From Acidiferrobacterales bacterium (GTDB lineage Bacteria > Pseudomonadota > Gammaproteobacteria > Acidiferrobacterales > JAJDNE01): 55,192 nt of DNA. The notes beneath the pieces were generated by a model, which did no database searches, was not told the origin of the DNA, and worked only from the letters and a program-made list of their open reading frames with translations. The stretch lies in contig JAJDNE010000059.1 in NCBI GenBank assembly GCA_022340825.1, forward strand, positions 1 through 55,192, given 5' to 3'. Made by a program: the position numbers and the translations under genes. Positions 1 through 55,192 of this stretch are shown one piece after another (the first letter of the stretch is position 1; each line of letters opens with the position of its first letter).

Positions 1-176
1 GGCAGGCGCGCATTGCCGGGCCCGAAAATTTGACCGTGGCCACAAGCCAGTAGTTCTTCACGTGTATAACTGTTTTGTTTTTCCTGAAGCATGAGTGGGT
101 CTTTTCGTTGATATTGGGGAGATTGCCGGGAAATCCCGGAAATTGAGCGCCAAGCCTACACGAAAGCCCTGCTGGC
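1..176. other. Left edge, no gene recognised
   Basis: No convincing coding region is visible here. A short inverted repeat (CCGGG, four bases, CCCGG) lies at 126-139 but has no T-run on either side, so I do not call it a terminator. The segment is the 3' side of the leftward DUF123 gene and may hold the end of its transcript or its spacing to a gene outside the window. Confidence 0.4.
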
Positions 177-539
177 TTACAGAGGACCGAGGTATTTCAG
201 GTGGCTGCCGCAGCCGTGACGACAGTCGGAGGCGCCAAACCCGGGTGCCACGATTTCGCCAGCGGTTAGCTGATTTTTCCGGCATTCTGGCATTTTATAG
301 CGCCTCACCCTGGTGATTTGCGCTGCCGGCAGGGCCAACAGGTAATCGATATGCCAGTGGCACTTTTTGCTGGCTGATAGATGGCGCTGAATGCGCGCTT
401 CCATCGCCCGGCGGGCGCTACCGGTATAAATATAACGGCCGGCGGGGAAGCGAATATTACCCAGCGCACCGACCGTTACCTGGGCCGGACGCGCCAACTC
501 AATATTCAGTTGATAGGTGATATACGCGTCAACTCTCAC
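177..539 (-). CDS. DUF123 GIY-YIG-like nuclease-fold protein
   Basis: Small protein of the DUF123 family, a GIY-YIG-like fold whose biochemical role is not established. The family hallmarks are visible: a Tyr-rich strand followed by GSA and an Arg (YIYTGSARR), the HWHIDYL motif after RHL, and a C-terminal GFGASDC...CGSHLKYL block. The longest frame begins at an ATG at 566, but that start would overlap trmB by 38 bases. I prefer the GTG at 539, which overlaps the trmB stop by only 11 bases and suggests translational coupling. It gives about 120 residues, close to the family's usual size. It is the last gene of the thiS-thiG-trmB direction. Family assignment is fairly sure; the start and function are not. 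Confidence 0.75.
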   Translation of the reverse strand: MRVDAYITYQLNIELARPAQVTVGALGNIRFPAGRYIYTGSARRAMEARIQRHLSASKKCHWHIDYLLALPAAQITRVRRYKMPECRKNQLTAGEIVAPGFGASDCRHGCGSHLKYLGPL

Positions 540-1221
540 GGAGAAATACCAGGTCCCAGACGCCATGTCCCTTGTTTAAGCCGCGGCGTTCAAACTTGGT
601 CTCCGGGCGATATTCTGGCTTTGCCGAGTAGTTGCCCTCGCCGGCTACGTTTGTAAAGCCGTCTGCGCCGGTCATGACAGCCATCATATGTTCCGCGTAG
701 TCCTTCCAGTCGGTCGCCATGTGGAACCGACCACCAACTTTCAACTTTTTTCGAAGCAGTTGTACGAAGCTCGCTTGAATCAGGCGTCGCTTGTGATGCT
801 TTTTCTTGGGCCAGGGATCGGGGAAAAACAAATAGACCGTGTCCAGCGACTCGTCGGGTATCTGGCTGCTGACAACTTCACTGGCATCGTGACACATGAC
901 GCGCACGTTCCCGATCTCCCGTTCCTCCAGTCTCAATAACAAGCTGCCGACGCCGGGGCGATGGACCTCTATACCTATATAGTTGTTCTGTGGATGGTTC
1001 TCGGCGATGACCGCCAGCGATTCGCCATTACCGAAGCCAATTTCGAGGATGACCGGGGCTGTGCGACCAAATATCCGGGCGAAATCGAGCTTCGCGCCAT
1101 CGGCGTCCAGACCAAACCGCGGCCATAGTGTTTCCAGCGCCCGCGCCTGTCCGGCAGTCAGCCTGCCTTCACGACGGACGAAGCTACGGATTCGTCGATG
1201 GAAATTAGAGGAACTGGCCAT
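529..1221 (-). CDS. trmB: tRNA (guanine46-N7)-methyltransferase TrmB
   Basis: Transfers a methyl group from S-adenosylmethionine to N7 of G46 in the variable loop of tRNAs, in the cytoplasm. The 230-residue length is normal. The SAM-binding loop EIGFGNGES lies near residues 60-68. The family-specific FFPDPWPKKKHHKRR block near 131-145 and the RPETKFERRG substrate motif near 205-214 are intact. The ATG at 1221 has no good alternative. thiG lies upstream with a 150-base gap, so trmB may have its own promoter in 1222-1371. The thiS-thiG-trmB order is known from pseudomonads. Confidence 0.96.
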   Translation of the reverse strand: MASSSNFHRRIRSFVRREGRLTAGQARALETLWPRFGLDADGAKLDFARIFGRTAPVILEIGFGNGESLAVIAENHPQNNYIGIEVHRPGVGSLLLRLEEREIGNVRVMCHDASEVVSSQIPDESLDTVYLFFPDPWPKKKHHKRRLIQASFVQLLRKKLKVGGRFHMATDWKDYAEHMMAVMTGADGFTNVAGEGNYSAKPEYRPETKFERRGLNKGHGVWDLVFLRES

Positions 1222-1371
1222 TAGCCAGGAATGCCAGATTCATGTCGCCAGAAAATCGAAATATTTCTTTCGAGACAAGGCGCATGGAGTACGAGAACCC
1301 AAGTTACCTAAATGTGGTAATGAGGATTCGAGAACGACATGCAACGAAGTGTCGGAAGAAATAGGCGTTTT

Positions 1372-2199
1372 TCAGAAGAAGGTGCCGTCGATGGGCGAAG
1401 ATGCCGATGCAAACCGCTTGCGTGGCATGCGCCCGGCGAGGAAGGCCTCGCGACCGGCCTCGACGCCTTTTTTCATTGCCGACGCCATCAGCACCGGATC
1501 TTTGGCAGCAGCAATGGCGGTATTCATCAGTACGCCGTCACAACCAAGCTCCATGGCAACCGCAGCATCTGAGGCGGTACCCACGCCGGCATCAACAATA
1601 ATAGGTACATTCGCCTGCTCGACGATGGTGAGAATATTATACGGATTGCGAATCCCGAGCCCGGAGCCGATGGGCGCAGCCAGCGGCATGACCGCAACAC
1701 AACCGATTTCTTCCAGGCGTTTGGCAATGATCGGATCGTCATTGGTATAGACCATCACCTTGAATCCATCCTTCACCAGTATCTCCGCCGCCTCGAGGGT
1801 AGCGACAATGTCGGGGAACAGGGTCTTCTCGTCGCCCAGCACTTCCAGCTTCACCAGGTCGTGGCCATCGAGCAACTCGCGGGCCAGGCGACAGGTACGA
1901 ACCGCATCCTCGACCGTATAGCAGCCGGCAGTATTGGGCAGGATGGTGTAGCGGTCCGGTGGAATTACCTCGAGCAGATTGGGCTCGTTCGGATCCTGGC
2001 CAATGTTGCTGCGACGAATGGCGACCGTGACGATTTCGGCGCCGCTGGCCTCGGTAGCCGCGCGCGTCTCGTCCATATCCTTATATTTGCCTGTTCCAAC
2101 CAGCAATCGCGATTGATACGACACACCGCCAATGACCAGTGCGTCAGCTTTGGTGTCGATATTGTGGTTAGCGGGTTTGACTGGTTCCGGGGTACTCAT
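1372..2199 (-). CDS. thiG: Thiazole synthase ThiG
   Basis: Builds the thiazole phosphate half of thiamine from 1-deoxyxylulose 5-phosphate, a glycine- or tyrosine-derived imine and sulfur delivered by ThiS thiocarboxylate. The TIM-barrel family motifs are present: NTAGCYT near 89-95, the Schiff-base lysine in LVKLEVLGD (Lys117), [14 protein letters not shown] and the phosphate-binding [11 protein letters not shown] segment. The 275-residue protein has a slightly long N terminus of about 15 residues before the conserved core. It begins directly after the thiS stop codon with no spacer, so the two are certainly co-translated. I see no TPP riboswitch upstream of the pair. Confidence 0.97.
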
Positions 2200-2400
2200 T
2201 TATCCACCACCTATGGCCTGCACAACCTCTACACGGTCGGCATTGTTTAATTGAAACTGGTTGTGCTCACTGCGAGGCACGATCTCGAGATTGACCTCAA
2301 CCGCGACGCGCTTGTCGGCAACGCCCATGTCGGCCAGCAACTGGGAAACGGTCATCGGGTGATCGAGGTTTTTCTCCTCGCCATTAACAATAATCTTCAT
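2200..2400 (-). CDS. thiS: Sulfur carrier protein ThiS
   Basis: A 66-residue ubiquitin-like sulfur carrier whose C terminus is adenylated and converted to a thiocarboxylate that feeds ThiG. The sequence starts MKIIVNGEE and ends in the diagnostic Gly-Gly tail (QAIGGG). The open frame extends upstream to 2592 and even into the antisense of tRNA-Gly. That extension has no ThiS homology, and the ATG at 2400 gives exactly the family length. Its stop codon abuts the thiG ATG. The region 2401-2555, shared with the rightward tRNA-Gly gene, must hold the promoter. Confidence 0.95.
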   Translation of the reverse strand: MKIIVNGEEKNLDHPMTVSQLLADMGVADKRVAVEVNLEIVPRSEHNQFQLNNADRVEVVQAIGGG

Positions 2401-2555
2401 TGGTCTATCTGAATCGGAACGTAGTACGACATGCGCCAGAGGGGCGATATTGTAGGGCGATCCCGCGCCGAACGCACGCCTGCGCAGGCGAGTCCTGATT
2501 TTCTGTCCTAGGAATGCGAAAATGGGCGTTATATAGTCATCCACGTTCAGCACGC

Positions 2556-2629
2556 GCGGGTGTAGTTCAATGGTAGAACTGGAGCTTCCCAAGCTTCAAA
2601 CGTGGGTTCGATTCCCATCACCCGCTCCA
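2556..2629 (+). tRNA. tRNA-Gly (anticodon CCC)
   Basis: A complete 74-base cloverleaf with an encoded CCA end. The acceptor stem is GCGGGTG paired with CACCCGC. The D arm contains GTTCAATGGTAGAAC. The five-pair anticodon stem GGAGC/GCTTC (one G-U) closes the loop TTCCCAA, giving anticodon CCC. The T loop is TTCGATT. It resembles glyU of enterobacteria. The mature 3' end lies only 20 bases before the TTG start of the AsmA-family gene, so the tRNA is probably cut from a shared transcript. Confidence 0.97.
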
Positions 2630-2649
2630 GATTTCCCGGGAGATTAGGC

Positions 2650-4707
2650 TTGAAACGGACGCTCAAAATAATCGGAATCACACTTGCTTCCCTGGTGGCC
2701 CTGATCGTGGTGGTCGCCATCGTCGTACCACTGCTGGTCGACCTCAATGACTACAAACCGGAGATTTCCAAGGCGGTCAGGCAACAAACGGGTCGTGACC
2801 TCGGTCTCGAAGGCGATATTGGTCTGTCGCTGTTTCCGTGGATCGGCGTGGAACTGGGCAAGACCCGCCTGAGCAATGCACCCGGCTTCGGCAAACAGCC
2901 GATGGTGGAAGTCGACAAGGTCGCGGTGAAGGTCGAATTGCTGCCGCTACTGCGCAAGCAGGTCATTGTGGATACGGTCGTGCTCCACGGGCTGAAGGTC
3001 AACCTCGCACGCGACCGCAAGGGACGCAACAACTGGGATGACCTGGTCGAGGCCTCCGGCGACAGGGCGGAAAAGAAACCAGCAGCGCCAACGTCGAAAG
3101 AACAAGGCCCTGGCATGGGCATCGCGATTGGTGTCGCCGGGCTCGATGTCCGCCACGGTGAAATCCACTGGCAGGATGCCATGACCGGCAGCGATTACCA
3201 CGTGCGAGAACTGACGGTGCGCACAAGCAAAGTGGCACTGGCAGAGACTTTTAATATTCACGTTGGCTTTGACGTCGAAAGCGGCAAGCCGCTGGTGAAA
3301 ACCCGGGTAGCGCTGGACGGCGATATCCTGTTCGATCCCGAAACACAGAAGCTCAGGTCAAAGCAGATGAAACTGGAAGCCGCTGGCCTGACTTTGCATG
3401 CCAGTATCGACGGCAAACAGATGATGGACAAGCCAAGCATGACCGGTACCCTGCAGCTCGAAGATTTCAACGTGCGCAAGTTTCTGGCCGAACTCAATAT
3501 GCCCCTGTTCGAAACCGCTGACCCCAAGGCGCTGACCCGGGCCTCGATGCAAACCGCGTTTAGTGCTTCCACCAGTGCGGTCTCGTTAAACCAACTAAAA
3601 CTCGGCCTCGACAATAGTCAGATTACCGGCAGTGCCTCGGCGCGCTTTGCCTCGCTACCAGCCATACGATTTGACCTGACCCTGAACAACATCGACGTGG
3701 ACCGGTATTTACCACCGCCGGCAACGGGACCGGCACCGGCCGGGGCCAAGCAAGGTGCGAAAAATGCGCCGCTGCCGATTCCGGTCAAGTTACTGCGTCA
3801 ACTGGATGTCACCGGCAAGTTTGCCATCCAAAAAATGAAGGCCTTTGGAATTCACTCCAGCGACATTGCCATTCCACTTCAGGCCAAAGGCGGATTAATC
3901 AATATCGGGCCGAACAAGGCCAGTCTTTACGACGGGCGCTACAGCGGATTCATGAGTATGGATGTGCGCAAGGGCGCGCCACATTACAGCGTCAATGAAA
4001 AACTGACCGGTGTGCAGATCGGCCCGTTCCTCAGGGATACAGATATCTTCGACAAGTTTGATGGCCAGGGCAATGTCAGCGCGAAGATTACCGCGCGAGG
4101 TCTGGACGTAGACGACATCATCAACACTATGAACGGCAATGCATCAGTCTCGTTAAAAAACGGCAGCCTGTCAGGCATCAATATTTATGAAACCATCAAC
4201 AATCAATGTCGCGCGCTGCAGCAACCCGGTGCTGCCCCGGTTCAGCCGGTATCAAAAAACCAGTCGACACCATTTGCCGATCTCAACGCGAGCGCCACCA
4301 TCGTCAATGGAGTCGTTAACAACCAGGACCTGTCGATGAAAGGAAAGTTGCTAAGGGTGAGTGGCAAGGGCAAGGTGGACCTGCCGAAAAAACGTGTCGA
4401 CTACCTTGCGCAGATCAACCTGCTGGGTGAAACCACCTGCTGGACCACGGAGTTCGCGGTGCTGGTGAAAGGCAGGTTTGCTGAACTTGGCGCGGGAAAG
4501 ATTATTGGCGATACGATTGCCTATGAATACAAGAAACAAATCGAGCGAAAAGCGAAAAAAGCTGTTGAGGACGAATTGAAGAAACGCCTTGGCATTCCGC
4601 AGCAGAAGGCGGCGCCGGCGACTCCAGAGAAGAAGACTGAGCCGGCACCACAGAAGAGTCCGGAAGAATTACTCAAGGAAGAACTGCGTAAGCGTCTGGG
4701 AATTTGA
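2650..4707 (+). CDS. AsmA family outer-membrane/lipid-related protein
   Basis: A large AsmA-family protein of about 685 residues. Members are anchored in the inner membrane and span the periplasm; AsmA-like proteins are linked to phospholipid transport and outer-membrane assembly, but the role of this copy is inferred. An N-terminal membrane helix (residues 5-25) precedes the family signature LVDLNDYKPEISKAVRQQTGR. A long beta-rich region follows, then the C-terminal AsmA block near 480-620. The tail is rich in Lys, Glu and Pro, with two similar motifs ELKKRLGI and ELRKRLGI about 45 residues apart. I chose the TTG at 2650 because GGGAG lies 7 bases upstream; the ATG at 2602 is inside the tRNA. 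It overlaps mutY. Confidence 0.88.
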   Translation: MKRTLKIIGITLASLVALIVVVAIVVPLLVDLNDYKPEISKAVRQQTGRDLGLEGDIGLSLFPWIGVELGKTRLSNAPGFGKQPMVEVDKVAVKVELLPLLRKQVIVDTVVLHGLKVNLARDRKGRNNWDDLVEASGDRAEKKPAAPTSKEQGPGMGIAIGVAGLDVRHGEIHWQDAMTGSDYHVRELTVRTSKVALAETFNIHVGFDVESGKPLVKTRVALDGDILFDPETQKLRSKQMKLEAAGLTLHASIDGKQMMDKPSMTGTLQLEDFNVRKFLAELNMPLFETADPKALTRASMQTAFSASTSAVSLNQLKLGLDNSQITGSASARFASLPAIRFDLTLNNIDVDRYLPPPATGPAPAGAKQGAKNAPLPIPVKLLRQLDVTGKFAIQKMKAFGIHSSDIAIPLQAKGGLINIGPNKASLYDGRYSGFMSMDVRKGAPHYSVNEKLTGVQIGPFLRDTDIFDKFDGQGNVSAKITARGLDVDDIINTMNGNASVSLKNGSLSGINIYETINNQCRALQQPGAAPVQPVSKNQSTPFADLNASATIVNGVVNNQDLSMKGKLLRVSGKGKVDLPKKRVDYLAQINLLGETTCWTTEFAVLVKGRFAELGAGKIIGDTIAYEYKKQIERKAKKAVEDELKKRLGIPQQKAAPATPEKKTEPAPQKSPEELLKEELRKRLGI

Positions 4708-5777
4708 ACGGCAAGTTATCACCCGCCCTGTTTCGGCGCCGTTTACTTGCCTGGTTCGACAAACATGGGCGCAAGGACCTGCCATGGCAGCGTAGCCGTA
4801 ACCCCTACCGCATCTGGGTATCGGAGATCATGCTGCAACAGACACAGGTTTCGACCGTTATTCCTTATTACAATCGCTTCTTGAAGCGCTTCGCCAACGT
4901 CAAGCAACTGGCCGATGCACCGATTGATGAGGTCCTGCATCACTGGACCGGGCTGGGTTACTACGCCCGAGCACGGAATCTACACAAGGCAGCAAAGCTG
5001 ATTCGCGATCAGCATCATGGCCGCTTTCCGAAATCTCTCGATGCGCTGCAGGCGCTACCGGGTATTGGTCGCTCGACCGCCGGCGCCATCCTTGCTTTTG
5101 CGTACAGTCAACGTCACCCGATTCTCGATGGCAACGTCAAACGGGTGCTCACACGACTACATGCCGTCGATCGATGGCCGGGTGAACGGGAAACCGAAAA
5201 ATCCTTGTGGGAGATCGCCGAACGCTATACCCCGGCTCAGCGTGTTGGTGATTACACCCAGGCGATCATGGATCTCGGTGCCACCGTCTGCCGGCGCGGC
5301 CAGCCCCGGTGCGAACTCTGTCCAATGACCAGCCATTGTGTGGCCTATGCCGAGGGAGATCCGGCGCGCTACCCCATAGCAAAACAACGTAAGCCTTTGC
5401 CGGATAAACAGGCGACGATGTTGCTGATCCGTCGCGACAGGCACGAGGTGCTACTGCAACGTCGGCCACCCACCGGTATCTGGGGCGGGCTGTGGAGTTT
5501 TCCCGAACGGCCGGGCAACGATATCAATGACCTGGCCACCTGGGCGCGCGAAAAACTGGGGCTATCAATTCGTATCACGCAGGCTTTACCGGTGATCCCG
5601 CATACGTTCAGTCACTTCCGCCTGCACATCCAGCCGGTAACCGCAGAGCTGGTGGGTGAACCGCCGGTGATCATGGAGCTGCCGGACTCAGTCTGGTATA
5701 AACTCGAGCACCCCGACAGTCGAGGCCTTGCCGCACCGGTGCAACGTCTGCTGCAGCAAATGAGGAAAGCACAATGA
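4704..5777 (+). CDS. mutY: A/G-specific adenine glycosylase MutY
   Basis: Removes adenine mispaired with 8-oxoguanine in base-excision repair. The 357-residue protein has catalytic Glu41 ([10 protein letters not shown]), a helix-hairpin-helix near 116-130 ([13 protein letters not shown]), catalytic Asp142 in LDGNVKRV and the iron-sulfur cluster cysteines 196, 203, 206 and 212 in the C-x6-C-x2-C-x5-C pattern. The Nudix-like recognition domain fills the C-terminal third. Translation starts at a TTG that overlaps the asmA-family stop by four bases (TTGA), so it is coupled. It is followed by yggX with another four-base overlap. The mutY-yggX order is conserved in gammaproteobacteria. Confidence 0.97.
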
Positions 5778-6049
5778 GTCGAATGGTGAATTGCGTAAAA
5801 CTTGGCAAAGAGGCAGAAGGCCTGGACTTCCAACCCTACCCGGGTGAACTGGGCAAGCGTGTATTTGAAAACGTTTCCAAGGAAGGCTGGCAATTGTGGT
5901 TGAGTCACCAGACCATGCTGATCAACGAGTACCGCCTGAATCCGCTCGACCCCAAGGCACGCAAGATGATCGAAGAGCAGATGGAACAGTTTTTCTTCGG
6001 TGAAGGTGCCCAGGTGCCCCCGGATTACTCACCACCCCCATCCAAATAG
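5774..6049 (+). CDS. yggX: Probable Fe(2+)-trafficking protein YggX
   Basis: A 91-residue cytoplasmic protein of the YggX family, linked to iron handling and protection of iron-sulfur clusters against oxidants. The conserved start MVNCVKL with Cys7, the [14 protein letters not shown] block and the C-terminal MEQFFFGEG motif are all present. The ATG overlaps the mutY stop (ATGA), so it is translationally coupled to MutY, which itself carries an iron-sulfur cluster. This gives the pairing a plausible logic. It is the last gene of the operon; the tRNA-Phe promoter begins about 55 bases downstream. Confidence 0.96.
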
Positions 6050-6104
6050 CATAACAATCAGGCGCTTAGCAAAGTCGCACATTTGGCCATGCCGTTCCCG
6101 TGTT

Positions 6105-6133
6105 TTTACAAAGGCCAATGACTTCTCTATAAT
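6105..6133 (+). promoter_or_regulatory. Sigma-70 promoter of tRNA-Phe
   Basis: Near-consensus promoter with -35 TTTACA at 6105-6110, a 17-base spacer and a perfect -10 TATAAT at 6128-6133. The bases after the -10 are GC-rich (GCGCCGG), the type of discriminator typical of stable-RNA promoters under stringent control. The mature tRNA begins at 6148. Confidence 0.85.
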
Positions 6134-6147
6134 GCGCCGGCCCACGC

Positions 6148-6223
6148 GGCCGGGTAGCTCAGTTGGTAGAGCAGGGGATTGAAAATCCCCGTGTCGGCAG
6201 TTCGATTCTGTCCCCGGCCACCA
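6148..6223 (+). tRNA. tRNA-Phe (anticodon GAA)
   Basis: A complete 76-base cloverleaf with encoded CCA. The acceptor stem GGCCGGG pairs fully with CCCGGCC. The D arm is GCTCAGTTGGTAGAGC. The anticodon stem GGGGA/TCCCC closes the loop TTGAAAA, giving GAA. The T loop is TTCGATT. Its own strong promoter lies directly upstream. Confidence 0.98.
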
Positions 6224-6324
6224 TTTCCCCTCGTTACACTCTTTACCCGCCCGTTTTTACGGTTGCATTGGTATGCGAAACAGGGTTTGCTAATGCGAAT
6301 TCCCGATAACAACGCCGAATACCC

Positions 6325-7458
6325 ATGCGCCGAAACAATCGTTTTGCTTTCGTTCTTATTCTAGGTCTTTCGAGCATCGCTTTGCTGTCATCCGGTTGCG
6401 GCAACAAAACCGAGCAGGAAGAAGAAACTCCCGCAAAACTTGTCAAGACTGTGGTCATTGGCTCTGCGGCGACCGGTGGCATTCGCAATTTCCCCGCTCG
6501 CGTTGATGCCGACCAACGCGTCAACCTGTCGTTTCGTGTTGACGGCACGCTCTACAAGCTACGAGTCAGGGAAAGCGACCAGGTCAAGAAAAACCAGGTT
6601 GTTGCAGAACTGGACCCGGCAGATTTTAAAACCGTTGTTCGCGATCGGGCAGCGACCTATGAGCGCACGTCTGCCAATTTCGAACGGGGCAAGAAGATGG
6701 TGAAAAACCAGTACATCTCGGAAATGGAATTCGATCGTGTAAAAGCGGAATACCGTAGTGCCCAGGCAGCCCTGCAGCAGGCAAAACAAAATCTCACCTA
6801 CACCGTATTGCGCGCGCCGTTTGCCGGCCGCGTGGCCAGACGCTATGTGCAAAATTTTGAATCAGTGAAGGCCAAACAGGAAATCATTGAGCTGCAAAGT
6901 ACCGATATTGTAGAAATTAAAATTGATGTTCCTGAAGCGCTGGTGCTGCGGCTGCGCCAGGAGTCTGACAAGCGGGCTGGCGACAAAGTAAAAGCCTACG
7001 CCATTTTCAGCGACAAACAGGACGTGCAGTTTCCGCTAACCTTCAAGGAGGCCTCGACGCGCGCCGATGCCGCAACCAAAACCTTCGAGGTGACTTTCAC
7101 CATGCCAACACCCAAGGATGTCACCATTCTTCCCGGCATGACCGCCTCTGTAACCATCGATCTTGGTGGCCAACTGGCCACCAATGATATTGTCGAGCTG
7201 CCCGCGAGTGCGGTGGTGGGCAGTACATCGTTGACGCCGACGGTATGGGTGGTGGATCCGAAATCAATGACGGTCGGTCCACGCTCGGTAAAGGTCGGCC
7301 GGATGCTTGGCAGCCGCATTCAAATCATCAGCGGAGTCACGAACGGCGAGCGAGTGGTGGTTGCCGGGGCGGCTTATCTCAGCGAAGGCACAAAGGTTCG
7401 ACTCATGCCCGCCGAGGAACAGGCCGAAACGCCAGAGTCAGCCAGCCCGGTTAAATAG
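6325..7458 (+). CDS. RND efflux periplasmic adaptor (membrane fusion lipoprotein)
   Basis: Periplasmic adaptor that links an RND pump to an outer-membrane channel. The N terminus is a lipoprotein signal with lipobox LSSGC and lipidated Cys25. The order of parts is a barrel-sandwich half near 60-90, an alpha-hairpin near 95-160 (coiled-coil-like, with the ALQQAKQNL heptad region), the second lipoyl half RAPFAGRVARR, a beta-barrel, and a membrane-proximal domain ending near residue 360. The 377-residue length is normal for AcrA/MexA-type adaptors. The pump gene starts 29 bases downstream in the same direction. No regulator or outer-membrane channel gene is adjacent, so the channel must be shared with another locus. 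The substrate is unknown. Confidence 0.93.
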   Translation: MRRNNRFAFVLILGLSSIALLSSGCGNKTEQEEETPAKLVKTVVIGSAATGGIRNFPARVDADQRVNLSFRVDGTLYKLRVRESDQVKKNQVVAELDPADFKTVVRDRAATYERTSANFERGKKMVKNQYISEMEFDRVKAEYRSAQAALQQAKQNLTYTVLRAPFAGRVARRYVQNFESVKAKQEIIELQSTDIVEIKIDVPEALVLRLRQESDKRAGDKVKAYAIFSDKQDVQFPLTFKEASTRADAATKTFEVTFTMPTPKDVTILPGMTASVTIDLGGQLATNDIVELPASAVVGSTSLTPTVWVVDPKSMTVGPRSVKVGRMLGSRIQIISGVTNGERVVVAGAAYLSEGTKVRLMPAEEQAETPESASPVK

Positions 7459-7487
7459 CCGAGGCGCTTTCTGCCTGGATGAAATAG

Positions 7488-10400
7488 ATGAATATTGGTG
7501 AATACTCGGTACGCAATAAAGTCACCTCCTGGCTGTTCGTCATCATCCTGGTCGGTGGCGGCATTCTGGGTTTCGAGTCCATGGGGAAACTTGAGGACCC
7601 GGCATTCACCATCAAGCAGGCCAAGATTATTACCTACTATCCCGGCGCCTCGCCTCGCCAGGTGCAGGATGAAGTCACCTATCACATCGAAGATGCCCTG
7701 CAGCGCCTTGAGCAGCTGAAACGCATCAGAATGTCGATCTCCCGACCGGGAATGTCTGACATCACCGTCGAGTTCAAGGACAAATACAAGGCAAAGGATT
7801 TTCCCGATATATTTGATGAACTGCGTCGCAAAATCGTCGACATGCAGTCCAAGCTACCGCCGGGCGCGCAACCGCCGATCGTGATAGATGACTTCGGTGA
7901 CGTCTACGGCATATTCGGTGCAATCACCGGCGACGGATACAGTTACCGGGATCTCAAGGACGTTGCCGATGAGATCAAGAAACAGCTGGTACTGGTGCCG
8001 GGCGTCCGCAAAATCGAGATCGCCGGCGATCGCCGCGAAGTGGTTTATGTAGAAATTTCCCGCGCCCGCCTGGGTGAACTCGGCATCCCCCTTTCCAAAA
8101 TCAAGTCACTGCTGTCGTCGCAAAATACCGTGGTTGATGCCGGCAGGGCACGCGTCGGTGACGAGTACATTCGCATTTCCCCGACAGGTGAGTTTGCCTC
8201 GGTCAAGGAGATTGGGGATTTGCTGGTTGGCTCCGACGAAGGTCGCCTGATCTACCTCAAGGACATCGCCACCATCCGGCGCGCCTACCAGGAAATTCCG
8301 GAACAACTGATCTATTCAAAGGGCAAACCGGCATTGACCATGGGTATCTCCATGCTTGGTGGTGAGAACGTCGTGGCCGTTGGAGAGCGTGTACGGCAGC
8401 GGCTGCAAGAACTTGGCAAAACCATACCAGTTGGCATCGAATTCAATCCGATTTATGTGCAGCCGACCGAAGTACAAAAATCGGTAAGCAGTTTTATTGT
8501 CAGCGTGCTCGAGGCGTTGGTGATCGTGATTGCCGTACTGCTGGTATTCATGGGCCTGCAGACCGGGCTCATTATCGGCGCGGTATTGATGATCACCGTC
8601 GCCGGAACACTATGGATCATGCAGCTCTACGGTATCGAGTTGCAGCGCATATCGCTCGGTGCGCTGGTCATCGCACTGGGTATGCTCGTCGACAATGCGA
8701 TCGTAGTCGCCGAAGGCATGCTGGTCCGAATCAAGGCGGGCATGGATGCAACCAAGGCCGCTGGCGAGGTGGTGGGTAAAAGCATCTGGGCTTTACTGGG
8801 TGGCACCGTTATTGGCATTCTGGCGTTCTCCGCGATCGGCCTGTCGGACGATAACACCGGTGAATTCGCCAGCTCCCTGTTTTATGTCATTCTGATTTCA
8901 TTGATGTTGAGCTGGTTCACCGCAGTTTCCACGGCTCCGCTTTTATGTGCACTCTGGATCAAGCCAGATACCGGCGGTGATGCCGATGCCGATCCGTACG
9001 GCGGAAAACTGTTCCAGGTATACAAACGCTTCCTGCAACTTGCGCTGTACTACCGCCTGCAAACGGTGGCTGCGGTGCTGGCGCTTTTTGTGTTGGCCGT
9101 TGTTGGTTTTGGTTTCGTCAAACAGGCATTTTTTCCCAGCTCGAACACACCGATGTTTTTCGTCGACGTGTGGGAGGTAGAAGGCACCGACATTCGCAAA
9201 ACGCGCGACGTGACCTTGCGCATTTCCAGTTTTTTGCGTGAGCAGCCGGGGGTGACCACCACCACCTCTTTTGTTGGTGGCGGCGCATCACGCTTTACCC
9301 TCACCTATGAACCCAAGGAACGTAGCTCCGCCTACGCCCAGATCATTGTCCAAACCGAATCGCGCGAACAGATTGCAGAGGTATGGGCAAAGGTTGACGA
9401 GTTCATGGCACAGGAAACCCCGCAAAATGAGCCAATAATCAAGGCGATGCGAATTGGGCCCGGCCGCGACGGTAAAATCGAGGCACGTTTCCACGGGCCC
9501 GACGACCAGGTGCTGCGTGAACTCGCAGAAAAGGCCAAGGCCATCTTCCGTGCCGACGCCGACGCAAAAGAAATTCGTGATGATTGGCGCCAACCCGCGA
9601 AACGAATTGTTCCGGTATTTAACGAACAGGTCGGTCGACAGCTGGGCGTAACACGTGAAGACCTGGCAGACGCGCTAAATGCTGCATTTGACGGTGTACG
9701 ACTCGGTGTCTATCGCGATGGTATACGCCAGCTACCGATTTTCATGCGAGCGCCGACTTCAGAGCGCGCAGACGTTGGCAACATGCAGGATGTCCAGGTG
9801 TGGAGCCCGGTACTCAACAAGTCCGTACCCGTTTCCCAGGTCGTCTCCGCGTTTGAAACCCATTGGGAAAACAGCGTCATTCGCGGTCGCAACCGGATTC
9901 AAACGATCATCGCTTCCTGCAACCCGAAAGGCGAACTGGCCAGCCCCTTGTTCAAGCGTATCCGACCAAAGGTCGAGGCGCTGGAGCTTCCGCCAGGATA
10001 TTCGCTGAGCTGGGGAGGTGAATACGAAGACTCCATCAATGCGCAACAGGGGCTGGGCAAGGCCCTACCAGCCGGATTTCTTGTCATGATCATCACCAGC
10101 ATCCTTCTATTTGGTAAGGTACGCCAGCCACTCATTATCTGGCTAACCGTGCCACTAGCTGTTATTGGTGTCACGGTGGGCCTGCTGGGCGCGCGCGGCG
10201 CGTTTGACTTCATGGCCTTGCTTGGCGCCCTCAGCCTGATTGGTTTGCTGATCAAGAATGCCATCGTCCTGATCGAGGAAATCGACCAGCAAATTGATGA
10301 GGGCAAGAATCCCTATGATGGAATCGTCGACTCCGCTGTCAGTCGTCTACGACCGGTGACCATGGCGGCGGTGACAACTATTCTTGGCATGATCCCGCTG

Positions 10401-10535
10401 TTGCAAGACGTATTCTTCGTCAACATGTCACTGACCATTATGTTTGGTCTTGGCTTTGCCACAATACTTACCTTGATAATCGTGCCGGTACTGTACGCCA
10501 TCCTGTTCAAGGTCAAGATCCCGTCGCCAAAATAG
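7488..10535 (+). CDS. RND efflux pump permease (AcrB-like)
   Basis: Inner-membrane proton-driven exporter of 1015 residues, the usual RND length. It has the N-terminal helix (13-35), two large periplasmic loops, and two groups of membrane helices near 335-490 and 855-1010. The proton-relay motif in helix 4 reads GMLVDNAIVVAE, so the aspartate equivalent to AcrB Asp407 is present (Asp402) while the Asp408 position is Asn403. The helix 10 lysine is present in LLIKNAIVLIEE. It is co-transcribed with the adaptor upstream. The relation to a particular class is uncertain: the sequence is in the drug/hydrophobe-exporting type, not the metal-exporting CzcA type. Confidence 0.94.
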   Translation: MNIGEYSVRNKVTSWLFVIILVGGGILGFESMGKLEDPAFTIKQAKIITYYPGASPRQVQDEVTYHIEDALQRLEQLKRIRMSISRPGMSDITVEFKDKYKAKDFPDIFDELRRKIVDMQSKLPPGAQPPIVIDDFGDVYGIFGAITGDGYSYRDLKDVADEIKKQLVLVPGVRKIEIAGDRREVVYVEISRARLGELGIPLSKIKSLLSSQNTVVDAGRARVGDEYIRISPTGEFASVKEIGDLLVGSDEGRLIYLKDIATIRRAYQEIPEQLIYSKGKPALTMGISMLGGENVVAVGERVRQRLQELGKTIPVGIEFNPIYVQPTEVQKSVSSFIVSVLEALVIVIAVLLVFMGLQTGLIIGAVLMITVAGTLWIMQLYGIELQRISLGALVIALGMLVDNAIVVAEGMLVRIKAGMDATKAAGEVVGKSIWALLGGTVIGILAFSAIGLSDDNTGEFASSLFYVILISLMLSWFTAVSTAPLLCALWIKPDTGGDADADPYGGKLFQVYKRFLQLALYYRLQTVAAVLALFVLAVVGFGFVKQAFFPSSNTPMFFVDVWEVEGTDIRKTRDVTLRISSFLREQPGVTTTTSFVGGGASRFTLTYEPKERSSAYAQIIVQTESREQIAEVWAKVDEFMAQETPQNEPIIKAMRIGPGRDGKIEARFHGPDDQVLRELAEKAKAIFRADADAKEIRDDWRQPAKRIVPVFNEQVGRQLGVTREDLADALNAAFDGVRLGVYRDGIRQLPIFMRAPTSERADVGNMQDVQVWSPVLNKSVPVSQVVSAFETHWENSVIRGRNRIQTIIASCNPKGELASPLFKRIRPKVEALELPPGYSLSWGGEYEDSINAQQGLGKALPAGFLVMIITSILLFGKVRQPLIIWLTVPLAVIGVTVGLLGARGAFDFMALLGALSLIGLLIKNAIVLIEEIDQQIDEGKNPYDGIVDSAVSRLRPVTMAAVTTILGMIPLLQDVFFVNMSLTIMFGLGFATILTLIIVPVLYAILFKVKIPSPK

Positions 10536-10603
10536 CAGTCGACGTACCGGCGCAACGATCGGTATGCTTGTCGTACCTGCCATCGCCCCGGTACCGGATC
10601 TGC

Positions 10604-11332
10604 ATGAACACACCGAAGTTGATCGCCCATCGAGGCTATACCGCCCACTTTCCGGAAAACACCATTGTCGGCATTGGTGCGGCAATCGAAGCGGGCGCCA
10701 AAGCCGTTGAATTTGATATTCAGTTCAGTGCGGACCAGGTGCCGGTTCTGTTTCATGACCCTGACCTGAAACGGGTGTGTGGCGCGAACGGGACAATTCA
10801 CGAACATACCCTTACCCAGCTGCAGAAACTGCACGCCTCGGAACCGGAACGTCTGGGCAGTGATTTTGCCCATGCCCGCATTGCCACACTGGAAGAGCTG
10901 GTCGACATGATCATGCACCACCCCAAGATCCAGTTATTCGTCGAGATAAAGCGCGAGGGAATTGAGCAGCTCGGCAGCAGCACGGTGCTGTCGCGACTGC
11001 AATCCGAACTGGCACCGATTCGCGATCGCTGCGTGCTGATCTCCTTCGATTACAAGTTCCTGCTTGCTGCGCGTCGCAACAACTGGGAGCAAATCGGGGT
11101 GGTGCTGAAGCACTGGCGTGATCGCAAACTTCCGATCGTCCGGGATATCAGGCCTGGATATCTGTTCTGTAACTACAAAAAGTTGCCACGACTCTTGCCA
11201 ATTACAAAAGGCAAAGCCCAACTTGCGGTTTATGAGGTTGATGATCCCGTTCTTGCCCGCAAACTGGCACGGCGTGGTGTCGATTATGTGGAGACATTTT
11301 CCATTGGCGAAATGCTCAGGGCGCTGAGCTAG
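10604..11332 (+). CDS. Glycerophosphodiester phosphodiesterase (UgpQ-like)
   Basis: Hydrolyses glycerophosphodiesters, released from phospholipids, to glycerol 3-phosphate and an alcohol. All core residues of the GDPD TIM-barrel are visible: HRG (His9, Arg10), PENT with Glu18, the metal pair EFD (Glu36, Asp38), and the second catalytic His in FHD (His51). There is no signal peptide, so it acts in the cytoplasm, as UgpQ does. An upstream in-frame TTG at 10568 exists, but homology begins at the ATG at 10604. It is convergent with the FGGY kinase six bases away. It follows the RND pump by 68 bases and may be read from that promoter. Confidence 0.9.
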   Translation: MNTPKLIAHRGYTAHFPENTIVGIGAAIEAGAKAVEFDIQFSADQVPVLFHDPDLKRVCGANGTIHEHTLTQLQKLHASEPERLGSDFAHARIATLEELVDMIMHHPKIQLFVEIKREGIEQLGSSTVLSRLQSELAPIRDRCVLISFDYKFLLAARRNNWEQIGVVLKHWRDRKLPIVRDIRPGYLFCNYKKLPRLLPITKGKAQLAVYEVDDPVLARKLARRGVDYVETFSIGEMLRALS

Positions 11333-11338
11333 GCCACG

Positions 11339-12796
11339 CTAATCAGCCTTGCGCATGGTCGCCAGCATTGCCTTCTGCCAATCGCTATAACGACGATGCA
11401 GCGAGGCATTGTCCTGTGGCTTGAACCAGGATCCGATCTCGGTTTCGGGCCAGTCCTGCGGGCTGTTGGCTAACAGATAGGCGGTACCCCTTGCAGTGGC
11501 CTCGTGCTCTACCGGCCGGTATACCGGCATCCGGCTCAGGTCAGCCAGTCGCTGACACAGGCCATCGAGCGCCGACAGACCGCCGGTCACCTGAATCTGC
11601 AGTGGTGGTGATGCGCTTTTCTGCATTTCTTCCATGTTGACGCGCAACAGAAAAACCACGCTCTCAACGACGGCAACGGCCTTTTGCCAGTCTTCGCCAT
11701 CGCCAATAAATTGCGACGGAAAATCAGGCACCCAGTAGGGAGCGCCGAGACCGGCGACGCCATTCAAGAAAATTACCGGCGCATCGTCACGCGCAAGCCA
11801 CTCGGGGAGTTTTTTGTGTATATCCTTGATGTCGTGCTCCTGCTCCAGCCAGTCAAGGGCACTGGCCGCACCATTTACCGTTCCCTCGGTTACGTAGGTG
11901 GACTCCGAGTCGCGCTGCAACACGACACTGGTTAGCAGACGACGGGCAAAACCAGGATAGTGGCCGGACGGTCGCGAGACAAATGCCCCGGTACCAATAT
12001 TGATATAGGCGGTCTCTGCCTGGATCTCGCCAAAGGCAAACAGCGCTGCGGACTGATCACCGTTAACCAGCGTTAGCGGAATACGGTAGTCACCAGCTTC
12101 TAAGGTTCCGAATTCGTAGGCCGTTGGAACACACTCGGGGAATATTTCTTTCTTTAAACCGAACAGCTGCATCAGCCCGACATCCCAATCCTGGGTCCTG
12201 ATATTCCACAACTGGGTACGTGAGGCATTGGCCGGGTCGGCTACATAGGGATTCTCCGCCAGCAGACGATAGACGAGAAAGCTTGCCATCGGCCCGAGTG
12301 CCAACCGATTGGCATCCAGAGCGTCACGCACTGCCGGGACATTGTCCAGACACCATCGGAACTTGCTGGCGCCATAGTGCGCGGTAACGAACAAGCCGGT
12401 GGTGCGATGCACAATCTCGGAATCAATTGGCAATTGCTCAAGCCAGTGCGCCGCGCGGCGGTCCTGCCAGCTGATGATTGGCGTCAGCGCCTCGCCGGTT
12501 TCCCGGTCCCAGCACACGAGGCTCGAGCGCTGGGTCGCCATGCCGGCGGCGACAATATGGCGTGCTTCGCTACCAAGTTCGGCGATCGCCGCATCAACGG
12601 CAGCGCGAACCGATTCGAGTACTTCTTCCGGATCTTGCTCCACCCAGTCGGGCTGCGGTGTCCTTGTCGTTACTGCCTGATGGCCGCCAGCCCGGAGCTG
12701 GCCATGGCCGTCGTAAATCAACGCGCGCGAGGAGTGCCCGCCCTGGTCAATGGCGAGAAACAGATCGTGGCGGGTAGCTAGTCTAGTCGAGGGCAT
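11339..12796 (-). CDS. FGGY-family carbohydrate kinase (glycerol-kinase-like)
   Basis: ATP-dependent sugar or polyol kinase of the FGGY family, 485 residues. The N-terminal phosphate loop is AIDQGGHSSRA (near 15-25), a variant of the DQGTTSSR seen in glycerol kinase. The second lobe carries VNGDQSAALFA, the NIGTGAFVS phosphate-2 motif and the adenosine motif GGLSALDGLCQRL near 415. Glycerol is a reasonable guess but the specificity residues cannot be judged by eye, so no symbol is given. It starts at an ATG overlapping the cysQ stop by 14 bases, placing it last in a nudE-cysQ-kinase operon. Confidence 0.85.
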   Translation of the reverse strand: MPSTRLATRHDLFLAIDQGGHSSRALIYDGHGQLRAGGHQAVTTRTPQPDWVEQDPEEVLESVRAAVDAAIAELGSEARHIVAAGMATQRSSLVCWDRETGEALTPIISWQDRRAAHWLEQLPIDSEIVHRTTGLFVTAHYGASKFRWCLDNVPAVRDALDANRLALGPMASFLVYRLLAENPYVADPANASRTQLWNIRTQDWDVGLMQLFGLKKEIFPECVPTAYEFGTLEAGDYRIPLTLVNGDQSAALFAFGEIQAETAYINIGTGAFVSRPSGHYPGFARRLLTSVVLQRDSESTYVTEGTVNGAASALDWLEQEHDIKDIHKKLPEWLARDDAPVIFLNGVAGLGAPYWVPDFPSQFIGDGEDWQKAVAVVESVVFLLRVNMEEMQKSASPPLQIQVTGGLSALDGLCQRLADLSRMPVYRPVEHEATARGTAYLLANSPQDWPETEIGSWFKPQDNASLHRRYSDWQKAMLATMRKAD

Positions 12797-13613
12797 TCAG
12801 AAACCGGGTCCAGTCGGTCTTGCCATCACTGACAACAAACCAGGGATTCAATATATCCTCTTTGTTATAGACCAGTGGTTCACCGTTGACAGTCGTCACC
12901 TTGCCACCGGCGGTTTCCACCACTGCCTGTGCCGCGGCGGTATCCCACTCGGATGTCAGGCCCAGACGCGGATAGACATCGGCCGCGCCCTCTGCCACCA
13001 GGCACAACTTGAGTGAGCTGCCCATGCTGATGGTCTCCACCTCGCCAACGGCGTCCAGGAACTGCTCCAGCGCCGGACTTGCATGGGAACGACTGGCGAC
13101 AACTCGAGCCGGCCCACCCTGATAGGTTTGCACCGTAATCGCTGCTGCCTTGCCATCACGAGTCTGCTTGAACGCACCGCTTCCGCGGCAACCGAAATAG
13201 ATAACGCCGGATACCGGTACATAGACTACACCGAGCACGGGCTCGCCGTTTTCTATCAGGGCAATATTCACGGTAAATTCGCCGTTTCGTTTTACGAATT
13301 CCTTGGTACCGTCCAGCGGATCAACCAGCCAGTAACGCTGCCACTGCGAGCGCACCGCATAATCAATATCGCTCGCCTCTTCCGACAGGATCGGCATTGC
13401 CGGTGTCAGCTTTGCCAGTTCTGAAACAATGGTTTGATGCGCGGCGCGATCGGCGGCAGTCAACGGCGAACCATCGGCCTTGTCTTCAACGGCGAAATCG
13501 GAATTATAGACTTTGAGTATTTCCTCGCCGGCTTGCCTGGCAATCTTGCAAACCGGTTCAAGCAAGCCTGGCAACTCCCCCGATAGATCCGCTGGCTGAT
13601 CATTGTCTTCCAC
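12783..13613 (-). CDS. cysQ: 3'(2'),5'-bisphosphate nucleotidase CysQ
   Basis: Magnesium-dependent phosphatase that removes the 3'-phosphate from PAP, the by-product of sulfate assimilation and of acyl-carrier-protein loading. The inositol-monophosphatase-fold motifs are clear: SEEAS near 77-81, DPLDGTKEF at 98-106 and the C-terminal SEWDTAAAQAVVE. The 276-residue length is normal, with about 15 extra residues at the N terminus. The start is a GTG that shares one base with the nudE stop (TAGTG), so the two are coupled. Pairing with the Nudix hydrolase NudE is common in gammaproteobacteria. Confidence 0.95.
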   Translation of the reverse strand: MEDNDQPADLSGELPGLLEPVCKIARQAGEEILKVYNSDFAVEDKADGSPLTAADRAAHQTIVSELAKLTPAMPILSEEASDIDYAVRSQWQRYWLVDPLDGTKEFVKRNGEFTVNIALIENGEPVLGVVYVPVSGVIYFGCRGSGAFKQTRDGKAAAITVQTYQGGPARVVASRSHASPALEQFLDAVGEVETISMGSSLKLCLVAEGAADVYPRLGLTSEWDTAAAQAVVETAGGKVTTVNGEPLVYNKEDILNPWFVVSDGKTDWTRFLNALD

Positions 13614-14164
13614 TACCTTTTCTCTCCATGCAGATAGCTACGGACCATATAGAGTGCTGCGATGCTCCGCGCCTCGGTGCATTCCGGATGTTCGAGCAAC
13701 TGCTCCAGCTTGCTCAACTGCCATTCCACTACCTCGATGGGTTCCGGTTCATCACCTTCGTGACGTTCCGGGTAGAGGTCCTGTGCCAGCACCACGTGGG
13801 TTTCGTGACGAAAGTAGCCAGGGGCCTCGGTCAGCGACTTCAATTGCGTCAGCTGACGAGCGCCATAACCCACTTCTTCTTTCATCTCGCGGTTGGCCGC
13901 GGCCACCGGTTCTTCGTTGTCTTCGATACGTCCCTTGGGCAAGCTTAACTCGTAGCGCTCGGCGCCGGCCGCGTATTCGCGTATGAGCAACACGGTATCG
14001 TCGTCGAGCATCGGCACGGCGAGTACCGCGCCGTGAGGTGAGCCGTACATGCGCTCGTAAACAACATCGACACCATTGGCAAAGCTGATGTCGAGCTGTT
14101 CCACCCGAAACAGGCGCGTTTCGGCGATGGTGCGGGTACGGGTTATTACGGGCTTGTTTGACAT
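13613..14164 (-). CDS. nudE: ADP-sugar/ADP compounds hydrolase NudE
   Basis: Nudix hydrolase that splits ADP-ribose, NADH and diadenosine polyphosphates. The Nudix box is complete at residues 78-100: Gly78, Glu84, then Arg-Glu at 92-93, Glu-Glu at 96-97 and Gly99, matching GX5EX7REUXEEXGU. The 183-residue length matches the family. It is the first gene of the nudE-cysQ-kinase run. It is divergent from the SpoIIAA-like gene, so its promoter lies in 14165-14250. Confidence 0.94.
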   Translation of the reverse strand: MSNKPVITRTRTIAETRLFRVEQLDISFANGVDVVYERMYGSPHGAVLAVPMLDDDTVLLIREYAAGAERYELSLPKGRIEDNEEPVAAANREMKEEVGYGARQLTQLKSLTEAPGYFRHETHVVLAQDLYPERHEGDEPEPIEVVEWQLSKLEQLLEHPECTEARSIAALYMVRSYLHGEKR

Positions 14165-14250
14165 GTCCTGATTCGTTTAAGGTTAGCAAACATAAACTAA
14201 CCTGTTTTGCGTTAGAGGCAAAACCAGAACCCCTGTCGATGGAGTCCGCC

Positions 14251-14598
14251 ATGATCGGAATTGAAGAAGATCAAGACCTGCTAAAAGTCCACGTATTCGG
14301 CGAATTCACGGTCGACGACTTCAAGGAATTCGAGGACGCCATGACCGGCGAACTCAAGCTTACCCCCAAGGTAAAACTGGTGCTGGACCTGACCCAGATG
14401 AGCGGATTTACCATTGATATGGCCTGGGAAGACATCAAGTTTACCCGGGAGCATGCCCACGACTTCCAGCGTATTGCGGTGGTCAGCAGCGACCAGTGGT
14501 CAAGCTGGATGGGCTGGCTAAACGGCCTGTTTACCGACGCCGAGCTGCAGGTCTTTCGCGACCTCGACGAGGCCACCGCCTGGGCGCATGCCAGCTGA
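14251..14598 (+). CDS. SpoIIAA-like (STAS/CRAL-TRIO fold) protein
   Basis: A 115-residue cytoplasmic protein of the SpoIIAA-like family. Members have a STAS/CRAL-TRIO-type fold and are proposed to bind lipids; the role is not settled. The opening MIGIEEDQDLLKVHVFGEFTVDDF, the DLTQMSGF turn after strand 3 and the WAHA C-terminal helix are typical. I chose the ATG at 14251, which has GGAG six bases upstream; an in-frame ATG at 14239 is possible. It is a single gene between divergent nudE and convergent rhodanese. Confidence 0.75.
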   Translation: MIGIEEDQDLLKVHVFGEFTVDDFKEFEDAMTGELKLTPKVKLVLDLTQMSGFTIDMAWEDIKFTREHAHDFQRIAVVSSDQWSSWMGWLNGLFTDAELQVFRDLDEATAWAHAS

Positions 14599-14607
14599 CC
14601 GGCTGAA

Positions 14608-15501
14608 TCAGGGGCGCGTGCCCAGTTTCAGCTGTTTCTTTCGATACTGCCCGTACTCTTTCATCGATGGCGCATACAGCCTGACCTGTTCGTAGCCAAG
14701 ACTGCGAAGCGTCAGGTAGGTTTGCGCGGCGCGATGGCCAGATCGGCAGTAGGTAATCACCGGTGATGTTTTGTCACCAGCGCCCAATGACTCAAGTTCA
14801 GCCTGCAGGGTCTTGGCCGGGCGACGGATGAATCCACCTTCGATATCCACCGCACGCGTCCATTCCCACCAGCGCGCGCCGGCAACGTGGCCGCCCTCAT
14901 GCTTTTTCGTATCGCCGACGTATTCCTTTAGACTTCGGGCATCGATCAGAACACTTCCACTTTTACTGGCATGGTCCACGTCTTCCATGCTGGCAAGATT
15001 GTCGCGACCACCACCTCTGGCAACGTATCGCGTGGGCTTTCGGTGCACCGGGGCATTAACCACCTTGCGGCCATCAAGTATCCACTTTACCAGGCCGCCA
15101 TCGAGCACCGAGACTTTCGGGTGACCAATGCGCTCCAGTCCCCAGAACAGGCGACCCGCATTCAGGCTGCCCATGTCATCATAGATGACAACGTGGTCAT
15201 CGCGATGGATACCAAACTGTCCGAGTCGTTTCACAAGTTCGGCGTCGCTTAGTGGCAGGGTGACCTTGTCCTTCTGGCGCGGTTTAACAATTGCGTAGTA
15301 CGGCAGGTAGATCGCGCCGGGCAAGTGAAACCGGTCGTACTGTGTTTCGTCCGCCGCCATGTCCACGAGAACGACATTTTTGTTTTTCAGATTCGCGGCA
15401 AGCCATTCACCATCGACCATCACTGGCGCGGCTGCGTTGGCAACTGACCAGAGCGACAGCACCAGTGCGGTTAAAAACAGTTTTCGGAAATACAACATCA
15501 T
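14608..15501 (-). CDS. Exported two-domain rhodanese sulfurtransferase
   Basis: Thiosulfate-type sulfurtransferase, 297 residues, with a Sec signal peptide (about 1-24, cut after ANA) that places it in the periplasm. There are two rhodanese domains. The first, near 28-145, has Asp in place of the active cysteine (YDDMGSLNAGR). The second, near 170-290, carries the active loop CRSGHRAAQ with Cys252. An inactive first and active second domain is the usual arrangement for this family. Three tandem start codons (TTG, ATG, ATG) occur; GGAG lies five bases before the first ATG and eight before the second. The natural sulfur donor and acceptor are unknown. Confidence 0.9.
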   Translation of the reverse strand: MMLYFRKLFLTALVLSLWSVANAAAPVMVDGEWLAANLKNKNVVLVDMAADETQYDRFHLPGAIYLPYYAIVKPRQKDKVTLPLSDAELVKRLGQFGIHRDDHVVIYDDMGSLNAGRLFWGLERIGHPKVSVLDGGLVKWILDGRKVVNAPVHRKPTRYVARGGGRDNLASMEDVDHASKSGSVLIDARSLKEYVGDTKKHEGGHVAGARWWEWTRAVDIEGGFIRRPAKTLQAELESLGAGDKTSPVITYCRSGHRAAQTYLTLRSLGYEQVRLYAPSMKEYGQYRKKQLKLGTRP

Positions 15502-15622
15502 CAAGGCTCCGGTTCGGGGTTCGGCAGTATAACAAAGACCGTACTTGCGACTGCCGGTGGCTGACGCTAGATTGTGATCTGGCTCACATCCATCACAAAT
15601 CGTTTAAATACCTGCACCGCCT

Positions 15623-16276
15623 ATGGTTACCTGGGAAAACATCAATACCGTAATGCTCGATATGGATGGCACGCTGCTGGACCTGCACTTCGACAATCAC
15701 TTCTGGCTGGAGCATGTACCGCTGCGCTTTGCCGAAAAAAACGGGCTCACTATCGAACAGGCGAAAGAAGCGTTGATACCGCTCTATCGCAAGGCTGAAG
15801 GCACGCTGGAGTGGTACTCCGTCGACTACTGGACCGAGCAACTGGGGTTAGACATTGAAATGCTGAAACAGGAAGTCGATCACCTGATCGCAGTGTTTCC
15901 CTACGTGGTCGATTTTCTTGAAGCAGTGCGAAGGAAAAATAAAAGAATAGTGCTGGTGACCAATGCCCACGGCAAAGCGCTAAAGATTAAAATGGACCGC
16001 ACCCAACTGGGCGGTCATTTTGACCAGTTGATCTGCTCGCATGACCTGGGACTGCCCAAGGAAGACCTGTCATTCTGGGGGAAATTGCAAACGATTGAAC
16101 CCTTCAGCAAGCAGCGCACATTATTTATCGATGACAGCCTGCCGGTGCTGCGATCGGCACAGGCCTATGGCATTGCCAATTTGCTGGCGGTGATTAATCC
16201 GGACTCAAAAGCGCCGGCAAAGGACGTCGAGGGTTTTGATGCGATTCAGAGCTTTCGCCAGATCATACCTGCCTGA
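15623..16276 (+). CDS. yrfG: GMP/IMP nucleotidase YrfG (HAD family)
   Basis: HAD-superfamily phosphatase that dephosphorylates GMP and IMP. HAD motif I is MLDMDGTLLD, with Asp13 and Asp15. Motif II is VTNAHGKALKIK, motif III supplies the Lys in GLPKEDLSFW, and motif IV is FIDDSLPVLRSA. The 217-residue length agrees with the family. In enterobacteria yrfG lies close to nudE, and here the two are 1.5 kb apart. It converges with the leftward Xre-like gene, only seven bases away. Confidence 0.92.
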   Translation: MVTWENINTVMLDMDGTLLDLHFDNHFWLEHVPLRFAEKNGLTIEQAKEALIPLYRKAEGTLEWYSVDYWTEQLGLDIEMLKQEVDHLIAVFPYVVDFLEAVRRKNKRIVLVTNAHGKALKIKMDRTQLGGHFDQLICSHDLGLPKEDLSFWGKLQTIEPFSKQRTLFIDDSLPVLRSAQAYGIANLLAVINPDSKAPAKDVEGFDAIQSFRQIIPA

Positions 16277-16283
16277 TTATCGA

Positions 16284-16670
16284 TCAGCCCCAATCGTCGT
16301 TGCCCGTTAGCAAATCATAAACCTGTTTCATGCCATCGACGCCATGGTCGAGCATGACATCAAGCGGCCGTCGGTTCTGGAGCGATGAATTCTCGGTAGT
16401 CGGCCAGGCCTGAATGATTGCGGCGTTCATCGGCAATGCAATCTCGAGACTGTGCTGGATGCCCAGCAGGTACTTGGCCCGCTCCAGCAGATCACTTCCT
16501 TCTGGTATCGGTTCGCCATTGCGGTAGCGGGTCAGTGTTCGCGACTTGGTGCCTTCTGGCAAGTCCAGCAATACCACGCGCTGTTCCAGATCCAGATCCC
16601 ACTGGTCAAATAGCTGCATCAGCGCCCGCGCCAGGTGGCTACGCTCATCGTCGGAGAGATTAACGGACAT
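16284..16670 (-). CDS. Xre/MbcA/ParS-like antitoxin-fold protein, no toxin nearby
   Basis: A 128-residue protein with the layout of the MbcA/ParS/Xre family, whose well-studied members are antitoxins of RES-type NAD-degrading toxins. The N-terminal part (about 1-65) looks helix-turn-helix-like, with TLTRYRNGEPIPEG around 45-58. The C-terminal part has the family pattern AIIQAWPTTEN...NRRPLDVMLDHGVDGMKQVYDLL. No RES toxin gene lies next to it. Instead a cysteine-cluster gene lies 15 bases upstream in the same direction. It may be a stand-alone regulator. Family call moderate, function unknown. Confidence 0.65.
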   Translation of the reverse strand: MSVNLSDDERSHLARALMQLFDQWDLDLEQRVVLLDLPEGTKSRTLTRYRNGEPIPEGSDLLERAKYLLGIQHSLEIALPMNAAIIQAWPTTENSSLQNRRPLDVMLDHGVDGMKQVYDLLTGNDDWG

Positions 16671-16685
16671 TAGTGGTATTCCTCG

Positions 16686-17123
16686 CTAACCGGCAGCCTT
16701 GGCAAACCTGTCCCATCGACGATCCCAGGATTTGAAGCGTTTGCGACAGTATGCGTCCAGCGATTCGTAGTCGGGGAAATAGAGATCAAAATCATCATCG
16801 GATGCCGGTGTATTGAATTCACAATCCTCGTTGGAGTGTTCGCGACATATTTGTGGACGCACATCGTAGATGCCGCAGCGACCGTCACCCAGTATGTGTC
16901 GGCAGCGATTGTTTACCAGCAGATACCAGTCACCTTCATCCTTGTATGCCTGAACATTCTCGTGCGAGATCTGCCACAACAAAGTATCGAAGTCTTCCAT
17001 CGACCTCGGTGTATCCAGTTCCTGTGTGATGTACGTGCAACAGGTGGTATTGGTGCAGTAGCCGCACTTCTCCTCGGACGAGAGGCTCTCGGGATCAACT
17101 GCAATAGGGATAATCTTGCGCAT
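16686..17123 (-). CDS. YkgJ-family cysteine cluster protein
   Basis: A 145-residue member of the YkgJ/CxxCxxCC family, thought to bind zinc or an iron-sulfur centre. Cysteines appear as KCGYCTNTTCC (Cys20, 23, 28, 29), then NRCRHILGDGRCGIYDVRPQICREH, then EDCEF and a late CRKRF. The RCGIYDVRPQICR segment is the most diagnostic. I prefer the ATG at 17123; a TTG 18 bases upstream is also in frame. It probably shares a transcript with the Xre-like gene. The biochemical role is not known for this family. Confidence 0.82.
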   Translation of the reverse strand: MRKIIPIAVDPESLSSEEKCGYCTNTTCCTYITQELDTPRSMEDFDTLLWQISHENVQAYKDEGDWYLLVNNRCRHILGDGRCGIYDVRPQICREHSNEDCEFNTPASDDDFDLYFPDYESLDAYCRKRFKSWDRRWDRFAKAAG

Positions 17124-17301
17124 TTGCGGTAACCGGGACAACGAACCGCGGAAAGTGTATCAAAATTCAACCGGGAATACCGGCTACGTCGACACTGATA
17201 TCGGGCCACTACGGCAGGAGAAGTCCGTCCACTTGATAATTGTGGTTAAAAGGATCATGTTTGAACGACAAGGTGTCGGGTGACGTGCGAACTGAACGCG
17301 G

Positions 17302-17317
17302 AGCCCGTTAACGGGCT
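17302..17317. repeat. Perfect 16-base palindrome upstream of dodecin
   Basis: AGCCCGTTAACGGGCT is a perfect inverted repeat 70 bases before the dodecin start. It could be an operator, or a short hairpin (six pairs, TTAA loop) in the 5' untranslated region. No T-run follows, so it is not a terminator. Confidence 0.5.
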
Positions 17318-17387
17318 TAAAAGCAACACCAGATACCCGGGCCTGGCATTTCCGACCCGATTACAACAATACAACAAGGAGATTACG

Positions 17388-17597
17388 ATGGGCGATCATG
17401 TATACAAGGTTGTTGAACTGGTGGGCTCCTCAAGCAAGAGCATTGAGGATGCAATCGAAAACGCGATTGGCCGCGCCGGCAAAACACTGAGCAATCTCGA
17501 CTGGTTCGAGGTGGTGGACACGCGCGGTCATATTGATGGCGGCAAGGTGGGACACTACCAGGTGACAGTGAAAGTCGGATTCCGTCTGAAAGACTAG
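17388..17597 (+). CDS. Dodecin (flavin-binding storage protein)
   Basis: A 69-residue dodecin. Twelve subunits form a hollow sphere that binds and buffers flavins in the cytoplasm. The family pattern is clear: [14 protein letters not shown], the helix [15 protein letters not shown], then NLDWFEV with the flavin-stacking tryptophan (Trp39), and the strand [12 protein letters not shown] with Gln58. AAGGAG lies six bases before the ATG at 17388; the frame is open further upstream but that part is not conserved. It is followed after 23 bases by the DUF2007 gene. Confidence 0.95.
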
Positions 17598-17620
17598 GCA
17601 GTTCCCGGGTTCGTGTCAGG

Positions 17621-17929
17621 ATGAAGCGGCTCTACACCGCAGCCGACCTTACCGAGGCTTACCTGATGCGCGACATGCTGGCAGATGCCGGCATCCGCTC
17701 GCGCATACTGAATGAACATGCACAGGGTGGTACAGGTGAGATTCCGTTTACCCAGGCGTATCCGGAGCTCTGGATCGAACGTGAACAGGACCTGGAGCGG
17801 GCCAGAAAACTGGTGACAGAATTCGAGGCACGAACAAACAGTGACGTTTATGTCGATTGCCCGCGCTGTGGTGAGGAAAATCCCGATAACTTCGAGACTT
17901 GCTGGCACTGTGGTCTGCCACTCGACTGA
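17621..17929 (+). CDS. DUF2007 domain protein with C-terminal zinc ribbon
   Basis: A 102-residue protein with two parts. Residues 1-70 match the DUF2007 (putative signal-transducing) fold: MKRLYTAADLTEAYLMRDMLADAGI, followed by PELWIEREQDLERARKLV. Residues 79-99 form a zinc ribbon with CPRCGEENPDNFETCWHCG, four cysteines in two CxxC pairs. The function of DUF2007 is unknown; the family is often linked to small-molecule or protein binding. It lies directly behind dodecin in the same direction and may be co-transcribed. Confidence 0.8.
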   Translation: MKRLYTAADLTEAYLMRDMLADAGIRSRILNEHAQGGTGEIPFTQAYPELWIEREQDLERARKLVTEFEARTNSDVYVDCPRCGEENPDNFETCWHCGLPLD

Positions 17930-17942
17930 ACAACCCGCTTAA

Positions 17943-18092
17943 TTACCTTGGTCGATGCTCCGGGGTCCACTGCTCGATTGGAACCGGGTCTTTCTCAAGC
18001 AGGTACTTGTAGCTGAGCCAGGCCATCAATCCAATCCAGACAATGGTCAACAAGCCGCCGACCAGCACCCATTGCGATGTTCTTAGCTTCAT
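17943..18092 (-). CDS. 49-residue single-pass membrane protein
   Basis: A short open frame: ATG at 18092, stop TAA at 17943. The protein has a basic N terminus (MKLRTSQ), one hydrophobic helix of about 20 residues (WVLVGGLLTIVWIGLMAWLSY) and a polar tail KYLLEKDPVPIEQWTPEHRPR. GAGG lies nine bases before the start. It is divergent from sixA and convergent with the DUF2007 gene, and it fills an otherwise empty 236-base gap. I do not recognise a family. The clean helix, the start signal and the positive-inside N terminus argue that it is real. Confidence 0.6.
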   Translation of the reverse strand: MKLRTSQWVLVGGLLTIVWIGLMAWLSYKYLLEKDPVPIEQWTPEHRPR

Positions 18093-18168
18093 TGGACCAG
18101 GCCTCGTTGAGTCACCTGCATACTAGTCAAGCGCTTGCCCGAGGTCCACGCGCGCAAGGAGTATTTTG

Positions 18169-18636
18169 ATGAAACTGTATCTAGCCCAGCATGGCGAAGC
18201 CGCCAGTAAAGACGTGGATCCAGGGCGGGGACTAACAAGCCAGGGCAAAAAAGACATGGCTGCCATGGCCGCCTATCTCAAGGCACGCGGTATTTCGATC
18301 GGCCAGGTTTTTGATAGCGGCAAACTGCGGGCACACCAGACTGCCGAGATACTCGCAAGCGCTATCGCGCCCGGCGCCACTATCGCTACCCACGAAAGCA
18401 TTAATCCGCTCGATCTACCGACTGTCATCGCTGAGGAAATTGAGCAATGGGATGAAGACACCCTCGTGGTTGGCCATCTGCCGTTTCTGGCGAAGCTGGT
18501 AACGCTCCTGATAACGAATCATGAGGAGCCACCAATTGTGAACTTCACCCCTGGAGCTGTTATCTGCCTGGAAAGGACATCAAATGCGGAATGGCACATT
18601 GTCTGGTTGCTGCCGCCGGTGCTGGTACGGGATTGA
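18169..18636 (+). CDS. sixA: Phosphohistidine phosphatase SixA
   Basis: Histidine-phosphatase-superfamily enzyme of 155 residues. SixA removes phosphate from histidine on phosphotransfer proteins. The catalytic His8 lies in LAQHGEA and the second His103 in VVGHLPFL; Arg54 is in KLRAHQTAE. The usual RHG motif reads QHG here, with Gln in place of the first phosphate-binding arginine. I recall the same variant in other SixA-like proteins, but that needs an alignment to confirm. AAGGAG is seven bases before the ATG at 18169. The partner phosphoprotein is not in this window. Confidence 0.85.
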   Translation: MKLYLAQHGEAASKDVDPGRGLTSQGKKDMAAMAAYLKARGISIGQVFDSGKLRAHQTAEILASAIAPGATIATHESINPLDLPTVIAEEIEQWDEDTLVVGHLPFLAKLVTLLITNHEEPPIVNFTPGAVICLERTSNAEWHIVWLLPPVLVRD

Positions 18637-18676
18637 TATGACGGCCAGGCGTTGCCAGTGACAGCCCGGTTCGGCT

Positions 18677-19807
18677 TCAGGCCAGCCCGGCCTCAATTTC
18701 GTCCAGCACTGCCTCGCACCGGCGCATCACACGGGCACTGCGCAACCACTTGATCTCCCGTCGCGCGGTGTCAGCCGGTTGCTCCCCAAGCCTGTGAAAC
18801 AACCAAAGTACTTTTAACGAAAAGGAATCATCAGCCTCGCCATCGACGACCTTTGGTGGAAACTTGGGACCGATAATGCGCAGTAATACTGCCAGTGCGT
18901 GTGCATTCATCTTCACCGGGTTTCCCGGACCGGGCTGCAATAACCGATAGCTGAAGTCGAGCAGCGGCAGGATCTTTTCCTTTGATGCCTGGCAGTAGTC
19001 AGTCAATTGCTGCTCATGCTCGTCAGGCGAAATAAAAAACGCCGCCGCCATCCATAACAAGGTTTTTTTGACGTTTACGCCGTCCTGATCCGCGAGCATG
19101 GTCTCGATCAGTTGTCTCAGGTCTTGCTCGTCGGCGTAGCGAAAGGCTACGTTTAACAATTCGACCAGCAACTTCAACCGGCATTGCTTCCAGCGTTGTA
19201 ACAGGGTCAGTGACAGCGTCGCCATGATCGGTGCCGCGCGCTGCTCGTGCAGCAAGGCCAGCAGACCCGGAAGATAGGCAGCGCCTCGGTCGATCAGGAT
19301 GCCCCAGTAGATTGCCAGGGCAGCAGCCACGGTTTCCGGCCGCCGTTCCACCAGCTGTGGATACCACCGGTTTTCCAGCTCGGCGGTACTGGCGAAGTAG
19401 AAACTCAGTAATGACTGCAGTCTCTCCTCCGGCAGCGCCAGCGCCTCGTCCATCGCCCGCTCGGCCAACAGGTCCATGCCGGCAAGCGCGATAAAGTTCA
19501 TTGGATGTTCATTGCCACGTGCGCGGGCGCTGGCAATTTCAGCGGCATCGGGCAACGGCACGGTGGTCGCGGCTGCGCCAAATCCTTCGAGCACGGCATC
19601 GACCAGTTCCGGGTTGGCCAGCGTGGCCACGCGATCGACCGGCGAAAGGTCGACATCAATATTCATGTACATGCCGAGATAAGCCCGGGCAAATTGCTCC
19701 AGGGCATGGACCGCGGTACCGGACCGGACCGCCTCGATCTCGGGCATCAGGCTGGCATCGTTACGGGCCCGGATCTGATCAAAATTCTGCTCTGTTGCTT
19801 CCGTCAT
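18677..19807 (-). CDS. Uncharacterised helical protein
   Basis: A 376-residue soluble protein that I do not recognise. It has no signal peptide or membrane segment. The composition is rich in Ala, Leu and Glu, and most of the length looks alpha-helical, with repeated helix-like blocks (LLAERAMDEALALPEERLQSLLSFYF; LTLLQRWKQCRLKLLVELLNVAF) suggesting a HEAT- or TPR-like solenoid. No catalytic motif stands out. Codon use looks like that of its neighbours, and it lies alone, convergent with sixA. The ATG at 19807 is the only good start. Confidence 0.7.
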   Translation of the reverse strand: MTEATEQNFDQIRARNDASLMPEIEAVRSGTAVHALEQFARAYLGMYMNIDVDLSPVDRVATLANPELVDAVLEGFGAAATTVPLPDAAEIASARARGNEHPMNFIALAGMDLLAERAMDEALALPEERLQSLLSFYFASTAELENRWYPQLVERRPETVAAALAIYWGILIDRGAAYLPGLLALLHEQRAAPIMATLSLTLLQRWKQCRLKLLVELLNVAFRYADEQDLRQLIETMLADQDGVNVKKTLLWMAAAFFISPDEHEQQLTDYCQASKEKILPLLDFSYRLLQPGPGNPVKMNAHALAVLLRIIGPKFPPKVVDGEADDSFSLKVLWLFHRLGEQPADTARREIKWLRSARVMRRCEAVLDEIEAGLA

Positions 19808-20125
19808 TGGGGGCTACTTCCGGGCACGGTTCCCTAAAATACAGGCTATTCCCGGCATTCACAAAAACCCGCCCAGCTGACCAGATTCGCCTACTTTGAC
19901 TGACACAATTTGTCGATGGCCTGGTTGATGGCACCCAAAGCCTGATTTATTTCCTCGGTTTTTCCCCGAAATCAGCCGTAAATTAGCATCGACTAATATA
20001 GGCACGGTCTTTGCTATATAAAACAGCATAAAGGAACGCCAGGGTGCTCCAGATGGATCAACCTGCGAGGGCGACGGAAATGCCGGTGAACTCGGTATTT
20101 AAATTTCTTCAGGAGCAAATTGAGT
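19808..20125. other. Divergent intergenic region
   Basis: The only gap of more than 300 bases. It separates the leftward unknown protein from the rightward rhodanese and must contain both promoters. A candidate extended -10 element for the rhodanese is listed separately at 20012-20020. Short open frames that run through it have no start signals or recognisable sequence. I compared the leader 20027-20125 by eye with a cyclic di-GMP riboswitch and did not find its conserved elements. Confidence 0.5.
20012..20020 (+). promoter_or_regulatory. Candidate extended -10 promoter element
   Basis: TGCTATATA matches an extended -10 (TGn followed by TATAAT-like). No good -35 lies 17 bases upstream, which is usual for this promoter type. 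It would start transcription near 20027 and leave a leader of about 100 bases before the rhodanese gene. Confidence 0.35.
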
Positions 20126-20947
20126 ATGAAAAAGACCATAGCGTTAATTTGGTTATTGAGTTCGATGTTGATGGCGGCTACTGCCAGCGCCAATACGTCG
20201 GAGTTTCCACATCGTGGCAAATTCAAAAATGTGCCGGTGATGGAGATGTCTGCCTTGCAGGCGAAATTCGACAGCGTCGCTATCGTTGATGTGCGTTCCG
20301 CATATGAATTCGAGACCCTGCACATCAAGGGTGCCGTCAACATTCCACTGAGCAGCAAGGATTTTGGTACCCGGCTCAAGGCACTGAGCGCAAAATCGGG
20401 CAAGCAGCTGGTGATGTACTGTAACGGTGGTACTTGTAAGAAGTCCTACAAGGCAGTCGAGAAAGCCATGGCTGCCGGAGTCACGAACGTGGTTGCGTTT
20501 GATGCAGGTATCTACGCCTGGGCCAGCACCCACCCGCAGCACTCTGTGCTGCTGGGCCAGCACCCAATGCAGGCCGGTGCCTTTATCGACAACAAGCGCT
20601 TCAAGAGCCATATGCTGACTGCCAAGGATTTCGAAGCGAATTTCGGACCCCGCGCCCAGATCCTGGACATCCGCGACCGGGCACAACGCGACACCCAGCT
20701 GTTCCCGTTCCAGGAAAAACGTGCGCAGCTCGACGAGATGGATCGCATCAAGGAAATTGTTGCCCAGGCCAAGCGCAGCAACAAGACCCTGCTGGTCTAC
20801 GACAAGGTCGGCAAGCAGGTGCGCTGGTTCCAGTATTTCCTGGAGCGTGAAGGCGTGCGCAACTACTACTTTATGAAGGGCGGCTCGGAAGGCTACTACG
20901 AGGCCAAGCTCGGCAAATTCCTGATCAAGATTCCGGAAAAGAGCTAG
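20126..20947 (+). CDS. Exported rhodanese-like protein, active domain first
   Basis: A 273-residue exported protein with a Sec signal (cut near ASA, residues 20-22) and two rhodanese-like domains. The first (about 36-140) has an intact active loop YCNGGTCKKS with Cys99 and a second cysteine Cys104. In the second (about 160-265) the loop position reads VYDKVGKQ, with Asp instead of Cys, so it is probably inactive. This order is the reverse of the other exported rhodanese in the window. AGGAG is ten bases before the ATG at 20126; a TTG at 20120 is less likely. A strong terminator follows. The substrate is unknown. Confidence 0.87.
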   Translation: MKKTIALIWLLSSMLMAATASANTSEFPHRGKFKNVPVMEMSALQAKFDSVAIVDVRSAYEFETLHIKGAVNIPLSSKDFGTRLKALSAKSGKQLVMYCNGGTCKKSYKAVEKAMAAGVTNVVAFDAGIYAWASTHPQHSVLLGQHPMQAGAFIDNKRFKSHMLTAKDFEANFGPRAQILDIRDRAQRDTQLFPFQEKRAQLDEMDRIKEIVAQAKRSNKTLLVYDKVGKQVRWFQYFLEREGVRNYYFMKGGSEGYYEAKLGKFLIKIPEKS

Positions 20948-20972
20948 TCTCGGCTAATCATCATCGCGAATA

Positions 20973-21000
20973 AAAACGGGGGCGGAAGCCCCCGTTTTTT
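20973..21000 (+). terminator. Intrinsic terminator after the rhodanese gene
   Basis: An 11-pair stem (AAAACGGGGGC with GCCCCCGTTTT) closes a GGAA tetraloop and runs into six T. It ends the rhodanese transcript. The A-run on the other side means it may also act on leftward transcripts coming from the spanin genes. Confidence 0.93.
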
Positions 21001-21006
21001 GTCCTG

Positions 21007-21228
21007 TTACTCGTAACTGTCACGCAGGGTCTGCAGACGGGAATTGCATTCGGTCAGCGCCTGGCCGCGCTGCTCCGCCAGCACCACCACATCCCGATAC
21101 GTTGGATTGTCCGTCGGCAGAACGGGATAATCACAATCCTTTGTCAGCAGCGGGTTGGGTTTTTGCGGCGCTGGCGTCATGCAGGAGGCCAGAAATGGAC
21201 TCAGGCACAGGACTGTCGAGACAGACAT
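21007..21228 (-). CDS. Rz1-like outer-membrane spanin lipoprotein
   Basis: A 73-residue lipoprotein whose start lies inside the Rz-like gene in a different frame. The signal MSVSTVLCLSPFLASC has a lipobox with Cys16, followed by a proline-rich stretch (MTPAPQKPNP), a frequent feature of Rz1 proteins, and a short helical end LAEQRGQALTECNSRLQTLRDSY. Phage o-spanins of this type sit in the outer membrane and fuse it with the inner membrane together with Rz at host lysis. The reading frame continues upstream to 21315, but the ATG at 21228 gives the proper lipoprotein. No endolysin, holin or other phage gene is near. Confidence 0.8.
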   Translation of the reverse strand: MSVSTVLCLSPFLASCMTPAPQKPNPLLTKDCDYPVLPTDNPTYRDVVVLAEQRGQALTECNSRLQTLRDSYE

Positions 21229-21457
21229 CAGCTGCTTCCTTGACCACCTTGATCCTATCCATATAGACAATTTTTCGCTCCTTTTTCGCCTTATCCAGCT
21301 GCTCAAGTAGCACATTTTCCCGCTCCCTGTGTTGTAGCGCAGCCTGTTGGTAGTCCGCGACGGCAGCGGCTTTGCCCTGAAAATAGCCGGTGAAATAGAC
21401 GCCGGGTATCAGACCGACAATTGCGATAATCGCGGCCGCAATAATGTATGTTTTCAT
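21131..21457 (-). CDS. Rz-like inner-membrane spanin
   Basis: A 108-residue protein with the layout of an i-spanin. An N-terminal signal anchor (YIIAAAIIAIVGLIPGVYFTGYF) is followed by a coiled-coil-like region (VADYQQAALQHRERENVLLEQLDKAKKERK) that would lie in the periplasm, then a short C-terminal part with one cysteine. Its last 98 bases overlap the Rz1-like gene out of frame, the classic spanin arrangement. AAGGGAG lies just before the ATG. It converges with the rhodanese gene across the terminator. It looks like a remnant of, or a gene recruited from, a phage lysis cassette. Confidence 0.8.
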   Translation of the reverse strand: MKTYIIAAAIIAIVGLIPGVYFTGYFQGKAAAVADYQQAALQHRERENVLLEQLDKAKKERKIVYMDRIKVVKEAADVCLDSPVPESISGLLHDASAAKTQPAADKGL

Positions 21458-21713
21458 GAGCTCCCTTCACTAAAACAGCATTTGCTAATTTACGTGCCAA
21501 TTTTCAGTGTTAACACAAGCTTCATGAAGCGCCAGTTTAGGCATTTTTTCAACCAGTTTTACTCGCAGTGAGCAAATTTTTTTTGTAGACTTGATTTAAC
21601 TGTGGTGTATGGCAGTGATCGTTCTGGAAAAATCCTACCTAGTAGTCCGACGAAAATTCCCTTTCATAACCCGCAGCAACCCAAGTTAATCAGAAAATTT
21701 AAGAGGAAATGGC

Positions 21714-21917
21714 ATGGCTACTGGTACCGTGAAATGGTTTAACGAATCGAAAGGCTTCGGCTTTATCTCTCAGGACGATGGCGGCAAAGACGTTTTCGTT
21801 CACTTCAGCGCCATCACTGGCGACGGCTTCAAGACACTGGCCGAAGGTCAGAAAGTAAGCTTTGAAGTGCAAGACGGCCCGAAGGGCCCTCAGGCAGCAA
21901 ACGTCGTTCCGCAGTAA
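21714..21917 (+). CDS. Cold-shock domain protein (CspA family)
   Basis: A 67-residue single cold-shock domain that binds single-stranded RNA and DNA and acts as an RNA chaperone. Both RNA-binding motifs are intact: RNP1 KGFGFI (residues 13-18) and RNP2 VFVHF (near 28-32), after the invariant start [14 protein letters not shown] lies six bases before the ATG. The upstream gap of 256 bases is long enough for the structured leader usual in this family. A strong terminator follows. Which paralogue it is cannot be told from the sequence. Confidence 0.97.
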
Positions 21918-21934
21918 ACTGTCGGAATGATCAT

Positions 21935-21967
21935 AAAAAGCCCCGCACGTGTGCGGGGCTTTTTTTT
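21935..21967 (+). terminator. Intrinsic terminator after the cold-shock gene
   Basis: A 13-pair stem (AAAAAGCCCCGCA with TGCGGGGCTTTTT) closes a CGTG loop and continues into eight T in total. The matching A-run on the left makes it able to work in both directions, which would also serve the convergent hydrolase-like gene. Confidence 0.95.
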
Positions 21968-21987
21968 GGTCCTGAAAAAGAGATCTA

Positions 21988-22851
21988 CTATCGGCCGAGG
22001 TGTTGGTAGATAAATTCGGCGGCGCGCCGATTGGCGTCTTTGGCTGCCAGGTCATCGGCAAATGTTCGAACATTCTCCGGGCGAAAATCAAACGCACGAC
22101 CGACACCGGGATACACGATCAGGGTCACGTCCCTGCCTTTTTCCTTGAGCTGCTTCACGGCTGATTCAATCGGGCGTCGACGCTGATATTGCTCGTCTTC
22201 ACCGATAAAGATCAGAGTCGGGATTTTCAGATCATCGGCCTCGGGAGCATAACCATAGACCTGCGAGGGTTCCGGTGCGTTCGGGTCCTGCATATGCGGG
22301 TACCAGGAGACATAGCAGGCAACATCCTTGAGTTGACGTCCCTTGGTGACCGCGACCTTGAGGCTGTAGTAGCCGCCGCGAGTATGGGAAACCAGGCAGA
22401 TCTTGTTGCTGGTACGCCCTGGAATTTTAAGAAGGGCGTCGACTCCCCGGTTCACTGTCTCCTCCAGCGCATAGTCGTGCTCATAGGGATAGGCATCCAT
22501 ATCGTGGGCATCGTAGATATCAGGCGCTAGCACGATCAAGCCGCGAGCGGCCAGGCGTTTTACCTTCTTCTGCACCAATTCATCCAGCCCGCGACGGCCA
22601 TGGACAAACAACACACCGGGATAGCGACCGTGTTTCTTTGGCTGTGCCAGCAACGCACGCACCTCGATGTCGCCATTTTTGTAATTCACCCATCGGGTAG
22701 TGACATCAAAATTGGCGGGCGTCTCGATCTTGCCATGGTTCCACCAACTGTCACTCCACCACCAGCGATCCGGGGCCGGTGCCGAAGGATCATGGGCATG
22801 CGCGAACGGGATCAACAGGATCATTGCAACTACAGAAATTAACACACGCAT
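21988..22851 (-). CDS. Exported dienelactone-hydrolase-fold protein, catalytic residues replaced
   Basis: A 287-residue alpha/beta-hydrolase-fold protein with a Sec signal (MRVLISVVAMILLIPFAHA), so probably periplasmic. The fold landmarks of the dienelactone hydrolase family are present: YPGVLFVHGRRG near 78-88, the nucleophile elbow near 154-160, IFIGEDEQ near 214-221 and VYPGVGRAFDF near 247-257. The elbow reads SHTRGG with Thr157 where the family has Cys (GxCxGG). The usual histidine in GxGHGF is Arg252. Only the acidic Asp219 remains. It therefore may not be a hydrolase. AAGGAAG precedes the ATG. It is a single gene. Confidence 0.8.
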   Translation of the reverse strand: MRVLISVVAMILLIPFAHAHDPSAPAPDRWWWSDSWWNHGKIETPANFDVTTRWVNYKNGDIEVRALLAQPKKHGRYPGVLFVHGRRGLDELVQKKVKRLAARGLIVLAPDIYDAHDMDAYPYEHDYALEETVNRGVDALLKIPGRTSNKICLVSHTRGGYYSLKVAVTKGRQLKDVACYVSWYPHMQDPNAPEPSQVYGYAPEADDLKIPTLIFIGEDEQYQRRRPIESAVKQLKEKGRDVTLIVYPGVGRAFDFRPENVRTFADDLAAKDANRRAAEFIYQHLGR

Positions 22852-23059
22852 ATCTTCCTTCCATCCAGAATAAAGGGGTATGAGGCATTCTCGGTACGAT
22901 CAGCTTTATACGATCATTGCTGCCGATCTTTATAATTAATTTGTTGGCGCCGGTGGGGTTAAGCGCGGCCACATCATACCAACTCTTGCCATGACTTGCC
23001 CGGGCAACCCGGCACGCGATACGGAAACGAATCAGTGGTCCCGATCTGCCCGGCATTAA

Positions 23060-23431
23060 TCAGACGTTGCGATGTTTCCAGAGGATTAACAGGAACAACA
23101 ACAGAGCACCAAATACCATAAATTCACTGATCACTAGTGCAGGCAGCGCACTTTTACTGCCCTTAAGTACCATCGCCAGGCTCGGTGCCATGATCAATAG
23201 CCCCAGGTTGGCCAGATAAAATTGCGAGCCGGCGAGCCTGCCTTCGGCCATCACCGGATATAGCCGATAGACGATGCCGTAAATTGCGAGGCTTACCCAA
23301 CCCAGCAAATTGATATGGGCGTGCACCGGCGACATGGAAAAGTCCTGTTTTGCGCCCATGATTATGCCAAGCAACATACCGATGATGCCCCACAGCGCGG
23401 CGGTCAGTAAAAAACGCATGGAAAGACTCAT
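23060..23431 (-). CDS. Small heme-copper-oxidase-subunit-I-like membrane protein
   Basis: A 123-residue integral membrane protein with four likely helices. The segment SPVHAHINLLGWVSLAIYGIVYRLYP resembles part of subunit I of cbb3-type oxidases and related nitric-oxide-linked proteins, where HAH supplies heme or metal ligands. It is far too short to be an oxidase and there is no second subunit nearby. Strong Shine-Dalgarno sequence (GGAGG) before the ATG at 23431. It may bind heme or act as an assembly or sensor protein; I cannot say which. The flanks 22852-23059 and 23432-23555 hold nothing I recognise. Confidence 0.65.
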   Translation of the reverse strand: MSLSMRFLLTAALWGIIGMLLGIIMGAKQDFSMSPVHAHINLLGWVSLAIYGIVYRLYPVMAEGRLAGSQFYLANLGLLIMAPSLAMVLKGSKSALPALVISEFMVFGALLLFLLILWKHRNV

Positions 23432-23555
23432 TGTTCCTCCTGGGAGTTGTTATTGATTATTGGATCCAAGGTGAAAATAAAGCACGCCCTTTCTAATAAA
23501 AATCGCTCTTCGCATCAAGCGAATCACAGGATGTCATTGCGCGGGCTAGGGTAGA

Positions 23556-24446
23556 TCAGCGGGTGCCGGTCAGATCGTTGCGGTTGAGCAAGAAAACTGT
23601 TTCCTCGCCGGACTCGTGGCTCAACCAGGTAAAGGGCATATGAGGGAAACGCTGCTCCAGCGCCTCGCGGCTCTCGCCCACCTCAACGATCAGCAGCCCG
23701 CCCTCGTTAAGGTGTTCCGCTGCCTGTGCCAGGATCCTGTCAACAATATCGAGACCATTGTCTTCAGCGACCAGCGCCAACTCCGGCTCGTGCTTGTATT
23801 CCTGGGGTAGCGCCAGCATGGACGATGGCGGGACGTAGGGCGGATTGCTCACAATAATGTCGTAGTGCCGATTGCCGAGCGCCTCAAACAGATCGGATTG
23901 AATCAGTTCGACACGATCGCCGAGGCCATAGTCCTGCATGTTCTTTATCGCAACCTTGAGCGCGTCAGCCGAAATGTCTGCCGCGTCGACATGGGTCTCG
24001 GGAAACTCCAGTGCAATGGCAATGGCGATACAGCCACTACCGGTACACAGATCCAGCACGCTGTGAATCCTGTCTTCCTCGATCCACGGCTGGAAGTGCT
24101 CGAGAATATATTCGGCTATCAGTGAACGCGGAATCAATGCGCGTTCGTCGATGTAGAAGCGGTGGCCGGCGAACCAGGCCTCATTAAGCAGATAGGCGAC
24201 CGGTATACGCTCGTCAATACGACGCCTGACCAGCGCATCGAGCTTGTTGATTTCACTTGCTGTCAGTTCACGCTCCAGCGCGTCATCAAGCTCGGCGGGA
24301 GCCAGGCCGATAGCACTGCCTACGAGCCAGGCCGCCTCGTCCAGCGCCTCCATCGTCCCGTGCCCGAAAAAGATATCGCTGTCCAGAAACTGTGCTTCGG
24401 CCTGATAGATATATTGACCCACTGTTGGCCGCGCACCTTCCTGCAT
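23556..24446 (-). CDS. prmB: Ribosomal protein L3 N5-glutamine methyltransferase PrmB
   Basis: SAM-dependent enzyme that methylates a glutamine of ribosomal protein L3 during 50S assembly. The 296-residue protein has an N-terminal helical domain, the SAM loop LDLCTGSGCIAIA at 131-143 and the glutamine-binding NPPY motif at 201-204. I take the ATG at 24446; a GTG just before it is also in frame. It lies 23 bases after the malic enzyme gene and is the last gene of the rpmE-to-prmB run. This differs from the common prmB-aroC pairing. Confidence 0.94.
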   Translation of the reverse strand: MQEGARPTVGQYIYQAEAQFLDSDIFFGHGTMEALDEAAWLVGSAIGLAPAELDDALERELTASEINKLDALVRRRIDERIPVAYLLNEAWFAGHRFYIDERALIPRSLIAEYILEHFQPWIEEDRIHSVLDLCTGSGCIAIAIALEFPETHVDAADISADALKVAIKNMQDYGLGDRVELIQSDLFEALGNRHYDIIVSNPPYVPPSSMLALPQEYKHEPELALVAEDNGLDIVDRILAQAAEHLNEGGLLIVEVGESREALEQRFPHMPFTWLSHESGEETVFLLNRNDLTGTR

Positions 24447-24469
24447 CACTGAAACCCGGTGTCAGTCCG

Positions 24470-25714
24470 CTACTTGTTGTAACGTTCGGGCAGCGGCCGC
24501 CGGGCAACACCGCTGTCGACTGCGGCCCGGGCAATCGCCGGTGCAACCGTATCGAGCAGGCGCGAGTCGAGCGGCTTGGGAATAATGTAATCCGGCCCGA
24601 ACGTGAGCGAGCCGAGCTTGTAGGCCTGCAACACTTCTGAGGGTACGGGCTCATGGGTCAGGTCACGCAGCGCTACCACACCCGCCTTCAACATCTCTCG
24701 ATTGATATGCGAGGCATGTACATCGAGTGCGCCACGGAAGATATAGGGAAAGCCGAGCACGTTGTTGACCTGGTTCGGATAGTCCGAGCGACCGGTGGCC
24801 ATGATGACATCGTCCCGTACTTTCTTTGCATCTTCCGGCCGAATCTCCGGGTCGGGATTGGCGAGGGCAAACACGATCGGATTCACAGCCATGCTTGCCA
24901 ACAGCGCATCACTGACCTTGCCACCACTGGAAACGCCGATAAAGATATCGGCATCTTTCATCGCATCTTCCAGGGTACGTTTATCCGTCTTGCCGGCAAA
25001 TTCCTGCTTGTACTGGTTCAAGTCGCTGCGGCCGTCGTGAATCACTCCCTTTCGGTCCACCAGCAATAACTTGTCCGGATCTGCGCCCAAATCGAGCAGT
25101 AATCGCATCGAGCTGATGCCGGCTGCACCGGCGCCAAGGCAAACGATTTGCGCATCGGCCAGCTCCTTGCCAGCAATTTCCAGTGCGTTAAGCAGGCCGG
25201 CACAGATAATGACGGCGGTACCGTGCTGATCATCGTGGAAAACCGGGATATCGAGTCGCTCCTCCAGTATGCGCTCGATTTCAAAACAGGCCGGTGCAGC
25301 AATATCTTCCAGATTGATACCACCGAATGTTGGTGCGATACGGGTAACGGTGTCGATAAACTCTTCCGGCGTTGCCGCATTGACCTCGATATCGAACACA
25401 TCGACATTGGCGAAGCGCTTGAACAATACGCCCTTACCTTCCATTACCGGCTTGCTTGCCAGCGCACCGGTATTGCCCAGGCCCAGCACTGCACTGCCGT
25501 CACTGATTACCGCCACCAGATTGCCCTTGTTGGTATAGCGATAGACATCTTCAGGATTGTCGGCAATGGCGCGCACCGGTGCAGCAACGCCGGGCGAGTA
25601 GGCCAGTGCCAGGTCCTCTTGGGTCCTGGTCGGCTTGGTGACCTCGGTAGCCAGTTTCCCGGGCACCGGGTGTTCATGGTATTCAAGTGCCGCTTGCATG
25701 AGTTTGTCGTTCAT
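24470..25714 (-). CDS. Malic enzyme, single-domain
   Basis: Oxidative decarboxylation of malate to pyruvate with NAD(P) reduction, in the cytoplasm. The 414-residue protein has the malic N-terminal domain (LALAYSPGVAAPVRAI near 36-51; SDGSAVLGLGNTGALASKPVMEGK), the metal-binding EDI and DDQHGTA segments, and the nucleotide loop GAGAAGI. It lacks the C-terminal phosphotransacetylase domain of MaeB. NAD or NADP use cannot be read safely. It starts eight bases after the M48 protease stop. The neighbourhood of malic enzyme, nuclease and rpmE is also known from pseudomonads. Confidence 0.93.
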   Translation of the reverse strand: MNDKLMQAALEYHEHPVPGKLATEVTKPTRTQEDLALAYSPGVAAPVRAIADNPEDVYRYTNKGNLVAVISDGSAVLGLGNTGALASKPVMEGKGVLFKRFANVDVFDIEVNAATPEEFIDTVTRIAPTFGGINLEDIAAPACFEIERILEERLDIPVFHDDQHGTAVIICAGLLNALEIAGKELADAQIVCLGAGAAGISSMRLLLDLGADPDKLLLVDRKGVIHDGRSDLNQYKQEFAGKTDKRTLEDAMKDADIFIGVSSGGKVSDALLASMAVNPIVFALANPDPEIRPEDAKKVRDDVIMATGRSDYPNQVNNVLGFPYIFRGALDVHASHINREMLKAGVVALRDLTHEPVPSEVLQAYKLGSLTFGPDYIIPKPLDSRLLDTVAPAIARAAVDSGVARRPLPERYNK

Positions 25715-25722
25715 ATGATTTC

Positions 25723-27216
25723 CTATTGGATAATCTTGACTGCCTCGCCAACCTGCAGTTCGCCGTCAGGGTACTTGTCGTTAATCAGACGCAACAAGCG
25801 TTCAGGATAATTGGGTATTGGTGACTTGCGCGCAAGTGCTTTAAAACTGGTATTACGACCGGCTTGCACGATACCAATACGCAGGCCCTTGGCCCATTGC
25901 CGCTCCCGGGCAGTAAGCGCGTGCATACTCGCCGCTACCTTAAGGAACACCGGGTCCGTTTGCTTTAATAGTGCATCGGTCTTGGTCGCACCAAAGAAGG
26001 CGTAGACACGGTCCTGATATAGCACGACGCTAACGCGCGCATTGCGCCGGCCGAACGGGGTGGCAATACGCGCTATTGCCGAATGGTTTGGCAGCTTCAA
26101 ACCGGGCACGGTCCCTTCCTGCTCCAGTTTCCCCAACTTGAGTTTGGTTGCCATCACCTGTTTGGCGGTCAGGTGTTCATCCTTTTTCAACTCCACCAGC
26201 CGCACTTCCATCGCGGCATCACGCCCGGGATTGGTTGCAGACAGTGCTTTCGGTTCATTGCTGAGGCGCCAGCCCGCGGGAAACGTCAGCGAAAAATTCA
26301 GGCCTTCATGATAGAAGGCGTTGTTGCGGCGAATGCCCTGGTTGACGCTGTCGCCAAAGACAACGCCGTCGAGCTGGGCGAGGTAAGATTCCCGGTTGAT
26401 GTGCCCGGGCTTGGTGCCGTTCTTCTTGTATTTATTGGCGGCGGCGACAACCTGCTGCAGACGGGTGTCTGCACTCGGGTGGGAAGCAAATACACCGTGA
26501 TATACACGCGGCTCCCGACCCTCTTTTGCAGCCCGCTCTTTCTCGAACTCTTCCTGGTTTTTCAGAATACCAATGACATCGATCATGGCATTGGGATCGT
26601 AGGAGGTGCGCGCCAGATATTCGGCGCCGAGGCGATCGGCTTCAAGTTCGTCTTCGCGGCCATAGCCGCTCAACATCGCATTACCAAGTATGTTCATGAG
26701 TTGCTGGCTGACATCGGTACGCAACTCCGGAACGAAGATGGTCGCGAGCGTCATGCCAACCGAGGTGGCCATCGCCTTGGAGTACTGTTGCACCCCATGC
26801 CGTGCCGTTACGTGGCCTATTTCGTGACCCAGCACCGCGGCCAGCTCCGCCTCCGAATTAATGTAAGCAAGGATGCCACGGGTTATATAGACATAGCCGC
26901 CGGGGAGAGCAAAGGCGTTGACCTCGGGGCTATCGAGCACGGTGAAGGTGTAGGTCAGATTCGTGCGATGACTATGCTTGACCAGCTCCTGTCCAATACG
27001 ATTTACGTACGCCTGCAATTCCGGGTCATCGTAGGCACCGTATTGCTTGATTATTTCCGGATGATTTTTCTTGCCGAGTGCAATCTCCCGCTCTTCAGAC
27101 ATGAGCGTCAGGTCCTGTTCACCGGTCACCGGGTTGGCCGCGCAACCGACCAGCAGTCCCGCGCCCATGACTGCGATGCTCAAAATCAACAATAGTTTGA
27201 TCGAACCCGCTTTCAT
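25723..27216 (-). CDS. M48-family metalloprotease lipoprotein
   Basis: A 497-residue zinc protease with a lipoprotein signal (lipobox LVGC, Cys25), so anchored in the envelope facing the periplasm. The zinc site HEIGH is at 131-135, and the third ligand glutamate lies in ELEADRLG near 183. It resembles BepA- and LoiP-type envelope quality-control proteases, but the C-terminal region is longer. The end (SPIPNYPERLLRLINDKYPDGELQVGEAVKII) resembles a LysM-like or LysM-remnant module. Its ATG overlaps the nuclease stop by four bases (ATGA), so translation is coupled. Confidence 0.9.
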   Translation of the reverse strand: MKAGSIKLLLILSIAVMGAGLLVGCAANPVTGEQDLTLMSEEREIALGKKNHPEIIKQYGAYDDPELQAYVNRIGQELVKHSHRTNLTYTFTVLDSPEVNAFALPGGYVYITRGILAYINSEAELAAVLGHEIGHVTARHGVQQYSKAMATSVGMTLATIFVPELRTDVSQQLMNILGNAMLSGYGREDELEADRLGAEYLARTSYDPNAMIDVIGILKNQEEFEKERAAKEGREPRVYHGVFASHPSADTRLQQVVAAANKYKKNGTKPGHINRESYLAQLDGVVFGDSVNQGIRRNNAFYHEGLNFSLTFPAGWRLSNEPKALSATNPGRDAAMEVRLVELKKDEHLTAKQVMATKLKLGKLEQEGTVPGLKLPNHSAIARIATPFGRRNARVSVVLYQDRVYAFFGATKTDALLKQTDPVFLKVAASMHALTARERQWAKGLRIGIVQAGRNTSFKALARKSPIPNYPERLLRLINDKYPDGELQVGEAVKIIQ

Positions 27217-27968
27217 TTCAGGATTTCCACCATCGCCGGATGTCCAATACGAACACGTAATTTATCACGCCAGAGACTGATCCATCCCCTGACCTGCACC
27301 CGTTTACCCTTCCATTTATTCGGGTCACCGCCAAAGTGATGCCAGTTGTCACGATCGATGGCAATGGCAAAATTTTCGGAGAGATCGAGATAGACGTACT
27401 TGCGACTCTGGCCGACTTGACTGATGGTGCCGGTAACGAAACGAAACCCGGTATCTCCGTCAGCCAGCAGCTGCGCCGGTACCGGCTGATAATAGCGCTC
27501 GGCCCAGATGCCTCGATTTGCGTTGCGGGCCTCGGCCTCGGCGTGCCGATAATCAGAAACGTGGGACAGGTTCGGCGGGATTGCGATCAGCACTGCCAGC
27601 CCCTGGCGAAGCAGGTACTCGCCAGCCGAGGCGCCAGCGGCATTGTCGACATAGGCAAGCGTGCGACCGTAGTGATCGTGGCGATCAGATCCGAACCGCA
27701 GCCTTGCGGACCCGTTGCCGAGGAAGGTTTGCAGGGCCTTCTTTGCCGCCTGCGCCAGCGGCTGGTCAGGGCGTCCATCCCGGCCAAGCTCGGGGGCGTT
27801 GATACCAATCAGGCGGATCTTGCGGCCATCGGCCAGTTGCAAAGTGTCGCCATCCACGACCCAACGGACCGCGACTGCCTCGCTGGCCGCGAGTGTGGTC
27901 GGCAGCAACAGCCATAACGCAAAAAAGGCACCCCAAAGGGATGCCTTTCTGTGCAAGTGAGTACTCAC
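27213..27968 (-). CDS. Exported thermonuclease-like (SNase) protein
   Basis: A staphylococcal-nuclease-fold protein of 251 residues. The signal peptide (ending TTLA-A near 28) exports it. The SNase core runs from VVDGDTLQL near 37 through RLIGINAPELGRDG (Arg catalytic) to the second catalytic region FGSDRHDHYGRTLAYV with Arg near 126. A C-terminal OB-like extension follows (RKYVYLDLSENFAIAI). The start is GTG, seven bases after the rpmE stop, with a poor ribosome-binding site. The rpmE terminator hairpin lies inside codons 7-16. It is coupled to the M48 gene downstream. Confidence 0.88.
   Translation of the reverse strand: MSTHLHRKASLWGAFFALWLLLPTTLAASEAVAVRWVVDGDTLQLADGRKIRLIGINAPELGRDGRPDQPLAQAAKKALQTFLGNGSARLRFGSDRHDHYGRTLAYVDNAAGASAGEYLLRQGLAVLIAIPPNLSHVSDYRHAEAEARNANRGIWAERYYQPVPAQLLADGDTGFRFVTGTISQVGQSRKYVYLDLSENFAIAIDRDNWHHFGGDPNKWKGKRVQVRGWISLWRDKLRVRIGHPAMVEILK
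27921..27948 (-). terminator. rpmE: Intrinsic terminator of rpmE inside the nuclease reading frame
   Basis: Read leftward, AAAGGCATCCC pairs with GGGGTGCCTTT (11 pairs, one U-G) around a TTT loop and ends in six T. This is a normal intrinsic terminator for rpmE, 27 bases past its stop codon. It falls within the signal-peptide codons of the nuclease, so it must be read through for the downstream four genes to be expressed from the rpmE promoter. Confidence 0.85.
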
Positions 27969-27974
27969 CTGTAT

Positions 27975-28184
27975 TTATTTCTTCATCGAACCGTACTTCT
28001 GGCGGAATTTCTCCACGCGGCCCGCGGTGTCGACGATCTTCTGCTTGCCGGTGTAGAACGGGTGGCAGGCAGAGCAAACTTCGACGTTCAGATCTTCGCC
28101 CAGGGTAGAGCGTGTCGTGAAGGTGTTGCCGCAAGTGCAGCTCACCTTCATATCGGTGTATTCGGGATGGATGCCGGTTTTCAT
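27975..28184 (-). CDS. rpmE: 50S ribosomal protein L31, zinc-binding form
   Basis: Ribosomal protein L31 of 69 residues, type with the zinc-binding cysteines: Cys16, Cys18, Cys37 and Cys40 (CTC and CSAC). This is the form usually replaced by the cysteine-free L31B when zinc is scarce. The start MKTGIHPEY and the end [10 protein letters not shown] are typical. An intrinsic terminator follows, inside the next gene. Between it and rho (28185-28334) I see only short non-coding sequence. Confidence 0.98.
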
Positions 28185-28334
28185 AAATGCCTCGTCTGTG
28201 TCACGCCACGGATTTCCGACCCGCAGCTCACTTTTTCGGTCCCCACCTGATCCTGCTTTGGGGGGCGGCGTAGTCTATTCAAAAATATCTTGCGGAGCAA
28301 TAAGTTAAACCAAATATCCGGGATTTCTGGTCAC

Positions 28335-29591
28335 TTACCGCTTCATTGAGGCGAAGAATTCAGCGTTATTTTTGGTGGATTTCAGCCTATCCAGCAGGAA
28401 CTCCGATGCCTCAAGCTCATCCATCTGGTGCAGCAGCTTGCGCAGGATCCAGACCTTTTGCAGCTCGTCCGGGTCCAGCAACAGCTCTTCGCGGCGGGTG
28501 CCGGAACGATTGATATTGATCGCCGGGTAAACCCGCTTCTCCGCCAGACGACGGTCCAGGTGGACCTCCATGTTACCGGTGCCCTTGAACTCCTCGTAGA
28601 TGACATCGTCCATCTTGGAGCCGGTGTCGATCAGGGCGGTGGCCAGAATAGTCAGGCTGCCGCCTTCCTCGATATTACGGGCGGCGCCAAAGAATCGTTT
28701 CGGTCGCTGCAGGGCATTGGCGTCGACACCACCGGTAAGCACCTTGCCCGAGGCCGGTACTACGGTGTTATAGGCGCGCGCCAGGCGGGTAATGGAATCG
28801 AGCAGGATCACTACGTCTTTCTTGTGCTCCACCAGGCGCTTGGCCTTCTCGATCACCATTTCCGCGACCTGCACGTGACGTGTCGCCGGCTCATCAAAGG
28901 TGGAACTGATCACTTCACCCCGAACCGACCGCTGCATTTCCGTTACTTCTTCCGGGCGCTCATCGATCAGCAATACCATCAACATGCAATCCGGGTGATT
29001 GGCGGTAATGGCATGGGCAATCTGTTGCAACATCACGGTCTTGCCGCTCTTGGGTGAGGCCACCAGCAGGCCGCGCTGGCCCTTGCCGATGGGCGAAATC
29101 AGATCGATGACACGTGCGGTGAGGTTCTCGGTCGATTCGTTATCCTGTTCCAGACGCAAGCGGTCCTGCGGATGCAGCGGCGTCAGGTTTTCGAACAGGA
29201 TCTTGTTCTTGGCTTCTTCTGGTGACTGATGATTGATCTCTTCAACTTTCAGTAACGCGAAATAACGTTCGGATTCTTTCGGTGGACGGATGTTGCCGCG
29301 GATGGTGTCACCGGTACGCAGATTGAAACGGCGTATTTGTGAGGGTGATACATAGATATCGTCCGGGCCGGCAAGATAGGAGCTATCTGCTGATCGCAGA
29401 AAGCCGAAGCCGTCCTGCAATATTTCGACAACACCTTCGCCGGTAATGTTTTCGCCTTTCTTGGCCTGTGCCTTAAGGATGGCAAAGATCAGGTCCTGAC
29501 GACGCATGCGACTGCCACCTTCGAGCTTCAGCTCGGATGCCATGTCGACCAATTCTTGAGCGGGTTTTCTTTTTAGTTCTGAGAGATTCAT
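28335..29591 (-). CDS. rho: Transcription termination factor Rho
   Basis: Hexameric RNA-dependent ATPase that ends transcription. The start [14 protein letters not shown] and the 418-residue length match E. coli Rho (419). The N-terminal RNA-binding domain includes DGFGFLRS near 60-67. The ATPase core has the Walker A loop [12 protein letters not shown] near 178-188 and the Walker [12 protein letters not shown]. The frame is open for 46 more codons upstream, but that part is not Rho-like. The 197-base leader from trxA contains a strong hairpin at 29737-29768; rho is autoregulated in its leader in other bacteria. Order trxA-rho as in enterobacteria. Confidence 0.98.
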
Positions 29592-29736
29592 AGCCTTTAA
29601 ACGCGTTAACTGAGAGATATGGAACCCAGAGGAATGAAGCCTGCTGGAGTTGCCGGGAGAGAAAATAAACCAGGTTGAGTTGTTGGATGTTGCCAGTCGC
29701 CAAGTGAAGGAACGCGACCTGTATTTCACCTTAGCA

Positions 29737-29768
29737 CCTGCTTATGGGTTCGTCTACCCAAAAGCAGG
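29737..29768 (-). other. Hairpin in the trxA-rho intergenic leader
   Basis: Seven pairs (CCTGCTT with AAGCAGG), an A-A mismatch and five more pairs (TGGGT with ACCCA) enclose a six-base loop. It lies 20 bases after the trxA stop. No T-run follows on either strand, so it is not a simple intrinsic terminator. It could stabilise the trxA 3' end or belong to the rho leader. Confidence 0.6.
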
Positions 29769-29788
29769 GCCGGCAATTTAAATATTTT

Positions 29789-30115
29789 CTAAAGATTTTC
29801 GTCGATAAAGGCTGCCAGCTGGGACTTGGAAAGCGCGCCAACCTTGGTGGCCTCGACATTTCCGCCCTTGAACATCATCAGCGTCGGAATGCCACGGATA
29901 CCGTATTTTGGCGGCGTACCCGGATTCTCATCGATATTCAGCTTGGCAATTTTTACCTTGCCACCGTATTCCTTGGCGATCTCTTCCAGCACGGGTGCAA
30001 TCATCTTGCACGGGCCGCACCATTCCGCCCAGTAGTCGACCAGCACCGGCCCATCGGCCTGCAGTACTTCCTGGTCGAAGGAATCGTCTGTTACATGCGC
30101 GATCCCATCACTCAT
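29789..30115 (-). CDS. trxA: Thioredoxin 1
   Basis: Cytoplasmic thiol-disulfide reductant, 108 residues, with the redox site WCGPC at 32-36 and the cis-proline segment [15 protein letters not shown] chose the ATG at 30115, which gives the exact thioredoxin length; GGAGG lies ten bases upstream. The frame is open to 30247, but that part is not conserved. It is the first gene before rho and divergent from rhlB, the classic gammaproteobacterial arrangement. Confidence 0.98.
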
Positions 30116-30195
30116 ATTGATTAATCCTCCAGTGGCTAGTCGGGGAGTTTTATTCTTGGTCAGCGTGTCGCCACTATGACGAGCTGTAAACAGGG

Positions 30196-30224
30196 TGTAT
30201 ATTTGAGCGGAATACTTCAGCCAA
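30196..30224 (-). promoter_or_regulatory. Candidate sigma-70 promoter of trxA
   Basis: Leftward: -35 TTGGCT (30224-30219), a 17-base spacer, -10 TATACA (30201-30196). The start point would be near 30189, giving a leader of about 74 bases before the trxA ATG. Confidence 0.5.
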
Positions 30225-30312
30225 TGCAAGCACACGGTCCCGCCCATAAAAATCTGGCCATTTTTTCAAGGTTTCCAGGCCACGTTTTCAGGGATGTTCC
30301 CAGATTCTTTTC

Positions 30313-31716
30313 ATGAGTGAAAAACACCTTTCTGATACGTCTTTTGCCAGCTTAAACCTGCCAGAGCCGCTACAACTCGGTATCCGGGACGCCGGCTTCG
30401 AATATTGCACACCGATTCAGGCCGAGGCACTGCCGCTGGCACTGGAAGGCCGGGATGTAGAGGGTCAAGCCCAGACCGGTACCGGCAAGTCCGCGGCTTT
30501 CCTGCTGGCGACGATGGCGCATTTGCTGAAACACCCGGCGCCCGAGGGGCGCAAGCCGACCCAGCCACGGGCCATTATCCTGGCCCCGACGCGCGAACTG
30601 GCGATCCAGATACATAAAGACGCCGACGTTCTGGCAAAGCATACCGATCTGAAGCTGGTGCTGGTCTACGGCGGCACCGGTTATGACAGCCAACGCCAGG
30701 CGCTCGAGGCCGGCGTGGATATCCTGATCGGGACTCCCGGTCGTCTGATCGATTATTTCAAGCAACACGTGTTTGACCTCAAGGCAATCCAGGTCATGGT
30801 GCTGGACGAGGCCGATCGCATGTTCGACCTCGGTTTCATCAAGGACATTCGCTACCTGTTTCACCGGATGCCGGCGCCGGAAAAACGGCTGAACATGCTG
30901 TTCTCGGCGACCCTGTCGATGAAGGTAAATGAACTCGCCTACGAACACATGAACAACCCGACCGCGGTCAACGTCATGCCCGAGCGGGTCACGGCAGACA
31001 AGGTAAAGCAGGTTGTTTACTACACCTCCAACGATGAGAAGATACCGCTGCTGATTGGCCTGTTAAAACACATGGATCCGCACCGCACACTGGTGTTTAC
31101 CAATACCAAGCACATGGCGGAAAAAGTCTGCGGGTTTCTCGAAGGTAACGGCCTTCACGCCGAGGTGCTGTCCGGTGACGTACCGCAGAACAAGCGCCAG
31201 CGCCTGTTGCAGGAATTCACCGAGGGCAAGCTACCGGTAATGATCGCCACCGATGTTGCCGCCCGCGGCCTGCATATTCCGGAAGTGAGTCACGTGTTCA
31301 ATTTTGACCTGCCGCAGGATCCGGAAGACTACGTACACCGAATCGGCCGTACCGCACGCGCAGGTGCCTCGGGTGATGCCATCAGTTTTGCCTGCGAGGA
31401 CTATTCGTTTTCGTTGCCGGACATCGAGGCCTATATCGAACACAAGATCCCGTCAGAACCGGTTACCAGTGAGTTGTTGCCCGAGTTGCAGCCACCGGTA
31501 AGACGCGAACGCAAGCCACGTGATGACAAGCGTGGTGGTGGTCGCGGTGGCAAACCCGGCGGCAGACCGGGTCGTGATAATCGCTCCGCCCCGCGTGGCC
31601 AGCGATCGAAACCAGCGGAACGATCCGGCGACAAACCCCGCCCGAAGCAAGACAAAAAGAACGCTGCCAAACCCGCACCAAAACGCAAGGCACCAAGCGG
31701 ACCCGCAATCGGCTAG
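30313..31716 (+). CDS. rhlB: DEAD-box RNA helicase RhlB-like
   Basis: ATP-dependent RNA helicase of 467 residues; RhlB partners RNase E in the degradosome of enterobacteria. All motifs are visible: Q motif near TPIQAEALP, motif [11 protein letters not shown] (53-62), Ia [13 protein letters not shown] in [13 protein letters not shown] in FSATLS, and motif [12 protein letters not shown]. The last 75 residues are a tail rich in Arg, Gly, Lys and Pro ([13 protein letters not shown]), probably an RNA-binding extension. The ATG at 30313 fits the family. The symbol rests on divergence from trxA-rho; other DEAD-box families share the motifs. Confidence 0.9.
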
Positions 31717-31748
31717 GTCAACTAACCCACTCCAACCGAAAACCGGGA

Positions 31749-33704
31749 TCACTCATTTGGCTTTTTAAAATGGCGTTCCAGCACCCGATCGACATCATCA
31801 ACGGCCATCGGTTTATGGAACAGGAAGCCTTGCGCGACGTCACAACCGATATCAACAAGCAGTTGCCGGTGCGATTCGGTTTCGATGCCCTCGGCCACCA
31901 TATTCAATTCAAGACCCGCGCATAGCGATACCATTGCCTGGAGCACGGCCATGTCCTTGGAATCATCCAGGGCACCCCAGACAAAGTGCCGATCGATCTT
32001 GATCGTATCGATCGGCAGGGTCTTGATGTATTTCAGCGATGAGTAGCCGGTACCGAAATCATCGATGGTAACCCTGATTCCGTGGCGCTTCAGGCGCACC
32101 AGCTTGGTAACCGTTGCCTCGAGATCACTCATGAAAACCTGTTCGGTAATTTCAAGCTCGATCAGCGCCGAGTCGACACCTGACGCCAGTATTTGTGCCT
32201 CTGTCGTGTCGCAGAATTTGCTGTCGAGAAACTGACGCCCGGAGACATTGATCGCAACCGGCACTGCCAGCCCGCGATTGGCCCACCTCGTCAGATCGCC
32301 AAGAATCTGTTCTACCAGTTGCTGACCCAAAGGCAGAATCAGGCCGGTCTCTTCGGCAACGGAGATAAACCGCGCCGGCAGTAGCAAACCCGTTTCCGGG
32401 TGATTCCATCGAGCCAGGGCTTCCAGACCGACCACCGCGCCATCGGCAATTCGCACCTTGGGCTGGTAATAGATTTCGAACTCACGATGTTCCAGCCCGC
32501 GGCGAATACTGTTCTCGGTGCTGACGAATGCAGCGGCCTGTTTAATCATATCCGGCGCAAACAGCTTTATCTTTTCCTGACGGCCGTGTTTGGAGCGATA
32601 CATTGCTGCGTCGGCGTGCTTCACCAATTCGTCGGGTGTCGTGCCATCTTGCGGATAGAAGGCGATGCCGATGGATCCGGTCAGATACAACTCGTGTTCC
32701 TCAACCCGAAACGGCTCTTCAACCGCATCGATGAGTTCTTCTGCAAACCGGATCGCCTGATCATTGTCAGTAACATGATGCGCGAGGATCACAAACTCGT
32801 CGCCGCCAAAGCGGGTGACCATGCTATCTCGGGCATGTGTCACCAACCGCTTGGCAAGGATCCGCAGCAGTTTGTCGCCAAAGAAGTGGCCATAGCTGTC
32901 GTTAATATTTTTAAACCGGTCGAGATCCAGAAACAGAACAGCAAAAACGGATTTCTGCCTGGTTCCGGAGTCAATGTACTGGCGGATGGTTCGCTCCAGC
33001 GAGCGTCGGTTGGGCAGATCGCATAACGGATCATAGTAAGCCATGTGCTCAATACGATCCTCGAACGCCTTGCGCTGGGTAATATCAACATTGGTCGAAC
33101 GCACCCCGATCTGCTGGCCATCTTTTTCATATACCGGGCTACAAACGTGGCTGACCCAAACCTGGCGCCCGTTTTTACCAAGCAGTCGAATATCCAGTGT
33201 CTCGGCGACCCCCGCGTGATTAACGTTGTCAACATGCTGCAACCAGCGATCCCGATCGTCGGGATGAACCAGATCGTTCATCAAGTTGGGCTTTTTATAG
33301 AAATCTTCCGCCCGATAGCCAAGCAACCGTTCACAGGATGGAGAGACATACTCGTATTCGCCTTCAACTGATCGAAGGTAAATGAAATCTTCTGCGACAT
33401 CGGCGACCGCGCGAAATTTGTCAGAGTTGTGGCGAACTTGTTGGCCCAATTGAAGTACGCGGCCCAATACCAGCCCCAACGCCGTGATCAACACAAGAGG
33501 TATGATCAGCAGCTGCGCATGGAACCCGTTTTCGTCATAAATATTTTGATCCAGAATACCGATGATCTGGATCGCAAACGCAGGCACGATCAATAGTGCT
33601 GCCAGCAATCCTCCTTTCAGATAAAACCTGCCACTGCTTTTTAACAAGGCAGTAATTGCCGATGCTTTGGACTCCGGCGGTTGGCTAGATTGTTGCTGGC
33701 TCAT
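31749..33704 (-). CDS. Membrane GGDEF-EAL protein with PAS sensor
   Basis: A 651-residue protein for making or degrading cyclic di-GMP. Two N-terminal membrane helices (near 28-48 and 60-82) are followed by a PAS domain (about 100-220, with EYVSPSCERLLGYRAEDF). A GGDEF domain follows with an intact RFGGDEFVIL active site, then an EAL domain with LEALARW and DFGTGYSSLKYI. Both enzymatic signatures look intact, so it could be bifunctional. I chose the ATG at 33704; the frame is open to 33848 but the extra part is not conserved. It stands alone, convergent with rhlB. Confidence 0.9.
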   Translation of the reverse strand: MSQQQSSQPPESKASAITALLKSSGRFYLKGGLLAALLIVPAFAIQIIGILDQNIYDENGFHAQLLIIPLVLITALGLVLGRVLQLGQQVRHNSDKFRAVADVAEDFIYLRSVEGEYEYVSPSCERLLGYRAEDFYKKPNLMNDLVHPDDRDRWLQHVDNVNHAGVAETLDIRLLGKNGRQVWVSHVCSPVYEKDGQQIGVRSTNVDITQRKAFEDRIEHMAYYDPLCDLPNRRSLERTIRQYIDSGTRQKSVFAVLFLDLDRFKNINDSYGHFFGDKLLRILAKRLVTHARDSMVTRFGGDEFVILAHHVTDNDQAIRFAEELIDAVEEPFRVEEHELYLTGSIGIAFYPQDGTTPDELVKHADAAMYRSKHGRQEKIKLFAPDMIKQAAAFVSTENSIRRGLEHREFEIYYQPKVRIADGAVVGLEALARWNHPETGLLLPARFISVAEETGLILPLGQQLVEQILGDLTRWANRGLAVPVAINVSGRQFLDSKFCDTTEAQILASGVDSALIELEITEQVFMSDLEATVTKLVRLKRHGIRVTIDDFGTGYSSLKYIKTLPIDTIKIDRHFVWGALDDSKDMAVLQAMVSLCAGLELNMVAEGIETESHRQLLVDIGCDVAQGFLFHKPMAVDDVDRVLERHFKKPNE

Positions 33705-33889
33705 TGTTGCTGGCTCGGGACAAATGTCGCCTCCGGAGGTTCGAGTGAGGTCCTGCTTGCCTGGCTGGAGAGTATACCGATTGCCGATCCAGAGACGGTT
33801 CGGCTTACAGCCCTGTACAAATAGTAGTCGTCCGGGCGGGGTAATCAAAATTCGACGATAAACGCCGCTCTACTTGCACTTATTATTAA

Positions 33890-34654
33890 CTATGTCTGCG
33901 CGTGGATTTCACGCAGCTTGGCGACTGCCAGCCCGGCCTCGTCCGCCTGATGCAGGGCGCGCTCGAGTCGTGCCGGCGCTGATCGACCCATGCACTTATG
34001 GTCCGGGTCGCCGTCGAAGGCATCAAGCATTCCCTCGATCAGTTTTTTCGCATCGAGAGCATGGCCAACCAGGAAAGTCTGAATCTCGATAACATCACTG
34101 GCTACGGCACGGGCAATGCGTTCATGCTTTTTCCAGAGTGCGCTTACGGTACCACCACACTCAAGACCGGCGATGTTGGTGGTCAGGATATAGACATTTT
34201 TAATCACAAGCTCCAGCTCCAGTGCTTCGGCCGAATCAAGCACCCGGGCCGGGATTTTAATCGCCGCCAGTGCGTCGGCAATTAGTTGTGCATGTGGTCC
34301 GTAGACCGGTGACGGTATCAACACCTTGAAATCCTGCCCCGGTTTTTTCTCGAACCAGACTGAGATCACTGTCGGGTTGTCCAGTTGATGTTGCTGCCAG
34401 TCGCGCGGTAGCAGTTCGTTTTGCAGCAACACCAGCCGGTCACGCCAGACGGCAGGCACTGCCTCCAGCGCCGGATGTAAATCATTTTCGGCAACCGCGA
34501 CAATGACAGCTTCCGGTTCGCTGATCTCTTGTGCCATTTGCGCCAGGTCCATGTCGCGCGTCACAGGAAAAACCGGGTGGCCGTTGCGCAATAAACCACG
34601 CGCGAATACGCCGCCTACTTCCCCGAGTCCAATCAATACCACCGGTTTTTTCAT
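33890..34654 (-). CDS. NAD(P)-binding Rossmann-fold protein
   Basis: A 254-residue cytoplasmic protein with an N-terminal dinucleotide loop (VVLIGLGEVGGVFARGL, GxGxxG at about 9-14), followed by a Rossmann-like half and a helical C-terminal half. It looks like the ketopantoate reductase or 6-phosphogluconate dehydrogenase superfamily, but no diagnostic catalytic Lys/Asp pattern is clear, so I give no function. It is divergent from the NfeD gene, with the 87-base gap holding both promoters. Confidence 0.65.
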   Translation of the reverse strand: MKKPVVLIGLGEVGGVFARGLLRNGHPVFPVTRDMDLAQMAQEISEPEAVIVAVAENDLHPALEAVPAVWRDRLVLLQNELLPRDWQQHQLDNPTVISVWFEKKPGQDFKVLIPSPVYGPHAQLIADALAAIKIPARVLDSAEALELELVIKNVYILTTNIAGLECGGTVSALWKKHERIARAVASDVIEIQTFLVGHALDAKKLIEGMLDAFDGDPDHKCMGRSAPARLERALHQADEAGLAVAKLREIHAQT

Positions 34655-34741
34655 TGTCTTGCCTCGTTTACTTTGCCATCGAGGGGGCAGATAGTATGGT
34701 TTACTGCCTTGAGGTCAAGCCGTGACCCGCGAGGAGCGAAG

Positions 34742-36091
34742 ATGCGAATGTTGCGAACCGGTTTATTTGTGTTGCTCACGCTGGTGTCTCTGTGGGCGCT
34801 GGCTAGCAGTCCCACCAGTCAGACAGTGGTGCTACTTCAGCTGGATGGCCCGATTGGCCCGGCCGGTGCCGACTATGTCGTGCGCGGATTAAAACGCGCC
34901 GCCGAACGCAACGCGCCGCTGGTAGTCATTCAGCTGGATACCCCCGGCGGCCTCGACACCTCCATGCGTGACATTATCCAGGCGATCCTGGGTTCACCGG
35001 TACCGGTCGCGACCTACGTTGCCCCCAGTGGTGCACGCGCCGCAAGCGCCGGAACATTCCTGCTGTACGCCAGTCACATTGCGGCGATGTCGCCCGGCAC
35101 CACGCTCGGAGCGGCAACACCGGTACGCATCGGTGGCATGCCTGGCGCCCCGGAACCCGCCGGGACCGATGACAAGAAAAAAGGCGGGAGCAACGACACG
35201 GCGATGGAACGTAAGATCCTGAACGATGCCATCGCTTACATTCGCTCACTGGCGCAGTTGCGCAGTAGAAATGTCGGCTGGGCGGAAAAGGCAGTGCGTG
35301 ATGCGGCCAGCCTGCCGGCCACCGAGGCACTGGCACAAAACGTGGTCGATGTTATGGCAGTTGATGTCAGCGAGTTGCTTGCCAGGATAGATGGCCGCAA
35401 GGTCAACGTCCTTGGTCAGGAAATCCGGCTGCGGACCAAGGGCTTGCCGATACAACGTTTCGAACCCGACTGGCGGTACGAACTGCTCACCACCATCACC
35501 AATCCCAATATTTTACCGATCCTGATGATGCTGGGTGTGTTCGGCCTGTTTTACGAACTGCTCAATCCGGGTTTTGTCTTACCGGGTGTGATCGGTGGTA
35601 TTTGCCTGGTTCTGGCACTCTATGCCTCACACGTCATGCCGGTTAACTATGCCGGACTCGCCCTGATACTACTCGGTATCATATTTATGGTGGCGGAGGC
35701 ATTCGTGCCGAGCTTTGGCGCACTCGGTATCGGTGGCGTCATCGCTTTTGTTGCCGGATCGATCATGCTGATCGAAACCGACGTTGAAGGCTTCCAGGTA
35801 TCATGGCTATCGGTAATCAGCACCGCGGTGTTTGGTGCCGTCGCCTTCGGGGGCGTAGCAACACTGGCTGCCAGGGCGCACCGACGACGAATCGTCAGTG
35901 GTCGGGAAGAAATGATTGGCAGCATTGGCGAGGCGCTGGAAAGTTTTGATCACAAAGGCCGGGTACGGGTGCATAGCGAGGAGTGGCATGCGTCCACCAC
36001 GCAAGCCATCGACGCCGGTCAGGCAGTCGAGGTAACCGGAATGGACGGCTTGACCCTGACAGTCGTACCGGCAACAACCAAGGAGAACTGA
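34742..36091 (+). CDS. NfeD-type membrane serine protease (ClpP-like)
   Basis: A 449-residue long-form NfeD protein. The signal peptide (about 1-22) leads to a periplasmic ClpP-class protease domain with the catalytic serine in ARAASAGTF (Ser102) and the probable catalytic Lys in MERKILND. A group of hydrophobic helices (about 255-380) and a C-terminal soluble OB-fold domain follow. Known homologues cut the hydrophobic tail of their stomatin partner. GAGGAG lies five bases before the ATG at 34742. The slipin gene begins one base after its stop, so the two act together. Confidence 0.92.
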
Positions 36092-36092
36092 T

Positions 36093-36845
36093 ATGGGCGG
36101 TACTTTTTCACTCTTTATCATCGCTTTTATTGCCATTGTTCTGTTTTCGGCAATCCGCATCATGCGCGAATACGAGCGCGCAGTAGTATTCCTGCTCGGC
36201 CGCTTCTGGAAGGTAAAGGGCCCGGGCCTGATCATTGTTATCCCGGTAATCCAGACCGCCGTACGCGTTGACTTGCGTACCGTGGTAATGGACGTGCCAA
36301 CGCAGGACGTGATCTCCAAGGACAACGTCTCGGTGAAGGTGAACGCCGTCGTCTATTTTCGTGTCATTGATCCGCAGCGCGCCATTATCCAGGTGGAAGA
36401 CTATTTCTCAGCTACCAGTCAGCTGGCGCAGACGACGTTGCGCTCGGTGCTCGGCAAGCATGAACTGGATGAAATGTTGTCGGAGCGAGACAAGCTTAAT
36501 TCGGATATTCAGCAGATACTCGATTCGCAGACCGATGTCTGGGGCATCAAGGTAACCAGTGTGGAGATCAAGCACGTCGATATTGACCCGACCATGGTTC
36601 GCGCTATTGCCAAGCAGGCAGAGGCCGAGCGCGAGCGTCGCGGCAAGATCATTCACGCCGAGGGTGAAAAGCAGGCGGCAGAGATGCTGGTGCAGGCGGC
36701 AGCGACGATGAGTGCGCAACCCGCTGCGCTACAGCTTCGTTACTTGCAAACCCTGACGGAGATTGCCGGCGACAAGAGCTCAACCATCGTGTTCCCACTG
36801 CCGATTGATCTGATCAGTAAGGTGGTAGAGGCGCTGAAGAAATAG
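36093..36845 (+). CDS. Slipin (stomatin/SPFH-domain protein)
   Basis: A 250-residue stomatin-family protein. One N-terminal membrane helix ([18 protein letters not shown]) is followed by the SPFH domain ([22 protein letters not shown], then [15 protein letters not shown]) and a C-terminal coiled-coil-like region rich in Ala/Glu ([26 protein letters not shown]). It scaffolds membrane microdomains and is the expected substrate or partner of NfeD, with which it forms an operon separated by one base. It converges with the next gene after 25 bases. Confidence 0.95.
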
Positions 36846-36870
36846 TACAGCGGCGAGGACATACGCCAAA

Positions 36871-37455
36871 TTAGTAGTCGATACCGCGGCCAAATATCCA
36901 GGAATTGATCGTCACCGGTCCGGCACTTGATTCAAGGTCCAGGTATTCGTAAAAACCCTGGCCATTGGGCGGGCGTGTATTGGTTTGAAACAGCAGGTTG
37001 TATTCATCGGCAACCGGATTCAACGGTCCCCAGGCATTGCCCCGGAATATGATCAGCGTATCGGAATCCAGTCGGTAGTACGGTTGCCACTGACCCTGGC
37101 GGTTGCGGAAATAACGCACTGTGATTGCGCACAATAAGCGACGATTGGGTCCCTCGTCGGTATAGAGCTTTACCTTGGCGCTACCGACAATTCTGCGGTA
37201 GGACGGGAAAACGGTACCTGGAAGGATGCGCCATTTCGTGCGCGGGCCCAGTGGTTCTTTTGGTTTTACGATACCCACGATCGGGCGCACACGACGGCCC
37301 TCGTCATCCGGATCTGCTTGCGGGTGACTAATAATCATCAACGCGGGCATACCGAAGCCTTCTTCGTTAATGCTCTGCGCCATCGCGGGTACAACGATCA
37401 TGCCGAGAACAATCGCGACAAATCGCACGGCAAGAACTGGGAACGACTGGATCAT
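36871..37455 (-). CDS. Uncharacterised exported protein
   Basis: A 194-residue protein with a Sec signal peptide (about 1-26, ending VVPAMAQ). I do not recognise a family. The mature part seems beta-rich and contains many aromatic residues, with a Pro-rich segment (VKPKEPLGPRTKWRILPGT) and a late LLFQTNTRPPNG. Only one cysteine follows the signal (CAITVRYF), so there is no disulfide. The neighbours (slipin pair, TlpA-like thioredoxin) do not hint at a role, except that the thioredoxin is also exported and divergent from it. Confidence 0.7.
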   Translation of the reverse strand: MIQSFPVLAVRFVAIVLGMIVVPAMAQSINEEGFGMPALMIISHPQADPDDEGRRVRPIVGIVKPKEPLGPRTKWRILPGTVFPSYRRIVGSAKVKLYTDEGPNRRLLCAITVRYFRNRQGQWQPYYRLDSDTLIIFRGNAWGPLNPVADEYNLLFQTNTRPPNGQGFYEYLDLESSAGPVTINSWIFGRGIDY

Positions 37456-37543
37456 GAATCAAGGTTAACCATCGCAGGACAGACTGTCTACCACGATGAA
37501 AGCTCATAGATTTTTTTAACAACTCTTGTAATCTGCTCCAGCC

Positions 37544-38059
37544 ATGCTATCGATCAAAAAAACCTGCGCACTCACGACACTGGTGTTGCTAATTACCGGT
37601 CAATTGTCTGCGGATGGTCTGCAGCCTGATCGTCGAAACACAATTGCGCCTGCTTTGAAACTAAATGATCTGTCTGGCAGGACGCATCAGCTCACGCAAT
37701 ATCGGGGACAGGTAGTGCTGGTGAATTTCTGGGCGACATGGTGCCCACCCTGCCGTGCGGAAATGCCTTCGATCTGGCGACTGAAACAGAAACTGAAAGA
37801 CAAACCGTTTCAGGTAGTGACGGTCAATATGGGCGAGAACCGGGAAACCATTACAGCATTCCTGCCCGAACGCATGCAACGGGATTTCGTGTCACTAATG
37901 GATAGCGATACCGCATCGATGGAAGACTGGAAGGTTACGGCATTACCGGCCACTTACCTGATCGATCGTGAGGGAAGAATTGCCTACTCGGTCTACGGTG
38001 CCGTGGAATGGGATCAGGCAACATCGGTGGACCGGGTGAATCGCCTTTTGGGCGATTAG
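37544..38059 (+). CDS. TlpA-like exported thiol-disulfide oxidoreductase
   Basis: A 171-residue exported thioredoxin-fold protein. The signal peptide ends near residue 23 (QLSADG). The redox site WCPPC at 66-70 follows FWAT, as in TlpA/ResA proteins. The cis-proline segment is LPATYLID near 130. It probably keeps a periplasmic protein's cysteines reduced or helps cytochrome c maturation. It stands alone, convergent with hemF after 12 bases. A second TlpA-like gene at 49754-50302 lies beside dsbD, the expected electron source. Confidence 0.9.
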   Translation: MLSIKKTCALTTLVLLITGQLSADGLQPDRRNTIAPALKLNDLSGRTHQLTQYRGQVVLVNFWATWCPPCRAEMPSIWRLKQKLKDKPFQVVTVNMGENRETITAFLPERMQRDFVSLMDSDTASMEDWKVTALPATYLIDREGRIAYSVYGAVEWDQATSVDRVNRLLGD

Positions 38060-38071
38060 CCTAAAGAGCGA

Positions 38072-38998
<927 letters not shown>

Positions 38999-39005
38999 CT
39001 AATAG

Positions 39006-39569
39006 TTATGCGCGCACGACGGAATCGCTGCGGGCATCACGGATCTCTGTCGGCCGTTTCAGATCGCCGACCCGGCCCGGCACCAGGTAGTCGATGCTAT
39101 CACCGAAGAGTCGCCGTACCGTAAGGGCATCTCGTGCCGGTCGGCCGTTGGCAATATTGGCACTGGTCGATACCAGCGGATGACCCAGCGCCTGGCACAG
39201 TGCTCGCGCGACCGGGTGTGCGGTGACGCGTACGGCAATCGTGTTGTGTGCGCCCCTGAGCAACGGCGACACATCGTCCCTCGCCGGTAATAGCCAGGTG
39301 ACCGGTCCCGGCCAGCTGGCCAATACCTTTTTTTCGATGTCTTTTTCCACTGGCGCGAGGTAAGGCGCCAACTGCCCGAACGAGGCAGCAATAAGTATTA
39401 AACCTTTTTCAACGGGGCGTTGTTTCAATGCCAGCAGGCGCCATACCGCTTCCAGGTTCTCCGGATCGCAACCCAGTCCGAATACTGCCTCTGTCGGGTA
39501 TGCGACGATGGCGCCGGCACGAATGGCGCGCGCCGCCTGTTTGAGTTGCCAGGACTGGATTGATTGCAC
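39006..39569 (-). CDS. tsaC: Threonylcarbamoyl-AMP synthase TsaC
   Basis: Makes threonylcarbamoyl-adenylate for the universal t6A37 modification of tRNAs that read ANN codons. The 187-residue short form has the YrdC fold, with GAIVAYPTEAVFGLGCDP near 19-36, the KQRP motif near 49-52 and VSTSANIANG near 133-142. The short length marks TsaC, not the longer Sua5. The start is a GTG. hemF follows after 16 bases. Confidence 0.94.
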   Translation of the reverse strand: MQSIQSWQLKQAARAIRAGAIVAYPTEAVFGLGCDPENLEAVWRLLALKQRPVEKGLILIAASFGQLAPYLAPVEKDIEKKVLASWPGPVTWLLPARDDVSPLLRGAHNTIAVRVTAHPVARALCQALGHPLVSTSANIANGRPARDALTVRRLFGDSIDYLVPGRVGDLKRPTEIRDARSDSVVRA

Positions 39570-39621
39570 TGTTCAGGCAGTAACAACCGCGTACCGCGCG
39601 GAGCGGTATCCGGTATTTGAT

Positions 39622-39987
39622 CTAGTTGTTGTATCCGAACTCACCGATCCACTTGCCGTGACGAAAATCGATGCGCAGCCAGTGCGGAACGTAGGCGGTC
39701 GGTTTGACGATAGGAAAGTCGGCTAGTGGCGGTTCGTCACCGTCAAAGTGGGTGTCACACTTCGCCGTCATTACCGGTCGAAAACGTACAGCCAGCTGGT
39801 CACCGGCAGTAATCTCATTGGTATTGTCGCCCGCCTCGCGGAAACGTACCTGCTTTCGAATCAGGCAGCTGAAATAGAGTTCCATTTCTGCCAGCAATGG
39901 ATGCTGGCGCTCCCGCAAGGCAAGGTCCGCCGCCCGGCTGGTCTCCACGTTCACGGTCTTGCCTTCAATCTCGACTGTCGTCTGCAT
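39622..39987 (-). CDS. Uncharacterised protein between purE and tsaC
   Basis: A 121-residue soluble protein that I do not recognise. It has no signal peptide or membrane segment. It appears to be a small alpha/beta protein, with an aromatic C terminus (YVPHWLRIDFRHGKWIGEFGYN). Two cysteines (FSCLI, AKCDTHF) could bind metal, but they are far apart. The ATG at 39987 is a sensible start. It shares direction and close spacing with tsaC and hemF, and with purE upstream. Confidence 0.65.
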   Translation of the reverse strand: MQTTVEIEGKTVNVETSRAADLALRERQHPLLAEMELYFSCLIRKQVRFREAGDNTNEITAGDQLAVRFRPVMTAKCDTHFDGDEPPLADFPIVKPTAYVPHWLRIDFRHGKWIGEFGYNN

Positions 39988-40031
39988 AATTTAATCCTGA
40001 CATCTCATTCGATAGAGAGTGTGAATTGTAC

Positions 40032-40538
40032 CTAGCCGCCCAGTTTCTTCTGCAGCTCGGCATCCTTGGCTTGTACAGCCTTGGCATTTTCTTCACGGTC
40101 GTCGCGCAGACGCTCAGCCAGCGCGGCGTCGCTCAGTGACAAGATCTGTGCAGCGAGGTAACCGGCATTCTTGGCACCAGCCTTGCCGATCGCTACGGAA
40201 GCTACCGGAATACCGCCCGGCATCTGCACGGTCGACAGCAGTGCATCCATCCCGTCAAGCGGACCGGCGTCCATTGGTACACCGATAACCGGTTTCAATG
40301 TCAGCCCGGCGACGGTGCCGGCGAGATGGGCAGCCAGCCCGGCGGCGGCGATGAATACAGCACAACCGCGTTGGTCCGCATGCTTCACGTATGCATGGGT
40401 GATATCCGGGGTACGGTGGGCAGAGGTAATCTTGACCTCAACCGGCACTTCCAGTTTTTTCAAAACGTCCAGACACGCCTGCATGGTTCCGAGATCCGAG
40501 TCGGAACCCATTAAAACGGCAACAAAAGGCTTGCTCAT
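40032..40538 (-). CDS. purE: N5-carboxyaminoimidazole ribonucleotide mutase PurE
   Basis: Moves the carboxyl group of N5-CAIR to give CAIR in purine synthesis. The 168-residue protein shows the family motifs MGSDSDLGTM at the N terminus, SAHRTPD near 39-45 and GLAAHLAGTVAG near 66-77. The partner gene purK, often directly downstream, is not present here, so it must lie elsewhere. The ATG at 40538 is followed upstream by a divergent promoter region with an inverted repeat at 40578-40593. Confidence 0.97.
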   Translation of the reverse strand: MSKPFVAVLMGSDSDLGTMQACLDVLKKLEVPVEVKITSAHRTPDITHAYVKHADQRGCAVFIAAAGLAAHLAGTVAGLTLKPVIGVPMDAGPLDGMDALLSTVQMPGGIPVASVAIGKAGAKNAGYLAAQILSLSDAALAERLRDDREENAKAVQAKDAELQKKLGG

Positions 40539-40577
40539 TGATCTTTTCCAGCTTGTTTAACTAGGGTCAAAAGCTTA

Positions 40578-40593
40578 CCGGGTTTGAACCCGG
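40578..40593. repeat. Inverted repeat in the purE/DUF302 divergent region
   Basis: CCGGGTTTGAACCCGG forms six to seven pairs around a tiny centre. It lies 40 bases upstream of the purE start. It could be an operator or a hairpin in a leader; it does not match the usual purine repressor box. Confidence 0.35.
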
Positions 40594-40666
40594 AGTGGTA
40601 TAGGCTGTCAAAAGTGTATGGCTACCCGGTACAATAGCCGGCCAACACCAATCGGAGGACAGACTG

Positions 40667-41161
40667 TTGCAACGTATCCTGATTTCTACCCTGCTGACCG
40701 CCTTGCTGGGCTTCACGACCGTCAGCCAAGCAGCCGAACCGTTTTATAAGGATGATATCCGCGTGACTTATAAGGTTGAGGCCAATTTCAAGGACGTTCG
40801 CGACCAACTGGAAACGGCGATCGGTAGCAAGGGTATCAAGATCAACAACGTGTCCTACATTGGCAAGATGCTGATTCGTACCGGCAAGGACCTTGGTTTT
40901 AAAAAAGAGATATATACCGATGCACAGGCGTTTGAATTCTGTAGCGCGACTGCGTCACGGTTTACCATGGAGGCCGATCCGCACAATATCGTGTTCTGCC
41001 CCTACATTATTTCCGTGTATGAGCTGGCGAATGAAAAAGGATCGGTCTACGTGACCTATCGTCGGCCCAACATCATCGGCAGCGATGCCTCGAAAAAATC
41101 ACTGCGCGATGTTGAGAAGCTGATCGACTCAATTGCGCAGGAGGCATTAAGCTGGTTCTAG
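40667..41161 (+). CDS. Exported DUF302 domain protein
   Basis: A 164-residue protein with a Sec signal (ending SQA-A near 22). The mature part matches DUF302: YKVEANFKDVRDQLETAIGSKGIKI, then CSATASRFTMEADPHNIVFCPYIISVYEL, with two cysteines spaced about 20 residues apart that could form a disulfide or bind a ligand. The function of DUF302 is unknown. The start is a TTG with GGAGG eight bases upstream. A strong bidirectional terminator follows. Confidence 0.85.
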   Translation: MQRILISTLLTALLGFTTVSQAAEPFYKDDIRVTYKVEANFKDVRDQLETAIGSKGIKINNVSYIGKMLIRTGKDLGFKKEIYTDAQAFEFCSATASRFTMEADPHNIVFCPYIISVYELANEKGSVYVTYRRPNIIGSDASKKSLRDVEKLIDSIAQEALSWF

Positions 41162-41185
41162 CCACTAACCGCTTGCTGCAGAAAC

Positions 41186-41218
41186 AAAAAGCCCGTCAGA
41201 TGCAGACGGGCTTTTTTT
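41186..41218. terminator. Bidirectional intrinsic terminator
   Basis: A 12-pair stem (AAAAAGCCCGTC with GACGGGCTTTTT) closes a seven-base loop. A T-run lies on both sides, counting each strand, so it can end the rightward DUF302 transcript and the leftward purH-purD transcript. The purD stop codon lies within its last bases. Confidence 0.95.
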
Positions 41219-42506
41219 ATTTTTGTTGTTCTCGGGCCACCGCTCGATATCCGATATCGGTACGGTAGTAGACACCCTTCCAGTCGATCTGCTTCACCAG
41301 TTCATAGGCGCGCCGTTGTGCGGCACTTACCGTCTCGCCCAATGCGGTAACGCATAGCACCCGCCCACCGCTGGTGACGACCTTGCCGTCACTCTCGCTG
41401 GTACCCGCATGAAAAACCTTGGCGTCCGGTGCATCGCTATCTGGCAAACCGTTGATGACATCGCCCTTGCTATAGCTCGCCGGATAACCACCAGCTGCCA
41501 ACACGACGCCCAACGACGCGCGCGCATCCCACTCGACACTGATCTGATCCAGTCGCTTGTCGAGCGCGGCCTCGACCAGCTCAACCAGGTCTGACTTCAA
41601 GCGCAGCATAATCGGTTGCGTCTCGGGATCACCGAACCGACAGTTGTACTCCAGCACCTTGGGCGTGCCGTCGGCGGCAATCATGACGCCAGCATAGAGG
41701 AAACCGGTATAGGGCAGGCCTTCCGCCGCCATCCCGTTTACGGTCGGCCAGATTACCTCGTTCATAATTCGCTGATGAATTTCATCGGTGACGACCGGTG
41801 CCGGCGAGTAAGCGCCCATGCCTCCGGTATTCGGGCCCTTGTCACCATTGTCACGCGCCTTGTGATCCTGCGACGTCGCCAGCGGCAAGACGTGCTCGCC
41901 ATCAACCATACATATGAAACTGGCTTCCTCGCCGGTGAGAAATTCCTCAACCACGACACGATGACCGGCCTCGCCGAAGGCATTACCCGCAAGCATATCC
42001 TCGACCGCAGAAATCGCCTCATCTTCGGTCTGGGCCAGGATCACACCCTTGCCGGCAGCGAGGCCGTCGGCCTTGACCACAATCGGTGCGCCTTGTTCGC
42101 GGATATAGTCGGTCGCTTTTTTTACATCAGTGAAGTTGCCGTATGCAGCGGTAGGAATTTTGTGCCGCGCGAGGAAATCCTTGGTAAAGGCCTTGGAGCC
42201 CTCGAGTTGCGCCGCGCCCTGGCCCGGGCCGAAGCAACGGAGTCCTGCCGCGGAAAACCTGTCCACGATGCCGATGACCAGCGGCGCCTCCGGGCCAACG
42301 ATGGTCAGGTCAATCGCCTTTTCCTTGGCAAATGCCAGCAGGGCATCGATTTCCTCCGCACCGATCGCAATATTTGCGACCTTGGGTTCGCGCGCGGTGC
42401 CGGCATTGCCGGGTGCGACAAAAACGGTATCTACCTTGTCTGATTGCGCCGCTTTCCAGGCCAGCGCGTGTTCGCGCCCACCGCCACCGACTATCAATAC
42501 CTTCAT
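41217..42506 (-). CDS. purD: Phosphoribosylamine-glycine ligase PurD
   Basis: Second enzyme of purine synthesis; joins glycine to phosphoribosylamine using ATP. The 429-residue ATP-grasp protein has the N-terminal loop VLIVGGGGREHALAWK, the ATP-grasp segment VVKADGLAAGKGV near 150-162 and the metal-binding LEYNCRFGDPETQ. It follows purH with an 18-base gap; purH-purD is a conserved pair. Its stop overlaps the shared terminator. Confidence 0.98.
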   Translation of the reverse strand: MKVLIVGGGGREHALAWKAAQSDKVDTVFVAPGNAGTAREPKVANIAIGAEEIDALLAFAKEKAIDLTIVGPEAPLVIGIVDRFSAAGLRCFGPGQGAAQLEGSKAFTKDFLARHKIPTAAYGNFTDVKKATDYIREQGAPIVVKADGLAAGKGVILAQTEDEAISAVEDMLAGNAFGEAGHRVVVEEFLTGEEASFICMVDGEHVLPLATSQDHKARDNGDKGPNTGGMGAYSPAPVVTDEIHQRIMNEVIWPTVNGMAAEGLPYTGFLYAGVMIAADGTPKVLEYNCRFGDPETQPIMLRLKSDLVELVEAALDKRLDQISVEWDARASLGVVLAAGGYPASYSKGDVINGLPDSDAPDAKVFHAGTSESDGKVVTSGGRVLCVTALGETVSAAQRRAYELVKQIDWKGVYYRTDIGYRAVAREQQK

Positions 42507-42524
42507 CCGCGATCGACCTCTTAC

Positions 42525-44087
42525 CTAGTGACGGAAGTGGCGCATGCCGGTAAACACCATGGCAATATTGTGCTCATCGGCCGCTTGAATTACTTCGTCG
42601 TCGCGCATGGAACCACCGGGCTGAATCACCGCAGTTATGCCGGCTTCGCCCGCCTGATCCAGGCCATCCCGGAACGGGAAAAAGGCATCGCTCGCCATCA
42701 CCGAGCCCTTCACCTCGAGCCCGGCATGCTCGGCCTTGATGCCGGCAATGCGCGCCGAGTTAACGCGGCTCATTTGCCCCGCGCCCACCCCGATGGTCAT
42801 TTTGTTTTTGCCGTAGACAATGGCGTTGGATTTAACATACTTGGCCACGCGCCAGGTAAACAAGAGATCGGCCATCTCTTCATCCGTAGGTTTGCGTTTG
42901 GTGACGACCTTCAGTTCGTTATACAAATCCAGGTCACAATCCTGTACCAGCAGACCGCCGTTAACCCGTTTGAAATCGAGGCGCGGTTTGGTATCGCCAG
43001 ACCACTCACCGCACTCAAGCAGGCGCACGTTCTTTTTTGTCGCCACGGCATCAATGGCCGCCTGACTCACTTTCGGGGCAATGATTACCTCGACAAATTG
43101 TCGATCAACGATTGCCCTGGCGGTGTCCCCGTCGAGCTCCTGGTTGAATGCAATGATGCCACCGAAGGCCGATTCCGGATCGGTCTGGTAGGCGCGATCA
43201 TAGGCCTCAAGCAGGCTTGCGCCGAGCGCCACGCCACAGGGATTCGCGTGTTTAACAATGACGCAGGCCGGATCTTCATCGAACTGCTTAACGCATTCCA
43301 GTGCTGCATCGGTATCGCCGATGTTGTTGAACGAAAGCTCCTTGCCCTGTATCTGTTTTGCCGTGGCGATACTGGCATCGGTGTTATTGTGTTCCACATA
43401 AAATGCGGCTTCCTGATGTGGATTCTCGCCATAGCGCATCTCTTGCGCCTTGTAGAACTGGCTATTAAAGGTGCGTGGAAATGCGGTGTTCTCGCCGCAG
43501 GCCGTAATCTTGCCAAGATAGTTTGCAATAGCGCCATCGTAGTGTGCCGTGTGCTCGAAGGTCTTGACCGCCAGGTCAAAGCGGGTTTGCGTGGTCACAG
43601 CACCTTCGTTGGATTTCATTTCCGCCAGCACTTTATTGTAGTCAGCAGCTTCAACGACCACTGTAACGTCGGCGTGATTTTTAGCGGCTGCGCGTAACAT
43701 GGTGGGGCCACCGATATCGATGTTCTCAATCGCCATCGGCAAGGTGCAATCGTCACGAGCGATGGTTTGCTCAAACGGGTACAGGTTTACCACCACCATA
43801 TCAATCGGCAGTATGTCGTTTTCCGCCATCACTGCATCGTCAGTTCCGCGTCTACCGAGCAAGCCACCATGAATTTTCGGATGCAGCGTCTTCACTCGCC
43901 CATCCATCATCTCGGGAAAACCGGTGTAATCGGATACCTCGATGACCGGTATGCCATTGTCGGCAAGCATTTTTGCCGTGCCACCAGTGGAAAGTATCTC
44001 GACACCAGAGGCAGACAGTTCTTTGGCAAATTCCACGATACCGGTTTTATCGGAAACACTGATTAACGCACGCTTAATAACGATCAT
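42525..44087 (-). CDS. purH: Bifunctional AICAR formyltransferase/IMP cyclohydrolase PurH
   Basis: Catalyses the last two steps of IMP synthesis. The 520-residue protein has the N-terminal cyclohydrolase (MGS-like) domain with [14 protein letters not shown] and STGGTAKML near 37-45, and the C-terminal transformylase with [11 protein letters not shown] chose the ATG at 44087, where homology starts; the frame is open to 44108. fis lies 72 bases upstream, and the run dusB-fis-purH-purD may be partly co-transcribed. Confidence 0.98.
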
Positions 44088-44159
44088 GCTGCCTCGAACG
44101 AATAGCAATTGGAAATGGGTTCGGTTTTGAACAGGCCGGACGCAACGCGTCGGTCCTGG

Positions 44160-44411
44160 TTATACATCAAGCTTGTGTAGCTTGAGTTTCTTGCGCAATG
44201 TATTTCTATTGATACCAAGCAGCTCGGCGGCGCGACACTGGTTACTTGCAGCGTGTTTCATTACGACTTCCAGTAACGGTTTTTCCACTTCACCAATTAC
44301 CATTGAATAAAGGTCGCCGGTCTTGTGCCCGTTCAGGTCCTTGAAATAGCGCTCCATGGAACGTTTTACACACTTGGCGAGTGCACCCTCGTCGATCTCC
44401 TTCTTCTTCAC
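44160..44411 (-). CDS. fis: DNA-binding protein Fis
   Basis: Small nucleoid protein that bends DNA and activates rRNA and tRNA promoters. The 83-residue length is a little shorter than E. coli Fis (98). The C-terminal helix-turn-helix NQCRAAELLGINRNTLRKKLKLHKL is almost identical to other Fis proteins. The ATG overlaps the dusB stop by four bases, the conserved dusB-fis arrangement. It may activate the tRNA-Phe promoter found elsewhere in the window; that is inference. Confidence 0.97.
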   Translation of the reverse strand: MKKKEIDEGALAKCVKRSMERYFKDLNGHKTGDLYSMVIGEVEKPLLEVVMKHAASNQCRAAELLGINRNTLRKKLKLHKLDV

Positions 44412-45406
44412 GCCGCCAACTCCCTCTGCTCTTTTCTTGCTTCTATTTGTCGATCAAAAAATTCCTGGACCATGTCAAATTGCGCTTCTGCCGTTTCCAC
44501 GCGATTGACCGTATCGCGAAAGCTGGCGCCACCGCGGGTGCCCTTGCTGTACCAGGAGATGTGCTTCCGCGCGACACGCACACCGGTGTACTCACCATAA
44601 AAGTCGTACAGATTCTGCACGTGTGTCATTAATGTATCTCGCACTTCTTCCAGCGTCGGTTCCGCCAGATGCTTGCCGGTTTCAAGGTAGTGCTGAATCT
44701 CGCGAAAGATCCAGGGCCGGCCCTGGGCAGCGCGCCCGATCATGACACCATCAACCCCGGTGTAATCGAGCACATACTTGGCCTTTTCCGGCGAAGTGAT
44801 ATCGCCATTGGCGATGACCGGGATCGCGACAGCAGATTTGATCTCGGCAATCGTGTCGTATTCTGCCTCGCCCATATAAGCGCAGGCGCGGGTACGGCCG
44901 TGCACTGCCAATGCCTGGATGCCAATGTCCTCTGCAATGCGCGCGATATCCGGACCATTCCGGTTTTCCTTGTCCCAACCAGTGCGAATCTTCAATGTGA
45001 CCGGTACATCGACTGCCTTCACCACTGACTCGAGTATGCGCGCCACCAACGGCTCATCTTTCAGCAGAGCAGAACCAGCGGCTACCTTGCAGATTTTCTT
45101 TGCCGGACAGCCCATGTTGATGTCAATAATCTGTGCGCCATGCTCAACATTATATTGGGCGGCCTGCGCCATCATCTCCGGATCAGCGCCAACGATCTGT
45201 ACCGAACGCGGTTCATTCTCACCACCATGATCTGCGCGGCGTAATGTCTTCTCGCTGCCCCAGAGCAACGAGTTAGATGACACCATCTCGGACACCGCCA
45301 TGCCGGCACCCAGTTTCTTGCACAACTGACGGAACGGGCGATCGGTAACGCCGGCCATCGGTGCAACAAACAGGTTGTTGTTTAACTTGTACGGTCCGAT
45401 TTGCAT
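44408..45406 (-). CDS. dusB: tRNA-dihydrouridine synthase DusB
   Basis: FMN enzyme that reduces uridine 17 in tRNA (DusB specificity in E. coli). The 332-residue TIM-barrel protein has the opening VAPMAGVTDRPFRQLC, the catalytic cysteine in NMGCPAKKICKVAAGSALL (near residue 100), the KIRTGW segment and the C-terminal RKHISWYSKGTRGGASFRD motif. The overlap with fis is typical. Its promoter must lie in 45407-45535, which otherwise looks empty. Confidence 0.97.
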   Translation of the reverse strand: MQIGPYKLNNNLFVAPMAGVTDRPFRQLCKKLGAGMAVSEMVSSNSLLWGSEKTLRRADHGGENEPRSVQIVGADPEMMAQAAQYNVEHGAQIIDINMGCPAKKICKVAAGSALLKDEPLVARILESVVKAVDVPVTLKIRTGWDKENRNGPDIARIAEDIGIQALAVHGRTRACAYMGEAEYDTIAEIKSAVAIPVIANGDITSPEKAKYVLDYTGVDGVMIGRAAQGRPWIFREIQHYLETGKHLAEPTLEEVRDTLMTHVQNLYDFYGEYTGVRVARKHISWYSKGTRGGASFRDTVNRVETAEAQFDMVQEFFDRQIEARKEQRELAA

Positions 45407-45535
45407 CTAATTAACTAACCCCGGGACCCCGAGAAAAAGGGTGGACGATCATACAGCAAAAACTTGTGTGCGGGGAAGAGAGGCATGAAGATCATTCGCG
45501 GAAAATCTTCACAAACTTGTTGCGGGATAAAACTG

Positions 45536-46309
45536 TTAACTCGTTACCAGGTGTTGCGGATCTGCCAACAGACGGATCTCGAAACCATCTGCTCGCTGAC
45601 TCGGATTGGTAAATTCAATTTCGGCGCGGATAATGACATTTGGGATCATGTAATCGTTAATTTGGATCTTTTTCTGAAGGTACTCTTCCGGTCGAAAAGT
45701 ACGACGCCCTACCAGCACGCCGCGATGGTTGCTTAGTGTCACTTCCATCAACGGATACGGTTGGCTGAAACTTGCCCGATTGATCAATGATGCACGTAAA
45801 CGCAACACACGGGCATATTTCGGGTGTGGAGAAATACGGGTTTTCGTCAACTCGATCAGGCCCGCATCCACTTGCGGCCGAATAACACAACCTAATCTTG
45901 CACATGCCTCCTTTATATAAGGTCTTAGTTCAGGATAGTGCGCTAACTCGGTACTGTAGAAGTAGACAATCTGTCCGGCGAGAATCGCCAGTACCAGCAG
46001 ATTCCCCAGTGCCCAGAACACCGGTCGCACGCGGGAGCGTTTTTTGCCCCAAAGTAGCTCGTCCAGTGTCGGTAGATGGCCAGTAACCTTTTTAGTACCG
46101 CTTTGGTCGTTCCTGTTGGTCGCTGTCCTGCGCGCAGGCGGTGCCGGCGTTTTTACCGCTTTCCTGGTCGACGGCAGTGAGTCCATAAGGAACCGGTCTG
46201 CCCGAAACACGTGGTGACACTCGCCACAGCGGACCACGCCGCCGCGCGCCTGAAGTTGCTCATCGGACACGGCAAAGGTGGTACGGCATTGTGGGCAGCG
46301 TGTGTACAT
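45536..46309 (-). CDS. Zinc-ribbon and DUF3426 membrane protein
   Basis: A 257-residue protein with an N-terminal zinc ribbon of the MJ0042 type (CPQC at 5-8 and CGEC at 28-31), a middle basic linker, one membrane helix near 95-115 (PVFWALGNLLVLAILAGQIVYFY) and a C-terminal DUF3426 domain. The zinc ribbon would face the cytoplasm and the DUF3426 part the periplasm. The function is unknown. It lies between prmA and dusB, as in other gammaproteobacteria, which supports the call. Confidence 0.87.
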   Translation of the reverse strand: MYTRCPQCRTTFAVSDEQLQARGGVVRCGECHHVFRADRFLMDSLPSTRKAVKTPAPPARRTATNRNDQSGTKKVTGHLPTLDELLWGKKRSRVRPVFWALGNLLVLAILAGQIVYFYSTELAHYPELRPYIKEACARLGCVIRPQVDAGLIELTKTRISPHPKYARVLRLRASLINRASFSQPYPLMEVTLSNHRGVLVGRRTFRPEEYLQKKIQINDYMIPNVIIRAEIEFTNPSQRADGFEIRLLADPQHLVTS

Positions 46310-46332
46310 GACTCTTTAACTGTAGACAGGAT

Positions 46333-47208
46333 TCAGCGCCGTTGACCGCTGAGCAGGGCCCAGCCGTCATGCAACTCGGAGTGTAAATCAAAACTTGCTT
46401 CGTAGTGCGGCGCCACCAGCGCCACCTGCTCCGCCAGCAACCCGGAGAGTGCGATTCGGCCACCCGGCTCAACCATGGCCGTCAGTCGAGAAGCCAGCTC
46501 AATCAGGGGTTCGGCCAGGATATTGGCCAGTACAATTGGTGCCGTGAGGTCTGCGGGCACGGCGTCGGGCAGAAACCCCTTGAATCGATCGTCCACCCCA
46601 TTTTGCCTGGCATTGTCCCGGCTTACTTCCAGTGCCCTGGGGTCCGTGTCCACGCCCCAGGCAATCGCAGCGCCCAGTTTCAGGGCCGCGATCGCCAGGA
46701 TGCCGGAACCGCATCCGTAATCGATAACCTTGAGGCCCTTGAGCGAAACCTCGGTCAACCATTTCAGGCAAAGATGGGTGGTTGCGTGGGTACCGGTGCC
46801 AAAGGCGAGGCCGGGGTCAATATAGACCGTGGGCAGTAACGGCGGCGGCGGGGCAATATCAACCGGACTGATCCACAGTTTGTTGTTGATATTGATCGGC
46901 TGAAAACGATCGAGCCAGACACGCTCCCAGTCCTGGTCCGCAAGCTTGTCGCGCGACACCGCTGGCAGGGGATCCGGGGCGACCGCATCTTCCAGTGCAG
47001 CGACGACACCATCGATATCGTCGCCTTCGGCCCATAACCCGGTGACGGTGGTGTGCGACCACAGCGGCGCTTCCCCGTCCAGCCGGTCGAATACAGGCTC
47101 GTCTTTACTATCACTGAGCGAGACCGATACCGCACCCAGTTCTGACATGGCATCGGCAATCACCGGGGCGAGTTCACGGCCGGCCTTGATGATCAGTTGA
47201 TGCCACAT
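46333..47208 (-). CDS. prmA: Ribosomal protein L11 methyltransferase PrmA
   Basis: SAM-dependent enzyme that trimethylates ribosomal protein L11. The 291-residue protein has an N-terminal substrate domain and a methyltransferase domain with LAFGTGTHATTHLCL near 133-147, the SAM loop VIDYGCGSGILAIAALK near 160-176 and VLANILAEPL near 223. It follows accC after a 55-base gap, and the aroQ-accB-accC-prmA order is conserved. Confidence 0.96.
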   Translation of the reverse strand: MWHQLIIKAGRELAPVIADAMSELGAVSVSLSDSKDEPVFDRLDGEAPLWSHTTVTGLWAEGDDIDGVVAALEDAVAPDPLPAVSRDKLADQDWERVWLDRFQPININNKLWISPVDIAPPPPLLPTVYIDPGLAFGTGTHATTHLCLKWLTEVSLKGLKVIDYGCGSGILAIAALKLGAAIAWGVDTDPRALEVSRDNARQNGVDDRFKGFLPDAVPADLTAPIVLANILAEPLIELASRLTAMVEPGGRIALSGLLAEQVALVAPHYEASFDLHSELHDGWALLSGQRR

Positions 47209-47263
47209 GAATCGTCGGGCCCGGCCGGCAAACAGGACTGGCTACGCTGGAGAGTATCAGCGC

Positions 47264-48604
47264 TTACAGACCGAGCTTCTTCTCTAGATAGTGAATGTTG
47301 ACACCGCCGGCCTGAAAAGCCGAATCCGCCATGATCTTTTCCTGTAGCGGAATATTGGTCTTGATGCCGTCGATAAACATTTCTGACAGCGCGATACGCA
47401 TACGCGCCATGGCAATTTCACGCGTATCTCCATGCACAATCAGCTTGGCAATCATCGAATCGTAATACGGCGGAATCATGTAGTTGTTATAGATATGGGA
47501 ATCCACACGAACGCCAGGACCACCCGGTTGGTGATACTGGGTAATTCGTCCCGGTGACGGTAAAAACTTTTCCGGATCTTCTGCATTGATGCGACACTCC
47601 ATTGCATGTCCGCGAATTTCAATATCACGCTGCTTGTAGGAAAGCTTTTCACCGGATGCGATCAATAACTGTTCCCGAACAATATCAACGCCGGTAATCA
47701 TTTCGGTTACCGGATGTTCTACCTGTACACGCGTGTTCATCTCGATAAAATAGAACTCGTTATCCTGATACAAGAATTCGAAAGTACCGGCACCACGATA
47801 GCCGATCTTGCGGCAGGCTTCGGCACAACGCTCACCGATCTTGGTACGCAGCTTCTCGCTAATGCCCGGCGCCGGCGCCTCTTCCACCACTTTCTGATGA
47901 CGGCGCTGTAGAGAGCAATCACGCTCACCAAGGTGTATAGCGTTACCGTGTTCATCGGCGAGCACCTGAAACTCCACGTGTCGCGGATTATCGAGAAATT
48001 TCTCCATGTAAACCGTATCGTTGCCAAATGCAGCACCGGCTTCCGAACGGGTCATGTTGACCGCGTTGAGTAGTGCTGCTTCGGTATGGACCACACGCAT
48101 ACCTTTGCCGCCGCCGCCACCGGCAGCCTTGATAATCACCGGGTAACCGATTTCATGGGCGAGTTTAAGTGTCCGCCGCTCGTCCTCGTCCAGTGGGCCA
48201 TCAGAACCCGGTACGGTCGGGACGCCGGCTTTCTTCATTGCCTCAATCGCGGAAATTTTGTCACCCATCAGGCGAATGGTTGCCGGGCGCGGACCAATAA
48301 AAATGAAACCGCTTTGCTCAACACGTTCGGCAAAGTCTGCATTTTCTGAAAGGAAGCCGTAACCCGGATGAATCGCAACGGCGTCGGTCACTTCGGCCGC
48401 ACTGATCACTGCCGGGATATTGAGATAACTCAGTGTTGCCTGGGGCGGGCCAATGCACACCGACTCGTCCGCTAGACGAACATATTTGGCGTCATTGTCT
48501 GCCTCGGAATGAACCGCAACAGTCTTGATACCAAGTGCGCGGCAGGCACGCTGGATACGCAGCGCGATTTCGCCGCGGTTGGCTATGAGTACTTTTTCAA
48601 TCAT
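47264..48604 (-). CDS. accC: Acetyl-CoA carboxylase, biotin carboxylase subunit
   Basis: Carboxylates biotin on BCCP using ATP and bicarbonate, first step of fatty-acid synthesis. The 446-residue ATP-grasp protein has [14 protein letters not shown] at the start, the glycine-rich loop [12 protein letters not shown] near 159-170, the lid and carboxylate-binding segment [12 protein letters not shown] near 290 and the C-terminal cap. It follows accB after 16 bases in the same operon. Confidence 0.98.
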
Positions 48605-48620
48605 GGGAATTCAGCTGCAG

Positions 48621-49076
48621 CTATTCAATGATGAAGAGGGCCTCACCGTATTCGACCGGCTGGCCATTCTCTTTCAATATCGCCTTGACCACCCCGGACT
48701 TGTCGGCTTCGATTTCGTTGAGCATCTTCATTGCCTCGACAATGCAAAGCGTATCGCCAACCGAAACAGTATCGCCAACACTGGCAAAAGGCTTGGCGCC
48801 GGGCGATGGTGCGCTATAAAACGTTCCCACCATCGGAGATTTGACCGCATGACCGGAAGGCAGTTCTTTTTCGCCTACTTCTGATTCCGCCGCTGCAGCG
48901 GGTGCCGGGGCGGCCACCGGTGCGGCGGGCGCAGCCATCATTGGTGCAGGTGCCGCGTACGATACTGAACTGGTACGACTGATGCGAATCGACTCCTCGC
49001 CTTCGTTAATCTCTATTTCGGCCAGGCTGGATTCCTCCAGCATCTCGATCAGTTTCTTTACTTTTCTGATATCCAT
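48621..49076 (-). CDS. accB: Biotin carboxyl carrier protein of acetyl-CoA carboxylase
   Basis: Carries biotin between the two half-reactions of acetyl-CoA carboxylase. The 151-residue protein has the N-terminal dimer-like region, a flexible Ala/Pro-rich linker (about 41-64), and the biotinyl domain with the biotin lysine in VEAMKML (Lys117). It begins 11 bases after aroQ ends. Confidence 0.98.
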
Positions 49077-49087
49077 AAGTCTGCAAC

Positions 49088-49528
49088 CTATGTGGTTAAG
49101 TTGTTAATAACGGCCTCAAGGGCCATTGCGTAGCCTTTTACTCCCTTGCCTACAATCACGTTGCTGGCTACATCCGACAGATAGGAGTGATGGCGAAATG
49201 CTTCGCGCGCATGTACGTCCGAAATATGTACTTCCGTAAAAGGGATTCCGCTGGCAACCAGCGCATCGCGCAAGGCGATACTGGTATGGGTGTAGGCGCC
49301 TGCATTGATAATGATGTGCGCGACGCCCTCATCCATGGCAGCGTGAATCCGGTCAATCAATTCGTGTTCTGCATTGCTCTGGAAACACAGGACTTCGTGC
49401 CCCGCGGACTTGCCTTGCGCCACCAGACTGTGCTCGATATCTGCCAGCGTCTCGTGTCCGTAGATCTCCGGTTCGCGTTTGCCGAGCAAATTCAGATTCG
49501 GCCCGTTTATCACCAGCACCTTTGCCAT
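49088..49528 (-). CDS. aroQ: Type II 3-dehydroquinate dehydratase
   Basis: Third step of the shikimate pathway. The 146-residue length and the motifs [17 protein letters not shown] near 8-24 (catalytic Tyr23, Arg18), [17 protein letters not shown] and [17 protein letters not shown] (catalytic His near 101) mark type II. It heads the aroQ-accB-accC-prmA run. The upstream gap (49529-49753, 225 bases) is AT-rich and holds its promoter; I cannot pick one element with confidence and see no other feature there. Confidence 0.97.
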
Positions 49529-49753
49529 AATCTATTAATAACCAGTGAGTTAGCGTTGAGCCGGGCTAGATTGGTTCCAAATTTCGCACATTATTAGCTG
49601 ATCTGATCCGAATTGCATCGATCTTCGGAAGTTTGGCATTTTGCGCCGCTCAAGATTGATTGTCCAGCATTTGCCAGCTTTAACGAAAGATATACCTATT
49701 TTTCCAGAAGATCGGGACAAATAAGCAGATTAGTGGCGGAAAAAGTAAACTGG

Positions 49754-50302
49754 TTAATTATCGGGCAACAGGCCCTGCAACAAAGACTCGAGTTCCGCAG
49801 GCTGGTAGGCGCCCACCTTGCGGCTTAGCACCTGTCCCTTCCGGTCAATGACTACGCTGTAGGGCAAAGAGCCGATACGGTTACCGTATTGCTGCATCAG
49901 CGCCATTACCTCTTCCTGCCCGACCAGCACCGGGTAGTTGATCAGCTTGAAGTCCTGGAAGTTTTTCACGTCTTCCAGCTTGTCGATGGCGACGCCAATG
50001 ATTTGCAGACCGCGGGCACCGTACTTACCCTGTGTACGGACAAACAACGGGATCTCCTCGCGACAGGGTGGACACCAGGTTGCCCAGAAATTAAGCACAA
50101 TCAGCTTGCCGCGCCACTCGCTCAACTGTCTTGGCTTGCCATCAATCCCCGGTAGGGTGAAATCCACCATGGTCTTTGGTAATGCAGTTGCCGGTGCTGG
50201 CTCTGGCACCGCGGGTCGATTCAGCCATTGTGCCAACAAGAAACCGCCTGCCAATGCGGCGACGGCCACGATACCAACAAGAAACTTTATTTTTGTTTTC
50301 AT
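49754..50302 (-). CDS. TlpA-family disulfide reductase
   Basis: A membrane-anchored thioredoxin-fold protein of 182 residues. One N-terminal helix (FLVGIVAVAALAGGFLLAQWL, about 8-27) is followed by a Pro/Ala-rich spacer and the redox domain with WCPPC at 76-80 (after FWAT). The GSLPYSVVID segment supplies the cis-proline. I take the ATG at 50302; an upstream ATG at 50338 in frame is possible and only 27 bases from the dsbD stop. It lies directly after dsbD, which probably supplies its electrons, so the two form a reducing pair. Confidence 0.9.
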   Translation of the reverse strand: MKTKIKFLVGIVAVAALAGGFLLAQWLNRPAVPEPAPATALPKTMVDFTLPGIDGKPRQLSEWRGKLIVLNFWATWCPPCREEIPLFVRTQGKYGARGLQIIGVAIDKLEDVKNFQDFKLINYPVLVGQEEVMALMQQYGNRIGSLPYSVVIDRKGQVLSRKVGAYQPAELESLLQGLLPDN

Positions 50303-50365
50303 GGAAAGAAATACTGCTAATGAAGCAATACCCGCCATACCAGCGGGTCGCTTAGCGGTTGATGC

Positions 50366-52630
50366 CTAGACCTGGTTCAGTACTGCAAGAAACTCTTCTG
50401 GTGTTTTATAGCCATAGAAATTCAGATCTTTGCGAATTTCGCCATTGCGATCGAGCACGATCATCGCCGGTGGACCAAAGACACTGTAACGTTGCTTGAT
50501 CGCCTTGGTATCCGGATTGTTGGGGTCGGTCACCTCGACCTGCAAAGCAACGAAGCGCTCGTTCAACACCTTTGTCACCTGCGGATCAACAAACGTTGTT
50601 TTTTCCATGCGTATGCAATCGGTGCACCAGGTGGCAAAGTAATCAAGGATAACCGGCTTGCCGGCAGTCTTGGCCGAGGCCAGCCTGGCATCGAGTTCAG
50701 CCATGTTGTTCACGCGTTCAAACACATGAATCTCGCTGCTGACCGCCGCAACCGATGACCTACCGGTTGAAACCGTTAACTCTGACAATGAGACGGGTTT
50801 CAGAATATCGCGGTTGCCGGAGAAGGCGCCAATCAGGGCCAACGCGCCCCATACCAGCAGCAACATACCAATGCCCTTGAACAGATAGCGCCATCCCGAA
50901 GAACCCGCAGGCAACGGCTCAATGGCACCGAGATAGATCGCAGTAACGATAAACAGCGCCGCCCATAAATACATCACCGGTACCTGCGGCAACAACCCGA
51001 GCAAGTAGATGGCGACTCCGAGCAACAGCACACCAAAGAAATATTTCACCCGATCCATCCACACGCCGGCGCGCGGCAACAGGAAGCCAGCTCCGAAACC
51101 AAGGCCGATGAGGATTGCACCCATGCCCATCGACATGGAAAACATGATCAGACCACCCAGCACTGCATCCTTGGTCGCGATTGCCGCGCCGAGGGCGGCC
51201 ATAAGCAAAGGCGAAACACAGGCACCAACGATAAGCGCAGAAATCACGCCCATGATGAAGACACCGATAACCGAGCCGCCCTTGATGTCCTGCGACCGGG
51301 TTTGCAGACGGGACTGAATGAATGACGGCATCTGGATTTCATAAAAACCGAACATGGAGAGCGCCAGTAACGCCAGCAGCGTACTGAAGATGCCTATTGC
51401 CCAGACGTTCTGGAAATATGCTTGTAATTGGTCGCCGGTGGCGCCGGCCAGGACGCCGGCCAGGGTATACGTAACCGATGTGCCCAGCACATAGACTGTC
51501 GCGAGGAAACCCCCGCGCAACTTGGTGATCTCCTGTCCGCCCTGACCCACAATGATGCTGGACAGGATCGGGATCATCGGTAATACGCAGGGGGTAAATG
51601 TCAGGATCAGTCCGACCCCAAAGGCGCCCAGTATTGCCAGCCAATAATCCCGGGTACTGATCGTGCTGCCGGATTTTCCAGCCGAGGTACCGGCGACGCT
51701 CATGCCCTCTGTCGCATCACCAACGCTGACCTTGCCACCCGCCATTGCCAGATTGATTTTCCTGGTCGTTGGCGGATAACAAATGCCTTTTTCTGCACAA
51801 CCCTGGTAACCGACACTGAGAGCTGCGGCCATGGCATCACCGCTGCTGATCTTCACCGGCACGCTGACATCAAATGACTGGGTATAGACGACCGTCTTGC
51901 CGAAGGTAGGATCTTCCTTGGTTTTACCCTTGGGCATTTTGACTTTACCCAGCTCTGCCGAACCTCCTGCGCCATCAAGTGAAAATTTGATTTTGTCGCG
52001 ATAGAGGTAATAACCATCAACAATCGCAAAGTGGGCGTTGAGGGTGCGATCATCAATCGCGGTCACACTTAGCTTGAATGCTTCATCCGGGTGAAGGAAT
52101 TCCTGGCCAACATCGGTGCCGGGTTGCACCAGCTGCTTCAAGGCACTGATGGAATCGATTTTCTGCACACTGGCTGCTGCTACCGCTGGCAAGGCAAAAC
52201 CGATCTCTTTGGTTATCGGCGGATAACACACACCAACCGGCTCGTTACATCCCTGCGAGGTAATACGTAGGGTCAGTTTTTCCGCCGCTGCGCCAGCGCG
52301 TTTAAGTGGCAACTTGACCGAAACTGTCTTTACATAGGTCTCGACCTCGCCAAACAGGGGATCTTTTTTGACCTTGCCCTTTGGAAATTCGGGAGTAAGT
52401 AGCGTCGCGCTCCCTTTCACCACATCGAATTTGAACTTGTCCCGATAGAGGTAATAACCATCGGCGATCGTCCATTTGGCCTCGAGCTGGTTGCCGTCAA
52501 CCACACTGGTGGACAGGCTGAAGGCCTGGTCCGGCTCCAGTAACTCATCCTGGTCACCCCCCGGTAACGGATCAGCCGCAAACGTCGGAAGTGAAACGAG
52601 CAGGCCAAGTATGACGAGAAATTTTTTCAT
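50366..52630 (-). CDS. dsbD: Thiol:disulfide interchange protein DsbD with duplicated N-terminal domain
   Basis: Carries electrons from cytoplasmic thioredoxin across the inner membrane to periplasmic partners. The 754-residue protein is about 190 longer than E. coli DsbD (565). The order is signal peptide (1-18), first alpha domain (about 25-155) with CNEPVGVCYPP, second alpha domain (about 170-300) with CAEKGICYPP, eight hydrophobic helices (about 325-590) with the redox cysteines in FTPCVLPM and ACVSPLL, and a C-terminal thioredoxin domain with WCTDC near 665. The two alpha domains share DGYYLYRDK and the active cysteine pair, so the N-terminal domain is duplicated. cutA lies five bases upstream. 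Confidence 0.95.
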   Translation of the reverse strand: MKKFLVILGLLVSLPTFAADPLPGGDQDELLEPDQAFSLSTSVVDGNQLEAKWTIADGYYLYRDKFKFDVVKGSATLLTPEFPKGKVKKDPLFGEVETYVKTVSVKLPLKRAGAAAEKLTLRITSQGCNEPVGVCYPPITKEIGFALPAVAAASVQKIDSISALKQLVQPGTDVGQEFLHPDEAFKLSVTAIDDRTLNAHFAIVDGYYLYRDKIKFSLDGAGGSAELGKVKMPKGKTKEDPTFGKTVVYTQSFDVSVPVKISSGDAMAAALSVGYQGCAEKGICYPPTTRKINLAMAGGKVSVGDATEGMSVAGTSAGKSGSTISTRDYWLAILGAFGVGLILTFTPCVLPMIPILSSIIVGQGGQEITKLRGGFLATVYVLGTSVTYTLAGVLAGATGDQLQAYFQNVWAIGIFSTLLALLALSMFGFYEIQMPSFIQSRLQTRSQDIKGGSVIGVFIMGVISALIVGACVSPLLMAALGAAIATKDAVLGGLIMFSMSMGMGAILIGLGFGAGFLLPRAGVWMDRVKYFFGVLLLGVAIYLLGLLPQVPVMYLWAALFIVTAIYLGAIEPLPAGSSGWRYLFKGIGMLLLVWGALALIGAFSGNRDILKPVSLSELTVSTGRSSVAAVSSEIHVFERVNNMAELDARLASAKTAGKPVILDYFATWCTDCIRMEKTTFVDPQVTKVLNERFVALQVEVTDPNNPDTKAIKQRYSVFGPPAMIVLDRNGEIRKDLNFYGYKTPEEFLAVLNQV

Positions 52631-52635
52631 GATTC

Positions 52636-52956
52636 TTATTCCGGTTGTGTTAGCCACGCCAGGTAGGGCTCAAGACCCGCGGTTATTGGGACCCCGATCA
52701 CCTCGGGAAGTTCGTAGGGATGCAATTCGACAATGCGTCTTTCGATATTTTCATAGGAGGCGGAGTTTATCTTTATTAGCAACAAACTTTCATTCACTGA
52801 TTCGATCTGGCCTTTCCAGCGATAAACCGATTTTACTCCAGGCAGGATATTGGCACAGGCCGCCAATCCCTCGGTGACCAGCGCACGCGCTATTTTTTCC
52901 GCCGTTTTCTCCTCCGGACAGGTGCAATAGACGACCAGGTGATTGCTTTTATCCAC
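52636..52956 (-). CDS. cutA: Divalent-cation tolerance protein CutA
   Basis: Small trimeric CutA protein, linked to copper tolerance and signalling in other bacteria. The core reads VVYCTCPEEKTAEKIARALVTEGLAACANI, then SVYRWKGQIE and LHPYELPEVIGVPI, all typical. The listed frame opens with a TTG at 52983, but the GTG at 52956 gives 106 residues and has GGACAG about eight bases upstream. cutA next to dsbD, near fxsA and groE, is a conserved gammaproteobacterial order. Confidence 0.93.
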   Translation of the reverse strand: MDKSNHLVVYCTCPEEKTAEKIARALVTEGLAACANILPGVKSVYRWKGQIESVNESLLLIKINSASYENIERRIVELHPYELPEVIGVPITAGLEPYLAWLTQPE

Positions 52957-53124
52957 AATTTTGTCTGTCCTATCGATTGGCAACGCATTCTATATTATCT
53001 ATTTCCGGCGGTCGGCACCGAGTCAGTGTTGGCGGTTGCTTTCAAGGCAGCGACCCCCATAAAACATTTATCAAGACGCCAAGACCGGCGATTAATCCTA
53101 TTCACCTAGAATAAACACGATTCC

Positions 53125-53553
53125 ATGCCCATACTGTTTTTACTGTTTCTCGCGGTCCCCATTGTCGAAATCTGGTTGCTGATCCAGATCGGCAGTGTAA
53201 TCGGGGTGGGTTGGACCATTCTGGTAGTTATCGGTACCGCTATCGCTGGCGCCTGGCTGGTTCGCTCACAGGGGCTGGCCATTTTGAAGCGTATTCAGCA
53301 GGAAACCGCCCTGGGTCGTGTACCTACGATGGACATGCTCGAGGGCCTGATGCTGCTGGTTGCAGGTGCCGTACTCCTGACTCCCGGCTTTTTCACTGAC
53401 GCGATCGGCTTTGCCCTGCTGATTCCCCCTGTACGCGCAATGATCTCGCGCTATATCGTACGACGGGGCACCATCCACATGGCCGCTCGCGGCCATACTC
53501 CAGGCAACCAATCCCAGGTCATCGACGGCGACTATCGCCGCGAAAACGACTGA
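53125..53553 (+). CDS. fxsA: FxsA-family membrane protein
   Basis: A 142-residue inner-membrane protein of the FxsA family, named for blocking exclusion of phage T7 by the F plasmid in E. coli. The start FLLFLAVPIVEIWLLIQIGSVIG, the AGAWLVRSQG turn and the VLLTPGFFTDAIGFALLIPP segment match the family, giving three to four hydrophobic stretches followed by a short polar tail. It lies upstream of groES in the same direction, as in enterobacteria. Confidence 0.93.
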   Translation: MPILFLLFLAVPIVEIWLLIQIGSVIGVGWTILVVIGTAIAGAWLVRSQGLAILKRIQQETALGRVPTMDMLEGLMLLVAGAVLLTPGFFTDAIGFALLIPPVRAMISRYIVRRGTIHMAARGHTPGNQSQVIDGDYRREND

Positions 53554-53570
53554 ATTTCAACATTAGCAGG

Positions 53571-53599
53571 CTTGACTCTGGAAAGTTTGACCCTATGAT
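53571..53599 (+). promoter_or_regulatory. groE promoter, sigma-70 and sigma-32-like elements overlapping
   Basis: Sigma-70 reading: -35 TTGACT (53572-53577), 16-base spacer, -10 TATGAT (53594-53599). The same stretch also reads as a heat-shock promoter: CTTGACT, 13 bases, CCCTATGAT (53591-53599), close to CTTGAAA and CCCCATNT. Both would start transcription near 53606, inside the CIRCE element. Confidence 0.65.
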
Positions 53600-53625
53600 T
53601 AGCACTCCTCCGGGTAGAGTGCTAA
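53599..53625 (+). promoter_or_regulatory. CIRCE operator upstream of groES-groEL
   Basis: A perfect CIRCE element: TTAGCACTC at 53599-53607, nine bases, GAGTGCTAA at 53617-53625. It is the binding site of the heat-shock repressor HrcA, so groE is under HrcA control here. hrcA itself is not in the window. The operator covers the predicted transcription start. Confidence 0.97.
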
Positions 53626-53741
53626 CAATTGCCGCACCCGATCGCCCAGGGGAATTCTCGGGGATAGACGGAAATGTGGCCTGTCGCCCGGACCGAATTT
53701 TAGTAAACCATTTTTAATCAATTAATTAAGGAGTAAGCGCG

Positions 53742-54032
53742 ATGAAAATTCGCCCTTTGCATGATCGTGTAGTCGTACGTCGACTCGAATCCGAAACCAC
53801 CTCTGCCGGTGGCATCGTGATCCCCGATTCCGCCAAGGAAAAGCCTATCCAGGGTGAAGTGGTTGCCTGCGGCAACGGCAAGATCCTGGAAAACGGTGAA
53901 GTCCGCGCACTGGACGTCAAGGTTGGCGACAAGGTGCTGTTCGGCAAATACAGCGGCACCGAGGTCAAGATCGGTGACGAGGAAATGCTTGTGATGCGCG
54001 AAGAAGACATCATGGGTGTGGTTGAAGGCTAA
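53742..54032 (+). CDS. groES: Co-chaperonin GroES
   Basis: Heptameric lid of the GroEL chaperonin, 96 residues. The start [14 protein letters not shown] and the mobile-loop region [18 protein letters not shown] (about 17-34) are typical, followed by [21 protein letters not shown] lies eight bases before the ATG. It is the first gene of groES-groEL, under the CIRCE operator. Confidence 0.99.
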
Positions 54033-54068
54033 CCAGAAAGAATGACAAGAGAATTTTAAGAGGACTAG

Positions 54069-55192
<1,124 letters not shown>

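Follow-up and report, generated by a model that had tools for sequence, protein, structure and literature searches.

A predicted rpmE terminator overlaps the signal-peptide codons of a downstream nuclease gene in Gammaproteobacteria

Introduction

In E. coli, the frd operon terminator that is at the same time the ampC attenuator lies in an untranslated leader. For this pair, PMC6045580 describes a terminator of an upstream unit that also attenuates the downstream gene, and cites growth-rate-dependent antitermination. In the case of the nlpD1-penA pair of Burkholderia, the upstream terminator TERM 264 was shown to attenuate the co-transcribed downstream gene; it folds within the 5' UTR, ending short of the coding sequence at 25-73 nt ahead of the start codon (PMC6045580). 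A functional intrinsic terminator in a translated frame is known from the attenuator of B. subtilis bmrB, where the frame encodes a leader peptide with a regulatory role and an antiterminator is present (PMC4191407). Finally, the synthetic construct W48 combines an upstream gene, a short gap, a start codon and a terminator (tR2, 30 bp past the AUG) within the new ORF (PMC4824070).

The influence of ribosomes on such terminators has been described for E. coli. A terminator only several bases past the upstream stop codon is repressed by the terminating ribosome; at about 17-18 nt the repression varies, with a termination efficiency (TE) of 0.12 or 0.8 depending on sequence, and beyond 27-30 nt TE is about 0.9 (PMC4824070). 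When the terminator lies 30 bp past a start codon, only about 10% of its efficiency is lost to translation of the ORF, because initiation (1-2 s) is slow compared with the polymerase and a new ribosome rarely catches up (PMC4824070). Translation of an overlapping ORF halved the expression of the upstream gene, which was ascribed to non-stop complexes (PMC4824070). In gamma-proteobacteria, ribosomal protein bL31, the product of rpmE, acts as a translational repressor of its own mRNA (PMC10931766).

Here we describe an rpmE-nuclease junction in a window of 55,192 nucleotides (the whole stretch of DNA analysed) that resembles these systems and differs from each of them. Unlike in ampC/frd, the predicted terminator coincides with codons of a signal peptide, and its conservation extends over a bacterial class. 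Unlike in attenuators of the trp or bmrB type, the translated frame is that of a full enzyme, a 251-aa nuclease, and not a short regulatory leader ORF; in the minimum-energy fold of the junction no antiterminator was found. W48 was engineered, whereas the rpmE-nuclease arrangement is natural and conserved. Our coverage of the literature was partial and priority is unproven; within it we found no report of a full enzyme whose signal-peptide codons retain a terminator, and none of a class-wide conservation of an overlap of this type.

Results

Gene order and hairpin at the rpmE-nuclease junction

The following features were identified, listed in the direction of transcription:

28335-29729, minus strand: rho, termination factor Rho, directly upstream of rpmE at a distance of 150 bases, with thioredoxin before rho
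27975..28184, minus strand: rpmE, ribosomal protein bL31 (ORF; PF01197 Ribosomal_L31, E 9.3e-35)
27954..27971, minus strand: nuclease start region with GTG 27968, TTG 27956 and the SD-like AGGTGAG
27213..27968, minus strand: exported SNase-type nuclease, 251 aa (ORF with GTG start; PF00565 SNase, E 7e-17; orthologues behind rpmE)
27921..27948, minus strand: predicted intrinsic terminator of rpmE, with an 11-12 bp stem, TTT loop and T6 tract, coinciding with nuclease codons 7-16
25723..27216, minus strand: M48-family protease, its start overlapping the nuclease end (ORF and domain match)
24470..25714, minus strand: malic enzyme, maeB-like (ORF and domain match)
23556..24449, minus strand: prmB-like methyltransferase, with which the packed gene set ends (ORF and domain match)

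The original prediction, made from this DNA alone, held that the genes downstream of rpmE are closely packed and that no clear promoter lies between rpmE and the nuclease. The ORF layout confirms the first point. Concerning the second, a promoter scan found no promoter-like site on the minus strand between both genes, and the few such sites across the region are at chance level. Expression of the M48 protease would depend either on read-through or on a promoter of its own. Two distances had to be corrected: six bases, and not seven, separate the rpmE stop from the nuclease GTG, and the stem begins 26, not 27, bases after the rpmE stop.

The hairpin, AAAGGCATCCC-TTT-GGGGTGCCTTT at 27948..27924, consists of 11 pairs, one of them G-U, with T6 at 27926..27921. 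Stem, loop and T6 thus agree with what had been predicted, except that three of the six T had already been counted in the stem. The fold has an energy of -18.3 kcal/mol (z about -4) that was equalled by 0 of 200 shuffles. A stable, G+C-rich stem-loop with a T-run immediately behind it, as found here, is typical of an intrinsic terminator. Hairpin and both genes are on the same strand, and the hairpin is placed after the rpmE stop and before the main part of the nuclease gene, inside the nuclease frame and not in an untranslated leader. Codons 7-16 read RKASLWGAFF, and the nuclease signal peptide is MSTHLHRKASLWGAFFALWLLLPTTLAA. A simple terminator scan of the window overlooked the hairpin, apparently because the scan requires T after the fully extended stem; an Rfam search of the hairpin region returned no family.

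Distribution among relatives and across the class

The nuclease was present in 30 of 60 relatives searched, with rpmE directly upstream in almost all of the 30. Nearly all relatives having the rpmE-nuclease pair showed a strong hairpin with a T-run within the first nuclease codons. Stem sequences differ among them (GGCGCTC/GAGCGCC, GGCGTCC/GGACGCC, GCACCCC/GGGGTGC and others). The arrangement is common to a set of named relatives including Pseudomonas, Halopseudomonas, Microbulbifer, Thiodiazotropha, Chromatiales and Thiotrichales, and 42 of 63 named relatives have the malic enzyme gene within 2.5 kb downstream of the nuclease.

For the class counts, genomes were taken evenly across the class and 126 nuclease loci were read, the unit being the locus, though loci share descent. 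The contigs of the named relatives were excluded, because they had been picked by similarity and some of the genomes duplicate those of the relatives search. Directly upstream of the nuclease, rpmE was found at 115 of the 126 loci. The hairpin counts are based on the 112 loci with a readable nuclease core. At 98 of these the hairpin lies in the open nuclease frame, 90 times after an in-frame ATG, GTG or TTG and 8 times without such a start. The remaining loci comprise 3 with the hairpin upstream of the ORF and 11 with none by the first rule, several of which carry a hairpin with a weaker T-run.

Chance expectations were obtained by permuting synonymous codons within each gene, so that the protein and the codon usage of each gene are preserved. 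As 49.5 loci were expected under a loose hairpin definition, a strict one was adopted: a length of no more than 30 nt, an energy of -10 kcal/mol or lower and a strong T-run. Such a strict hairpin occurs in the nuclease frame at 88 of 112 loci, compared with 10.7 expected, and this test is conservative, since the hairpin has already left its mark on the protein sequence that the permutation preserves. The predicted overlap between terminator and nuclease codons is therefore not only real at this locus, it is also far above chance across the class. Equal-length stretches inside the nuclease gene contained a strict hairpin in only 1 of 111 cases. The G+C core begins at a median of 34 nt after the rpmE stop and of 23-26 nt after the candidate nuclease start codons. 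About 5-10 of the 112 loci have the same gene order without the hairpin, so that the hairpin is common, yet neither essential nor obligatory.

Covariation and codon register

Covariation was analysed on 65 distinct sequences that were chosen for a symmetric hairpin; core pairing is therefore 100% by construction and only pair changes count. Both sides changed at 10 of the 12 stem pairs, in 67 cells as opposed to 19.2 after shuffling (reached by 0 of 500 shuffles), and structures slid by 1-3 columns had a far lower covariation score. The structure is thus kept by compensatory change. Furthermore, the hairpin centre falls in one codon phase in 65 of 70 loci, and insertions and deletions therefore come in threes. 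The original prediction had proposed to compare the stem in relatives, regarding loss of the hairpin with the protein kept as evidence against it. The alignments support the opposite, namely that in relatives compensatory, frame-preserving changes maintain the hairpin along with the hydrophobic signal.

Variation at shorter range was read from a single genus in the Pseudomonas-like family, with 56 genomes of which 28 were aligned. In this alignment the synonymous sites of the stem and T-tract codons, AAG GCG TCC / GTG GGC GCC TTT, are invariant, whereas the Leu codon of the loop appears as CTG, CTC, CTA and CTT, and the codons past the hairpin vary freely. Hence it seems that not only the protein but also the structure of the RNA or DNA is under selection.

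Natural controls

Loci in which one of the two genes is missing served as natural controls. Nucleases not behind rpmE had the hairpin in 0 of 11 cases in the class sample, a control somewhat weakened because several of the 11 are more distant SNase paralogues. Conversely, rpmE genes without the nuclease carried a strict terminator in 17 of 40 cases, within 62 nt of the stop and mostly at 21-35 nt, and these 17 hairpins are mostly non-coding; the other 23 of the 40 also lack a strict intrinsic terminator at this position. Two single loci are instructive. In L276 an apparently decayed nuclease remnant (KRASSQDALF; SLKRASSQDALF) follows rpmE and runs into a stop after about 73 codons, with the hairpin intact. 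In L242 the nuclease was lost and the hairpin is kept directly before the malic enzyme gene. Being absent without rpmE and often kept without the nuclease, the hairpin is, judging from these comparisons, the terminator of rpmE itself and persists after nuclease loss.

At a few loci (L024, L042, L117) a gap of more than 100 nt separates rpmE from the hairpin, which is still within the nuclease ORF; inheritance thus follows the ORF in addition to rpmE. Repeat-like insertions between the rpmE stop and the hairpin were seen in L018, L024 and L041, e.g. CTCCCTCTCCCGC...GCGGGAGAGGG in L024. They set the hairpin about 112 nt from rpmE and leave it in frame with the nuclease.

The nuclease start region

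Besides GTG 27968, the TTG at 27956 on the minus strand is a candidate start, with an SD energy of -3.9 kcal/mol compared with -1.0 for the GTG. The hairpin would be coding whichever of them is used. The start region AGGTGAGTACTCACTT itself folds into a 7-bp hairpin (27971..27965 with 27960..27954; -7.5 kcal/mol, z -2.6). This modelled structure could make the SD-like AGGTGAG and the two candidate starts inaccessible, and might serve as a site for a regulator or slow down initiation. In the minimum-energy fold of the junction it coexists with the terminator.

Weak starts are not particular to this locus. Among predicted starts in the same set of loci, 26 of 68 nucleases lack an ATG, as opposed to 1 of 50 malic enzymes (p about 1e-6). 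Likewise, SD energies of predicted starts are -1.7 kcal/mol for the nuclease and -3.5 for the malic enzyme (p about 1e-6), with -5.9 for rpmE. An ATG precedes the hairpin in about half of the loci, and 6 of the 88 strict-hairpin loci have no ATG, GTG or TTG before it. Such weakness of the predicted starts would agree with selection to keep ribosomes from becoming stranded on rpmE transcripts that end at the terminator.

In the class sample, the loci L198, L174, L189 and L196 have a nuclease frame without ATG, GTG or TTG upstream of the hairpin. In L198 and L174, ATT or CTG are apparently plausible start codons, with good signal peptides.

Discussion

We give a probability of roughly 0.8 to the reading that rpmE has its intrinsic terminator in this hairpin, overgrown by the signal-peptide codons of the nuclease, and that the hairpin constitutes a step-down between rpmE and the genes downstream. 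The signal-peptide region would have grown over the terminator and become fixed in one codon register: the 5' side, rich in A, would come from Lys/Arg codons of the n-region, the stem from Ala-x-x-Gly/Ser-Ala codons, and the T-tract from Phe/Leu codons in the hydrophobic core. At the hairpin the majority of RNA polymerases would stop and leave a monocistronic rpmE mRNA, and expression of the nuclease and of the genes that follow would come from the minority reading through. Thus, the element would be a built-in step-down from an abundant ribosomal-protein mRNA to scarce downstream products. The nuclease, protease and malic enzyme genes probably depend on this read-through, which we infer to be the main source of nuclease mRNA. 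Weak nuclease starts would in turn reduce the number of ribosomes stranded without a stop codon on terminated transcripts.

As the stem lies 26 nt past the rpmE stop and the core in the class at a median of 34 nt, termination in vivo is expected to be fairly full, by analogy with the E. coli spacing series. The text of a 3'-end paper on P. aeruginosa does not name rpmE.

The same spacing allows for an addition to this reading: a ribosome finishing rpmE close behind the polymerase might block the hairpin, and downstream expression would then follow rpmE translation. Both distances are near the 20-30 nt range in which TE depends on the ribosome (PMC4824070). Because bL31 represses its own synthesis in gamma-proteobacteria (PMC10931766), coupling of this kind might link the downstream genes to the supply of bL31. 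However, most loci are at or past the full-termination distance, where the effect could be nil, and we consider this addition tentative and somewhat doubtful. An extended account would join several of these elements: a class-wide dual code with terminator and export signal on the same bases, weak or non-canonical starts (ATT or CTG in some lineages) that avoid non-stop trapping, and a ribosome finishing rpmE that sets how much transcription reaches the nuclease-malic enzyme genes and so ties their expression to bL31 supply. As a whole, this is rather unlikely to be correct in all its parts.

The original prediction favoured a different modulator, i.e. ribosomes at the nuclease start that melt the hairpin, or allow it when absent, so that nuclease translation controls transcription of the operon. 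With the core at a median of 23-26 nt past the candidate starts, a ribosome a few codons into the nuclease would indeed disrupt the hairpin, and leader-ORF terminators of this kind exist, as bmrB demonstrates (PMC4191407). Nevertheless, the E. coli terminator 30 bp past an AUG lost only about 10% of its efficiency (PMC4824070), the weak nuclease starts argue for low nuclease translation, and in the minimum-energy fold of the junction no competing antiterminator was found, with start hairpin and terminator coexisting. At a spacing near that of full termination we regard control by nuclease translation as improbable and not as the main mechanism; if there is a modulator, the ribosome finishing rpmE is likelier than the one starting the nuclease.

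A role of the hairpin as an RNA element of the nuclease mRNA, e.g. slowing translation for export, would agree with its place in the signal-peptide codons and with the loci where it stays with the ORF far from rpmE. It is highly improbable and was rejected on the natural controls (0/11 without rpmE, 17/40 without the nuclease), as well as being at odds with the T-run. Equally far-fetched, and rejected on frame evidence, is an annotation artefact in which the gene begins past the hairpin and the upstream part of the ORF is untranslated: weak starts and the 6 of 88 loci with no ATG, GTG or TTG ahead of the hairpin would suit it, but the frame is open, the hairpin phase is fixed with indels in threes, an ATG lies upstream in about half of the loci, most orthologues would lose the core of their signal peptide without these codons, and within the genus the loop codon changes synonymously only.

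On the reading as an overgrown rpmE terminator, this is a natural case in which a signal at the nucleic-acid level dictates protein sequence, the terminator shaping much of the nuclease signal peptide, and this double use would extend over much of Gammaproteobacteria, Pseudomonas included. It also carries a warning, since such overlaps can escape terminator predictors, many of which exclude coding sequence, as well as selection tests based on codons and the annotation of start codons. Moreover, the junction offers a test system for the interplay of translation and termination at a terminator just past a weak start codon, and for the question whether weak starts evolve to avoid non-stop ribosomes.

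Additional observations

In a genome of the same order (G004, locus L255) the malic enzyme gene directly follows rpmE, with neither nuclease nor hairpin, which suggests an rpmE-maeB operon following the loss of both. Elsewhere in the window, at 21618-21966 on the plus strand, an Rfam match to the cspA thermoregulator (RF01766) scored 89.8 bits, above the gathering score.
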